A DNA stretch of 64,000 bases from Rhizophagus irregularis (Eukaryota; Glomeromycota; Glomeromycetes; Glomerales; Glomeraceae): assembly GCF_026210795.1 (NCBI RefSeq), contig NC_089447.1, positions 1,242,501 through 1,306,500 on the forward strand, in the 5' to 3' direction. The notes below the pieces were generated by a model. It saw nothing but the letters and a program-made list of their open reading frames with translations. It made no database searches and was not told where the DNA came from. Made by a program: the position numbers and the translations under genes. This document shows, piece after piece, positions 1-64,000 of this stretch (position 1 is its first letter; every line of letters starts with the position of its first letter).

Positions 1-8
1 TGATCTGG

Positions 9-222
9 TAAAGTGTATTTTTTATAGAACTAATATAATTTTAAGAAAATTAAATTTTTAAAATACACTTTAGAAATAATTTATTTATCGCACGTGCGAT
101 GCAAATTTTTATGTTTATCATTGCCATTTTAAGGGGGTGGCGATGTATAAGCAGGTTGATCAACATAAATAATTTACAAAAAAGGAAAGTGGCGATGCAT
201 CGCACGTGCGATGAATAAATTT
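9..222. repeat. Inverted-repeat element with CACGTG palindromes
   Basis: The 14-base palindrome ATCGCACGTGCGAT occurs at 87-100 and 199-212. It lies inside imperfect inverted arms of about 26 bases (77-102 and 197-222). A further 13-base inverted pair (TAAAGTGTATTTT and its complement) lies at about 9-21 and 61-73. The whole is a small non-coding fold-back element, probably a MITE. No target duplication could be fixed because the outer edge is unclear. Confidence 0.5.
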
Positions 223-616
223 ACTCTACACTTTATTAATAAATATAAATAATATCTTTTTATTGTTAATAAGTCTATTCTTACATCTTTTTATTTTGTA
301 AAATATAAAATTTTTCATGAAAATAAGAAAAAGACAAACAAACTATTAAACTATTTAAATAACAAATAAACTATAAATAAGCTCTCATTATATGTAATAT
401 ATAGATATAAAAAAATCATGATCATTAAGACTACCAAAAATATAACCATTATTAGACACTTTGTTATTTAATATTACGTCAATATTTTTAATAATTGTTG
501 TCATGTACCATGCAGTAACATAATGACAGCCAATCATACAACATTAACCTTCATATTGAATACTACATACCTAATAATATATTAATAAAATGCATTAAAA
601 AATTTATATTTTATAT
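223..616. other. AT-rich intergenic stretch
   Basis: I see no gene, RNA or repeat that I can support here, only AT-rich sequence with scattered stops in all frames. Confidence 0.6.
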
Positions 617-656
617 AATTTGTTTATTATTTTTTTTTTAACTGCAATGCATTTGA
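617..656 (-). repeat. Short retroposon 3' end (poly-A tail on minus strand)
   Basis: Read on the minus strand, this ends in a TAATAAA-like stretch, an ATGCATTGCAG-like motif and then a poly-A run. The same 3' end (AATAAA, then TACGCTGCAG, then poly-A) closes the larger fossil at 2069 and the two copies near 27 kb, so this is probably a heavily 5'-truncated member of the same family. Confidence 0.4.
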
Positions 657-690
657 TAGTTTATTAAATATAAATTAAAGCTAATTATAA

Positions 691-2069
691 ATGTATAAAA
701 TTCTAAATAGTAACTATCTAATACAATTAACTACCAAACCACTCGTTATTTCCTGGTCTTTGAAGCAATGCAAAAAGCGTGAGAGATTTCAGATCGTTGT
801 GATAAATGTGCTGAAGTCCATTACTAATAATGTTGTTTACAACACAGAGAACCCAACCCTATCTATGCTATTGCAACTGAATGGTACTTTAGCTTTTAAG
901 ATTATTTAAGATCGTGGGCGAAGGAAGTTGATTTTGAATAAAACTCTTAATACAAAATTCACCTTCCAAGAATTTAAAAGTGTTTGGACTCATTATTTTT
1001 CGCCTACCTTGAACCGGTCTAGAAATAGACCACCAAAGAAGACGGACTCTCTTCAGAAGCAGAACCAAGAGAAGACTCCAAATATTATGCAGAAGGACGT
1101 TAATGGTAGACAGAATAAGAAGGGAAGTCTGATAAAAAAAAGAAGCAATTTACTTCAAACAAAAAGGGCTTTGACAATAAGGACAAACTTACTATTTTAG
1201 CTGAAATTCGAGCTTTGTTAAGATCACTGGCCAACTGACGGGATGACTGGACCAAATATGAAGTATTTGGGATGTTTTAGGTGTACTCACTACCATGTCT
1301 ATATATATTAACCCTTTTTTTACCCTGAATTTTTTTGTTAAAATCCTTTTTTTTGTTTTCTGTTTCATAATGGATCTTGTGAACTTTCCTGCTAAGACTG
1401 AAAGGAGAGGATCTCCTCTAAGAACGAGTATGCATATATAGAGCGCAGAAAGTATACATGAAGTCAAAATTAAAGCCCAAAAGTAGAAATATTTTGACTT
1501 GGTCACTTGGGAAGGTCAAAAGTCGAAATTAAAGTCGAAATGGTCGAAATTACATCATAGTCATGTGATTTTTATAATTATAATTTAATATAAAATTTTA
1601 AACGTGAATAACTCCGTCAATATTGATGCTACAGATATGAAATACATATCATTGGAATCCACTCGATGAGCTGAATCCAACCGCGTAAAGATCATAAAAA
1701 TCGAATCACTGGATGCGGAGTTCGTTAACTTTGAATTTTAATATTATTGTTTACTATAAAATCATATGACTATGACGTAATTTTGACCATTTCGACTTTT
1801 GGAGGGGCTCAAGTCGAAATCATTTTGACCATTTCGACCATTTCAGAGGTTAAAATTAACCAATTTCAGTTTTATGTATAGCAGAAAGTACTCTTATAGC
1901 AAAGTGTCCGCCTGATAGTGTACATGTGAGGTCTTCGTAAGAAGATGACGAATGGTTTGGGACTTAATTAATTAGTTTAAAACTTTTGTATACTTTGTGC
2001 TTGTATTTCAAAATTTATTTTATTCTAATAAAGTTTCAAATACGCTGCAGTTAGCAAAAAAAAAAAACC
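691..2069 (+). mobile_element. Broken non-LTR-like retroelement fossil with poly-A tail
   Basis: 691-1260 reads as a decayed basic, Lys/Gln-rich coding piece in more than one frame. It is followed by a non-coding 3' region and ends at about 2069 in CTGCAG plus a poly-A run. The segment around 1378-1452 and 1889-2069 is matched by two minus-strand copies near 27 kb, with the same GAAAG-type core and TTCTAATAAA ending, which defines a retroposon family. I see no long terminal repeats, so LINE-like is preferred over LTR. It is broken, 5' truncated, and interrupted by a MITE at 1453-1880. Because the MITE is itself eroded, the element is not recent. Confidence 0.5.
1453..1880. mobile_element. 428-bp MITE, TATACAT ends, 8-bp TSD GCAGAAAG
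   Basis: The ends are TATACATG and CATA-type inverted (…ATGTATA). Imperfect inverted arms extend over about 120 bases and share a GTCGAAATGGTC motif and a CATCATAGTCAT-like motif. It is flanked on both sides by GCAGAAAG (1445-1452 and 1881-1888), a perfect 8-base target duplication. An 8-base duplication is typical of hAT and P elements. It has no coding capacity. It lies inside the 3' region of the retroelement fossil and so is younger than it. Confidence 0.85.
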
Positions 2070-2655
2070 ACTTATTATACTTTAAAAGCACCCCACGTGT
2101 ACACTTGTCAGGTGATTACTTTTACTTAGAAGGTAAGTAAAGTTTGAAACTTCTTATCTTAGCATAAATGCCTTTCTTTCTTCATAAGGTAATCACAGAA
2201 CCCACTGTTTATTATTAAAATGTAATAAAAATTATGTTCTGTATATAGTTATATTTTTATAATTACAAAAAATGATTTGTCATAAATGTATAACTATAAA
2301 AAGAATTAATTATAAATATTATATCTTGTTATGTATATTATAAAAATTATTTTTAATAAGGAATTTATATTAGATGTCTATAAAGAATTATAACAAAAAG
2401 AATTTTCAAGAAATATAAAAACTTTTTCTTAAATTTTTAAAAAACATACTAATTCTGCAAATTTTTTTACTTTATTTTTTATTCAAAAATTATATTTTAT
2501 ACCATGGTATTCAATATTATAATCATATGATTTATATATTTTTTTATTTGGTACCCTAATTTTTTATTCCATATTATTAACAATCTGGTTAAGCTGATGC
2601 AATTAATGTAATGATTATATAACACATTGTGGTATTTATTACTACAGCTTATACT
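2070..2655. other. AT-rich intergenic stretch
   Basis: I see no supported feature here. Confidence 0.6.
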
Positions 2656-2868
2656 AGGACCCCGAAATATACATAAAAGGGTCAGGTCAGAGTTTGCGTA
2701 TAATGAGTCAAAAAAATCATGTAGATCATTCCTTTTATGGATAATCCCAGCCAAAATAATATTTCCTAATTTAGATAATGGCTGAAATTATCGTAATTCC
2801 GGCCCTGAAAGAATGCGTATTTTGGACCACTTCTGGACCTGACCTCTACATATATATTTCGGGGTCCT
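2656..2868. mobile_element. 213-bp MITE, AGGACCCCGAAATATA ends, 8-bp TSD
   Basis: The inverted ends begin AGGACCCCGAAATATA and match over about 19 bases with one difference. The flanks are a perfect 8-base duplication, CTTATACT, at 2648-2655 and 2869-2876. It is non-coding. The 8-base duplication places it with hAT-like (or P-like) non-autonomous elements. Confidence 0.88.
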
Positions 2869-3792
2869 CTTATACTTCACTTATACTTTTCTAAATTTTT
2901 TAAATTTTTTTATTTTGCAGAATTTGTGGTATAAAAAAATAAAAATAATACTAATTAACCCTTTTTTTGACCATTTTTAAAGGTGTTAAGCAATTTTAAT
3001 TAGAGTAGTTTCTTTAATTAGGATATAGTTTTTGCAAAATTGCATATTATGGTGTTGAATACCAGTAGTGTGTTTTAGTAAAGTCATTTTTATTAATATA
3101 AAAAACTTATAAAAAATACAATTAGAAGAAAAAAAATTTTTAATAAAAGATTATTACAACTTTATCTATAAAGGTAATATGGCAGAAATTATATATTCTC
3201 AATATATTTTCTATTATTAGTATCACATAAATCAATTTATGATACAGTATAATTCTGATTAATTTTAAAGGATAAAACCATTTTTGCAAATAATTTTTAT
3301 TTATTAGTTTAATTTAAAATTTTTTTTTTTAATTTAATTATAGCAATAAGAGCTATTAATTAAAAAAAAGATTATTGAAATTAAATCACTAAATCACAAA
3401 ATAATATTTTTTGAAATTTGAATTAAATTTAAATCAAATTTGAATTTTAGAGAAAAAGTTTAATTCATGCAAAATACTACTTATTATAAAGGTTTTTATA
3501 TTTTATTTTTTAATAATCAAATAAAGCAATTCAAAATATTATAATATAAAATAATTTTGACTTAATAGATGAAGATATAATTATATAGTTAATAAAAAAA
3601 AACTATTCATTGTAAAATAATATCTTAAAATTTTATGTTTTTATATATATTAATATATACTTTATTATACATAGCTTAAACAAAATATTGTTTCATATAA
3701 TAGAAGAAATAAAAGTAAATATAATAAATGCATGTTTTAAATATATTAAGTTTTTTTTTAATTATTATAAAAATTATTTTTAAAGTTTTTTT
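2869..3792. other. AT-rich intergenic stretch
   Basis: There are no genes or clear repeats. Homopolymer runs and an imperfect AAATTTAAATCAAATTTG palindrome near 3420-3450 are the only visible structure. Confidence 0.6.
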
Positions 3793-3956
3793 TATACATG
3801 CTACCCAAATTATTTTGGGATGTCATAATTATAATTTGGGATGCCGTAATTCATTCAGTTTATATATAATTTACTATGTAAAGTGCCAAAACATAATTGA
3901 ATTTGGGATTTTACTTATAATTACGGCAGCCCAAAATAATTTGGGTGGCATGTATA
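3793..3956. mobile_element. 164-bp MITE, TATACATGC ends, 8-bp TSD GTTTTTTT (copy 1)
   Basis: The terminal inverted repeats begin TATACATGCTACCCAAATTA and match over about 38 bases with a few differences. The 8-base duplication GTTTTTTT flanks it at 3785-3792 and 3957-3964. A second copy in the opposite orientation is at 59485-59658. It is non-coding and hAT-like by duplication length. Confidence 0.9.
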
Positions 3957-4849
3957 GTTTTTTTATTTAGAATATTAAAGTTATATACAAAATAACAAAA
4001 ACTAAAAAAAGTAAGAAATCCAAAAAAAAAAAATTGCTAAATTATTAATTCTAAAAGTACAGATAGATAAATCTGTATTAGATAAACTAATAAAAAATGC
4101 TATTATTGATAATTTATTAGATATGGATTAAAATATAAATACAAATTAGATAACTGCTAAAATATATTTATATATTGATTATACTAATATGATTATTATA
4201 ATAGATGAACTTAAAATATAAACCAGATGTTATAATACTTTAATTACAGTTAATATAACAACTAACTGATAATTTAACCAATTTGAAGTCAAACAAAAAT
4301 ATAGTTCAACAAGAGGACCCCAGACATCACATATACAACTCAAAGGTTGACTTTTCCCTAAATTTTTTTTAAAAAAATTGGGTTTTTTGCGATTATTTTA
4401 GCATCCAATGGTTCAATTTATGCGAACTTTTTTTTGTTTTGTAGCTCTCATTAAGCTCTACAAAATAAAAAAATTTTGCATAAATCAGATCACTAGATGT
4501 CAAGATAATTACAAAAAACTGAAAATAAAAAAAAAGCAAATTGGGTTTTTTTTTTGGCAAAAAATCAGTTATGACCTATATAAGAGATGTTTAAGGTCTT
4601 TCAACAAGTATTAATAAATTATATGTTTACTAATAATAATATATCATAAGTCCATTAGTAATATTTTGATATATAAAATTCTAATATTCTTAATAATAAA
4701 AGATATTTTAAAATAGTTAATATTATAAAAACAAATTATTTTACTCACAAAGGAAATAACAGACACTTTAGTTCATTTAAAAATAAAATTAAGTATCTTC
4801 TGTTTCACTTAATTTAAAATTAATATTTACTATGAATTTAAGAAGAATA
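3957..4849. other. AT-rich stretch with a fold-back repeat core at about 4310-4620
   Basis: There is no gene. Within it, 4380-4520 carries the motif TAGCTCTCATTAAGCTCTAC flanked by poly-T and poly-A arms. A closely similar core lies at 26080-26200 inside a separate MITE. The ends of this copy are not resolved. Confidence 0.45.
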
Positions 4850-5018
4850 CAGTCAACCGCTTATATCAACACTTAGGATCTAGGCTTTACTTAGCTATAA
4901 GACTATAGTGAAGATTTTAAGAGATTTGATTGGTTAATTTGTTATAGCAAAGGGAAATTTATTATAATTGTCTGAAAAATTCACTATATCAAGGGTTCAC
5001 TATATCAAAGTTTGACTG
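4850..5018. mobile_element. 169-bp pogo-like MITE (TA site)
   Basis: It begins CAGTCAACCGCTTATAT, ends in the inverted form TTTGACTG, and is flanked by TA on both sides (4848-4849 and 5019-5020). CAGT…ACTG ends with a TA duplication are usual for pogo/Tigger and related Tc1/mariner non-autonomous elements. It is non-coding. Confidence 0.7.
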
Positions 5019-5072
5019 TACTGATTTAATGATTTTCAGCAAGATGGATATTTAAAGAAAGAAAACAATATA

Positions 5073-5964
5073 CAGTCAAACTTCTATGTATCGATCCCTG
5101 GTGTACTGATAATTTCATGTACTGATAAATTTTCATTGTCCCATTTCATATATAATAAAAAAACTGCATTGTATCAATATTATATATAATTTCGTGATGT
5201 GACGTATACCGATACTTTTTCTTGGTCCCTTTATAATAACATATATTAAGATATACCGATATTTTAGCTATACTAGTATTAATTTAGGCCAACACTATAA
5301 AGTTGGCCTGAGTAAAAGATTTAATTTGAACTCTTTTGTAGTTTATTTTGCCAGAATTTAATTATTTTGACTTACTAATCAGATAGTATTTGTCTGCATT
5401 ATGTTACTTGTAATATATTAATATTAGAAGCATTGGTATCAAGGTTTGACTGTTTGCTAATCTGATAATAAACATGATTTACAATATAATATGCAGTAAT
5501 TGTATACTGATAATTCAATGTACTGATACTTTTTCCCTAAAACAACCTTATCGTTACATAGAGGTTTGATAAAGATGTAGTATGTAATTGATAATTACTA
5601 CTCTTGTATTGTAATAAGTAAGGTTGCAACCTATTACTACTTTTAAAGTTAAAGTGTTGAATAATACAACACTTATGATTGTTCAAAAATTTCCTTTTTA
5701 AAAAATAAAAATTACAAAAATAAGTTTTTATAGAACAAATATACATCATAAAAGAAATAATTAATATATAATAATACATATTTATATAATTGGAAATAAT
5801 TACAACACTATATAATAATTACAATACTAGTAGTAATTATAATACTATATAATAATTATAATATTGTGTTGTAATTACAACAAAAGTGTTATATGTATGT
5901 TGTAATAGTTGCAACCTTATAACCTTCTAAAAATAATTACATATTACATCTTTAGGTTTGACTG
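5073..5964. mobile_element. Pogo-like MITE (TA site) carrying a nested element
   Basis: It starts CAGTCAAACTTCTATGTATC and ends GGTTTGACTG, with TA at 5071-5072 and 5965-5966. Internally it has repeated GTACTGATA motifs. Its right inverted end is split by the insertion at 5570-5954. No open frame of note is present. Confidence 0.7.
5570..5954. mobile_element. 385-bp nested MITE, TAAAGATGTA ends
   Basis: The inverted ends are TAAAGATGTAGTATGTAAT and its near complement. It is flanked by the 7-base direct repeat GGTTTGA (5563-5569 and 5955-5961), which reconstitutes the interrupted end of the surrounding pogo-like MITE. The interior is rich in TAATTATAATAC-type repeats. Confidence 0.75.
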
Positions 5965-7127
5965 TAAAAAGTTTTAAATTATAATTTAAAAATCAGAATA
6001 TTTCAAATTTAATAACATTAGCAATTTTATATAAAGAAAACTGCCTTTTTTTTTGATTAAAGGTTTGAAAAATTTTAAATAGTCAGAGAAAATCATAAAC
6101 TTATTGGTTATTTTAAAAAGTAGGTTAATATACATATAGCATTAGATAATCAATTTGATTAAAAATAGCAGCATCTGTTTTAAATTAACATAATCTTTAA
6201 AGTAATAAATAAAATTACATGGTAATAATATTAACAAAATTCAAAGAACTTTAAAAAATTAAAAGATAAATGAGAACTAGAAAGTTAATAAAAAAATCAA
6301 AAAGATTTTTAAGATGAAATTTGCAAAATCTTAAAAGTAAAAAAAAGACAAGTTCCATAAAGTATTATGATTAAAAATCTTAGCAGAAATTTTAGATGTT
6401 TTGCATAAAGTTAATTTAGTAGTTCATTTTTATATAAAAAGATACAAAGGAGTCTACTCATAGCATATGAGTAGTTCTTATAATATATATATGTTAATAT
6501 ATAGTTTTTATAACTAGTTTTTGGTTTTTTGTTTATTTTTTTTTAGTAATAACTTTTATAACTTAATTTATTTAGATAAAAAATGCATATGCATTTAAGT
6601 AGGTTGTTTTTGTATTATTTTCATTTTGTTTTAAAAGCAGCAGTATCCAATTATATCTGATTCCATAAAGAGAAATTAGTATTCTTATATAGCTTTTTTA
6701 TAATTGTATTATTTTACTGCATTCAGTTTGATGTAGTTATTACTTTTATATAAGTATATAAGATTGCACTACTTTAATTAATTAAAACAAAAAAAACAAA
6801 AAGAGTTTTCAATTCTTTTAAAAGTATAATTATAAACTTTATCTTTTGATATATGCTAAAACCTTTGGAATATTCACTAATATCCAGGTTGGTATAAAAT
6901 TAAAGAGATAGTACATCATATTATAGATTTGAATTTATTAATACTATATTGCAAAAAAAAAAAATGTGAAATTCTGACCTTAATACTTTAATTCTTAATT
7001 TTAACTATAATGAATTTTGAAATTGGATTTAATATGTACTCCATGATATGGTATTATTAAATGCAGGGTAAATTAAATTGTGTTTTTTGATAATTTATTT
7101 TAAAATTTAATATATAAGAAAATCAAA
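5965..7127. other. AT-rich intergenic stretch
   Basis: No supported feature is visible. Confidence 0.6.
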
Positions 7128-7629
7128 GTGTTCGGGGTAATTCTGAGCGACATTATGGCATTAAAAAAATTACGCATAATGGTCACCCTTTTTTATTAAA
7201 ATGCCCAAATCGAAATTTCTATTCCTTATAGACTATTGTGAACATTCAAATATTCACTAGATTTGATTAGAATTGCAGGAAAAAAAAAACCTTGGGAATG
7301 TCAAACAATAAAAAATAATAAACTCATACAAATTCTATAAAAGCTCATAAGTCTTGTAACGTTTCAATTATAAAAAAAAAAACATCGACATATGGTATAC
7401 TTTATTCCTAAATTATATTAGAAGCAACAACAATCAAATGAACTTATACTACAATTATAATACTTTTTTTGGAAAGATCATAGATCATATTTATTTGAAA
7501 ATAACCTTCCGTAATTATTGAAATATTAATGTAACCCATGAGCTTGCGAATGCAACGTAAATAAAAAAAGTATGATCAACTTTTTTTTTACGTCGTACTG
7601 GGTACTTTATTAAAAAAAATCCCGAACAC
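7128..7629. repeat. Possible 502-bp element with GTGTTCGGG inverted ends
   Basis: GTGTTCGGG at 7128-7136 and its exact complement at 7621-7629 bracket non-coding DNA. The arms are short and no clean target duplication is visible, so this is a weak call. Confidence 0.3.
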
Positions 7630-10219
7630 AAATATCTAAAAAGTCAACATAAACATTTTAAATTTTTAGACAAATAAGACTTTGAATTAATAATTATTCG
7701 GGTCATCCAGGTAGAAATTCGGATCAATCTGGATATAAAATGAAAAAAAAAAGGTATAAAAAAGATTAGGTAAGATAATAATTATGAAATTTAAATATCA
7801 AACCCTGGATACACATTTGAAAGAATACGGGTCCTTGAAAATATCGAAACAACAATAATTTCAATAATTTGAAATTTTCATGTGAAAAATAAAATTATTA
7901 TAAGAATGGGCTGAAATAAACTTTTGATTCTATGAAAATAATAATTATAGAAGTATTTAAATGTAAAATTATTTATTATTGCGAGAAACATTGATTATTA
8001 TTATAACATTGAATTGATTTCGCTAAAAAATTCATTATTTCTTAAAGAATATCATTTTAAATGATTTTTTTTTTTTACTTTTTATAGTGACAGGAACCCC
8101 AAAACTTTATTAATTGATATGGATACCTCAAAATTTAATTTTTTGGGGGGGGACAACATATTTTTGTAAATCATTCTCATAATAATTATCTTAAAGAAAG
8201 TAAAATTGAACTCATTATAAGATATTTTTGGTAAATAAAATGGGCGATTATAAGGAATTGTAAAGTCATTTAATAATAATAATCCCCTTTTTTTTCTAAT
8301 CCATAACAAGAATATTTGATGCCAAGATTGCCAAGAAGGAAATAAATACTAAGAAGAAACATAAAAAAAACCCCTTTCCTTTATTAAGTAAACATATTTA
8401 AAAAAATGTACCAGTCCTGTCGGCCCGATTTCCCATAGTCATAAAAAAATTTTATAACTTAAAAAAACGGTTCCTTAATGGAACTGAAAGAATATAGTGG
8501 ATAATTTACTACCTAATAGGTAGTATATTTGGCAATGAATTCTCAAAAAAAAATTATATAAATTATAAATTCATCGTGGCAAAATATCCACATTTAAATG
8601 ATCCAAAGGAACAAGTCATGTGAATAAGTATGAGAGATTATATAAAAATAATGGACTTATGGGATTCTAAAACAGGTAAATTATGCGTATGACGGAACAT
8701 CGTACAAAATGGGTAATTATTTAAATGTAATTACGTAAATGATGAGTTATTGATAAAATATACGTAAATAACAAACATAAGTTTTTATAGTTTTATTACA
8801 AAAATATTATTATATTTGTTAAATGCATTTTATGCATACAATATAAAATATTGAAAATTCTAGAAGAAATTAAATTAGAATGATAAAAAAATGATCAAAA
8901 CGAATTAAAAAGTTTCAAAAAAGATTTCATGATTATAAATAATGATTATTTTTTAAAAATAAAGAACAATATCATTGTTTCATATTTAATACGAAACATG
9001 TTATAAGTAATATGTAAGATGAAGATCTTACAATTCTTTGTAAAAAAAATTTCAAAGAAAGAAAAAAAAAACTATAAAGGCAATTTCTTTAAAAACTTTA
9101 AAATTAAATATAGAATTAAGAAAACGGGAATTTTTACAGAAGTATCGAGAATAGATTGACCATGTATTTTAATCGATTCAAATTAACTAATAAAGGAGAT
9201 AAATCTTGTATTTATATTATATGTTACTATTTTTAGATAATGATTTTCTTTTACACAAAACTTTTTTTTTAATAAAAAGGGTTGAAACCTTTATATGCGG
9301 CGTCCTTTTCTTTTTCCGCAAAACAAAAAAAAAAGAGATTATGTGGGCGTTATTTTGACCTATTATCTTGTAGGTTTAATTTAGTAATAGGCACAGGAAA
9401 AGGGATTTTCTTTCGCGTATAGTAAAATAGTAAAATAGTAAAAAGGTAAAATGACATCAGAAATCAAATAATATAATTTATGATTTAAAAAAAAAGGCCG
9501 TAATTCAGCCATAAAAATTACGTTATAATATATGTATTCTACCGTTTTTGACGTGTTTAAAAAAATTATAATTTCCTTTTATGATAGAACACAATTCAAT
9601 GAATAAGGCGTGGACACATAATTTACTAATCCGGGTTTAGTTTTTTAGAAGTTCCAACCGGAAAATATTTATTTATAAAAATGAAAATTTTTGGATGTAT
9701 ATTTTTATATACGGCAAGTAATAAATATTTATTATTAGTGAAAAAAAAAAAATTTGTAATAATGAAGTAAAATGTTTCTTTAAATTTGTTCCTATTAATA
9801 ATAAACTTAAATATTCTTTATTATTAAATCCTTTTTTCGGGTAAAAGCATAAAGCGAAAAAAAAAGACGTAAAATGATCTCTAAATTGATCTATAACCGG
9901 TACAATATTATAATATTTACTTATTTTTCAATTAAAATATTTCCTAATAAAGTTTTGACTACTTCAATAATATAAATAAATCAGCTGTGTTGTTGTATGT
10001 ATAATTTGTATAATTTGTATAATTGTATATTGTAATCATTTTTATGGTATCACCTTCACCTTTCTTTTTAATTAAACACTAGTTCAATATCTGGGATTTC
10101 AACTGGATTTCCTTTTTAAAAAAAAAACTATTTTGGGCAAATTTAATTATTGTTGTTCAAAAAATACATTTTAGGTTGTCGGTTCATTTTGCCCCTAATT
10201 GTTTATAGGTCACTACATC
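7630..10219. other. Gene-poor AT-rich stretch
   Basis: I find no coding region, RNA gene or bounded repeat here. All frames are densely stopped. Confidence 0.6.
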
Positions 10220-10327
10220 TTTTTGTTTTCCCTCAAATTTTTTTTTTTTTTTTTTTAAATTGACTTTCTTTCTTCCTTTTTATTTTATTTAAATAACCAT
10301 TTTTCAATTTTCTTCTTTTAAAAAAAG

Positions 10328-10378
<51 letters not shown>

Positions 10379-10656
10379 AAATTAAGAAAGGTAAAATAAT
10401 ATATTTATTTATATATATGTATATATATATTTTTTGTATATTATTACAACATTACAATACATTACATATATATATATCTAATTTATTCATTTTTTTTTAT
10501 ATTAATTAATATTATAATTTGACAAAGTTGGTTTTTTTTTTTATTATTAGAAAAAAGTTACATCTATTTTACCGGATAAAAAAAAAATCTCACATATTTT
10601 CTTCCCCTCCCCTTTTTTGTTGGTGACTACCTTCCTGCACGTCCGACTCTACACAA

Positions 10657-10690
<34 letters not shown>

Positions 10691-11016
10691 TATATATTTA
10701 TATTATTATCTTTTTTTTTTATTTTTTTTTTCCTTGAACTCTCGGCGAATTTCACGTTGAAAAAAAAAAACGAACGAGTTTCAAAATTTTGTATTTAAAT
10801 AAAAAAAAACTTCTTTGAAGTAATTATATATATATTTTATTTATATATATATATAATTAAAGTCGTATTTATTCATAATAGTTGTTCTCTTAACTATTAT
10901 TTTGGTCAAAATTCATTCTTGATGCTAAATAACAGATAACATTCTTCAAGAAACTTTATGAACTTTTTTAAAAAAAAGTATATTAATAAAAATAATAATA
11001 ATAATAATATAAAAAA
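10220..11016 (+). promoter_or_regulatory. Upstream region of chitin synthase with long poly-A run
   Basis: This is the 5' flank of the chitin synthase. It contains a poly-A run of roughly 50 bases at about 10323-10376, pyrimidine-rich tracts on the plus strand, an ATA-type trinucleotide repeat near 10658-10692 and an AAT-type repeat just before the start codon. Long poly(dA:dT) tracts are known to exclude nucleosomes in fungal promoters, so a promoter role is plausible but inferred. Confidence 0.4.
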
Positions 11017-14000
11017 ATGTCTAGAAATCGTCCATCACCACAAACTTTAAATAATAATGTAAATAGAGATAATCCATCCATCTCCCAAAATTCACAATTA
11101 CAACAAAGGAGATATCAACAACAACAACAACAACATAAAAATGCTACTTCTCCTCCATCTTCTCGTCCAACTTCTCCTTCAAGTCCTTCACATCGTTCAA
11201 TGAATTCTAACCCATTTGATGATAATTCCAATCCTTCTTATAATCCAAAAGATTATTATAATAATAATGCTAATTCAAGGGCATTTGAACGAAGAGATTC
11301 AAATCAACAAAATCAACAAAAAAAGATAATATGGAATCATCAATTGGAACAACAACAACGTCAACAAATTCAAAAATATCAACAATATCAACATTTGCAA
11401 CATAATAAACCTAATAATGAGATTATTAATGATAAAAATCAACAATTTACTAATGATACAGTGAATATTAATAATGAAGGTGATAAAGTTGTTAATCATA
11501 ATAATGATGATGATGATGGTGATGAAAGTGGTGAGGTATCCGATTTTTTTCAAAATGTTTATACTCCTTCAAGTAGTAATAATCGTAATGATTATAAATC
11601 AAGAATGTCTGTTATTTCAATGGCTGAATCTGTTCCTGGTAAGTGTTTTATTTTAAAAATCATTAAAATCATTAATTATATCATTAATTAAATCATTTTA
11701 TTATTATTATTATTATTATTTTTTTTAGAACAATTGCCATCTTCAACTAATCAAAAGGATTCTTCGGAAAAATCTGTTTCTAAACTTCGTTCTAGTAATG
11801 ATCATAAAAATATTAATTTTGATCAAAATAATCATGATAATGTGGAAATGAATGTATTAAATGATAAAAAGAATCCAAAATTATCTCGTACAAAGAGTCA
11901 TAGACCACGTCCTCATGCTGAAGAATCTTCAGTTCCATTATCTAATAATAATGATGATGATTCATTTCCTACTGAAAGACCAAAAAGTCCTTCAAAAAGT
12001 TTACTTAGAATGCCTTCTATTATGAGAAGTTATAATGATAATGAAAATCCTTCATCAAATCTTCCACGTCGTCAAAAATCTCTTGTTAGACCTGAACGTG
12101 CACGTAATAATAATTATAATCGTCGTATTAGCAGAGGTGCTATGTCAACAAGGCAAATGTATGATGGAAGTGATGAAGAATCAAGATTTAGTGTATTCTC
12201 TGGTAATGGTAATGGAGGTGATGATAGACGTAAAAGTACTATGTCAATTGCTAGAAGAAATTCAATGAAAGATCCTCCAAGAAAAAGAAAATGGTATAAA
12301 TGTCAATGTCCTTCTTGTTGGATTTTATTTTCTCGTATTGTCACTTTTTGGGCTCCTCCTTCTTTATTATCATGTTTCGGTATGCATGATAGATTAGTTC
12401 AACAAGCTTGGAGAGAAAAGATGGCTTTGGTCTTTATCATTTTTATTCTTTGTATTGTTGTTGGTTTCTTGACTTTTGGTTTTGAGACTACTGTTTGTAG
12501 AAAAGCACCTTTGGAAGGAATTCAGTTTGGTCATATGTCATTGAATCAAGCTACGATATTAGGAAAAGTTTATGATTTAAGTAGTTTTCCACATCCTGTA
12601 GTACCACCATATGTTAAAGATTCAGATCTTGCTAATCCTGTTAATGGATTTGGTCGATCCGATTTATCATTCTTATTTCAATCTGTCAATTTTGAATGTA
12701 AAAATGTGCTTATTCCCAAAGTTACAAATGCTGATGGTTCAGTATTAAAATATTTTCCTTGCGTAGTTATACATGAAAATGATGACCCAAATCCAACTGC
12801 AAATCCTCAAAATGGAGGATGTCATGTAAATCCTAGTGAACGAGTTGACGCTCTCAGTAAATTTAAGGTAGTAGGTCAAACTTATTTTGAATGGAGTGAC
12901 GTAGATAATCCTGATAACAAATATGTTGTATACAACGGGTATTTATTTTTATTATATTATTATTATTTAACTTTTTTTTTTTATAATATTAATCGGGGGG
13001 TTTTTTTTTCTTTTTTGATAGTCAAGTTCTTGATTTAGATCGTTTCCTATGGAAGGATCCAAATATTGATTTACCTGATACACTGATCAAATTAATAAAT
13101 GATGATAATGATGTATTCCATGGTCGTGATATTACTCATTATTTACACTCAGATAATGAAAAACTCAATTTAGCAAAATGTATGGAAGAGATTATTAAAG
13201 TCGGTGTTATTGATGAGATATCCATCAGTTGTCTTATCACTGATGTGGTTACGTATGTCAGCTTTATTGTAATCGTCGGCGTAGTTTTAGTTAGATTCTT
13301 TTTGGCCGTTTTATTTGGTTGGATTTTAAGTTGGCGTCTTGGTAGTTTCCGTGAAGAAACTGCTGATGATATTTCTAAACGGGAAAAAGATATTGAACGT
13401 TGGTCAAATGAAAATAATCATTTTAATTCAAGGTACGATTTTAATAATATTTGTTTGTTTGTTTGTTTGTTTGTTTATATTTATTTAATTATTTAATTAT
13501 TTATTTTTTTATAGAGATTCAAGTAGTTCATCGTTCAAGTTATTTAATTTAAATAAATCAAGATTTTCAACACTTCCTCCACCTGGATCAGCTCCATTTG
13601 TTGACCGAAGAAGACAAGATGGTCGAACTGGTAGTAGGATGTATTCAGCTCAATCTGGTGAGAAGAATTTTAACAACAGCTCGACTAGTTCACTTGTAAG
13701 ACCAATATCAACTAATAGTTATACCACAGCTATGGTGAAAGACTCGAACGGATCCGCAAGAACAAGTCGACCTTCATCTATTATTAATGAAAATAATAAT
13801 AGTCGAGCGAATTCCATGTCTTCAACATCATCTTCGTCTTATGGCCAAATACAAAGTTTAAATCCTGTCAATGAAACCCGGTTTAATTTTCCATTATTAC
13901 ACACAATCATGTTAGTTACTTGTTATTCCGAAGGTTTGCAAGGAATAAAGACAACTCTCAATTCTTTAGCAAGAACTGATTATCCAACTTCACATAAACT

Positions 14001-16026
14001 TATTATGATTATTGCCGATGGTGTAATTTTTGGTTCTGGTAATGATTTATCAACCCCCGATATTTGTCTGTCTTTGATGCATGAATTTGTTGTACCTAGA
14101 GATGATGTAATAGCACATTCTTATGTTGCTATTGCTGATGGAAAAAAACGGCATAACATGGCTAAAGTATATGCTGGTTATTATAAATGTAGAGATCAAC
14201 ATGATCATAATAAAGTTCTTAAGATTCCAATAGTAACTATTGTAAAATGTGGAGGTCCTGATGAACAAGATGAAAAAAAACCGGGTAATCGCGGAAAACG
14301 TGACTCTCAAATGATTTTGATGAGTTTCTTACAAAAAGTTATGTTTGATGAAAGAATGACACCTCTTGAATATGAATTCTTTAATTCAATTCGAACCGTT
14401 ACTGGTGTTACTCCCGATCATTTTGAAATCGTTCTTATGGTAAATATTTTTTTAAATAATAATAATAATATTTATAAATTTAAATTAAATTTTTACTTAA
14501 GTCTTTTTTTTTTTTTTTTTTGTCAGGTTGATGCCGATACAAAAATTTATTCTGATTCGGTAACAAGAATGGTTGCGTGTATGTCACGTGATTCTTCTAT
14601 TATGGGTCTTTGTGGTGAAACAAAAATTGCCAACAAGAAAGATAGTTGGGTTACTGCGATTCAAGGTAAGGCATTTTTTTTTTTCCGGAAATAGTATGCG
14701 TAAATAAATTTTAAATGTTTGATTGATTTATTTGTTTATTTATTTTTATTTTTAGTTTTTGAATATTATATTTCTCATCATATGCAAAAAGCATTTGAAT
14801 CGATTTTTGGTGGTGTAACATGTTTACCGGGATGCTTTTGTATGTATCGTATTAAAGCACCAAAAGGGCCTAATGGATATTGGGTACCAATTCTTGCCAA
14901 TCCTGATATTGTTGAACAGTATTCTGAAAATATAGTTGATACACTCCATAAGAAAAATCTATTATTATTAGGAGAAGATCGATATTTATCAACATTAATG
15001 CTTCGAACATTCCCAAAAAGAAAAATGGTATTTGTTCCACAAGCAGTATGTAAAACGATTGTACCTGATACATTTAGGGTACTTAGATCGCAAAGACGTA
15101 GATGGATCAATTCTACCGTACACAACTTATTAGAATTAGTATTAATCCCAGATTTATGTGGAACTTTTTGTTTTTCAATGCAATTCGTTATATTTATGGA
15201 ATTGGTTGGTACAGTAGTATTACCAGCTGCTATAACATTTACTTTATATCTTATCATAATATCATTTGTAAAAAAACCCGTACCATATCTTCCACTCGCA
15301 CTTTTAGGTGTTGTATTGGGTTTACCGGCAATTTTAATTTTATTGACAACACGTAAAATTGTATATGTTGGATGGATGTTAATTTATTTATTCTCGTTAC
15401 CAATATGGAATTTTGTATTACCAGTATATGCTTATTGGCATTTTGATGATTTCTCATGGGGACAAACACGTAAAGTTGAAGGTGAAGAAGCTGGAAAGGA
15501 TCATTCGCGTAAAGAAGGAGAATTTGATAGTACTCAGATTGTAATGAAACGATGGGCAGAATGGGAACGCGAAAAACAATATAAGACTAGAGGTTCAATA
15601 AGTTCAATACAACAACATATTTCATCGGCTCCGTTAAGTTCAGAAGAAGGATATTCAAATTCAAGACCAGGAAGTGAAAAATCTTCATATTATACACCAT
15701 CTCCATTAAATCCAGTATTAAGAACTGGTGGTAAAAGAAATACAGGACCCGGCGTAAAGACGAGAGCTCCTACTTCAGATTCTTTAAAGGTACCTCCTCC
15801 GTTAAGTAACTATTCTTCTCCTCCCGATTCAACCAATAGTAGTTCAACACTCACAACGGATGCATATGCTTCAACTCCGACTGAAATAGATTATCAACAA
15901 AATATAATACCGAGATCTAATAATAATAATAATTTTAGTTATAGTAGTGATAATAATAATAGTAATTTTCCAGGTAATTTCGAAGAAGCTCATTTACGGG
16001 ATCAAAATGGTTATGATTCTTCGTAA
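11017..16026 (+). CDS. Chitin synthase, class IV (Chs3-like), six exons
   Basis: The predicted protein is about 1525 residues, with exons 11017-11638, 11729-12938, 13022-13432, 13515-14439, 14527-14665 and 14756-16026; all junctions keep frame. It polymerises UDP-GlcNAc into chitin at the plasma membrane. The first ~420 residues are disordered, rich in Gln/Asn/Ser, with basic stretches. A first membrane segment lies near residues 438-458 and a second near 685-715. The glycosyltransferase-2 core follows: VDADTK (~1057), GLCGETK, EDRYL (~1176) and QRRRW (~1215), then a cluster of C-terminal membrane helices (~1245-1330) and a Ser-rich tail. There is no myosin motor, which argues against classes V/VII; yeast Chs3 (1165 residues) is shorter, the excess being low-complexity ends. 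Intron 3 contains a TTTG microsatellite. The start is the first ATG after an AAT repeat. Confidence 0.93.
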
Positions 16027-16959
16027 ATGAAAAGACAATTAGGAACAATTCTTTTATTTTTATATGTTCGGGTTTAAAAACTTTTGTTTAAAAACTGTGA
16101 ACCCTACTCCTCATTAATGACGGTTCTGTATAGAATTTAAAATAAAGAAAAATAATAGTTATTTGTATTCATCGAGGAAATTTTTTTGGTTTTTTATGTA
16201 TTTTTTTCTTGGTTGTATATTAGTTTTAATATAGATAATACAGTATTTTTTTGGCGGGACGAGTAAATTTTTTTTTTATTATTATTATATATTTTTTTTT
16301 ATATATATATAACATAACAAATTACTTTTTTTTTTCTATTTGAAATTTTTTAATAGATCGAGTTAAAATAAGAGTAGTGTTGAATAATAATATTATTTCA
16401 ACAAAAAGTAGGAGTATTTTTGTAATTTTTTTTTTGTTTGAAAAAAAAAAATTGTTAATTAAAAAAAAAATTTATTAGATTCATTATAAATCATTTATCA
16501 AATATTATTTAATATTATTAAGTTCCAATCAATGAAAGAATGGGACTTTCGAGAGTAAACTATTTTACAAATCAAATATTCATTCATACTAAATTTAGAT
16601 AATTTTTTTTTCGAAATTGGAAAATATTAATCATTTAATCAATTATCAATTATTTATCAATTATCAATTATCATTTATCATTTATCAATTATCATTTACT
16701 AAATCGTTTTTAATCATGATCTATATGATCTATATTTATTTTTTTTATTTTTTTTCTTTTTATCAATTTATCAATTCAAGTTAAATGCATATTTTAAGAA
16801 GGGAAAAAAAAAATACGTGATACGGGACTACATGCATAAATGTACAGTCCATTATGTACATGTATCGGGTAAATCAGAAAAAGAAACTTACATGGATAAT
16901 CAAAAAAAAATTGTTGAAAATTTTATTTCCCCCTAATTCTCACTTTAGAAAAAAAAAAA
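16027..16959. other. Intergenic: chitin synthase 3' flank and MOSC gene 5' flank
   Basis: An AATAAAG-type polyadenylation signal lies near 16140. A TTATCAATTATCATT-type short tandem repeat lies at about 16630-16700. No gene is visible. Confidence 0.5.
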
Positions 16960-18211
16960 ATGAATATTTCGAGTATTTATATTTATCCTGTGAAGTCTTG
17001 TAAAGGAATTAAAGTGGATTCATGGAAGATAAATAATTATGGATTTAAATTTGATAGATTTTGGATGATAGTTGATGATCAAAATCATGCTATAACTCAA
17101 CGCGAACATTCAAAGGTTTTTTTTTTTTATATATATATATATATTTAAAAAAAAAAAAAAAATTATGTATAAAAAAAAAACAAGATTAAAAAAAGATTAA
17201 AAATAAAAAAATTATTTTTTTTTTTTTTAAGCTTGCACTTGTTTCACCCACAATTCATGAAAATGATGATGATGATAACGGTGGTTCAGTAATATTAACA
17301 AATCCTGAAAATGATCAAGAATTAAAATTACCATTATTACCAAAGTAATTTGTATAATGATAATAATAATATGTAATTGATGATGAAAATTATAATAATG
17401 AAATTTTTTTTTTTTTTTAGTAAAGGAAATGGGATTAAACTTTCGGTTACAATATGTGATGAAATTATAATGGCATATGATTGTGGTAAAGAATCATCGA
17501 AATGGATATCTGATTATTTAGGTTTTGAATCAAAAATTGTACACAAATCAATTGAAGATTTAAGAATAATTGAAAAAAATCTTCCTCCAAAAAATGAGCT
17601 TTTGAAACAACCAGAGGTAAAAAAAAAAAAAAACTTTTTATTTATATATATATTTCGATTATTTCTTTAACTAATTTCTTTTATTATTAATTTTTTTTTT
17701 CTTTCTTTTAAGACAGCATTTTCAGATGGTTATCCATTTTTAATTATAAGTGAAGAATCTCTATCAGATCTTAATAATAGATTATCATTACCAGTTACTT
17801 TTCGTAATTTTAGACCAAATATTGTGATAAAAGGATGTAATAAACCTTTTGAAGAAGATACATGGAAAAAAATCATTATGGGAGAAGATGCAGATGACAA
17901 TTTATTTTTTGTAGTTGCTAGAAGTACTCGTTGTGTCAGTATGTATATACAATATATTTATATTAAAAATTATAAGGAAAAGATTATAATTTTTTTGCTA
18001 AACACTTAAATTTTTAGTGACCACAGTTAATCCTGAAACTGGTATAAAAGAAGGATTGGACCCTTTAAAGACTTTACAATCTTATCGTAGAGTTGATCCA
18101 GGTGCAAAGTATAAGGCTTGTTTCGGTAAATTTCGTAACTATTAACGTCAATTGCTTTTATTATATCATTATCTCATATATGAAGGATAATTATTTATTT
18201 TGATCTTTATA

Positions 18212-18245
<34 letters not shown>

Positions 18246-18420
18246 GGAATGAATGTTATACATAATAAATCCGGTAATAAATTTATATCTTATTTCTTGA
18301 TATATCCAAATTTATGTTGCTAAATTTTTTTTTCCTTCTCTATATACTTTAGGAATGACCCTTAATGTTGGTGATCAGATTAAGGTAATTGCAACAGGAG
18401 AACATATTCGTGAAAAATAA
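16960..18420 (+). CDS. MOSC-domain protein, mARC-like, about seven exons
   Basis: The spliced product starts MNISSIYIYPVKSCKGI, the typical MOSC N-terminal beta-barrel opening, and continues through FDRFWMIVDD, AYDCGKESSKWISDYLG, FSDGYPFLIISEESL and NFRPNIVI to STRCVTTVNPETG and a GMTLNVGDQIKV end. The Cys in STRC matches the residue that ligates molybdenum cofactor in mitochondrial amidoxime-reducing proteins (family knowledge). It is therefore probably a Moco-binding N-reductase or sulfurase-like enzyme. Introns are short and AT-rich, and a tiny exon of about 26 bases (encoding MNVIHNKS) lies near 18247-18272. I do not see a clear N-terminal mitochondrial presequence. It ends TAA at 18418. 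Confidence 0.88.
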
Positions 18421-18534
18421 TTTACAAACTATATTAAATAAAAAATATAAATAAATAAATATAATTAAATAAAATCTAAATATCATGTATATCATCAAAC
18501 TACAATTATTTTAACAAAGTTGGAATGAAATCAT

Positions 18535-19914
18535 CTAATGTAAATGTTTATCATTATGAGATTTAACTACTTTACTTAATAATTCAGCTTGATTTGCAAC
18601 ATCACGAAGAGCTCCAAGTACGATCCCATTTCCTTTAATAAAACCATATAAATGATATTCTAATCCTACTTCTTTACAAAATTCGTTAACTAAACGTTGA
18701 CAATCTCTAAGATTATGCCTGGGAACTCTTGGAAATAAATGATGAATAGCTTGAAATTGCAAACCACCATGAAACCAATCCATCCACCAAGGACAATCAA
18801 CGTCCATTGTAGTACGCAACATCTTTTTTGGAAAAGATTCTAAAGGTCCATAATCTTCCGTTGACATTCCAAAATGTGATAATGTAATTTGTACATGCAA
18901 AATCATTGTAACCATATGAGAAATTAGGATATATAATACAATTGTCGATATTGATGGTAATAATGATAATAAATAAGTATACCAACACCAAAAAAATATC
19001 ATACCACTTATTTCTAACCTACGAAAAGCTACATTTTCTTCATTAAATAAAAAATTAATTGATAATGCATAAAGATTAAATCTACCAAAACACAATACTG
19101 GATAATATAAATAATGTTGAAATTTTACAAAAAATCTTGCTGGTGTATCAAAATACAAAGTTCTTTTATAAAAACTTGAATATAAATTATTAAAAAATTT
19201 TGTTGTAACGGCAAAAAATGGTAAATGTTGAATATCAGGATCATGTTCAGGATCATTTGTTACAATGTGATGAACATAATGATTTCTTTTCCACCATCCA
19301 ATACTTAATCCTCCCATAAAATCTGCAATAAATATTCCAATAAGATTATCTACAAGTAAATTATGAGTAATTCCATTATGACCAGCATCATGAGCTGTGA
19401 ACGCGAGTTGATGCCAAAATAATCCAAGGAAAAATGCACTTAACAAATATTGCCAGACTTGAGTTCCATAAATAACCAATATCCAAGCTGAAATTATCAG
19501 GAAAATATAACGAATACTTTCATAAAAATAATTCCAATAATTGCATTCGTATAATCCTAGTTCATGAAGCTTTAAATAATATCTACGATAAGTTTGAGAT
19601 ATTAACTTTTGTTCTGATAATTTTTCTTCTTTCAGGTTAGTATTTTCTTCATATTCTCCGATATAAAAAGTGTTAATCTTCTTCTTAAAAACATATTCAG
19701 GATGAAAAACGTTTATCTCGTCTGTAGCGTCTTTACCAATCATATGACGGATTGCAAGTTCTCCTCCTGGGTGATATTTTATCCATTTATTCAATTTATA
19801 AACTTTGTTATTATAGATTATAAGTATTTGCCCATTTTGTACGCGTTTTTCAAAATCTTCTTGGCTAATATAATTACTTTGAGGTGTAATTGTTTCGGCA
19901 TGTGGAGGTGCCAT
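18535..19914 (-). CDS. Cytochrome b5-fusion delta-8 sphingolipid desaturase-like
   Basis: A single uninterrupted exon encodes 459 residues, unusual beside intron-rich neighbours. The N-terminal cytochrome b5 domain has HPGG at 48-51 and a second heme His in VFHPE (~71). The membrane desaturase part has the three His boxes: HDAGH (~173), HHIVTNDPEHD, and QFQAIHHLFP, in which Q replaces the first His as in front-end desaturases. Such enzymes sit in the ER and introduce a double bond in the long-chain base of glucosylceramides, or in polyunsaturated fatty acids. The WWMDWFHGGLQFQAIHHLFPR stretch resembles fungal sphingolipid delta-8 enzymes more than acyl-CoA delta-5/6 enzymes, but substrate cannot be fixed from sequence. 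It is convergent with the MOSC gene, 114 bases away. Confidence 0.9.
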   Translation of the reverse strand: MAPPHAETITPQSNYISQEDFEKRVQNGQILIIYNNKVYKLNKWIKYHPGGELAIRHMIGKDATDEINVFHPEYVFKKKINTFYIGEYEENTNLKEEKLSEQKLISQTYRRYYLKLHELGLYECNYWNYFYESIRYIFLIISAWILVIYGTQVWQYLLSAFFLGLFWHQLAFTAHDAGHNGITHNLLVDNLIGIFIADFMGGLSIGWWKRNHYVHHIVTNDPEHDPDIQHLPFFAVTTKFFNNLYSSFYKRTLYFDTPARFFVKFQHYLYYPVLCFGRFNLYALSINFLFNEENVAFRRLEISGMIFFWCWYTYLLSLLPSISTIVLYILISHMVTMILHVQITLSHFGMSTEDYGPLESFPKKMLRTTMDVDCPWWMDWFHGGLQFQAIHHLFPRVPRHNLRDCQRLVNEFCKEVGLEYHLYGFIKGNGIVLGALRDVANQAELLSKVVKSHNDKHLH

Positions 19915-20597
19915 CGTGTCAATTTAATGTGGCTGTGTGTGACGATTCGACGATTATTACAATATTATATTAATATAACTTCATCCAAAAATCGCGTAAA
20001 ACAAATGATTTTGAAAAAAAAAACGCGCAAAATAATTTTTTTTATTTTGAAGTAATACAATAATCATGAAATAAAGGAGAGAGAAAAAAAAACGAAACCG
20101 AAAAAAACGGGAGTATTTATTTCTAACATGGTTATCTCAGATTAGATTTTGACTATCTATATAATATCAGTTGTAAAACGTGCGCAGATTTTCAGATTTT
20201 CCTCGGCCTAAAATATTCCGTAATCTTCCAATCTCCACATATAAAGTTATCGTAAGATCAAATCAATCACAATGAAAGAGGATGTAAGAATTTTCTTACA
20301 ATACGTACAACATGCACAATTTAACTTTGTCTGCAAACACCCCAGTTGGTGCTGAAAATAAGATTTCATTTGATTCGCTTAATACCAAGATTTTTGTTTC
20401 CTATGTAACTTAAATGAGATTTTGCCAAAAAATTAAAAATATTTTACGGAATTAGACATGTGAAAACGGGTTGTGTGGCTTGACTGTGGCTCAGTTGCTA
20501 TCATCAGCCACTGCAAATAAATTTGACTGATTAAAAAAAAAAGTTCTTCCTCTTCTTTCCATCTACTTTATTTAAGTGGTACATCGAATTCATCATA
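19915..20597. promoter_or_regulatory. Divergent intergenic region, desaturase / L10a
   Basis: It separates the minus-strand desaturase and the plus-strand ribosomal gene and must hold both promoters. A pyrimidine-rich stretch (TTCTTCCTCTTCTTTCC, about 20545-20561) lies shortly before the L10a start, as is common at ribosomal protein gene starts. No other feature is visible. Confidence 0.4.
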
Positions 20598-21516
20598 ATG
20601 AGGTATGTAGAAATGTATATCTTTTTTATCTACATTTATTTAACAAACAATGATAATTTGAATTCTTTTTAATAGTAAAATTCAAGTGCCAGCCGTGAGA
20701 GAGTCAATTAGGACTGTTTTAAAAGAATCACAAGAAAAGAATCGTAAGTTTACTGAGACCATTGAATTACAAGTTGGTTTAAAAAATTATGATCCTCAAA
20801 GAGATAAACGTTTTAGCGGAACCGTCAAGTAAGTTTTATGGGAGGCTTACGTCAAATAATTATATCCGTTTTATCCATTTATTAATTAAAAAAAGAAAGA
20901 AAGAAATCTTTTGATTTTAATTAATTTTTTTTTTTGAATAATTTTCAAGACTTCCCAATGTCCCTCGTCCAAAGATGTCAGTAGCTATTCTCGGAGATGC
21001 TCATGATTGTGATAGAGCTAAAGAAATTGGAATTGAGTTTATGAGTGTTGAAGATCTTAAAAAACTTAATAAAAATAAAAAACTTATTAAGAAACTCGCT
21101 AAAAAATACGATGCATTTTTAGCTAGTGAGTCTTTAATTAAACAAATTCCTAGATTATTAGGGCCTGGTTTGCATAAAGGTATGTTTCATTAAGACGAGC
21201 TTAATAAACCAAGGTTGTGTTTAATTTTATTTTTTTCCCCTCTCGTAATCTAGCGGGTAAATTCCCTACTCCCGTAACTCATAATGACGATTTGAATGCT
21301 AAAGCTGATGAATTGAGATCAACAATCAAATTTCAACTTAAAAAAGTTTTGTGTCTTGGTGTTGCAGTGGGTCATGTTAAAATGAGTGAAGATGAATTAG
21401 TTGCAAATATTATGTTGAGTATTAATTTCTTAGTTTCCCTATTAAAGAAGAATTGGCAAAATGTAAGAAGTTTATATATCAAATCGACTATGGGTAAGCC
21501 TCAACGTTTGTATTAA
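20598..21516 (+). CDS. RPL10A: 60S ribosomal protein L10a (uL1), four exons
   Basis: Exons 20598-20602, 20676-20828, 20950-21179 and 21254-21516 join in frame to 216 residues, the usual eukaryotic length (217). The first exon is only ATG plus two bases. Recognisable segments are [64 protein letters not shown] and [18 protein letters not shown]. uL1 forms the mobile L1 stalk that helps eject E-site tRNA. The intron right after the start codon is typical for ribosomal protein genes. Confidence 0.97.
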
Positions 21517-22191
21517 GTTTGGCAATCAAAGGTAAATATGAGTAGGAAATTGAATTCATGTATAAAAAAAAAAAGATTTACTAAAAAATTATTTATTTAG
21601 GAATTGCGTTTTTTTCCTTATTTCTTTCTTGTTTCTCTCTCAAACGGCAATTTACCAAAGTACTTTTGATTTTTGTGAAAGTATTTTTTGGGAGCTGAAA
21701 TTATTTTACTTTGATGAATAAATACTGAAATACAACTAAGATATTTAATTAGTTTTTGGAGCGATATTAATGTAAAATATTGTTTTAATTCGTGAATTAC
21801 GCGAAATATTAAATACAAGACTAACCATTGGAACCAACCTCCCAGAGTTTATTTAACTTGTCCAAAAATATTGTGAAAAATTCATATGAAAAGTGTATTT
21901 AGCGGAAAATGCTCGTAGATTCCTACATTAAGCGTGTCTTTACAAGCCGGTTGAGCAGCAAAAAATATAATTGGCTTATTGCGGTTTTGCGGTTCAATTG
22001 ACAAACGATTTTAGTAACATGCCACAATATCTGTATTATGCATCGATAATCTATATATATACAATAAATCCTTATATCTATCTATATATATATAATAAAC
22101 CTATTCATCTTATTTTGTTGAAAATTGTTGAAAATTTTTCTTTGCTTCATTTGCTTCCAGTTACACAATTTTTTTTTATTTTTTTTAAACG
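21517..22191. other. Intergenic, L10a to DUF4442 gene
   Basis: It contains 3' flank and promoter only. A TATCTA/ATATAT-type low-complexity patch lies near 22045-22100. No other feature is seen. Confidence 0.5.
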
Positions 22192-23055
22192 ATGGATATA
22201 ACAGATTTAAGCATTTTAGGAGGCGGCATACTCATGATATTAGCTCCCTTAGCTATATTTTTATCACGTAAAATAGCTTCTCTACGTGATCCTGTTAAAG
22301 TATGGCATGCTTTAAATAAGCCTATTATAAGAAAGTTTAGACCTTTTATATATTCTTATTTACTTTCTTTTGCTAATCCTTTTTCTTCTTGTATTCGTAA
22401 GTGAAATAATTTTTTTTAATTGTCAATGATTTTGTTATTATCAATAATCATAAAAAAAATTTTTTAGACATGCGGATTACAACTCTTGATAAAGGATTTT
22501 GTTCAGGAGTTTTAAAGGTATTTTTTTATGTACAGTATATCTTTTCTATTGGTTTATTAGTATATTAAAGCATAAAAGTTTTGATTTTTAGGAACAAAAG
22601 AGGATCCATAATCCTTTTAATAGTATTCACGCAGCAGCGCTTTGTACATTTGCTGAAACTATAGGAGGATTGGCAGTATTTAGTAAGTTAACTGATAAGG
22701 ATAGAGCAATTGTAACAAGGATTAATATGGAGGTTAGTAAGAATATAATATTTTTTAAAATTTTGTTAATAAATTTAATTTAATATATCCATATATTTTT
22801 CTTAATTAGTATTTTAAAAAAGCAAGAGGTAAGTATTAATTATATTCGAATTTTCAAACATTAAAAAAAATAGTTACTTAATTGTTTAATTAATTAATTT
22901 AATGGTAAATAGGATTAATTACAGCCACTAGTCAATTTAACTTGGGAGAAATTAGTGGACAAACAGAAAAAGAATGCGAAGTAATTCTTAAAAATGAAGC
23001 ACTAGACACCGTAGCAAAGGCTACAGTATTTTGGTCTATTAATAGTAAAAATTAA
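22192..23055 (+). CDS. DUF4442 (hotdog-fold thioesterase-like) membrane protein
   Basis: Five exons (22192-22396, 22468-22517, 22592-22732, 22810-22828, 22913-23055) give 185 residues in frame. The fourth exon is a 19-base micro-exon. The N-terminus has a hydrophobic segment (ILGGGILMILAPLAIFL, residues ~7-25), probably a membrane anchor. The body has NPFNSIHAAALCTFAETIGG, the family signature of DUF4442, in which the N..H..A..AE pattern corresponds to the PaaI-type hotdog thioesterase active region. Family members are presumed acyl-CoA thioesterase-like, often mitochondrial; activity is not shown here. It ends IN SKN then TAA. Confidence 0.85.
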
Positions 23056-23697
23056 AAATAAACATACTTGGAACTAGGGAAGAAAAATTATCATCTATAT
23101 TCTTATTTTACTGTGAATTTTTAATATAACTAATTTTATTTTTATTTACAATCAAATTACTAAAAAGTAATAGTTTCGGTAAATACCGATTATATGACCA
23201 TTTTAGGGTTCAATCGTAAAGATTAATTGAAAATAATTTTTTTAAATTAAAAAATTATGACAGCTTTTAAGGGGTGTGGAGTAAATTGAAATTTTTAAGG
23301 GGAGTTTCCTCGAAAAAGGAGTAAATATCAAAAAATATGAGCGAATGAATAATCATATGCGTTTAGTAATTTTGATTTCGGACAAGTTAATTAGGAACAG
23401 AATGCACTTCGTTATTAATAGATAAAAAGGAAAAATGAAGTGAAGAATTTATTTAATTTCAAAAATAATAATAAAAAAAAAATAGATATTTATAGAAAGG
23501 GACTAAAAAGGGGGAGTAACTATTCACATAAAGCAAATAGAAAAAAAAACGAAAGAATGGATCTATATAAACAAATCATTAAATGAAGAAATAAGGGTAT
23601 ATCTATTTTTACGAGAAGAATATAATAAAGAAATAAGTTTACATGAAGGAGTAAAAAATGGGTTGAAAATTTCAATAGATATTTAAAAGAGTAAAAT
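23056..23697. other. Intergenic between convergent genes
   Basis: This is AT-rich DNA between two convergent 3' ends, with runs of GGGGAGT/AAAAAGGGGGAGTAA-type purine-rich sequence. No gene is visible. Confidence 0.5.
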
Positions 23698-24481
23698 CTA
23701 AAAAATATTATAAAATTCTACAAAGGGAAAATCTTTGGCGTAATAAATGATAAGACCAATTACTAATATAACAACAGCAACTACAAAACAAAAGTTTGAA
23801 AAAAATTATTAAATTATTAAATTTCTTGTTTTTATTATAAAAACTTATTCAATAAGTTTGATACTCACACGAATACCGCCGTACAAAGTCCCAAGACGAA
23901 TTAGTTGATACGATATTGCTAACAATAGATTGAGAATTATTGTCGAAAGATTGTATATCTGAATCTGACGGAGGAGGACATTCATCATCACATTCATCTT
24001 CATATTCATTAGATCTGCCGAAGATATTTTGTTGTTCGTATTTAAAGGTAGTTTCAATAAACCCTTTTGTTGAAGAAGAAATAGATGGAAGAAATTCTGG
24101 TTCAGGTATTGGTTGTGTAGAATTTCTTTCTTCTTGTATTGTAGAAACTGTGGATGATCCATAATTAAAACCACTATGATTATTTTGCGGTAAACTTGAA
24201 AGTTGATCATCTTTAACATCTTGAGAACCTAGTACGCTCCATGTTTCAGTTGCATAAGAAGGATTATAACGATTGTCGTCATCATCATATAAATCATTAT
24301 TTACAACGTTCCAAGAACTTGTAAACCGGGAATTTCGCCCATAATAATCTAGAAGATTTATTTGATAAAGTTTAATTTTTTTTAAAAAAAAGGTTAGCGA
24401 AACATCACCTTTTTTATCAATCATTAAATTAAAAAAAAAAATAATTAATATGTGATAAAATAAATTGTTACCTTGCGACAT
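23698..24481 (-). CDS. Predicted tail-anchored protein, function unknown
   Basis: Three exons read on the minus strand (24472-24481, 23869-24348, 23698-23780) join in frame to about 190 residues starting MSQDYYGRNSRF. Splice sites are GTAACA…TAG and GTGAGT…TAG. The body is acidic, Ser/Asn-rich and apparently disordered, with a DECDDECPPPSDSD patch. The last exon adds a hydrophobic helix (FAVVILVIGLIIYYA) close to the C-terminus, followed by a short tail, so the product looks like a tail-anchored membrane protein. Without that last exon the reading would stop at a spurious SCEYQTY end. I recognise no family. Confidence 0.65.
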
Positions 24482-25978
24482 TTTTTTTTCGATCTTCAAT
24501 CAAATTAATTTGTCCCTAATATTCTGCTTTTTTGACTCCTTTTTTATTTTTAAATGGAATAAAAGTTAGGAGGAAAAAAATGAAGAAAAAGAAAAACGGG
24601 TTAGCAAATAAATTTGAAAATTTAAACCTGTATTTATATACCCGTGAAAACAAATCTCATTTTTAGTTTTTAGTTGTATGACACATACCAAGATAGTAGG
24701 TCATAAGGTCCAATACTGTCGGATCCGCAGCACAACAATCAAATTATGACTTGATTTGGTAAGCGCCGTATTAAAGATACATTTTATAAATAATAAAATT
24801 TATCACCGTTTATTTGTCCGATATCCTTGTATTATTTAACATTCCGGAGATTTCATACCTAATGTTTACATGTTTACAATTCCGCAGCTACTTTATGTTT
24901 TCGGACCTTTTTTTCCGGTGGCCGCAATTCGGTTGGATTAAATCACCCGTAGCTAAAAATAGCCCTTAACTGCGCGTTAATCAAAAAATGACATATAATT
25001 TTCAAAAAGGTCACCGTAAAAATAATTAATAAAAGTCACGTGTTGGTTCGCAAGAATAAGAAAATTTGAGTGAGATCTTTCCTTTTTCTGTTTTTGGAGT
25101 GAATAAATAGCCAATTGACCAATCATAAGATGGTTCGCATTTAATGATTTTCTTATATAATTTTCCCGGTCCTCATATAAACCTATGTAAAATATATATG
25201 AAAATTTAACCTTTGTATATGAAAATTATACCTACTGCATTTCAGATTTTAAATAGGAAATATTAAAAACAAATCTCTTAATTTAATAGACTAAATTACT
25301 TTGTTAGAATTAACTAATAAAAAATAGCATAAATTTCAATATAACAGTTATATTTAAAGCTAGAAGTTTTCAAATAATTAGAAAAACTATATTGTATTCT
25401 TTTTTATATACATTTTTTAAGAAAAAACTGTTGTATCTGATCATATAACTATGTAAAATCAAAATCAATTTTTCTGATTTTTACTATATTTTTACAAATA
25501 CTTCTAATAAAACTTTTTATTAGATCTGATTTTTTGCAATTTACTTAGAATTCCACAAACAAAGTACATACACACTTGGACAAAAGTAGCAGAAATTTTA
25601 TTTTTGTCAATTACTTAAAACTATACATAACTAAGAAAATGGAAACCATTTATATTCTTAATATTGTATGATTCACAAATGTTTATATAACTTATTACAT
25701 ATTATTTATTTATTTGGTATATTTTAGGAGTCAAATAGGTAATGTTATATAAATTGTAATATATACTCAAAAAAAAAAATATCAATTATAATAAGAATAA
25801 AAATGAAGATTAAACCAAATTTACTAGTTTAGTACAGTAAATACTAGTATTTTACTAATACTTTAGATAATAATAATACTTGAAATTTTAATGTATTATA
25901 ATATAGATATCATAAAATATATGTTTAAAGTTTTACACTTTTAATATTTATATAACTATAATAATTAAAAAAAGAAAT
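24482..25978. other. AT-rich intergenic stretch
   Basis: This is the 5' flank of the tail-anchored gene and then featureless AT-rich DNA. A somewhat GC-richer patch lies at about 24690-25120, but I see no gene or bounded repeat in it. Confidence 0.55.
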
Positions 25979-26298
25979 TTACTGTATATCGTGGGCCATA
26001 GTACCCCCCTATGCATAGTACCCCCCTTGAAAAATTTCATAGAATTGTATAGTACCCAGAGGGATATTTTACAATTAACTCGTGATCTAGTGATCAGAGT
26101 TGAGCCATCTTTTTTTTGTTTGATAGCTCTCATTGAGCTCTTCAAAATAAAAAAAGATCGTTCAAATTGGACTAGTAGATCGTGAGATATTCGCAAAAAA
26201 TGGAATTTTTAGGCTTTGTTTAGTACGGGGCGGGGTACAGGGTCAAACCCCGATTTTTGCAAGATACCCGGGGTACTGTGGCCTGCTATATACGGTAA
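25979..26298. mobile_element. MITE with GGGCCATAGTACCCC-type ends and fold-back core
   Basis: The inverted ends (left begins TTACTGTATATCGTGGGCCA, right is its near complement) match over about 29 bases with roughly five differences. TA is a likely target. Inside, 26080-26200 contains inverted arms (TCGTGATCTAG…TAGATCGTGAGA) around TAGCTCTCATTGAGCTCTTC, the same core seen at 4380-4520. It is non-coding. Confidence 0.7.
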
Positions 26299-26516
26299 TA
26301 ATTATTATACTACAGTGCCAGAAGTTTATACTTGCCAATAAAAAATGTAACATTTAAAAATCTTTCAACTTCTTAAAAAAATACAATTTAGAAAAAATAA
26401 ACTGATAATTTTATTTTTTGAAATAAGTTCTATTAAATTACCAGTCAGATTTTTAAAGAAGATTTATATAAAAAGTTATAAGTATTTGAAATTGTATAAT
26501 TTTCATATAATTAGCC
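26299..26516. other. AT-rich spacer
   Basis: No supported feature is visible. Confidence 0.5.
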
Positions 26517-26742
26517 TAGGGATTGGAATCGATTAATCGAAAATCGACAAAACATAGTAAAATCAATTCTTGAGAATTGATTCTCAGAATTTTTTACATG
26601 TAAGTTAAGCTTATTTCCAAAGTAATTTTTCATACCGGCCAAGTGCTGATTATTTTTGCTAAAATTAAAAACTGATTCAAAGTCAGGTTGGTCGTCTATA
26701 AGAAAAATCTTGAAAAGATTCAATTTTCGATTCCAATCCCTA
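26517..26742. mobile_element. 222-bp Tc1/mariner-type MITE (TA site)
   Basis: TAGGGATTGGAATCG at 26517-26531 has an exact complement at 26728-26742. The outer TA on each side is read as the target duplication, giving 13-base perfect terminal repeats beginning GGGATTGG. It is non-coding. Confidence 0.8.
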
Positions 26743-26990
26743 AACTAGCCCAAATTTAAAACAAAATATATTGGTCAGAACTTATGATAATTTGGGCTGA
26801 TTCCATACATTGTAATAATATTAATTCAAATTATTATATTCTGAATTGAATGTAATTTTTTTTAAAAAAAAATTTTTATTGATATATAACTTTTATAAAA
26901 TAGTAGCTGTATTTTTATTGCTAAAATCCATTATTTTTTATGTTTTATTTTATTTGTAATAAAAAATTTTCAAAAACTGCATTTATTAAT

Positions 26991-27250
26991 ACTTTTTTTT
27001 TTTTACTGCAGCATATTTAAATCTTTATTAGAATAAATGTGTTTATAATATATCATACAAATGAAAATAAACTAAATAAAGTAATTTAATAAAATCTAAA
27101 CCACTCGTCATCCTAAAAAGAACCCATATGTATACTGTCAGGCAGAATTTAGGTTATAAGAGTACTTTCTGTGTTAAGCATATACTTGTTCTTAGAGAGG
27201 GTTTTCTTCTCTCAGTCTACACCTATAAGGAAATTCCAGCAAAACCCATT
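26991..27250 (-). mobile_element. Truncated retroposon 3' end, minus strand, poly-A tail
   Basis: On the minus strand it has the same core (CAGAAAGTACTCTTATA), the GATGACGA motif and the closing TTCTAATAAAG…CTGCAG plus poly-A as the fossil ending at 2069. It is 5' truncated and without coding capacity, consistent with non-LTR retrotransposition. Confidence 0.65.
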
Positions 27251-27351
27251 AGAGTACTTTATATAAAAAATCATGAGTTTTTATTAATTAAATTTCAGAT
27301 TATATAATATATATAGAATCAGCTTAAAAAATTTAAAATTATATAATTATT

Positions 27352-27735
27352 ATTTTTTTTTTTTTGGTTGCAACGTATTTGGAATTTTATTAGAATAGAA
27401 ATGTAAAATTTAATATTAAGATATATATAATTAAATCATTAAATTGTTTATATGGTATATGAACTTAATATCAATAAAGTATATATAGATCATTAAAAAA
27501 AAAAAAAAAAAATAATTAAATTATTAAACCAATTTATTAAAAACTAAACTACCTGTCTACTATAGAATAACTATATATATACTATTAGTTTGGAATTCTG
27601 GGACTAGGGAAGTAAGTGCACTTTTAGAAAATATTATTTCTTAAAGGGAATCCTTTTCTTCTAATTTATGTCTTATAAGTGTCTAAAAGACTTACTACAA
27701 CTGCAACCGCAATACAAAATCTGAAGCTAAAAATA
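27352..27735 (-). mobile_element. Second truncated retroposon 3' end, minus strand
   Basis: It has the same orientation and the same type of end (TTCTAATAAAATTCCAAATACGTTGCA-like, then poly-A) as the copy just downstream, but the body is more diverged. It is 5' truncated and non-coding. Confidence 0.5.
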
Positions 27736-28083
27736 AAAAAATAAAGGAATAATAAAACATGGATCTTTTTCAATAATTTTAAGATTTTCAATGGTGTGCC
27801 ATTTTTCAAAAGATCTACTCTCCTGATTCTTGTTACCCAAATTCTTTGACATATATAAGTTAAAAAGTGAAAAATCAGGTATTAATTGGTTACTAAATTG
27901 TTACCAATCAGGCAGTTTGCTAACTTTTGATCCAATGATCAGAAAGAATGAAATATAGTAGCTCATTGAAATTATCTCAATAAGATGAATCTAATGGTAG
28001 TAAAATTGCATTTCTAGGATTAATAGTCAATAAGAAATTAAATAAAATATAAATAATATATTTTTGTTTTTATATTTTACTTA
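27736..28083. other. Spacer with diverged fold-back repeat at 27858-27931
   Basis: 27858-27931 resembles the perfect fold-back element at 60113-60189: it shares AAAAAGTGAAAAATCAGG and ATTAATTGGTTACT-like parts, but its arms have decayed. The rest is featureless. Confidence 0.4.
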
Positions 28084-28206
28084 TCGCCATTTTCAAAATA
28101 GTATGCGCAGTGACGATCATCAACCTAAAAAAAAAACCTGATTTCCACCCAAAATTTTTAAACATGATATAAACAAAGCGTTTACTTTAGAGATTTCCTA
28201 AGATTC

Positions 28207-29536
28207 TTGAACAGTTTTTGCATTATAGAGTTCATATACAACTTCTCCTTAAATTTTAGGCCAAGTTATTATATACTATTTGGAGTTTTTTTCGCTCAAA
28301 GTTCACGATTTTTACGTGATTTTTCAAATTTAAGAGATTCTCATTTTGTTTTACTTATAGCTCGTACTTTTAGTGAAGATTTGAAGTGGCGGATTGTTTA
28401 TCTCTACTATGATGGTCATAGTCGAAGAAAAATATCTGAATTATTGCATATCAGCAGAAGTATTGTCAATAAAGTTTTACAAATATATGTAAAATGGGGT
28501 ACAGTAGTGAATCCTTGGCAGAAACCACCAGGACGTCATAAGACACTTTCTCATGACGAAATGAAGGTATTGCTTATAAACAAAAGGAAATACGAACAAA
28601 TTGAAATATAGATTGATACTAACTGTATTAACAATTCAGATTTTATGAGAATTAGTTAAAGACAAAGTGGATTGATACTTAGATAAACTTGTAGGGGAAC
28701 TTGAGTTGCAAACGGGAAAGTTAGTTTCTATTGCAACACTTTGGAGATCTTTATTTTACTGTGGGATCAGTAGGAAAAAAGTGAGCTTTAGTCTATTATA
28801 AATTTATTTTTTTTTTATTATATCTTATTGTTTTATTGTAATTTGTTTTGTAGTTACATCGGGCAGCTCAGGAACGAAACAAACTTCTTAGAAGTATATT
28901 TATTGCAAAGGTTGGACGTGATTATAGGCCTGAGCAGCTTATATTTATGGATGAAGCTTCTAAAGATAACCGTACTCTATCTCGTGGATATGGGTATTCA
29001 TTCAAAAACACTTTTGCAACCAAAAAAACTGTATTTGTACGTAGAACTCGATATACAATATTACCTGCTTTATCTTTACAAGGCATTATTGCTGTCGACA
29101 TAATGGAAGGTAGTTGTACGAAAGATAAATTTAAAGAATTTGTAATTTCAAATGTGATATGTTAAGAATGATAATTTTTATTTTAATTATTTTTAATTTT
29201 ATTATTTATAATTTTATTGTTTACATTTAGGTGCCTCAAATGAATTCGTATCCTGCTGAACAAAGTGTTCTTGTTCTTGATAATGCACGAATTCATCATG
29301 ATGAAGACCTTATAAATTATATTGAAGCATTTGGTGGTCGTGTTGAATTCCTACCTCCTTATTCTCCTGATTTTAATCCCATTGAATCTTGTTTTTCTGT
29401 TATAAAATCTTTTTTAAAAAAGTATAGAGATTTTGTTAATACATGTAATAATCCTAAATATCCTCTTTTAATAGCATGTTCCCAAATTACTCCACAAATG
29501 GCTGCAAAATTTTATAAAGATTCAATTTATATGTAA
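28207..29536 (+). pseudogene. Tc1/IS630-family DD34E transposase, broken
   Basis: The recognisable protein begins at ARTFSEDLKWRIVYLYY (~28360) with a helix-turn-helix (RRKISELLHISRSIVNKVL). It continues over introns of about 73, 63 and 68 bases into the DDE core. Catalytic residues are the Asp in FMDEASKD, the Asp in LVLDNARIHH and the Glu in DFNPIE, with 34 residues between the last two, i.e. DD34E. The expected start codon before ARTF reads ATA, and two in-frame TGA codons (28646-28648, 28673-28675) follow the first intron. TGA is a normal stop here (PPIL2 ends in TGA), so the copy is inactive. All three faults are explained by single transitions. Confidence 0.85.
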
Positions 29537-29675
29537 ATAAAATTATATAGATTGCAAATAGAACTTTATTCAATTTCAATAAATTTTTATACCATCATAA
29601 TTGTAAATTTATTATATTTTTACATACTTTTACGCTAATTATAAATTTATAAATTTATTATATATATTGCTATAT

Positions 29676-31195
29676 TTATTGATGGTAACGTTGTGCTGCA
29701 GCTCTAAATGCTTTACGCCATCCAATTTTATTTATACCCAGTTGATCAAATTCAGCATCGGTAAGATCACAAATTTGATCTACAGTAATTTGTTCATCTT
29801 CAAAAGTACTTTTAAATCTTAAAAATTCTTCATTTTTACTTGACAATTCATCAAAAAACTCATCAAGAGATGGAACTGGTTGTTGTCTTGAAAATGATAA
29901 TACATTATTTGGTAAACTACTTGTAGTTGGATTTTGCACAAATGATTGAATCATTTGTGATGGAAAAGCAAAAAAAATGGGCGCTGTATTATGATCTGAA
30001 TTGGAAACCATAGGTGTTGATACTTTGGGCTTTTCTTTAACACTGTTAGATCGTGAAAAAATTGGTAAATTTGGCACCTGAGTATTATCTGTAGTACCTC
30101 GAATCTAAAAATAATCTGATGATCAATTTTTATATCAGTATTATAATACAATAAAAAAAAAATAAAAATTACAATTTCCTTAGCCCAGCACTGAAAATGC
30201 ATCGCAGTAAGCTTTATATATCTTTTATCATCAACAAAACATGACGCACCATGTTGATTACACTTGTATTGCTCTCTTAATTCATGAATTATAAGCCCTT
30301 CTTGTTGTAAAATTGCAGAAAAATCATCTACTTTTGGAACTGCATTTTTCCTTTTATGTACACTGACCTCTTCATCATTTGATTCTTCAGAATCTGAAAT
30401 CTCCTATTAAATAAATAAAATTAAAAATAATTATTTGTATACACAATTGAATATAAATATTACCTTTCTCTTCTGCTTTTTCTTTTTTAAAGATACTAAA
30501 ATCACTATATTTTTCTTTTTATCCAACAATTTTTTGTAATCCAAAAGAAATTTTTTATAATCTTGTGCGTCCATCAATTGTGTTCCAACTCCTTCAGCTT
30601 TTTCTGGTTTATATGATACTAAGTAATCTGAATGCATTATCTCTTTATCACCAGTTAATTTTACAACGTATTGATGCACACATGCAAGAATATCATCTAG
30701 TGATGATGCTTCTATTTCTACCCATTTAGATGGCAATGTTGGACCAGTAGATGATTTTATCATCAAATTGAATGAAATAATTTGTTCTGCTTCTGATTTT
30801 TCATCCAAATCAATACTAATATTATTTTCCAAATTGTTTTCAAGTTCTATATCCACATTATGTGAAGTAGAAGCTTTTAATGCAGTTTTAGATTTTTTTC
30901 TTTGAAATGCACTATTGCAGGCAGAGTAGAAAGAAAATTTAAACTCTGTGTTAAAATTTATGGAATATTTGAAATAATTAATCTTCTCTTGAATATATTC
31001 AAGCTGTTTGGGTGGCAAGTCAGGTTTTAAAATTCGAGAGAATACATTTCTTACTTTATCAGTTCGGTTATTTTTGTGTGGTTTTATAGTTTTATCACAT
31101 AAACACATTTTTTTCTGAATACTAAGTTCAGCTCCACAATAGAGACATTTTTTACAGCTAAAGCAAGTGCCAATGAGGTATTCATTATGAGTCAT
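29676..31195 (-). CDS. Transposon-borne Cys-rich / SAM-like domain protein
   Basis: Three exons on the minus strand join in phase 0: from MTHNEYLIGTCFSCKKC at 31195 to QKRK near 30464, then EISDSEESNDEE to AMHFQCWAKEI (about 30404-30171), then IRGTTDNTQVPN to the TAA at 29676. Together they encode about 450 residues. The N-terminus has CFSCKKCLYCGAE and MCLCD, a zinc-ribbon-like set of cysteines. A central segment (~FNLMIKSSTGPTLPSKWVEI to NIVILVSL) alternates strands and helices, possibly a beta-grasp fold, and ends in a basic KKKKQKRK patch. A YKCNQHGASCFV element follows. The last ~65 residues (LDEFFDELSSKNEEFLRF…ITVDQICDLTDAEFDQLGI) resemble a SAM domain. No frame break is visible, although the neighbouring transposase is broken. 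Function is unknown. Confidence 0.75.
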
Positions 31196-31390
31196 TGTTA
31201 AATTGAGACGCGTTTTTTAAAATAAATGAATAAAACGCGAGTTTAAATTTTTCGATTATTAAAATTTTTAATTTTTAATTGGTTGATCTCATTGTTTTAA
31301 TCATGTGATGTTGATCATTCTGATATTCACAATCAGGAATCGATTTTCACATCACATATTGACTGCGCATACCATTTTGAAAACGGCGAT

Positions 31391-31875
31391 AATGAAAAAA
31401 TGTTGTAAAAACATTTTTTTTAAATATATTATTATAGAAAAAACGTTTTTGCAATGTTTCTATAATAATTTAATGAAAAAATGTTGCGAAAACATTTTTT
31501 TTAATATATTATTATAGAAAAACATTTTTGCAACGTTTCTATAATAATTTAATGAAAAAATGTTGCGAAAACATTTTTTTTAAATATATTATTATAAAAA
31601 AAAACATTTTTTCAACGTTTCTATAATAATTTAATGAAAAAACGTTGCAAAAACATTTTTTTTTTAATATATTATTATAGAAAAAATGTTTTCGCAAATC
31701 GCAATATTTCTATAATAATTTAATAAAAAAATGTTGCGAAATGTTTTTTCAAAGTAATTTTAATTAGAAAAACGTTTTTGCAACATTTTTTTAATTAATT
31801 TAATGAAAAAACAGTGCAAAAACATTTTTTTTTAATATATTATTATAAAAAAAATGCGCAACATTTTTTTATTAT
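31391..31875. repeat. Tandem array of ~80-bp palindromic units
   Basis: About six units of roughly 80 bases each start AATGAAAAAATGTTGC and end TTTCTATAATAATTT. Each unit is itself an imperfect inverted dimer, with AACGTTGCAAAAACATT-type halves around TATATTATTATA. The array abuts the right TA of the Tc1-like element. Similar arrays are at 60010-60270 and 62590-62826. Confidence 0.8.
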
Positions 31876-32030
31876 AGGACCAGACTGGACCGGACCAAAA
31901 TAACTGGTCCGGTCTAGTCTGGTTTTGGATTCTCTTTTTAATGTAAACCAGACCAAACTGAAATGAACTAATTTTTTAATCCAGTCCCAGATTACTCCCT
32001 AACCCAGACCAATCCGGACTATTTAGAGCT
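31876..32030. repeat. Inverted short-motif array (GGTCCGGTC / CCAGACC)
   Basis: This region is a dense run of GACCAGACTGGACC, GGTCCGGTCTAGTCTGG and CCAGACC motifs on both strands. It is locally much richer in G+C than its surroundings and directly adjoins the palindromic tandem array. Confidence 0.65.
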
Positions 32031-32985
32031 TTAGCTTGCAATTTTTTTTATAATACTATTATTACTAATTATATAGTTTTTATTAATGCTTTTTATGAGT
32101 TATTTTAAGCCAATTAAGTCTTACTTAAAAAAGTTCAACTTTATCAAGTCTTATTAATTAATTAATTATTATTTTAGCTAATAAAATTTGATAAAGGTTT
32201 GCTCTTTTGAATAAAGTTTGCTTAGCTTAAAATGGCTTATGAAGAACACTAATTCTTATAGTCCATTTTCTCTTAATTATATTTTTTTATTTTACCTCTC
32301 AATAAAAAAAAATCTTTTGAATTATAAAATACTCTTTAATAAAAATCAGAATTAAAGATTTCCAATTTGTCATGTAAAAGAATTAAAAGATAAGATTACC
32401 TCTTATGAAACTTTATATTTTAAATATAAATGAAATTATAAAGTATGAATTATTTTAAAATATTAATTATTTATCAATAAAATGACTTTTTTCTATAATA
32501 ATTAGTGGAAGTAATTTACTTGTGAATTTTATAATTAGATGATCATTTCTTAATTTGAATTTTATTTTATTTCTTTTAAATAATTATTAAATGAACCCAT
32601 ATTTATATTAAAAAATAAGGTTGTTAAAGTTGTTAGAGTTATTAAGTTCTTATTTGATTTATAGTTTTCATTAAATTTACTTTTTTGAATTAATATAAGA
32701 AATATAATATAGTGATAGAATAAGATCCCATTTACTTAATATAATAAAAGTTACTGTAGAAATTAGCCCTTTATTAATAGTTTTTACCTTACTTTTTTCT
32801 TAAATTCTATTGGTTAATTTAGCTAAAAATTAAAAAATTCATAATAATATAACATAAAATTTCAATTTCTTTTTATACTAAAATCTGCAAAGAATTTATA
32901 TATAATTATTACTTTAAATTTAGGGTGATCTATCTTATAAGTAAGTGGAGTTCTGATGAAGTATTATATATCTTTAAATTTATTC
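32031..32985. other. AT-rich stretch
   Basis: No gene or bounded repeat is seen. Confidence 0.55.
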
Positions 32986-33255
32986 TTAATTGCTGATCCG
33001 CCACTCAGCAATACAAAATGATCAGCAATCTATAATTAATTTCATCGCAATTTTACATATCGATTACTATTGCTTCTGAATGGTGTTTTTCCCAGTTCAA
33101 AAAGATGTTCCAATAATACGAATACCCTACAATATTGTTAGCAAAAGGAAATTTATCTTCTGAATTGCACTATGGCATATTTGCGCGAAATTGGTAGTTT
33201 CAAAAAATGTTAAAAGACAAAAAAACTATAAAAAACACCTCTTCTCAACAATTAA

Positions 33256-36200
33256 TTGTACTTTTTTGCCTTCATATGCGTGTTTCCTGTGAGCTTAATG
33301 GAGAAATTTTTATTATTTCTATCGTTCAAAACACTACAAGTCCATTTGAACCAGAGTTGCAAAGAAAAAAGTACTGAAATTTCGTCATCTGCTTCTACAG
33401 CAATAACTACATTATATCAAGAAATTTTTGGTAAAAAAACTGAATATTCTGGACCAGCAATAATGGGATTTTATAATGATCAAATCATAGAAAGGTTGCT
33501 GCAAGATGTAACATTTTTTCCAATATATATCAAAATACAATCATTTTTAGTTGTAGTATCAAATATTGGTTATTCAAAAAATAATGGATGTTGTGGTGCA
33601 GGAAATGGTTTTACTTCTTCAATTCTAACAAAATTTCAAAAAAAGCATTCTTTTGTTTCACAACGAATTGAAAATAACACCTGTATACTTAGAATTTATT
33701 ATGAATCAAATATAGTAGCTCAATTTGAGGATGAAACTCCAACTAACGTGTAGAAAAAAGTGGTATGAATAAAAAATTTGATGGGATTGATTTATTTGGA
33801 ATAACGCATTCATCTGTACAAACTATTTTACAAAATTCACCTAAAAATAATATTCTTCGTATATGCACAGTGGATGAATGGAATAATTTTAAAATTTTAC
33901 AGCAAGCATTTGATCGTCATATAAAATCTAGAAAAACTGGAAAAATGGCATTATTGGATAATTGGCAAAGTTTATTTATAGATTAGTTATCTCAAAAAAG
34001 TACAATTATTCAAATTCCAAAAGCATTGCAGAATATCTACTCAGTTGATTATCAAATTCATCATAAAGAATTATGTGCGTGAAAAGCTATGCTTATAGCT
34101 TGTGGGTGTACCAATGTTACACCTTTTGAAAAGAAGGAATCAAATATTGAATTTTGGAGTAGAGCAATAGATCCAAGTGCTGATAAAGAGACTTTATTGA
34201 ATTTATATAATGCTGGGTTAATTTGTTTAAAAAATAATTCTCCAATAATTATAGATAAGAGTATGAATTTTTGGAAAAGTTTCAAAAGTGCCTTGGATAA
34301 TAATAGACGTGGTATAGATGGAAAAATAAGAATTTTATCAATAATAGCAGAAAACTTTCGCTATAATGATCTTTGTGAAAAACTTCAGGTATAAAATTAT
34401 TATTTGAACAATTCACTCACTTTTTTTCACTCCTGGCAATTTTTTCTTTGATTTTTTTTGCTTCTGATCGGGTTTCTTCATTTCCTTTTGCCTCTAATCA
34501 GTTTCCTTTGCCTCCTTTCACTCCTGATCGTTCCTTTCATCTCATTTTGCTTCTAATCAGTTTTCTTCATTTCTTTTCACTTCTTGATCGATTTCCTTCA
34601 TTTCCTTTCACTTCTGATCAGTTTTTCTTTACCTGCTTTCGCTCCTGATTGATTTCCTTCATCTTCTTTTGCTTCTGATCAATTTTCTTCATTTCCAATT
34701 GATTTCCTTTATCTCCTTTGCTTCTGATCAATTTTCTTCATTTCTTTTCACTTCTTGATCGATTTCCTTCATTTCCTTTCACTCCTGATTGGTTTCCTTC
34801 GTTTTCTTTCACTCCTGATTGATATCCTTCATCTCTTTTTGCTCCTGATCAATTTTCTTCATTTTTTTCACTCCTGATTAGTTTTTTCATTTCCTTTTGT
34901 TCCTGATTGGTTTCCTTTGCCTGATTATTTTCTTTATCTTTTTTTCATTCTTGATTATTTTTTATTATATAGGTTAGCCCTAATACTATAAATTCAGCGT
35001 GCAAATATGCTAGACTTAATGGTCCAGGTGCAATAGCTATTGTAAAACTAAAATGAAAAATTCATCATATGTCTGAAATTAAAGAAAGAGAATTTGAATT
35101 ATTTTTTCAGGACAAAAGTAATGTAACCATGAGTTCATATAAAGTTGATTCCAAAACTAATTTACCAATATTATATTTGCAAGATTAAAAAGAAGCATTA
35201 TGGACTAAATTTGAAGAAACATACCCAAATGGAATGAAAAAAACTTCATTTATGGCGCGATTAGCTGATTGTAGCCATATTAAATATCGGGAAGACCTGG
35301 GTGGATTGTGTTTAATATGTAATGATTATGGATTTGAAGCTTTTCAAGATCTAATAGCAATTGCGCGAAGCACTTTTAATGACAAAAAAAGATTGGTAAA
35401 TATTTTTTGTATTTAAATAAATCTTACCAGAAAACCCAACCAACTAATAACAACTAATTTTCTGCTTATTAGGATGATATCATTAGTCGTATAGAAAATT
35501 TGAGAAGGCATATGAAAAGAAATTTTGAAAGAGAACTAGTGATTAATCAAGATGGCACTGTATCACATCTATATGCATTTGAAGAATGCAAATATCATCA
35601 TATTTCACGTTGTACTGAGTGTGATGAATTTTTTGAATTTTTTAATTTTTTGAACACACATGTCTCTTCTGAATAAAAAGTAAATCTTGATTAAATTAAA
35701 GAAAAACTCAAATATTACCTGTCCCATCAAGTCCGGAAGGTATATTTAAATGCACAATTCAAATCATCTTTGGCACAACTTGATAAGGATGGCGCAATAA
35801 TTGTAGTGGATTATAAAATGAGGATTCTACTAAAATCTGCACGTGAAACTAAAGAACAATTTTTTGGAAAAAGGGGCTGGACTCTTCATACGATTCTTAT
35901 ATTTACAAAAAAAGATGATGAAATGAAATTAGATGTATGTGCATATGATCATTGGTCTACAGATACAAAACAAGACGTATGATTTACTGCATTCTCTTTT
36001 GAAGCAGTTTTTGGATCAATAGAAAAAAAGCCAAAATGGATAAGTGTCATCTCTGATAATGGACCTCATTATCATAATTCTGAACTAATGTCAATTGTTG
36101 CATATTGGTATGATTGGTACCAAATACAAGTTCGTAGTTGGTTGTTTTTAGAATCTGGTGAAGCAAAAACAACCATCGATTCCCACCATACTTCGGTAAG

Positions 36201-37357
36201 TTTTTCGATTATATAAAGTGATAAAAATTTTTTAATTATTTACATTTTCTTTTAATTTTAGATCTCACATACAATAAAACGTTATATTCAAATTGGATAT
36301 GATATAAAAGGAGACCAAGATATAGTAGAGGTGGGAAAGAATCTTGCTGGTACATATTTTGCAAATATTGAGCCAAATAGAAATGAAAATAACGAAAATT
36401 CTGAACAAATGAATAATAATACAAGAAAAAAAAAGAAACCTAAGGTCAAAACAATTTCAGGAATTTCAAAATATTTTTATTGGGAATGGCCTACTGAAGG
36501 ACTATTGGCTGGCTTCATTCAAGCTCGTTCTCTTCCACACATTGGCTCTTGGTCTCAATTTTCTCCAGCTGTAATTTCTGATTTGTGTGATAGTCCTATT
36601 GTGCAGCCACAGCCTACTTTATCAATACACACTCAGGCAACTTCAACCTGGACAATACCCATATCTCAATTAAATGGTATTGATTTTTTAATCATTTTGA
36701 CATATTATTTCACAATATATAGGCTAATATTATTTTATAATTAGTTGATGTTAGTGACGATATTATTGGTAAGAAAAAATTGCATTACACAATGTGATTT
36801 TACAGTTACCTGATGTCTTTCATCACAATAGATATCGCAAATCAGCCAAATAATCAAAGCGATACTGAAAACAATTCGTGTAAGTATTACTATATATGTC
36901 TGATTATATTTTTATAAATGAAATACTAACATAATTTTCTTAGCTAATATAAATAGAAATCCAAATTGGCAGCATCCTACTGCAAAGTAAGCATTGAATG
37001 TAAATGCTCTTCTTTAATAACACCTATTGATGCTTTTTTATAAGTTCGATAGACGAAAATTTTCAGTTGCCAAAGGGATGGGCGCTAAAGCAGAACCAAA
37101 TTTTTGGAAGAAAGGGAAGTGGAAAAAGAATGACAAAGAAGGTCAAAAGTTTGTTAGAGCTATTTTCTTTAAATGGTAATATAAATCTCCAAGATAAACT
37201 CAATGCACAAGAAATGCATGATGAGTTGTTAAAATATGTGGAAACAGAAGAAATTGAAGAACAGGACGTACCAAAAGTTTCTACAATTCAAGGTTGGATT
37301 AGTAGATATGCAGCAGCATTAAAATATCAAGCTACAGAAGCGGCACTCTCAAAATAA
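33256..37357 (+). pseudogene. Broken DDE-type transposase of the TTAA element
   Basis: It is a long multi-exon coding remnant. The N-terminal part includes GFYNDQIIERLL and GAGNGFTSSILTKFQ. The core has VDYKMRI with the first Asp candidate, AYDHWSTDTKQD, ISDNGPHYHNSELM with the second Asp, and ESGEAKTTIDSHH with the Glu, i.e. a plausible D-D-E triad, plus a CKYHHISRCTEC zinc-binding-like cluster before it. The C-terminal piece ends YAAALKYQATEAALSK at 37357. At least six in-frame stops occur, each explicable as CAA/CAG to TAA/TAG or TGG to TGA, i.e. C-to-T changes on one strand or the other. One intron (34389-34972) is filled by a minisatellite. The superfamily is not certain. Confidence 0.7.
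34440..34960 (+). repeat. Pyrimidine-rich ~30-bp minisatellite within a transposon intron
   Basis: Roughly 17 imperfect units of the type TTCCTTCATTTCCTTTCA plus CTCCTGATC fill the intron 34389-34972 of the transposase remnant. The array is almost purely pyrimidine on the coding strand and runs up to the TATATAG acceptor. Confidence 0.8.
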
Positions 37358-37802
37358 TAGTCCCTAAATTCGACATTAATAGCTTTAACTTGTATGTTAT
37401 AAAAAAAAATCATGAAAAAAAAATAAAAAAAAAACAATTGAAAAAGCTTTCATTTGATTATAAAAACATATATTTATTATAAAATTTTTATTATATAAAA
37501 AAAAAATTTGTAAAATTTTTGAAATTCGTATGTAATAAGTATAAAACTATATATAATATAAGCTGGAATGGTGACTTCCCCCAAGGTAAACTTGATGAAT
37601 TATTTATCTACGATGAATTTTTTTTTTGTTTTGGCTTGTTCACGGTTCACGTTTTTAATTGGTAGTTATTGTTACATTTTAAGCATTGGACTAAATGGGA
37701 CAAAATAGGAGCCAAAATATGTGTAATGACGTCACTTATAATAGGATTTGTGACGAATTTACTAATTAATTTTGTATTGTTAAGTGACAGATCGGCAATT
37801 AA

Positions 37803-38105
37803 TGCTTTTTTAAAATCAGTTTCAATAAATAGATCTTATAAATAATAATATTTCTTTTTAATGTAGAAGTTCTAATATTGGTAGTACTGTTTATTTTCCT
37901 AATTATATTTCTTATATTTTCATTAATCAGTTGGTAAATAAATACTTATCTACACAAGTATTTTTTATTCTATTCTTTTACTTTTTTTGATATAGTTGAG
38001 AATTCTAACATGAAAGATTTAAAATTAATAATAGTCTCTGATTATTATATTAATTTATTATTAATTTTTCTGTCATTCTATCTGAATATCATTGCAACTA
38101 AATAA
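37803..38105. other. AT-rich spacer
   Basis: No supported feature is visible. Confidence 0.5.
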
Positions 38106-38288
38106 GGGGAGTTACATATATTACGTAATATTCAGTTTAATATAAACTTACTCCCCTCCCCCCTTTGTCAGATTTAATAACCAATCAAATTATAATATTT
38201 ATAAATTATATATTTTATTAAGTGTAACGTAAGATTTTAGTTACCCCCCTCCCCCCCTTTGATAATTACGTAATATCTGTAAGCTCCC
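38106..38288. mobile_element. 183-bp MITE with GGGAG…TATTACGTAAT ends
   Basis: The left end GGGGAGTTACATATATTACG and the right end (complement GGGAGCTTACAGATATTACG) form terminal inverted repeats of about 24 bases with one gap and one mismatch. Two internal C-runs (CTCCCCTCCCCCC and CCCCCCTCCCCCCC) are conspicuous in this AT-rich context. The flanks share TAA. It is non-coding. Confidence 0.65.
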
Positions 38289-40636
38289 TAAACCATTTGT
38301 ATTCTAATAGGCCTAATGTTAAATCAGCAAATAACTTTTAGCATAAATAACCAAATAAGTCATTTGTACACTAATACTAGTTTTATGGTTCAGTAAATAA
38401 TGTTGGATGATAGGCAATCCAGTAAACTTCAAATTATATTACTTTCTTTTAATAAAAAAATTTTTACTTGCCTTTTTATATCTGTTAAAAAGAATTTGTA
38501 CACTTTTTTGCCTGCTATCTTGATTATTATCAGTGATTTTTTTAAGGAATTTTATGTAAAAATTTATTTTTCTGTTAAACAGCTCTAAATCACTCTTATT
38601 CAGATAGTTAAAAATATTTCAACTTTTAGGATTTTAGTTAAAGTATTCAGACCTGTTTTTTTATTAAGAAATCTGATAATCTGTAAATCAGTTTAAATCT
38701 CCAATTAGATTCTAATTAATTATATATTTTTAATTTGATTGAATTATAAATTATAAATTTTATAATTTGATTCAGATTTAATTCAAATCTGATTCACAAA
38801 TACAAATCAGATCAGATATTTTGCAGAATTTTTATATTGTAAAAATTATAATATTTTAAAGATCCTATAAATTTATGAAATATTACAAAAGTATAAATTT
38901 ACATAATATTATATCTAATTAAATTTGCTAATGAAAGAAGTTTTAACATAAATTTTATTGCTTTTACAAAAGTGTTTAATAATTTAAATTAGTTTGTATT
39001 GTATTTAAAATACCTGTGTTCACCTCCAATTCTCATTTTATTTACAACTTAAAAAACAGTTATATATTATAGATGTTTAAAAGGCGTTTGTTCTTGTTTT
39101 TGCTATAATTGAAATTGCAACAGTTTGGTTTAAATTTGTTCTTATTTGTATATTTAATCAATAGTATTGTGTCTGAATATTTGTATTTTTTTATTATTAA
39201 AATAAAATAAAATAAATATTGGGAACATATTCACCAATTCGTGGAATTAGCCAAAATTAAGATTTTCATAAAGATTTGCACATTTTAACAAGAATTATAT
39301 TTTACAAGCTTAAATTATATGTGTTATATAATCAGATGATCTAAATCTATCAAAAAATAAAAAAAATTTTTTAACATTTATTCAAAAATAACAATGACAA
39401 CTACTTTTTTTTTCAATTACTTTTCAATTACTTTTCAATCAGATTTTTGTTAGGTGATTCAGAAAAGTTTATAGGCATATATGGCAGGTTTTTTTTAATT
39501 AGTAAGTAAGAAAACAAATATTAATAATTTATATTAATAAAAAAAATCTTATTTTTAACCTTAGTGCCTTCTTTTTCTTAGTAAAAATATATACAAAATA
39601 AAAATGTGAGTTGTGATTTAGAGTTTTTGAGATGTTTTTTTTTGTTTTTTACTATACTGATTTTATTCTACTTGTTAATTACTTTTTAAAATTGATTTTA
39701 TTAATTTATTCAATTTAAAACAGAAATAGCAAATAAAACCTTGTTAAATAGTAAAGTAAAAAGAGCTCAATAATACCTGTAAAGATCATCTTTTAGTAAA
39801 AATTATAATTTTAAAAATTTTTGTGACAGAGTTTTATTCAATTAACAAAATTGTTAATATCTCGGCGTACATGCATGCTAAATACATATATTTATATTCA
39901 TATGAAAGCCCAGAACCTACTCTACCTGAACGAATAAAATCATTCAGATCGAATTACTAAATATGAAGATATTAACGATCAAAGTTAAAAATAAATATAT
40001 TGAATATAATTATTCAGCAACTTATGATTCAATTCATGCAATATTTGGTTTTTGGATAGCTCTTGATTACCTCTTTCTAATGAATATAAATTCATTCATC
40101 TAACACACATACACGTTAAGTTATTCAATTTTAATGATATTATTAAAAAAATCAAAAAATAATATAATTAAATCAATTTTATTTATGTCAGCTGGTATCA
40201 TTTTCATGTAACTTGTATTTGCATTTGCTTAATAAAGTTAGTTTTTTGAATATAAAAACTTAATTCCATAAATCAGCCCATATGACTTGATTTTCCATTT
40301 TACTAGTTAATTTTATATAATTTTTCTGATATACTAATAACTTTTTTATAATGTAATACCAATGATGGTATTTTTATAATAAAAAATTAATTGTTATAAC
40401 CACTGGTAATAACATAACAAACTAGTAAAAATAATAAATACTATGCAATTTAATTTGTAATTCCAAAAAAAAAAAATAAAATAAATAGAAGGTTAATTAG
40501 AACCCAGCAATATATTTAAAAAAATACAAATTTAAAAGGTTATATACATGTAAAATTAAAATTTTTATTTTGATTATTAGTAGATCGAATACTTACAACT
40601 CAACCATTTGAAACAGAATTTAAAATACTTATATAT
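38289..40636. other. Gene-poor AT-rich stretch with a fold-back at about 39840-39990
   Basis: I see no coding region. 39851-39985 has inverted ends (GTTAATATCTCGG and GAAGATATTAACG) around a more complex centre, comparable in layout to the cores at 1600-1740, 4380-4520 and 26080-26200. Confidence 0.45.
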
Positions 40637-41758
40637 ATGTTTCAATACTTAATAGATGTTCATGCACACGTTTATCCTTCCTCTTTTCCGAATACGCCGA
40701 TTGAAGAAATACTTTCACGCGCAAAAACTGCGAATGTACAGTCAATAGTTACTGTTTCAGAAACATTGGAAGATGCAAAAAGTATACTAGGCTTGAAAAA
40801 TGGAACACTATCTGATTCATTAAGAGAAATGATTGAACCCTGCGCAGGCTTACATCCTGTGCAGCCAGTAGGAGCAATGAGTTTAGTTAGTACAGAGCAA
40901 GCTAATAGTATCCTTGAATTCATCCAGGAGAAGTCAACTGAATTAGTTGGAATTGGAGAAGGTATTATTATTTGTAACATATATCAATATAAATAATATA
41001 AAATTGTAAAGTTCTCATTTTCTTTCTCAGTTGGTTTGGACTTTACTCCTCATATTTTAAAAAATGCAATTGATTCAAATACTAATTTGAATCTTAGTAC
41101 TGAAGAATTAAAAAATATACAACGACAAGTTTTAGCGCGACATATAGCGCTTTCACTTCAATTAGATCTTCCCTTGAATGTTCATTCGCGTAGTGCTGGT
41201 CATCATGCATTAGATTGCTTGCGAGATTATGGCGCAAGAAAAGTAGTAATGCATGCTTTTGATGGTCAATTAAAATATGCTAGAAAAGGAATCGAAATGG
41301 GGTATAGATTATTCATTATTCATTATTTTTTTATCATGAATCTTGATAAATATTTTCTATATTAAATTTAATAATTGTTATGATTTATTTTGCTTAGATT
41401 TTTTTTTTCAATTCCACCTTCAATAATTCGATCGCCTCAAAAACAAAAATTAGCAGCAGAAATTCCATTAACAAACCTTTTGCTCGAAACGGATTCTCCG
41501 GCGCTAGGTCCCACAAAAGGAGTCGATAATGAGCCAAATAGTATTATTATAAGCGCAACAGAAATTTCTAGAATCAAACAGATTCCAATCGAGGAAGTGG
41601 GAAGTAACGTTCTTTTATGCTTTAACAGTATAAAAAAATGATGTTTATTAATTAAAATATTCTATTTATTTAAACAGATTCAACAAACAACGAAGAACGC
41701 ATTCAAGTTATTTTCGAGAATAAATATTAATCGAAAATCTTCTCTATTAACCATTTAA
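40637..41758 (+). CDS. TatD-family DNase, TATDN3-like, four exons
   Basis: Exons 40637-40961, 41031-41301, 41398-41596 and 41678-41758 give 291 residues in frame. TatD enzymes are metal-dependent TIM-barrel 3'-5' exonucleases. Visible metal-site motifs are [10 protein letters not shown] at the start, [28 protein letters not shown] and [11 protein letters not shown]. The [18 protein letters not shown] segment and the [14 protein letters not shown] end match the TATDN3 subgroup. The last intron uses a less common GTGGGA donor; retaining it would replace the conserved helix with a short random tail, so I prefer splicing. Confidence 0.92.
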
Positions 41759-41833
41759 AAAATTATATTGTAATTGTATTTCCTTATGATTAAAAATTAT
41801 TACAAAAAACTTTCAAGTATACATATAAATTCA

Positions 41834-44317
41834 TCACCAATTACTAAAGTCACCAAAATTATAACCTGTAGCTTTTGATTTCTTTTTAATGGGTTCTGTA
41901 TCTAATTCATCATTATCAAAATTCCGCTTTTTAAACGTCGAAGATGTAGCTGATTTCAAATATTTCCCCACACCAACTGATTCATTATCTTTTGTCTCAG
42001 TTGATGACGCTAATTTCGTGCCAAACCATGTAGTTGTATCCTATTTATTAAAATATTATTAATTTTCAATAAATCAATTTTTTTAAAAATGCTTTTTATA
42101 GACATAATCAAACCTTTTCTGTTTTCCCTCGCGGTTTCTTTTCCGCATTTTCGATTTGTCGACTCAATTTCTTTTCCAATTTTTTTTTGTATTCCTCATA
42201 TGGATCGACAAAGGTGATAATTTTGACAATTTTAATTTCTTGTAAAGGTCGGTCGGATTCATCTGTGGGCACTGATTCCATTTTATCTAAAGTTTCTTTT
42301 CCTCCAACAATTTTTCCAAAAATGGTATGTTTGTTATCCAGATGAGTACACGGACGAAAGGTAAAAAAACTAAATGTATTTTAATAAATAATCATAAGAC
42401 TTTCTGAGAGTGTTGAAAGAACTAAAGTATGATACATACAATTGAGATGAATTTGTATTTTTTCCTTTATTGGCCATACTCATGAGCCCACGTTCATTAT
42501 GTGAGAGATTTCGTTTAAATTCATCTGCAAAATCTTTCTTCCAATATGATTCACCTCCTCTCCCTGTACCTGTAGGGTCACCACCTTGAATCTAGGCAAA
42601 ATAATAAACGAAAAATTGATCAAATCATTCAAAATGAAAAGCGAGAGAGTTAATAAATACCATAAAGTTTTTTATCTTACGGTGAAAGATCGTTCTAAAC
42701 AATAACAGATAAGTTAATTTACAAGATAAATACTGTAATGCAAACGCAATGATATAGAACATACCCATTATAATATTCTTTTTTTGATAACATTATAAAA
42801 TTATAACAAGCTCTCGGTGCCTTAAAAAAATTTATTCAAATTACAATAATTCATAAGTCAAATTCCAACAAAATATTTTCGTAATACCTTATCACAGAAT
42901 AATTCGATATTCAAGCTTCCAAGGTTAGTTATGATTCGTGCATAGCCCCTTTCTTTAATTTCTTTAAACATGAATTCTTCTTCATCAACAAGCGCATTTT
43001 CATTTTCAGTTATTGGTGTCATCGCAGTAGAAGTAAATGATGCGGCTGCTAATCCACGCGAATACGATGCAGCATTATATGGAACATTTTTGGATTTTGG
43101 TTTTATGGCGGGTGTTGAAGATGCAGTTTTCTTCAGAGGCCTGTCCTCGGCACTTGCATGTTCTGCCAATTCATCTTGCTAAACGGTAAAAGCGAAATAA
43201 GATTTGATTTATTATATTAAATAATTGATGCGAACTTATTTGTATATACGTACCTGGCCAGAAATCTTTGAAAGAATACGTCCTGCTGAACCTGTGGCAC
43301 TTAAATTTATATCACTTAAAGGATCGTTTGATGATTCATCTAGAAAATTTTATTAAGTTAAATATTCGCAACCGAATCGAATTACTTTCTTATAAATTTA
43401 CATACCGTCTTTTAGCTTTAAATTGTTTTTAAGATAGTAAAAATTTGACAAATTACGTGCTTCAAGATTATGAGGATCCTGCATTTATAAATACTATAGT
43501 TAACTTACGAATTGATGCATAAAATTTTTATTAATACCTGTAAAGTTATTATATCTTTTCTTGTAAAAGGTTCTTCTGATAATAAATCTTTCCAATGTTT
43601 TACTTTAATATTCAGTCGATCAACTGCCTCATATGCGTATACATTACCAGTTGTCCTTATAGCAACAATATGTGTATGATCACTGAATACCTTAAAGGTT
43701 ACCGGACAATGATATTCGCCTAAAAAAAATTATGAATATTCAAATCATTTTTAAAAATATTTATATCGAAAATAACGCACCTTCAGAATTTTTTAAAAAA
43801 TTGAGGCTAATTAACGAATTCGCTTCTAATTTTTCACCAGTTACTGGATTTATTCCAAACTTCTTTAAATACAGACGTATATGTCTATAAAATAAAAAGA
43901 AATGATCAACCAGTAGAGATGATAATAGGTTGATTGTCCTAAATTCTGATTTAATACCTTAGATCAAATATAATACCATCAAGTGTGCATACAGGATGTT
44001 CGAAAGGCTGCAAGGAAAGCGAACAACAATAAAATGGAAGTCTTTTAAAAACTTCGGTTTTCTTCCTTGCTTGAATTCCTCCAAATTGCATCCCTCCAAA
44101 TTCTCCGGACCATTCTATATTGAATATGATCAATTTGATCAAATTAAACATCAAAAATGATCTATTCGCCTAAAAACACAAGTTCACTAAACAAATAGAT
44201 AATCTTACCGGAATGCGTAATGTACCTAAATTTCGATCAGGAAACATCAGACTCATGTAAGAGAGTTTAAATAAATAACAATTAGAAAACTTACATTTTA
44301 TCCGTTCCTTTGCCCAT
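41834..44317 (-). CDS. PPIL2: U-box cyclophilin, PPIL2 / Cyp8-like
   Basis: This is a multi-exon gene on the minus strand, starting [15 protein letters not shown] (44317) with a 23-base first exon and a 17-base second exon (44209-44225). The N-terminal U-box region reads [19 protein letters not shown], then [10 protein letters not shown] and [21 protein letters not shown] linker with [10 protein letters not shown] leads to the cyclophilin domain: [64 protein letters not shown] and [13 protein letters not shown]. It ends [10 protein letters not shown] then TGA, matching the human GFGDFSSW end. PPIL2 is a nuclear spliceosome-associated E3-like prolyl isomerase (family knowledge). It faces RPT1 head to head. 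Confidence 0.95.
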
Positions 44318-44529
44318 TTTTATAGAAATATAGTGAATTATCAAGATATTTTAAAATATTTTTTTCCAATTTTCAGCAAAAATTATTAGGCTCAAATATC
44401 AACTCGCCCAATAGTTACGCTTGACGATCCCAACTGACTGCGCCACATGCTATACTTACGTAATTAAATTACGTTAAGTTCGTTATACACGCGATTGATC
44501 AGTTTGAACAATTTCATACTTTTTCCAAT
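44318..44529. promoter_or_regulatory. 212-bp divergent promoter, PPIL2 / RPT1
   Basis: Both start codons face outwards across about 210 bases, so promoters and 5' UTRs overlap. A GCGATTGATC patch and a TTACGTAATTAAATTACG imperfect palindrome (about 44457-44474) are visible. I do not recognise a proteasome-type control element. Confidence 0.45.
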
Positions 44530-46992
<2,463 letters not shown>

Positions 46993-47302
46993 TAGTGCTA
47001 TTCTAGATGGAAAAATATAGTAAAATAGTTATTTATATACGAAATAAATTATCGCATTTTAAAATGTTCTAGCTTTTTATATTGTACACGAGATTTTTTT
47101 TTAACATGAAAATAAAAAAAAAATACATTTCAGTTATTCCTTTTATGGACATTTCATCATAAGTATCTGATAATCCGAAGATCCTAGTTTTAAAAGAAAA
47201 GACAAATTTGTTACACAAAGCAAAGTGCGCCCAACAATGATATATAAAAGCACAAAAATTTTTTTTTATAATTATTTCATTTTATATTTTATATACTTAT
47301 TA

Positions 47303-49050
47303 ATGGCAGTACCACAAGAACCAGTATTAAATGGGAACGAGAATACAACTCAAACCTACCAATTTTCGTCACCTAAAGCTGCTAGAACAAAACAACAACT
47401 TAAAAATGATTCATCGACTCAATCACAAGATGGAGATTATTTACATATTTCAATAACGACACTGGACAGAAACCGTCGCGATCCAGTTTTCAAGTTTAAA
47501 GCTATTGTAAGAGCTTTTATTTTTGAATATTTAATTTTGCTCCAGGCTTAAACTTTCGTTTATTAAACATTTATCTATTATTTTAGACTAATTTGCCAAG
47601 ATATAAAAACAGTTCATATCCTTTAATTGAACGTTCACATGCAGAATTTGAGCGATTATTTAATACATTGACTTATTCTAATCCGGAGTGTATAGTTCCA
47701 GCATTGCCTTTTTCATCGAGTAGTTATCAAGCAACCGAGGATGATGAACGTAGAATTAAACATTCTATGCAACAATGGGTTAATCGGGTGGCAATGAATC
47801 CTGTTTTATGTCATGATGAGGAACTTAGATCATTTATAGAAACTGATTTTGCTGTAAGTTTCGAATCAGATAAAAAATCAATATCGCCAGTAAATATTAT
47901 ACAAGTGTTAAAGTTTCTTTATTTTAGTTTATCCCAGCTACTAAACCACGGAAGAGGACTAGTAGTTTTAAGCTTAAGTTCACTCCCGATATTAGGGATG
48001 AGGATAAAGCATTGGTTCATGCCAAATCAACAGCACATATTTTAGAAGGACATTTTCTTAATATTGCAAAAACTATTCAAAAATTGGCGGGATATCGCAA
48101 AGGTTTAGATCTATAAATAGAACTTTTCTTTTTCTTTATGTGAATAATTATTGAAAAATTTTCAAATTATTAGGATTAGCAGCATTTAATTATGATCTTG
48201 GAACAAAATCTATTGCAATGGGAACAGTTGAAAATCATCCTCCTTTATCGAAGTAAATTTTAAGTAGATGTTGAAATTAATGAACGTTTCAATTTAAAAC
48301 TTACAATATTTGTTTTTCTTTTAGTGGCTTACGAAAATTTGGAAAAACACTTCAAATAATCAGTGAGCGACAGAAATTACAAGCCATCAGTGAAGCAGCT
48401 ACTCTTGGTGACTTTTTTAGTTACTATGCAATTAATTCTCATGTAGTTCAGGTATATATTTGCATAATAGGCAATTACTTATGTAATTTGAAGTGACTTT
48501 TTTGGTTGTTTAGTTGATTAATTGGCGTTCATGTAGGAAACTTTAGCAAATCGTCTTAGAATTATTTCTGAACACGATGATGCAGTTAAAACTACTATAA
48601 GCAAAAGACGTTATATCGAACGGTTAAAGTCTTCGACGAACATTAAATCTGATAAAGTTAATGAAGCCTTGGAAGATTTAGATTATGTACGTTTCATTCT
48701 CTGTTAAAAATGATTTTCGGTTGGACGATGATTCTAATTTTTTTTTATTTGTCTACATTGAAAATAAAAAGGCCAAAAGTTATGAACAAAACCTTGACGC
48801 ACGCGTCAAAAATGTAACGAAAAATCTTCATACCGAATTAAAAATATACGAAGAAAATCGTGCCCAAGATTTTTTCAGTGCTGTTAAAGAATATGTTAAA
48901 AAACAAATTTTATTTGAGAAACAACAATTGAACGAATGGGAAAATTTGAGACCAGACATTAAAGCGATTACGAAACGTAATATGCACATCTACGCATTTG
49001 GAGATGAAAAGCTTGATGCTAAATCAGTCGCCGAGAAATTGAATAATTGA
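47303..49050 (+). CDS. VPS17: Vps17-type sorting nexin (PX-BAR), retromer
   Basis: The start chosen is MAVPQEPVLNG, because the upstream in-frame sequence is hydrophobic noise. The PX domain runs FKAITNLPRYKNSSYPLIERSHAEFERL to PECIVPALPF and DERRIKHSMQQWVNRV. The BAR part follows with LEGHFLNIAKTIQKLAGYRKG, FGKTLQIISERQ, DFFSYYAINSHVVQETLANR and RLKSSTNIKSDKVNEALEDL, ending VAEKLNN. Six short introns keep frame. PALPF, RLKSS.N.K.DKV and RPDIKAI match fungal Vps17 rather than Vps5 or Snx41. Vps17 with Vps5 tubulates endosomal membrane for retromer recycling. Confidence 0.9.
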
Positions 49051-49327
49051 TTATCACACAGAAGGGCATATGTATAATGTTCGGTTTAGTTTTAGCAGCG
49101 GACAATCTTAATTAGCTTTTTTTTATATTTCTTATTATATTTGTAATTTATGTAATGAAGGGGATATTATTATTTGTAATATAATTAATATACTGGTAAT
49201 AATATAAAACAACATTTAGAAAAAAATATGTACTACATCAAAAAACTTTCTTAAAAAAATATATATATCAATTAAAATTTTCAAAATTTTGTACAAGAAA
49301 TAATTTAAAATGCTACCCAATTTTTTA
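49051..49327. other. Short spacer between convergent genes
   Basis: This is AT-rich 3' flanking DNA of VPS17 and SFT2. No feature is visible. Confidence 0.5.
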
Positions 49328-50341
49328 TTATATACTATCAACACAACTTCCGAGAACTTTTTTGATAATAGCTCTAAGCAAAATTTAAAACGAATAAATT
49401 AATTTTTTTTAGATAAATAAGTTATTAATGTGATTTCTTACCTTCCGTAAGGTATGTAACTGGCGCTGAAACGAATTAAGAAAAACATTAACAAAGTAGA
49501 AAAAAAAACCAATTAAATAGTAATAACTTACCAATACCAAAATAGTGCCATCCATTGAATAATACATAAAATAATACATAAAACACCGTTTTGTAGCTAC
49601 ATTTAAAAAAAAATAAAGTTAGTATGGTTTAGTTAAACAAGAAATACAAACGCACTCCTGCTTGCTTACTACAAACGCGACAACCAAGGTGAGCACTAAT
49701 GCTCCAAGGAAAACTACACTAGCAAACCACCGAACTTTCAAAATGAATTAATTACATTAATATTTTAATTACGAAAAAAAAAATTTTTTTTATTTCAATT
49801 TATATATATATATTCCATTAAAAACAAATACCTGGAGCAAACATTGTTTTTATTTGTTTCTTAAAACCGACAAGGAAACCAGTACTATAAATAGATATCA
49901 TTTTAGTAAAAAAAAAAGAAAGAATTTTTACAAATTTGTTTTATACCTAAGAAGAGATATAATATTTCCAATAGTATATAAAACAGCAAAGCCAGAAAGT
50001 GGACCAGTAAATAGAAGAATGGTAGCCTAAAAGCATGAACAAAAACTGAATAATTACACTCTAGGAAGTTTTTTGTAGGAAAGAACTTACCAATATACTT
50101 ATCACGAAGCCAAGGACAAAGCTAGTTATACGATAAAATTATAACGCGTTAATAATATTTTACGATCTTTACGCTTTGGGCACGATTACAAAATACAGAA
50201 AATAAGTAACGCGAGAGCAGGATACCAAATTCCAAAACCATAAAGTCGCTGTGTCCTCGTGAGTTTAAAAAAGTTGTCAAAAGGACTAGTTTCATCCATA
50301 GTCCCCTGATCACTGAACTCGAAAGAATCCCACAGCTTCAT
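49328..50341 (-). CDS. SFT2: Sft2-family vesicle transport membrane protein
   Basis: Read on the minus strand from MKLWDSFEFSDQGTMDE, about eight short exons join into roughly 170 residues. Four hydrophobic segments are visible: FFVLGFVISILATILLF, FAVLYTIGNIISLLSTGFL, WFASVVFLGALVLTLVVAFV and LQNGVLCIILCIIQWMALF. GPLSGFAVLYTIGN…TGFLVGFKKQIKTMF and the end CASYIPYGR are Sft2 signatures. Correct splicing of the last introns is supported by this SYIPYGR motif; the alternative frame loses it. Sft2 is a Golgi tetraspanning protein that helps endosome-to-Golgi vesicle fusion. Confidence 0.9.
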
Positions 50342-50539
50342 TTTTCTTGTAATAAAACTTTAATGCTAGTAAAAAGAGTTGAAAGTAATGAAAAGTAGTT
50401 TGTTCCCGTAAGCATGTGATATAACGCAAAAAAAAAGGGTGGGAAATACAAAAATGTCAATTTAAATCGACGATCAGATCATATATTTATTAATAAAATT
50501 CCACATTAAGCAAAGTCTAAATTTAATATCTCTATCAAA
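50342..50539. other. SFT2 5' flank / right edge of IS607-type element
   Basis: No gene is visible. In TnpB/Fanzor elements the guide RNA overlaps the 3' end of the nuclease gene, so if one existed it would lie at about 50450-50600. I see no decisive structure. Confidence 0.3.
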
Positions 50540-52150
50540 TTTTGTTTTACATTGGCACCTTTGATCTGCCTAGCTTTTTATGAATATAGTCAAGAATCCA
50601 CAAGTTTTGCTTTCTTTACTACTTGACAAGAGATGCTCGCGTGCCTTATGGATCGAATGAGTCTTGGAACTAATGCGTCGTTACCCACGTCGGACATTCC
50701 TTGAGTGCGAAATTCGGTAGTAATATTATATGATAATTTCTACAAAGCCATTTAGCCAGTTTACAAATGATAATAATTCACAAAGACAACGGATCCTCTT
50801 GTGAATACGTAACATAACATGACATAATCTACAATTGAAAGTAGTATATATGTTAAATTATAAAAAAATATTAAATAAACAAATTAATTAATATTGCCAG
50901 TAACGTTTTTTTCATAAATACAATCGCGTTTACTTGAAGCTTGTCACATACATGACTTAGTTGACCAATATCATTTTTCCCCCATTCAACAGCTATTCCG
51001 CTTGGATCATAACCAGTCATGAACGTACGTACATCTGGATCTAGAGCAATCACTTCTGATCCTTCCTATTAAATTATTAAATACATAAATTTTCTCTGTT
51101 ATTATTTAAAGACTATTTCTATTTGTACACTACGTGTGTAAACACATGTCACGTGATAGTTGTCATTTTTCGGTGATCTGCATAAAAATTTCCTATTTTG
51201 GAAATTTGTATAACGCATTTTCATTTTTTACCTAGAAACATAATTTCCTTTTTTGGGTTGTATAACGTTACTCCAATATCCAAAATTGGAAATTACAGTA
51301 ATTTTTGGCTGGAATTATTGAATTATAAAATTTGGCCGAAATTATGGTATGTGACATATAATATGTGATAAATAAGGTTTTTCCAATTCAAGTCCCTAGA
51401 ATAAATAGTAAAAATGGAAAACTATAGGGGCGTGACATGGGTGACAAATTATAGTCACGTGATATGTGTTTCGCACACTAGTGTACATTAAGAAATTATC
51501 TCATTAAATATAATGTAAAATCTTTTATATAAAACAATGTATATAATATATAAATAATATAATAATTAAAGATGAAAAACAAATAAAAACCTTTTCTTGT
51601 ATTTCTGAAAATAAAGGACCTTGGTTTCAGCCCGTATTTCAAGTGGTTTAGGTATACAAAGATAAACTTCATCAAGGCGACAGAGCCTCTTCCAAATCAA
51701 CTTAATATGATAGTCTTGTTATAAATGCATATTTACCACGAGACTTGCTCCAGTGTTTGGAAAGTATCGCAATTGACTATTGAGAATCCTTTTTAGAACG
51801 GAACTTCATCTTGAATTTTTTATGATTTGCAGCAAAGTTGGAAGAATATCCTTTAAACAAGCCATTTTAGCTTCATCCTGTATATCATAGGGAGTTTCAA
51901 GGATCCATTTAATTTTGGTATATTGAAGTTTACGGCATTGAGACATAGTGCCTTCAAATCCTTTTTTTTCGATTGACACCTTTTTTGACCACGATAAGAT
52001 ATTGTTGTACGTCCATCGTGCTGTTCCTATTCATTTTCTGAGTTTTATTCGCTCCTCCTGAATAGGAAAAGCTGGATGCGTTGTACTTTTCCTTCTGGAA
52101 GTTTCCTCATTTCTTTCTTCTTAAGTGGTACCTTTTCTTTTCTGCGATTT
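50540..52150 (-). pseudogene. TnpB/Fanzor-like (IS607-associated) nuclease, broken
   Basis: Read on the minus strand, fragments follow in the order of an IS607-type TnpB/Fanzor. They are a basic N-terminal piece with LPEGKVQRIQLF (~52110), the helix-rich part GTMSQCRKLQYTKIKWILETPYDI (~51970-51890) and KFRSKKDSQ…SIAILSKHWSKSRGKYAF, then LCIPKPLEIRAE (~51640). After an intron comes the RuvC-like motif VIALDPDVRTFMTGYDPSG (~51040-51000). Last are CKLAKWLCRNYHIILLPNF and a remnant DYIHKKLGRSK near 50570, where the zinc-finger Cys pairs normally lie. It has several frameshifts and stops (for example at LEIRAE and after KNSR). The intron (about 51068-51591) contains a MITE. The recombinase lies upstream in the same orientation. 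Confidence 0.75.
51124..51487. mobile_element. 364-bp MITE inside an intron of the Fanzor-like gene
   Basis: The ends TGTACACTACGTGTG and the inverted CACACTAGTGTACA form terminal repeats of about 36 bases with a few indels, including ACACATGTCACGTGAT. The interior is non-coding, with TTTCC…GGAAA motifs. The target duplication is unclear. It lies wholly within the inferred intron 51068-51591. Confidence 0.75.
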
Positions 52151-52189
52151 GTAGCAGAACGTAGTCAATTATGTCGCCACAAACACAAA

Positions 52190-52640
52190 CACTGTGACGA
52201 TTGCAAGTAAGTCTTCTGCAAGTTTTCCAGTTTTGCCATCATTGGTACAAATGTCTTAACCGAGAACAACGAGCCATGTCTGGCTTCATATCTGAAGCAA
52301 CACAAGCGTTATTTTTGGGTAACCACCACTTCTTCGACGTTAGAGTATACTCGTTCCAAAAAGGGAAGCAAACCCTCTGCGCTTCCAATTGAGTCCTGAT
52401 CTGTTGACCTCGTTGATGTTCCGAACTGACTCTGGCGTAGCAAACTTTGGACTTTTGCATGGGTTTCTGGTCATTTCCAAAGGCTCTGTGTACATCTGTA
52501 TTTGAGTAGAGTCGTTTTCCTCCGGGTGTTTTAACAATAGTAACCTTTCCGGAAGCAGCCCATTAGTAGCAACATTTCAATCGAGACATTTGTCTCTTAA
52601 ATCTTTTTTGCGCCTAGGTAAGTAATCTTGCCTTGATCCA
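52190..52640 (-). pseudogene. IS607-type serine recombinase (TnpA), broken
   Basis: On the minus strand the MerR-like helix-turn-helix end VKTPGGKRLYSNTDVHRAF is followed by KVCYARVSSEHQRG, the serine-recombinase N-terminal motif with the catalytic Ser in RVSS, and by SGLNWKRRGFASL, a recombinase motif in another frame, then VYSNVEEVVVTQK. The order MerR-HTH plus resolvase is diagnostic of IS607. Frames shift at least three times, so the gene is dead. It is directly upstream of the Fanzor-like gene, in the same orientation. Confidence 0.75.
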
Positions 52641-52890
52641 GATTGTATTTTGTTTCTTACTATAAATAAAAAAATAAAATATGTTCTTTGTTTAAGAATG
52701 TGAGACAATAACAATACAGTATTTGTTCAACCATTTTCTTATAGAATAGATCGGTTTCTAGTATTATTAATGTAAAACTTATTTTCCTTATAAAACAGAG
52801 ACGCAAATTTAGTTTTTGAATTTATTAAATGTGTGCTTTATTCTGGAAGGTTCGAAAATCACGCCACGGTTGTACAACTGTTTCAAAGTT
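52641..52890. other. Spacer, OPA3 3' flank
   Basis: No supported feature is visible. Confidence 0.5.
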
Positions 52891-53658
52891 TTATACGTCT
52901 TGATTTTTATCATCATTTTTACTTTCCCGTTGTATCTTAGGAATGTTTAAATTGTGCATTCTTTTGGTCAAAATGAAATCTAAAAGATTTCGTAACTTTT
53001 CATAATCATTATTCAATTTTTCATAGTCGTTTTTCAATTTTACAATTTGATTCATCATTTGATCCTCAGATTCTTTTAATTTTGATATTTCATCTTTCAA
53101 CATTTCTATTTTATCATCCAATTGATGTTGACGATCTTTGGAACTTTTATAAGATCTAGAAAAAATAATTATTATTAATTATAATCAATTTAGATTAAAT
53201 TAAAATATTTAAAATATGCTTATTATATACCTAGCTTGTTCCCATATGATCAAACTACTTGCAACTCCAAAAATGATTGCCTCGCCTAAAAAGTTAGCAC
53301 CCATTTCCACAGCCCTAGATTTAAAAGGTTGTAAATTAATCAAATAAAATATCATTTTAAATTCTACTATGAACAAATTACTTTGCATCATTTAGAGGAC
53401 GAATTTTCTCAGTTTTTTGTCCCAATAGGTTCATGTCAAGTTTAATTTCAAACCGGCGGGTTGCCTGCGCAACATTAATACATATTTGTCGAAAAGCCGG
53501 ATGACTTTTACTATAATTCTGTTTTTTAATAAAAAACTTTAAGACATAAACTCAAAACAAATTGATAAATGTAAAAGTTATTTAGTTACTTTAATACTAT
53601 TTGCAATTGGTTTTGATATTGTGCGAACAAGTAGAGAGGCTAATTTTGTTGTACTCAT
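52891..53658 (-). CDS. OPA3: OPA3-like mitochondrial protein
   Basis: Four exons on the minus strand give about 170 residues: MSTTKLASLLVRTISKPIANSIK, NYSKSHPAFRQICINVAQATRR to KIRPLNDAK, AVEMGANFLGEAIIFGVASSLIIWEQAR, and a coiled-coil tail ending NDDKNQDV. The KP.A..IK opening, IRPLN..A and ELGA..LGEA.IF patterns are those of OPA3, an outer or inner mitochondrial membrane protein linked in humans to optic atrophy and lipid metabolism. The GEAIIFGVASSLIIW stretch is the likely membrane segment. The C-terminal half (about 70 residues) forms a predicted coiled coil. Confidence 0.9.
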
Positions 53659-54896
53659 TATTTGTAAAAGGGAACGAAATGAAAAGTTACAATTATAAAT
53701 ATGTAAATCTGGCCTTTTTATAATTTATATCTTGTTATTGATTGGTGAAATCGATTTGTTAATAACATATCACAAAAAAAAATAAATTTCCAACTAATCA
53801 TAACTTTTTCCGATAATTTAACTTTTTTTCCCTTCTTTTTTTTTAAGAAAAAAAAGAACAAATTTGTCAGATTTTGTCATATTGTACATATTTGTAAGAA
53901 AAAAAAATACGTTTTTTTCGAAATACCTAATTTACGTACAATTTATAATAATTATAAAAAGCAATAATGTTTGTAGATCATAATATAGCTTAGGTTTGCA
54001 TATGACGTTACATTTTTCACTGAAAATTAATACAGTAAAAAACATGTTGCGTTTTTCTCATGTGGTGAAAAATTGAAATCAAATTTATAGGTTACACTTC
54101 GCTTCTCACAAATCACATAGCGCTACTTCTACATATATATATTTGGCTTTTGTGATCCTTTTTTTCTTTCCTACCAAAAAAAAACGACGTACTCAAATTA
54201 TATAGTCAGCTTTTTCTTCTTTCCTTTTATAAATATATCTAATTACTTTTATTTTTCTTTGCAAAGAATTTTCTTGAAAGCTATATTAAATATTTATTTT
54301 CTTTGCAAAGAAATTTTTTGAAAAAAGTTTTACATTTTATTTTCTCTGTATAGAAAAGTTTTTGCTTACATCCTTTATAATTATAGAGATTAATAATAAG
54401 CTTATTGACTACACTTTCTTTGAGAAAAAAAGCCACTAAGAAATATTTTAGGTAGAGTGTTCAATATTAATACCCATATACCTTATTCTTACACCTGCCC
54501 TCGCTTTGCTGCTCGATAAGTTAGCAAGCGTTGTTGCAACTCCTTTTCTCCGTATCCCCACCATGTTGAACTTGGTTGAATAATATTGATCCTAGCTTTT
54601 ATCTGCTTATTTGCAGTTATTTTAAAAGAAAATATTTACTTTACATCTATTATACTCTTTTTTGTGGAATTTTTATTTTACCCTTTATAAATCATAGGAT
54701 CCTAACTTTATCTGCATATTGTAGTTTTTTTAAGAAATATTTACTTTACATACTTTACATATACTATATTTTTTTTTTGTTTTGTAAAATAATATTTTAC
54801 CTATCATAATCATAGGATCCTAGCTTTTATCTGCATATGCAGTTTTCCATATATATTATATAATTTTTACTTACTATAAACCATAGAACAAAAAAA
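53659..54896. promoter_or_regulatory. Divergent intergenic region with direct repeats
   Basis: It holds the promoters of OPA3 (-) and the Num1-like gene (+). A sequence of about 120 bases containing ATAGGATCCTA, TTTATCTGCATAT and ATATTTACTTTACAT recurs about three times at 54590-54890, directly before the start codon. A second direct repeat (TTTCTTTGCAAAGAA) occurs at about 54255 and 54298. These are candidate regulatory or 5'-UTR repeats; no function is shown. Confidence 0.5.
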
Positions 54897-57800
54897 ATGG
54901 CAGATTCTATAGAAAGCAGCGAAAATTCAATCGCATCTACCCCAATTAGAATGTCAACTTACGAAGGGCTGGGACCTGATATCGTGGTGTCTTCTCCATC
55001 AACTCCACGACGGTCTATATACATGCAGACACCGGCGGCAATAAAAAAACAATTACAAGACCAACTAAATGAAAAATCAAACCAAATCCAAATGACTGCC
55101 GAATTAGGACAAGCACTAGTAAAGCAACAAACAGAACTGGAACAACGAATACGAGAACTTGATCAAACTCAAGGCGATGAAGTTCCTCAAGAACTTAAAG
55201 ATAAATTGGCCGAATTAGAAAAACAAGCTAATGCTCTTGAAGCAAATACAGCCAAAGTCTTCCTTGGTACTAAAGGACTTACTTCGGTAAGGAATAATTT
55301 CATAAATTTTTTTCATAAAATAGCTAAGATGTATTTACATTAGTTGATCATTATAAACAAATGTTATTTATTAATGTCAGGTAAATTTATATATGTGATA
55401 GTGCATGTTTCTTATCTAAGTTTACCTAATGTATTTTCAACAAAAAACACAATTTTTCTAGTGTGAAATTGCTATAACATCGTTTTTACTTATTTTATTC
55501 GGTTTATACAGGGTGGAACAGATTTAGCCGGATCTACTGGATCTCCTGGTCCTTCTGCTACATCAATAGCAGATTCAACACCCACAACAACTACAACAGG
55601 ACGTCCAAATAGACGTGAATTAAACAAAGCGAAAAAACGTAAAGATGATATTGAACTTGCCACCGAAATAGGACAGGGTCTATTAGTGGAGATTCGACGT
55701 TTACAAGCATTACTTCAAGAAAAAGAAGAAAAAATAAAAGAACTTGAAATTGACAAAGCAGAACTGGAACGTATGATCGATGTACTCAACAAGCAAATTC
55801 GAGGAAAGGAAGAATCTGAAGGTATTTACAATATTTTATCCGAAATTTTTGATTGTTTTTTTCTTATTTAAATTATTATTTTATTAATCATTACATATTA
55901 TCACTACATTAGAACGGTACAAAGACGAAAATTGGAATCTTGAATTAATGAGGCAAGAAATGAGTGCAGAATTAGAGGAACTTCGGCAACAATTAAATAA
56001 AACACGTAATGATTATTCAAAAATCGAAAAGGCTCTCGCGACTGCAACTGATGTTATTGATCAACTTAAAGATAAAGAAGAAAGGTTGACAACAGACTAT
56101 CATAGTTTAAAGACTCGTCATGACCAAGATATGGCTAATAACAGAAGACACGTTGCTGCGCTTAATCGAGAAAAGAATGATCTATTGAAAAATCTTGAAG
56201 AATTGAGAGCTCAATTGGCATCATTACAAGCAACCAGAAACATAAGAAAACGAACGCCCGAACCAGGCGCAGGTCCTAATGATGATGAACTTGGTCAACC
56301 AATTCCCAGTGATAATGATACTAGTAGCGAAGGTATACCAACTGCTTTACAAGGCAAGAATTTGAATAAAGAAGAAACTTTGAAGGCTCTAGGAATTGCT
56401 AAAGACATGATCGGTAGTCTTCGCGCAAATCTTCAAAAGGAAAAAAGTGAAAAATATGAACTTAAGAAACTTTTAGCAGATAGTCAAGAACAAATTGAAG
56501 CAATGCGCTATGAGACAGAATTTGACCCTGCTGCAGTTTACAACAAGAAAGTTAAGAAGAGTAAACGATCAAAGAGATTGTCTGCGGCAAGTAATGGATT
56601 ACCTAATATTGACGAAAACGATTCACAGGATGAAAATGAAGATTCTGGTGATGATGATATGGTTATCAATAAAGATAATCGTCCTTCGTCGGATATGTTT
56701 AGACCTCATGGATGGAAACCTGATCTTTTGAGAAAAAGTAGGAACTCAACTCGAAGTTCTATAATGTCAAGTAGGATTGATGAAGATATTCCTGGTGATG
56801 AATATGATGAAATAGAAGATGATGAAGTAGTCGCTGCACAGAGAGCTGAAGCTCTTAATAATTTAACCAAACCTAAGAGAAGTTCATCTCGATCGTCTAA
56901 GCAATCGTTGGTCGAAGATCCTGAATCTTTCGATTTTACAGGTGATGCTAAATCTGTAAGGGATTCAGTTGTACGTAAACGTGTCAGCGAATACGAAGAT
57001 ATTGTTAATAGAAAAAATAGTAAACTTATTAATCCTGAAACCGGCGAGGAAGAAGAAATTAAAGATGATGCGTCTTCGGTAGATTCATTTACATCTGCTA
57101 ATGAGACTAATTTAGATTCTAAAAGAGGATCTGCCACATCAAAAAGAAATTCAAAACGCGGATCCAATAGAGAATCTTCAACACTATTATTATCAGATTC
57201 ACTCACTAAAAATATTCCTGAAGAGGTTGTTCCCAGCAAGGAATTTAGAGATGTGGCAGTACAAACAGAGGCAGGAAGAAGTGATTCACTTTCCACAATT
57301 CATACTGGCAAGTTTACATTCGGTAACCGAGATACTGTTGTTTATGATGCGTCACGTGAATCTAAAGACATTTCAAACACTCGTCAATCTGTTGCTTCAG
57401 TTCATGAAGACAATGAAGACAACAACATTGAAAATCGATTTACACTCGATTTAAGTTCAGGTAATCGGAAAAATTTACAAAGTCAACAAAGTCAACAAAA
57501 TCAACATCAACAAAATCAACAAAGTCAACAAAGTCAACAAGGACATTCAGATCCTCCGCCAAGACCAACAAATAGTCCACCACCAACCCTCATGCATCCT
57601 CCCACCGTAAATTTCGGTCAACAAGCTGGATCACCGAAAATTCCTCATCATCCATTAAATGTTGGTAGAAAAGGATCTACAGATTCGCAAGATATACAAA
57701 ATGTTATAGGAAATGGAAGATCAAATCATCAACATACACTAAGTTCAGATTCAGTGTCAACTGTTAGTAGCACTTCTACTTCAGCTGAACAAGTAGGTCG

Positions 57801-58858
57801 TTCTGACACATCCCACGTTGAAGCTGGTAGCAGTACTGGACCAATGACTGGACCAATGACTGGGCCAATGACTGGACCCTCAGGCACAGATCCAAATATC
57901 ATCCATGCAATCACCCAAACAATGATAGGTGAATATTTATGGAAATACACTAGAAAGAATTTCGGTGCTGGAATTTCGGAGAAACGACATAAACGATTCT
58001 TTTGGGTTCATCCTTATACAAAAACCTTATATTGGAGTATTAGAGATCCTGGAAGTTATGAACCAGTAGATCCTAAATCTAAGGGCGGCATGTCATATTT
58101 TGGTATGTTGACATTAGTATTAATTTGTATATTTCTTTATTTTAAATTAATTATACAAATAAATAATTTCTTAAATTTTTTTAGCATATATTGAATCGGT
58201 GCGGCAAGTTGTTGATCATAATCCTTCACCCCCGGGTCTTCACCACATGAGTTTGGTTATTAAAACACCCGAAAGGGAGTTAAAATTCACTGCTCGATCT
58301 AAGGAACGACATGAATATTGGTTTCAGGTTTGTTATATATTATTAACTATTTTAAATTTTATGAATATTAAATATTAGTAATCTAATGTTATTTTATTTA
58401 TTAAGGCTTTAAGTTATTTACTACAACGACCTGACGAAGTGGGGCAAATAGGACAGGGGCAAATAGGACAAGGTCAAACTCCAGGAAGAATTGCAAAAAA
58501 TGGATCGGATCCATGGGAGAATCAAGCAAATATGCAGAACCTTCATAACAATACATCACCAAATGGATCATTAAAAGGATCGAATCTCAGGGAAATTAAG
58601 AAAAAATCCAGTTTCAGTAAGATTCAAGCAATGTTCCGCCGAGATGGATCATCTTCATCACCTACATCACCACTTTCAACAGAATTTGTAGATGGTCAGC
58701 ATCAACAATTTGCCATACCAGGACCTTCAAATAGTAACATTGATGACGATGATGAGGATTTGGAAAATGTACGTCAATGTTGTGACGGGCGTCATGATGT
58801 GAGCAAGTTGGAACGTGCACCTCACAAGCATCATCATCATCATAATGGCCATTATTAA
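54897..58858 (+). CDS. Num1/Mcp5-like cortical anchor, coiled coil plus PH domain
   Basis: Exons 54897-55286, 55512-55821, 55913-58102, 58185-58327 and 58406-58858 join to 1161 residues. The N-terminal third is mostly heptad-type coiled coil (~50-130, 165-330), including LATEIGQGLLVEIRRLQALLQEKEEKI. Then come a long acidic/Ser-rich disordered region, a Q-rich SQQ/NQQ repeat (~750-775) and four GPMT repeats just before the PH domain. The PH domain (~896-1021) opens AITQTMIGEYLWKYTRKNFG and contains RHKRFFWVHPYTKTLYWS and KFTARSKERHEYWFQAL, typical of the Mcp5/Num1 C-terminal PH family. These proteins bind PI(4,5)P2 at the cell cortex and anchor dynein and mitochondria. It ends in a His-rich tail. 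Confidence 0.9.
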
Positions 58859-59484
58859 TTTAATGGTTTTTATGATTGTTATTTTAAATTTAAAATAAAA
58901 AAACAATTCATGTTTTATACAAGTTAGCTTTTTTTCATAAGTGAAAAAATTTTTTAAACAAACATTCTTTAGTTAAAAAATTTATATATACATACATATT
59001 TATTTATTTATTACTTTTTTATATATAGCAATTTTGTTGTACACTATAATATTATTATTTAAGTAAAACAGTTTAACTTTATTAATTAACTTATTATTGT
59101 ATTATTTATCATGTGATCTTTATATTTAAAGATAAAAATTTATATAAAATTTAATGCAAACAAAAACTGTTAATTTTTAACTACTTTGATAATAAATTTG
59201 AATTCAGATAAATTTTTAGATTTACATTATTTATTACAATTAAACAAAATTATTATACTTAAATTTACCAGTAAAATATATATATATATAAAGTATAATA
59301 GCTAAAGTATAACAATTAAAAATTCTTTTTGTATAATTAATATTATAATTATTATTAATGATAATAATTGAGGAGGAATTCTTTTCACTAATCACATGAA
59401 CCATTTTTTCCCATAGGAATTTTGAAGGAAAATTTCTGAAACTATGGCTTTCTTGTTAAAACAAACCATTTTTAAAGCTCTGCC
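58859..59484. other. AT-rich 3' flank
   Basis: An AATAAA-type signal lies near 58895. Otherwise it is featureless AT-rich DNA. Confidence 0.5.
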
Positions 59485-59658
59485 TATACATGCCACTCAA
59501 ATTATTTTGGGCTGCCGTAATTATAAGTAAAATCCCAAATTCAATTATGACATCCCAAATTATTTTGGTACTTTACATAGTAAATTATATATAAACTAAA
59601 ATTACAGCATCCCAAATTATAATTATGACATCCCAAAATAATTTGGACAGCATGTATA
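59485..59658. mobile_element. 174-bp MITE, TATACATGC ends, 8-bp TSD GCTCTGCC (copy 2)
   Basis: It is the reverse-oriented relative of 3793-3956, sharing CCCAAATTATTTTGGG-type subterminal motifs and the middle segment TTTACTATGTAAAGT. It is flanked by the perfect 8-base duplication GCTCTGCC (59477-59484 and 59659-59666). Two intact duplications on two copies confirm a mobile hAT-like family. Confidence 0.92.
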
Positions 59659-59889
59659 GCTCTGCCTGAAAGTGACAACCTTGAAACAGTTGTGAATAGA
59701 GCTTTTTACTTTAAACTGATCAGCCACCTTTACTAAAAATGGCTAATTTTTTGAAATATTTTTATAGACCTAGATACAATATAATTACAAAATAATAGCA
59801 AAAATATATAATAAAAACATTTTGATATATTAAATGTATTTTTGTAGTATTTTAAAATTATTACAAAATCATTTCAAAAATTGGGCATG

Positions 59890-60000
59890 TTTAGTAAAGC
59901 AATGGTCGGTCATGATCAGTCATCGGTTGGTCATAATCAGTCAAGAATCTTTGATTGACCAACTGTTCTGACCGACCGCCTGACTTACCATTTGACTGAT
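59890..60000. repeat. Inverted short-motif array (GGTCGGTCA / TGACCGACC)
   Basis: It is a cluster of GGTCGGTCATGATCAGTCA, CGGTTGGTCATAATCAGTCA and complementary TTGACCAAC, TGACCGACC motifs. It lies directly before a palindromic GTTGCAAAA array; related GTCAGTCA motifs resume at about 60295-60370. Confidence 0.6.
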
Positions 60001-60009
60001 AACATTTTT

Positions 60010-60270
60010 ACAACAATTAAAAAACATGCAAAAAATTTTTTTTTTAATAAAAAATATAATTAAAAAAATGTTGCAAAAAATGTTGCAAAAATATCTTTTT
60101 TTTAATTAAATTACACAGGTCGAAAAGTGAAAAATCAGGCACCAATTGGTGACTGATTGATGCCTGATTTTTCACTTTTCGACCTGTGTTACTAATAAAA
60201 AATATTTTCGCAACATTTTTTGTTAAAATAATTAAAAATTCGTACATTTTTTTAATTGCCTTAATAAAAA
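60010..60270. repeat. Palindromic ATGTTGCAAAAA-type array
   Basis: It contains repeated ATGTTGCAAAAA and TTTCGCAACATTTTTT motifs in both orientations, the same type as 31391-31875 and 62590-62826. It is interrupted by the fold-back element at 60113-60189. Confidence 0.65.
60113..60189. repeat. Perfect 29-bp inverted repeat (fold-back element)
   Basis: The arm 60113-60141 (beginning ACACAGGTCGAAAAGTGAAA) is exactly complementary to 60161-60189, with a 19-base loop. RNA or DNA would form a long perfect hairpin. A diverged relative is at 27858-27931. Confidence 0.85.
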
Positions 60271-60372
60271 CATTGAGAAAACATTATCGGTTAAACAGTC
60301 AGTCAAATAGTCAGTCAGAAGTCTTAACTGACCAATATCAGTTACAGTCATGACCAGTCATAATTGGTTAAT

Positions 60373-60829
60373 AGTCATAACCATTGCTAGTTTTACTATT
60401 GTTTTAGGATATTGATTACTAATTGCAATTGAGTCAGCATCTGTAAAAATTATTACAGATTGAAGACCTTCAGTAGCACATATTGTTTTACTCCAAAATC
60501 CATTCATAAGTTGATACTGTTTCATTATACATAATTGCTATTACTACAATTCAGCTCCATTAATCATAATCTATTATAATGAATACATATAGTTAGTGAT
60601 ACCTGGCTAAACTCTTTTTACCAAAAATTTTGGTTTCGTCACCAACTAGTTTTGGTTTCGTCATTAACTAAACTATATAGTAATAATTTTTAAGTTTAAA
60701 TTTTAATTATATAAAATTATAGTTTTATTATAAAAATATATGAAATTATATTATATATATAATAGTTTTATATATTCTTTTAAAAAATATTATATTTTAA
60801 TATAAATTTATTATTATTTTTTTTATAAG
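60373..60829. other. AT-rich stretch
   Basis: A TTTTGGTTTCGTCA direct repeat (about 60627-60664) is the only structure seen. Confidence 0.5.
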
Positions 60830-61617
60830 TAATTATTAATTCGTGATCTGTCTCCGAACTAGTAAAAACTACTAATAAATTTCGGGGAATTGGTTTTACA
60901 AATTAATTATAACTTAAATGGCTTTTGAGCTGATTTTCCCAGAATTTTTTTTTTTTAAGTGTTATATAATAATGTTCTGGGTATATTGAATGATAAATTT
61001 GCATCGTCAAATATTAATATCACAAGTTTGATCAACATATACTTGCCATTTAAGGCTACGTTGTTATACAAATTGGCGATATTGCCTAAAAAGTAACCAG
61101 CCAAATTTGTATTACAACCCGGCTGAAAAATAGTGTAACCAATTGCTTAAACCCGAGGGAATCAGGATCCATCAAAAATTTTTACATTGAACGATTAGTT
61201 AAAAATTTTTTCTTTAGCGACGCTGGATTCCGGCCTTTAAAAATGCCATAATTATTCAATACAAGAGGTGTGACAATTACCAAATTGATATTTTTTTATT
61301 AAAATGTTATTTATTTGCTGGTAAATAATTTATTTAAAGGTTATAAATAAGAAAAACAAAAAAAAAGTATTAAAATTATTTATTTCTATTAAACACAGGT
61401 CGTACTATATTTTGCTTATATTGAGTGGTGTATCTAGTAATTTTGCAGTTCTTCTAAACTACTTTTCTCTAATAATTTGTAAGTTCATTTCACATTTCCT
61501 GCGTGCTATATCTATTGCTCTTATCTGAATTTCCCACTAAATTAATTTGCAAAATAATTCCCCAAAATGTATTAGTAGATTTCACTGGTTTGGAAACGGA
61601 TCACGAATTAATAATTA
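60830..61617. mobile_element. 788-bp element with ~79-bp terminal inverted repeats
   Basis: The left arm 60830-60908 (beginning TAATTATTAATTCGTGATC) and the right arm 61539-61617 are complementary over about 79 bases at roughly 85% by eye, including ACTACTAATA and GGGGAATT. The interior is non-coding and contains GGATTC-type inverted motifs. Long arms suggest a Mutator-like or fold-back family. No target duplication could be identified. Confidence 0.7.
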
Positions 61618-62340
61618 AAAATCTATGGAAATCTATAAAAAATCTATGGAAATACTATGGAATATTGAATTTTGGCATTTCGTCTTTTAATTTTAAATGT
61701 CTAAACTATTTCGGTTTAGTCAAATGACTAAATATTTCAGTTTTGCCTGGAATCTCTACATATAGTATTATTAAATATTTGTTAGTTTTCATGTATTATC
61801 ACTTATAATAACATTATGATAACGAGATCATATTCTTTTTTACTTTGGTAATATCCAAAAAACTTTGGATAATCTATTATCAATTTCTTCAAAGTTTACT
61901 TGAAAATACCATTCAGAATCTTTTTATGTAACATCTTTAAATATTTGATAAATATTGCTGTATTATTCTTAACCTAAAAGTTATTAGATTTAAATTTATA
62001 TATATTGCATGATAGAGATCTTGATTATAAATATCTTGATTGGAATATTTGTTTTGCAATATCTTTTTTAAGACAGAAATACTCAGATGACATTCTTAAA
62101 CATAAAACTATATCTTTTTTATAATAGTATTATCCATAATATAGGTAAAAATTCTTAAAAAGCAAATATATTATATAATATATGATTATATTCATTAATA
62201 AATTTGTTAATAAATATTAGATTTAGATGTTTATGATATATTACATTTACTAGAAATCCATAATCAATATAAACTAACTCTTAATTTCGATTATATATAG
62301 AATTTATATTTTTCTTAGGTTCATAGTATTTATCTCTATT
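61618..62340. other. AT-rich stretch
   Basis: No gene or bounded repeat is visible. Confidence 0.5.
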
Positions 62341-62588
62341 AGAACTCCGATTGGTTTTGGTAATTACCAAACTGAACTGATCAGTTTCAGTATCAAAACG
62401 GTTTCGGTATTCTGATTTACCAAACTGAACCTTTCGGTAAATTTACCGATCGGTTTCAGTAACTTCAGTTTCGGTACCGGTTTTGCGATTTACCAAACTG
62501 ATTTACTGAACTGATATTTTCAGTATCAGTTTTGGTAAATTTTACTGATCATTTTAGTAAATTTACCAAACTGATTTGCCGAACGTTT
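62341..62588. repeat. Inverted short-motif array (TTACCAAACTGA / TCAGTTTCGGTA)
   Basis: This is a dense mixture of TTACCAAACTGA, GGTTTCGGTA, TTTACCGATCGG and complementary TCAGTTTTGGTAAA motifs on both strands. It directly precedes a palindromic AACGTTG array. Confidence 0.7.
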
Positions 62589-62589
62589 T

Positions 62590-62826
62590 GTAATGTTGAT
62601 AAAAAACGTCGTGAAATGTTTTTTTTTAACAATTTAATAAAAACGTTGTAAAACATTTTTATTAGTTAATTTATTTAAAAAAAAACGTTTCGCAACATTT
62701 TTTTTGATAATTTAATAAAAACGTTGCAAAATGTTTTTATTTGTTAATTTATTTTAAAAAAATGTTTTGCAACATTTTTTTTCATAACTTAATAGAAAAT
62801 GTTGCGAAACGTTTTTTATTAGTTAA
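62590..62826. repeat. Palindromic AACGTTGCAAAATGTT-type tandem array
   Basis: About four to five units of alternating AAAACGTTGTAAAACATT and AAAAAAACGTTTCGCAACATT halves are separated by TTAGTTAATTTA-like spacers. It is the third array of this type in the window. Confidence 0.75.
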
Positions 62827-63150
62827 GGCCGCTCCAACCTAGAGTTATGTTTAACAAATCCCCCCCTCAGAATTTTCATGATTTATATATATATCCGTGA
62901 CGTACAAAAAAGCAAAATTTTTATAAGGGTATATGTATCCCTCCTCTGAAAAAAATCTAAATTTAAGTAAAAATATGTGTAACATTTAAAATTCAATGGA
63001 ACGATAAACTAATAAATATCGATCTGCTGTTGTACTACAAATAAAATCATATTACTGGTTCTGCTTTGCAGAATTTTTTTTTTTCGCTTGCATTTTTGGT
63101 ATTTTTTTTTTAAAAAAAAATGCACACCTTCTCCTTTGAGATAAAGCTTA
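62827..63150. other. Spacer
   Basis: No gene is visible. Two short C-runs and homopolymer tracts are the only features. Confidence 0.5.
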
Positions 63151-64000
63151 TACTAAAATGAAATTATATTTGTTAGTTTCTGTATACCAAAATGGAAAAC
63201 AAATAGTCAAGTCTTCGGCAACTAGTATTGAACCTCCTGGACTATTATCTGATCTTTTGAAGATAACTCTTTCAATCAATGATATACCAAACGTGAATAT
63301 ATCAGTTGATTTTCAAAGAGATAAATCAAATGAATAGCATATAGTATCAAAGGGTATTAATGAAGATTTAGAAATATTAGATTTCTTAAAGGCTATACAT
63401 ATAAGATTTACGTGAAATGATGAAAATGATGATATTAATGATTCTCAAACAAAAAATCCTAAAAATGCGCTTGATATTTTGATGAGCAATGCTACAGGTA
63501 TACATCTTCCATCGGCACAAGGTTTAAATACTTGAAATAACCTACTTTATAATCATATTATTGAAATTTTAAGAACCCGAAAACTTGGGTGGTTTGGAGA
63601 AGTACATACAACTTCTGGGGCAAAGTTTGTATCCCGTTTGAGTAATCTTATCTGGTATATTGATCCACATCACAGCAAATTTACTTCAAGATCGTGTCAT
63701 CTACCAAAATTTGTTGATGATTTGCCAGAATACAAAGCAAAGTCAAGTTATAATCAATACTATATCAATTCACACCATAAAAAAACAGAAATTCAAGCAC
63801 AAACTTTGCAACGCCATGTTGAAGCTATGGAAAATTCATTAGTTCAGCCATGGGCAAGCGATAAAAAATGGGAACAATTCATTAGTGAAGTCATTCAATT
63901 ATGCGAAGTGTCAAGGAAATTTATAGAGTATTTGGATAATGTGAATAAAAGAATGCGCATCATTCATAATAGCAGTGTACCCATACGAAATGGAATTGAT
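63151..64000 (+). pseudogene. Broken start of an unclassified, probably repeat-borne gene
   Basis: A coding remnant opens MKLYLLVSVYQNGKQIVKSS and runs to the window edge. It contains LLYNHIIEILRTRKLGWFGEV, FVSRLSNLIWYIDPHH, SHLPKFVDDLPEYK and MENSLVQPWASDKKWEQFI. It is broken by about three stops and possibly one intron. I do not recognise the family. Its style and setting (next to palindromic arrays, decayed) suggest it belongs to a transposable element, but that is inference. The 3' part lies outside the window. Confidence 0.5.

Follow-up and report, generated by a model that had tools for sequence, protein, structure and literature searches.

A Tc1/mariner DD34E clade in Rhizophagus irregularis that carries a convergent SAM-domain gene, a probable accessory of transposition

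The Tc1/mariner element described here lies in a window of 64,000 nucleotides, the whole stretch of Rhizophagus irregularis DNA that was analyzed. In our reading it belongs to a clade of DD34E elements with two genes inside their terminal inverted repeats (TIRs), one for the transposase and a convergent one for a partner protein with a Cys-rich N-terminus and a C-terminal SAM domain. Judged from the sequences, the two genes form one unit, have moved jointly, have a congruent history and are both under purifying selection. On balance, we favor the view that the partner is a transposition accessory protein, and these elements most likely use two proteins, not one, since a second conserved gene has travelled with the transposase through many branches.

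The element in the window and its two genes

The features of the element are collected in Table 1. The first-pass annotation had described 28-base TIRs identical at 26 positions, with TA on both sides, and the sequence together with a shuffle control bears this out: the end pattern is matched twice in the window and not once in 100 shuffles, and the TA duplication expected of Tc1/mariner was read directly at both flanks. The similarity of the two ends fades past ~28 bp. An end motif of the form TCGC-N-N-TTTTC, with variations, is resembled in most of the 18 two-gene elements compared.

Table 1. Coordinates of the element and its features in the window.
Feature	Positions	Strand	Basis and remarks
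Left TA target-site duplication	28082..28083		Read from sequence
Whole element, two convergent genes inside TIRs	28084..31389		3306 bp; TIR pair and TA flanks
Left TIR, 28 bp	28084..28111	+	Pair comparison; similar end motif elsewhere
DD34E transposase gene, broken copy	28357..29536	+	Spliced alignment, direct translation, DDE_3, HTH_23
Partner gene, 463 aa, open throughout	29676..31195	-	Gene model and relatives
Partner: C-terminal SAM domain	29679..29882	-	Model, Foldseek, PDB profile, Pfam relatives
Partner: third module	30048..30349	-	Near-invariant C292, C299, H306, W317; split by intron 2 (30105-30172)
Partner: middle domain	30476..30781	-	Y191, K196, G202, L207, F216, Y220 conserved; single-sequence model
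Partner: Cys-rich N-terminal module	30899..31165	-	C11, C14, C20, C31, C33, C93; Tyr at 90 here
Right TIR, 28 bp, 26/28 identical to left TIR	31362..31389	-	Pair comparison
Right TA target-site duplication	31390..31391		Read from sequence

As to the surroundings, the TA next to the right TIR is the exact starting point of a tandem array of 79-82-bp units (31390-31854, 5.7 copies), at whose edge the element seems to have inserted. Host genes near the element encode a chitin synthase (14704-16023; Chitin_synth_2, 1.4e-158) and, at 18538-19923, a fatty acid desaturase fused to cytochrome b5. Further along lie an exon of a TatD-type DNase (40574-40993), a PX-domain exon (47587-48042) and an Mcp5_PH-domain exon that belongs to a long protein (55888-58191).

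The transposase gene is predicted to consist of exons at 28357-28566, 28640-28780, 28854-29153 and 29231-29533, joined across GT-AG introns and followed by a stop codon at 29534-29536. Its product matches DDE_3 (E=1.1e-25) as well as HTH_23 and carries the triad D150/D234/E269, with 34 residues between the second D and the E. The DD34E transposase recognized in the first pass thus stands by its triad and its DDE_3 match, but this gene copy is not intact: the expected start codon reads ATA, and exon 2 contains TGA in frame at 28646 and 28673. Across the clade, the D-34-E spacing is found in 20/20 transposase representatives, the first D being located in 19 of them. DDE_3 is matched by 7/7 members, and the N-terminal HTH by HTH_SB in five, HTH_23 in six and Tc3_2 in one of these seven, several matches lying below the curated cut-offs. 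The nearest solved relatives are the PAI subdomain of Sleeping Beauty (1.5e-4) and the catalytic domain of SETMAR. The clade's transposases have both the triad spacing and the paired-type HTH of Tc1/mariner, and by its TA, TIR, triad and HTH signatures the window element fits the DD34E kind.

The partner gene, on the minus strand, has predicted exons at 31195-30464, 30403-30173 and 30104-29679, with GT-AG introns and a stop codon at 29678-29676, and converges with the transposase gene such that the two stop codons lie ~140 bases apart. Conserved residues were taken as near-invariant columns among 20 subfamily representatives; these columns and the predicted exons confirm the convergent, three-exon gene with a Cys-rich N-terminus of the earlier description. 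That the gene is also intact holds for its reading frame, which runs from ATG to TAA without internal stop, but a Tyr replaces the near-invariant Cys at position 90, where 17/18 representatives have Cys. The Cys-rich N-terminal module, of which C90 is elsewhere a part, is presumably zinc-binding. The middle domain was modeled as a weak beta-beta-alpha-beta-alpha-beta arrangement (pLDDT 32-60 in this block and 38.1 overall, for a single-sequence model of exon 1), and its sequence gave one match only against the PDB, at E=1; that it is beta-grasp-like is a guess from this model. In sequence searches of Pfam and the PDB, no convincing relative was found for the partner outside its SAM domain, and neither Myb nor MADF families occur among the Pfam matches of nine partner members. 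A scan of viral contigs by alignment yielded 62 pattern matches to the partner, none of which was confirmed. A basic stretch is present (best 5-6 of 8 residues in partners), yet transposases also reach 4-6 of 8.

The C-terminal SAM-like domain proposed in the first pass is weak when sought in the window copy alone (Pfam E=0.012, below the cut-off), but is upheld by relatives, a profile search and a model. Indeed, Pfam SAM_1 is matched by 5/9 partner members (best 3.8e-6), and a profile search of solved structures in the PDB gives 1.8e-4. Structure prediction of the partner succeeded for this part, with residues 390-463 modeled as the five helices of a SAM fold at a pLDDT of 79.8, but not for exon 1, where the value was about half as high. 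In Foldseek, the model matches the tankyrase-1 SAM (TM 0.72/0.86, E 0.066); the 50 rows listed are all SAM entries, with E values of 0.06 or worse and probabilities of 0.87-1.00, and include a tankyrase filament entry. SAM domains are protein-protein modules, and the model is nearest to those of tankyrase, Shank and BICC1, which we take to be polymer-forming.

Pairing of the two genes across the genome

The genome of this single species (146.7 Mb, 32 contigs) was searched with three partner and two transposase protein queries, and the matches were grouped manually, giving 71 partner clusters and at least 67 transposase clusters; counts based on the transposase are lower bounds. At least 53 of the 71 partners lie no more than 4 kb from a related transposase, all 53 in convergent orientation and with a median gap of 134 bp; at 8 kb the number rises to at least 55 pairs, of which 54 are convergent. 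When positions were randomized, a transposase came within 3 kb of 0.2 partners on average and of 2 at most. The possibility, raised in the first pass, that the partner family occurs mainly outside TIRs is contradicted by this regular placement beside the transposase.

Among the matches listed, 18/71 partner clusters are unpaired, and most of them cover just part of the gene. Later insertions seem to have broken up some of the elements: the partner N-terminus missing at C8:218877 is found at C8:209062, and C9:5206191 and C9:5222960 are likewise complementary. The partner at C1:7466348, ~95% identical to the window copy, is adjoined by a convergent transposase remnant. A different case is C30:551539-553106, an open partner (479-aa model, dN/dS 0.36 against its C3 relative) for which neither a transposase match nor a recognizable end was found in the stretch read; it is possibly a solo or domesticated copy.

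On the transposase side, 14 of the 67 clusters listed are unpaired, most of them comprising only part of the gene. At C29:3243835, however, a full-length transposase with one in-frame stop has no partner in ~2.8 kb. The stretch adjoining the unpaired transposase C6:477461 scored 59 against the partner, where shuffled sequences reached at most 56 with fewer queries and fewer strands, so that the margin carries no weight as a sign of a decayed partner. A copy of another subfamily, C29:702510-712359, has its transposase gene split by an insert of ~2.2 kb, with a partner N-terminus further off. Furthermore, of 150 DDE_3 places listed, 43 have a partner match no more than 5 kb away, whereas the other 107 have none at that distance. 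These 107 include at least five unpaired members of the clade (C29:3243931, C6:477545, C3:2087644, C11:1355162 and C1:7473864), and the others are absent from the clade's matches listed. Since most listed DDE_3 places are without a partner nearby, the partner appears to be tied to one clade of the genome's Tc1-type transposases.

The ends themselves were also sought. The window-type end pattern, allowing up to 3 mismatches, has 80 matches genome-wide and none for a reversed control. Six of these form three pairs 3.2-3.3 kb apart, three are single ends adjoining partner clusters, and two belong to the truncated copy C7:4028314, which retains a partial transposase and, in the stretch read, no partner. 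Another 32 make up 16 short pairs of opposite ends, spanning 116-185 bp; in the four of these TIR-only elements that were read, both genes are absent and only the ends are common with two-gene elements. The middles of these four contain CCGGTTTT-like repeats. The remaining 37 matches are single ends. The first-pass annotation had asked whether other copies with the same TIRs always hold the partner. Among the copies inspected, this is so for all three pairs of 3.2-3.3 kb, which enclose both genes, but not for the four TIR-only elements or for C7:4028314.

Joint movement, shared history and selection

At 32 loci both genes could be modeled over most of their length, shorter models being excluded, and in 22 of them both genes lie inside a TA-flanked TIR pair that is identical at 21/28 or more positions. 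At loci outside the window the TA was a condition of the search and is not independent evidence, and since chance pairs of 19-23/28 occur in this AT-rich DNA, the weakest TIR calls rest on shared end letters. Among the other 10 loci are tandem and decayed copies as well as stretches that possibly fall short of the ends. At C11:369916-374900, a two-gene copy lies inside a different, 28/28 identical TA-flanked inverted pair, not the usual ends. In 8/32 loci both gene models are free of stops and frameshifts, with the caveats that starts and ends are not modeled in all of them and that the aligner can skip a stop by calling an intron. Two of these eight partner models, at C1:4509200 and C7:2974800, end before the SAM domain; a SAM-exon match was found at the C1 locus.

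Five subfamilies contain two or more copies that are 98.4-99.4% identical across the 3.3-3.5 kb unit, and the alignments of these copies stop at, or a few bases from, the TIRs. Because near-identical copies align from TIR to TIR, the two-gene unit has moved recently. Together with the enclosing TIR pairs, these copies corroborate the earlier claim that the partner is mobilized in the same unit as the transposase.

The comparison of trees suggested in the first pass likewise came out in favor of co-inheritance. For 20 representatives, 12 close copies being excluded, the transposase and partner trees have 13/17 splits in common, whereas trees with permuted leaves share 0.26 on average and never more than 3; the conflicting splits are poorly supported in at least one of the two trees. 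The distance matrices are correlated with a Mantel r of 0.92, a value reached in 0/9999 permutations, and the slope of the distances shows that the partner diverges ~2.5x faster than the transposase.

Selection was gauged by simple whole-gene NG86 counts without a likelihood test. Between subfamilies (10 overlapping pairs), the transposase gives dN/dS values of 0.14-0.24 and the partner values of 0.22-0.43, indicating purifying selection on both. For 11 pairs of recent copies, the ratios are 0.40-1.46 for the transposase (9 values) and 0.41-1.64 for the partner (10 values), in line with the decay expected of copies once they are inserted.

Known systems and the possible role of the partner

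Tc1/mariner elements are usually about 1.3-2 kb long. The Rhizophagus units are alike in TA site, short TIRs, HTH and DDE_3 domains and D-34-E spacing, yet add a regular, convergent second gene and reach 3.2-3.6 kb (18 elements). Additional genes have a precedent in the TBE/Tec elements of ciliates, which are Tc1/mariner DD34E elements with three ORFs, one of them reversed, and the extra ORFs of TBE are reported to be under purifying selection (PMC7325037, PMC4724952). These extra proteins comprise a site-specific recombinase in Tec and a zinc finger-kinase protein and a 22-kD protein in TBE; the available text of both papers also reports telomeric repeats in the TBE TIRs and names no SAM protein (PMC7325037, PMC4724952). 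The ciliate TIRs are reported to measure about 700 bp (PMC7325037), whereas the Rhizophagus element has two genes and TIRs of ~28 bp. Hence, the first-pass statement that no Tc1-family system with this partner has been described still applies, within the text available, to a SAM partner, but has to be qualified by the ciliate precedent for extra genes. Among open-licence papers, judged by titles and abstract openings, no description of such an element or partner in fungi was found; in their accessible parts, two papers on R. irregularis transposable elements name Tc1 elements and no partner gene (PMC11075540, PMC8647823).

In the way it works, the closest comparison may be PIF/Harbinger, where a transposase and a separate Myb-like accessory protein are both reported to be required (PMC9710019). 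PIF/Harbinger has a transposase of another superfamily and a Myb/MADF accessory domain, while the transposases studied here all match DDE_3 (7/7); the likeness is that of a transposase with a separate accessory gene. We lean toward a partner that acts as the Myb-like protein does, so that, by analogy, it would contact the transposase and be needed for transposition. The DD34E transposase would cut and paste the whole unit at TA. The Cys-rich modules of the partner most likely bind DNA or the transposase, its basic stretch would take the protein into the nucleus, and its SAM domain would self-assemble and thereby gather transposase and element ends into a higher-order complex. A bolder and more tentative version is that elements of the clade are immobile unless a SAM protein self-assembles into a polymer scaffold, which might organize transposase and ends in fungal nuclei; we know of no such scaffold in cut-and-paste transposons.

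Several observations count against an accessory role, namely the unpaired clusters of both genes (18/71 partner and 14/67 listed transposase clusters) and the loci C29:3243835 and C7:4028314 without a partner. Since the transposase carries its own HTH and DDE domains, it might need no help. The ~170-bp TIR-only elements share little beyond the ends, so that a binding site for the partner would have to lie in or beside the TIRs; a single subterminal motif common to the ends of all 18 elements was not seen.

The main and strongest rival, which we regard as possible though rather doubtful, makes the partner an anti-silencing factor that is dispensable for cut-and-paste and instead binds element DNA or host chromatin, removing or blocking CG methylation or small-RNA silencing. 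VANDAL elements are Mutator-like. The VANC protein of Arabidopsis VANDAL elements provides the precedent, these being DNA transposons with a non-transposase protein of their own for which anti-silencing was shown (PMC10398659). CG methylation of transposable elements is reported in R. irregularis (PMC8647823), and the faster divergence of the partner, ~2.5x that of the transposase, is what an arms-race protein might display. Purifying selection nonetheless acts on the partner (0.22-0.43), and whole-gene NG86 counts, which are blind to single sites, give no sign of positive selection; no tandem target repeats were found in the element ends compared.

We consider it unlikely that the partner is a target-site or copy-number factor, by which the SAM protein would tether the complex to host chromatin or restrain the transposase. 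Its SAM domain is of a protein-protein type and the window element adjoins the tandem array of 79-82-bp units, but one insertion beside an array does not make a preference. Less likely still is host cargo, that is, a captured host gene kept for the benefit of the fungus: the open partner at C30:551539-553106, without transposase match or end, could be a retained host copy, yet gain and loss would be expected of cargo, while the partner of each subfamily is tightly convergent with a transposase of the same clade and the trees are congruent. As most clusters adjoin a transposase, a host gene family is also disfavored. Chance capture, be it a nested insertion or a host gene where TIRs happened to land, is scarcely credible, found nothing in its favor and was rejected, as the same layout recurs in at least 53 places and in many diverged subfamilies against a random mean of 0.2 (maximum 2).

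Tc1/mariner elements are the textbook case of a transposon with one protein and are in wide use as tools. Here a second gene has persisted over long divergence in a clade that still has recent copies, which makes the clade a natural test of what such a partner gives; it might aid assembly or targeting, bring the complex into the nucleus or help the element to evade silencing. The finding would also name some of the repeats of arbuscular mycorrhizal fungi, a good many of them long unclassified, and a SAM/Cys-rich protein family that annotators may have mistaken for host genes.
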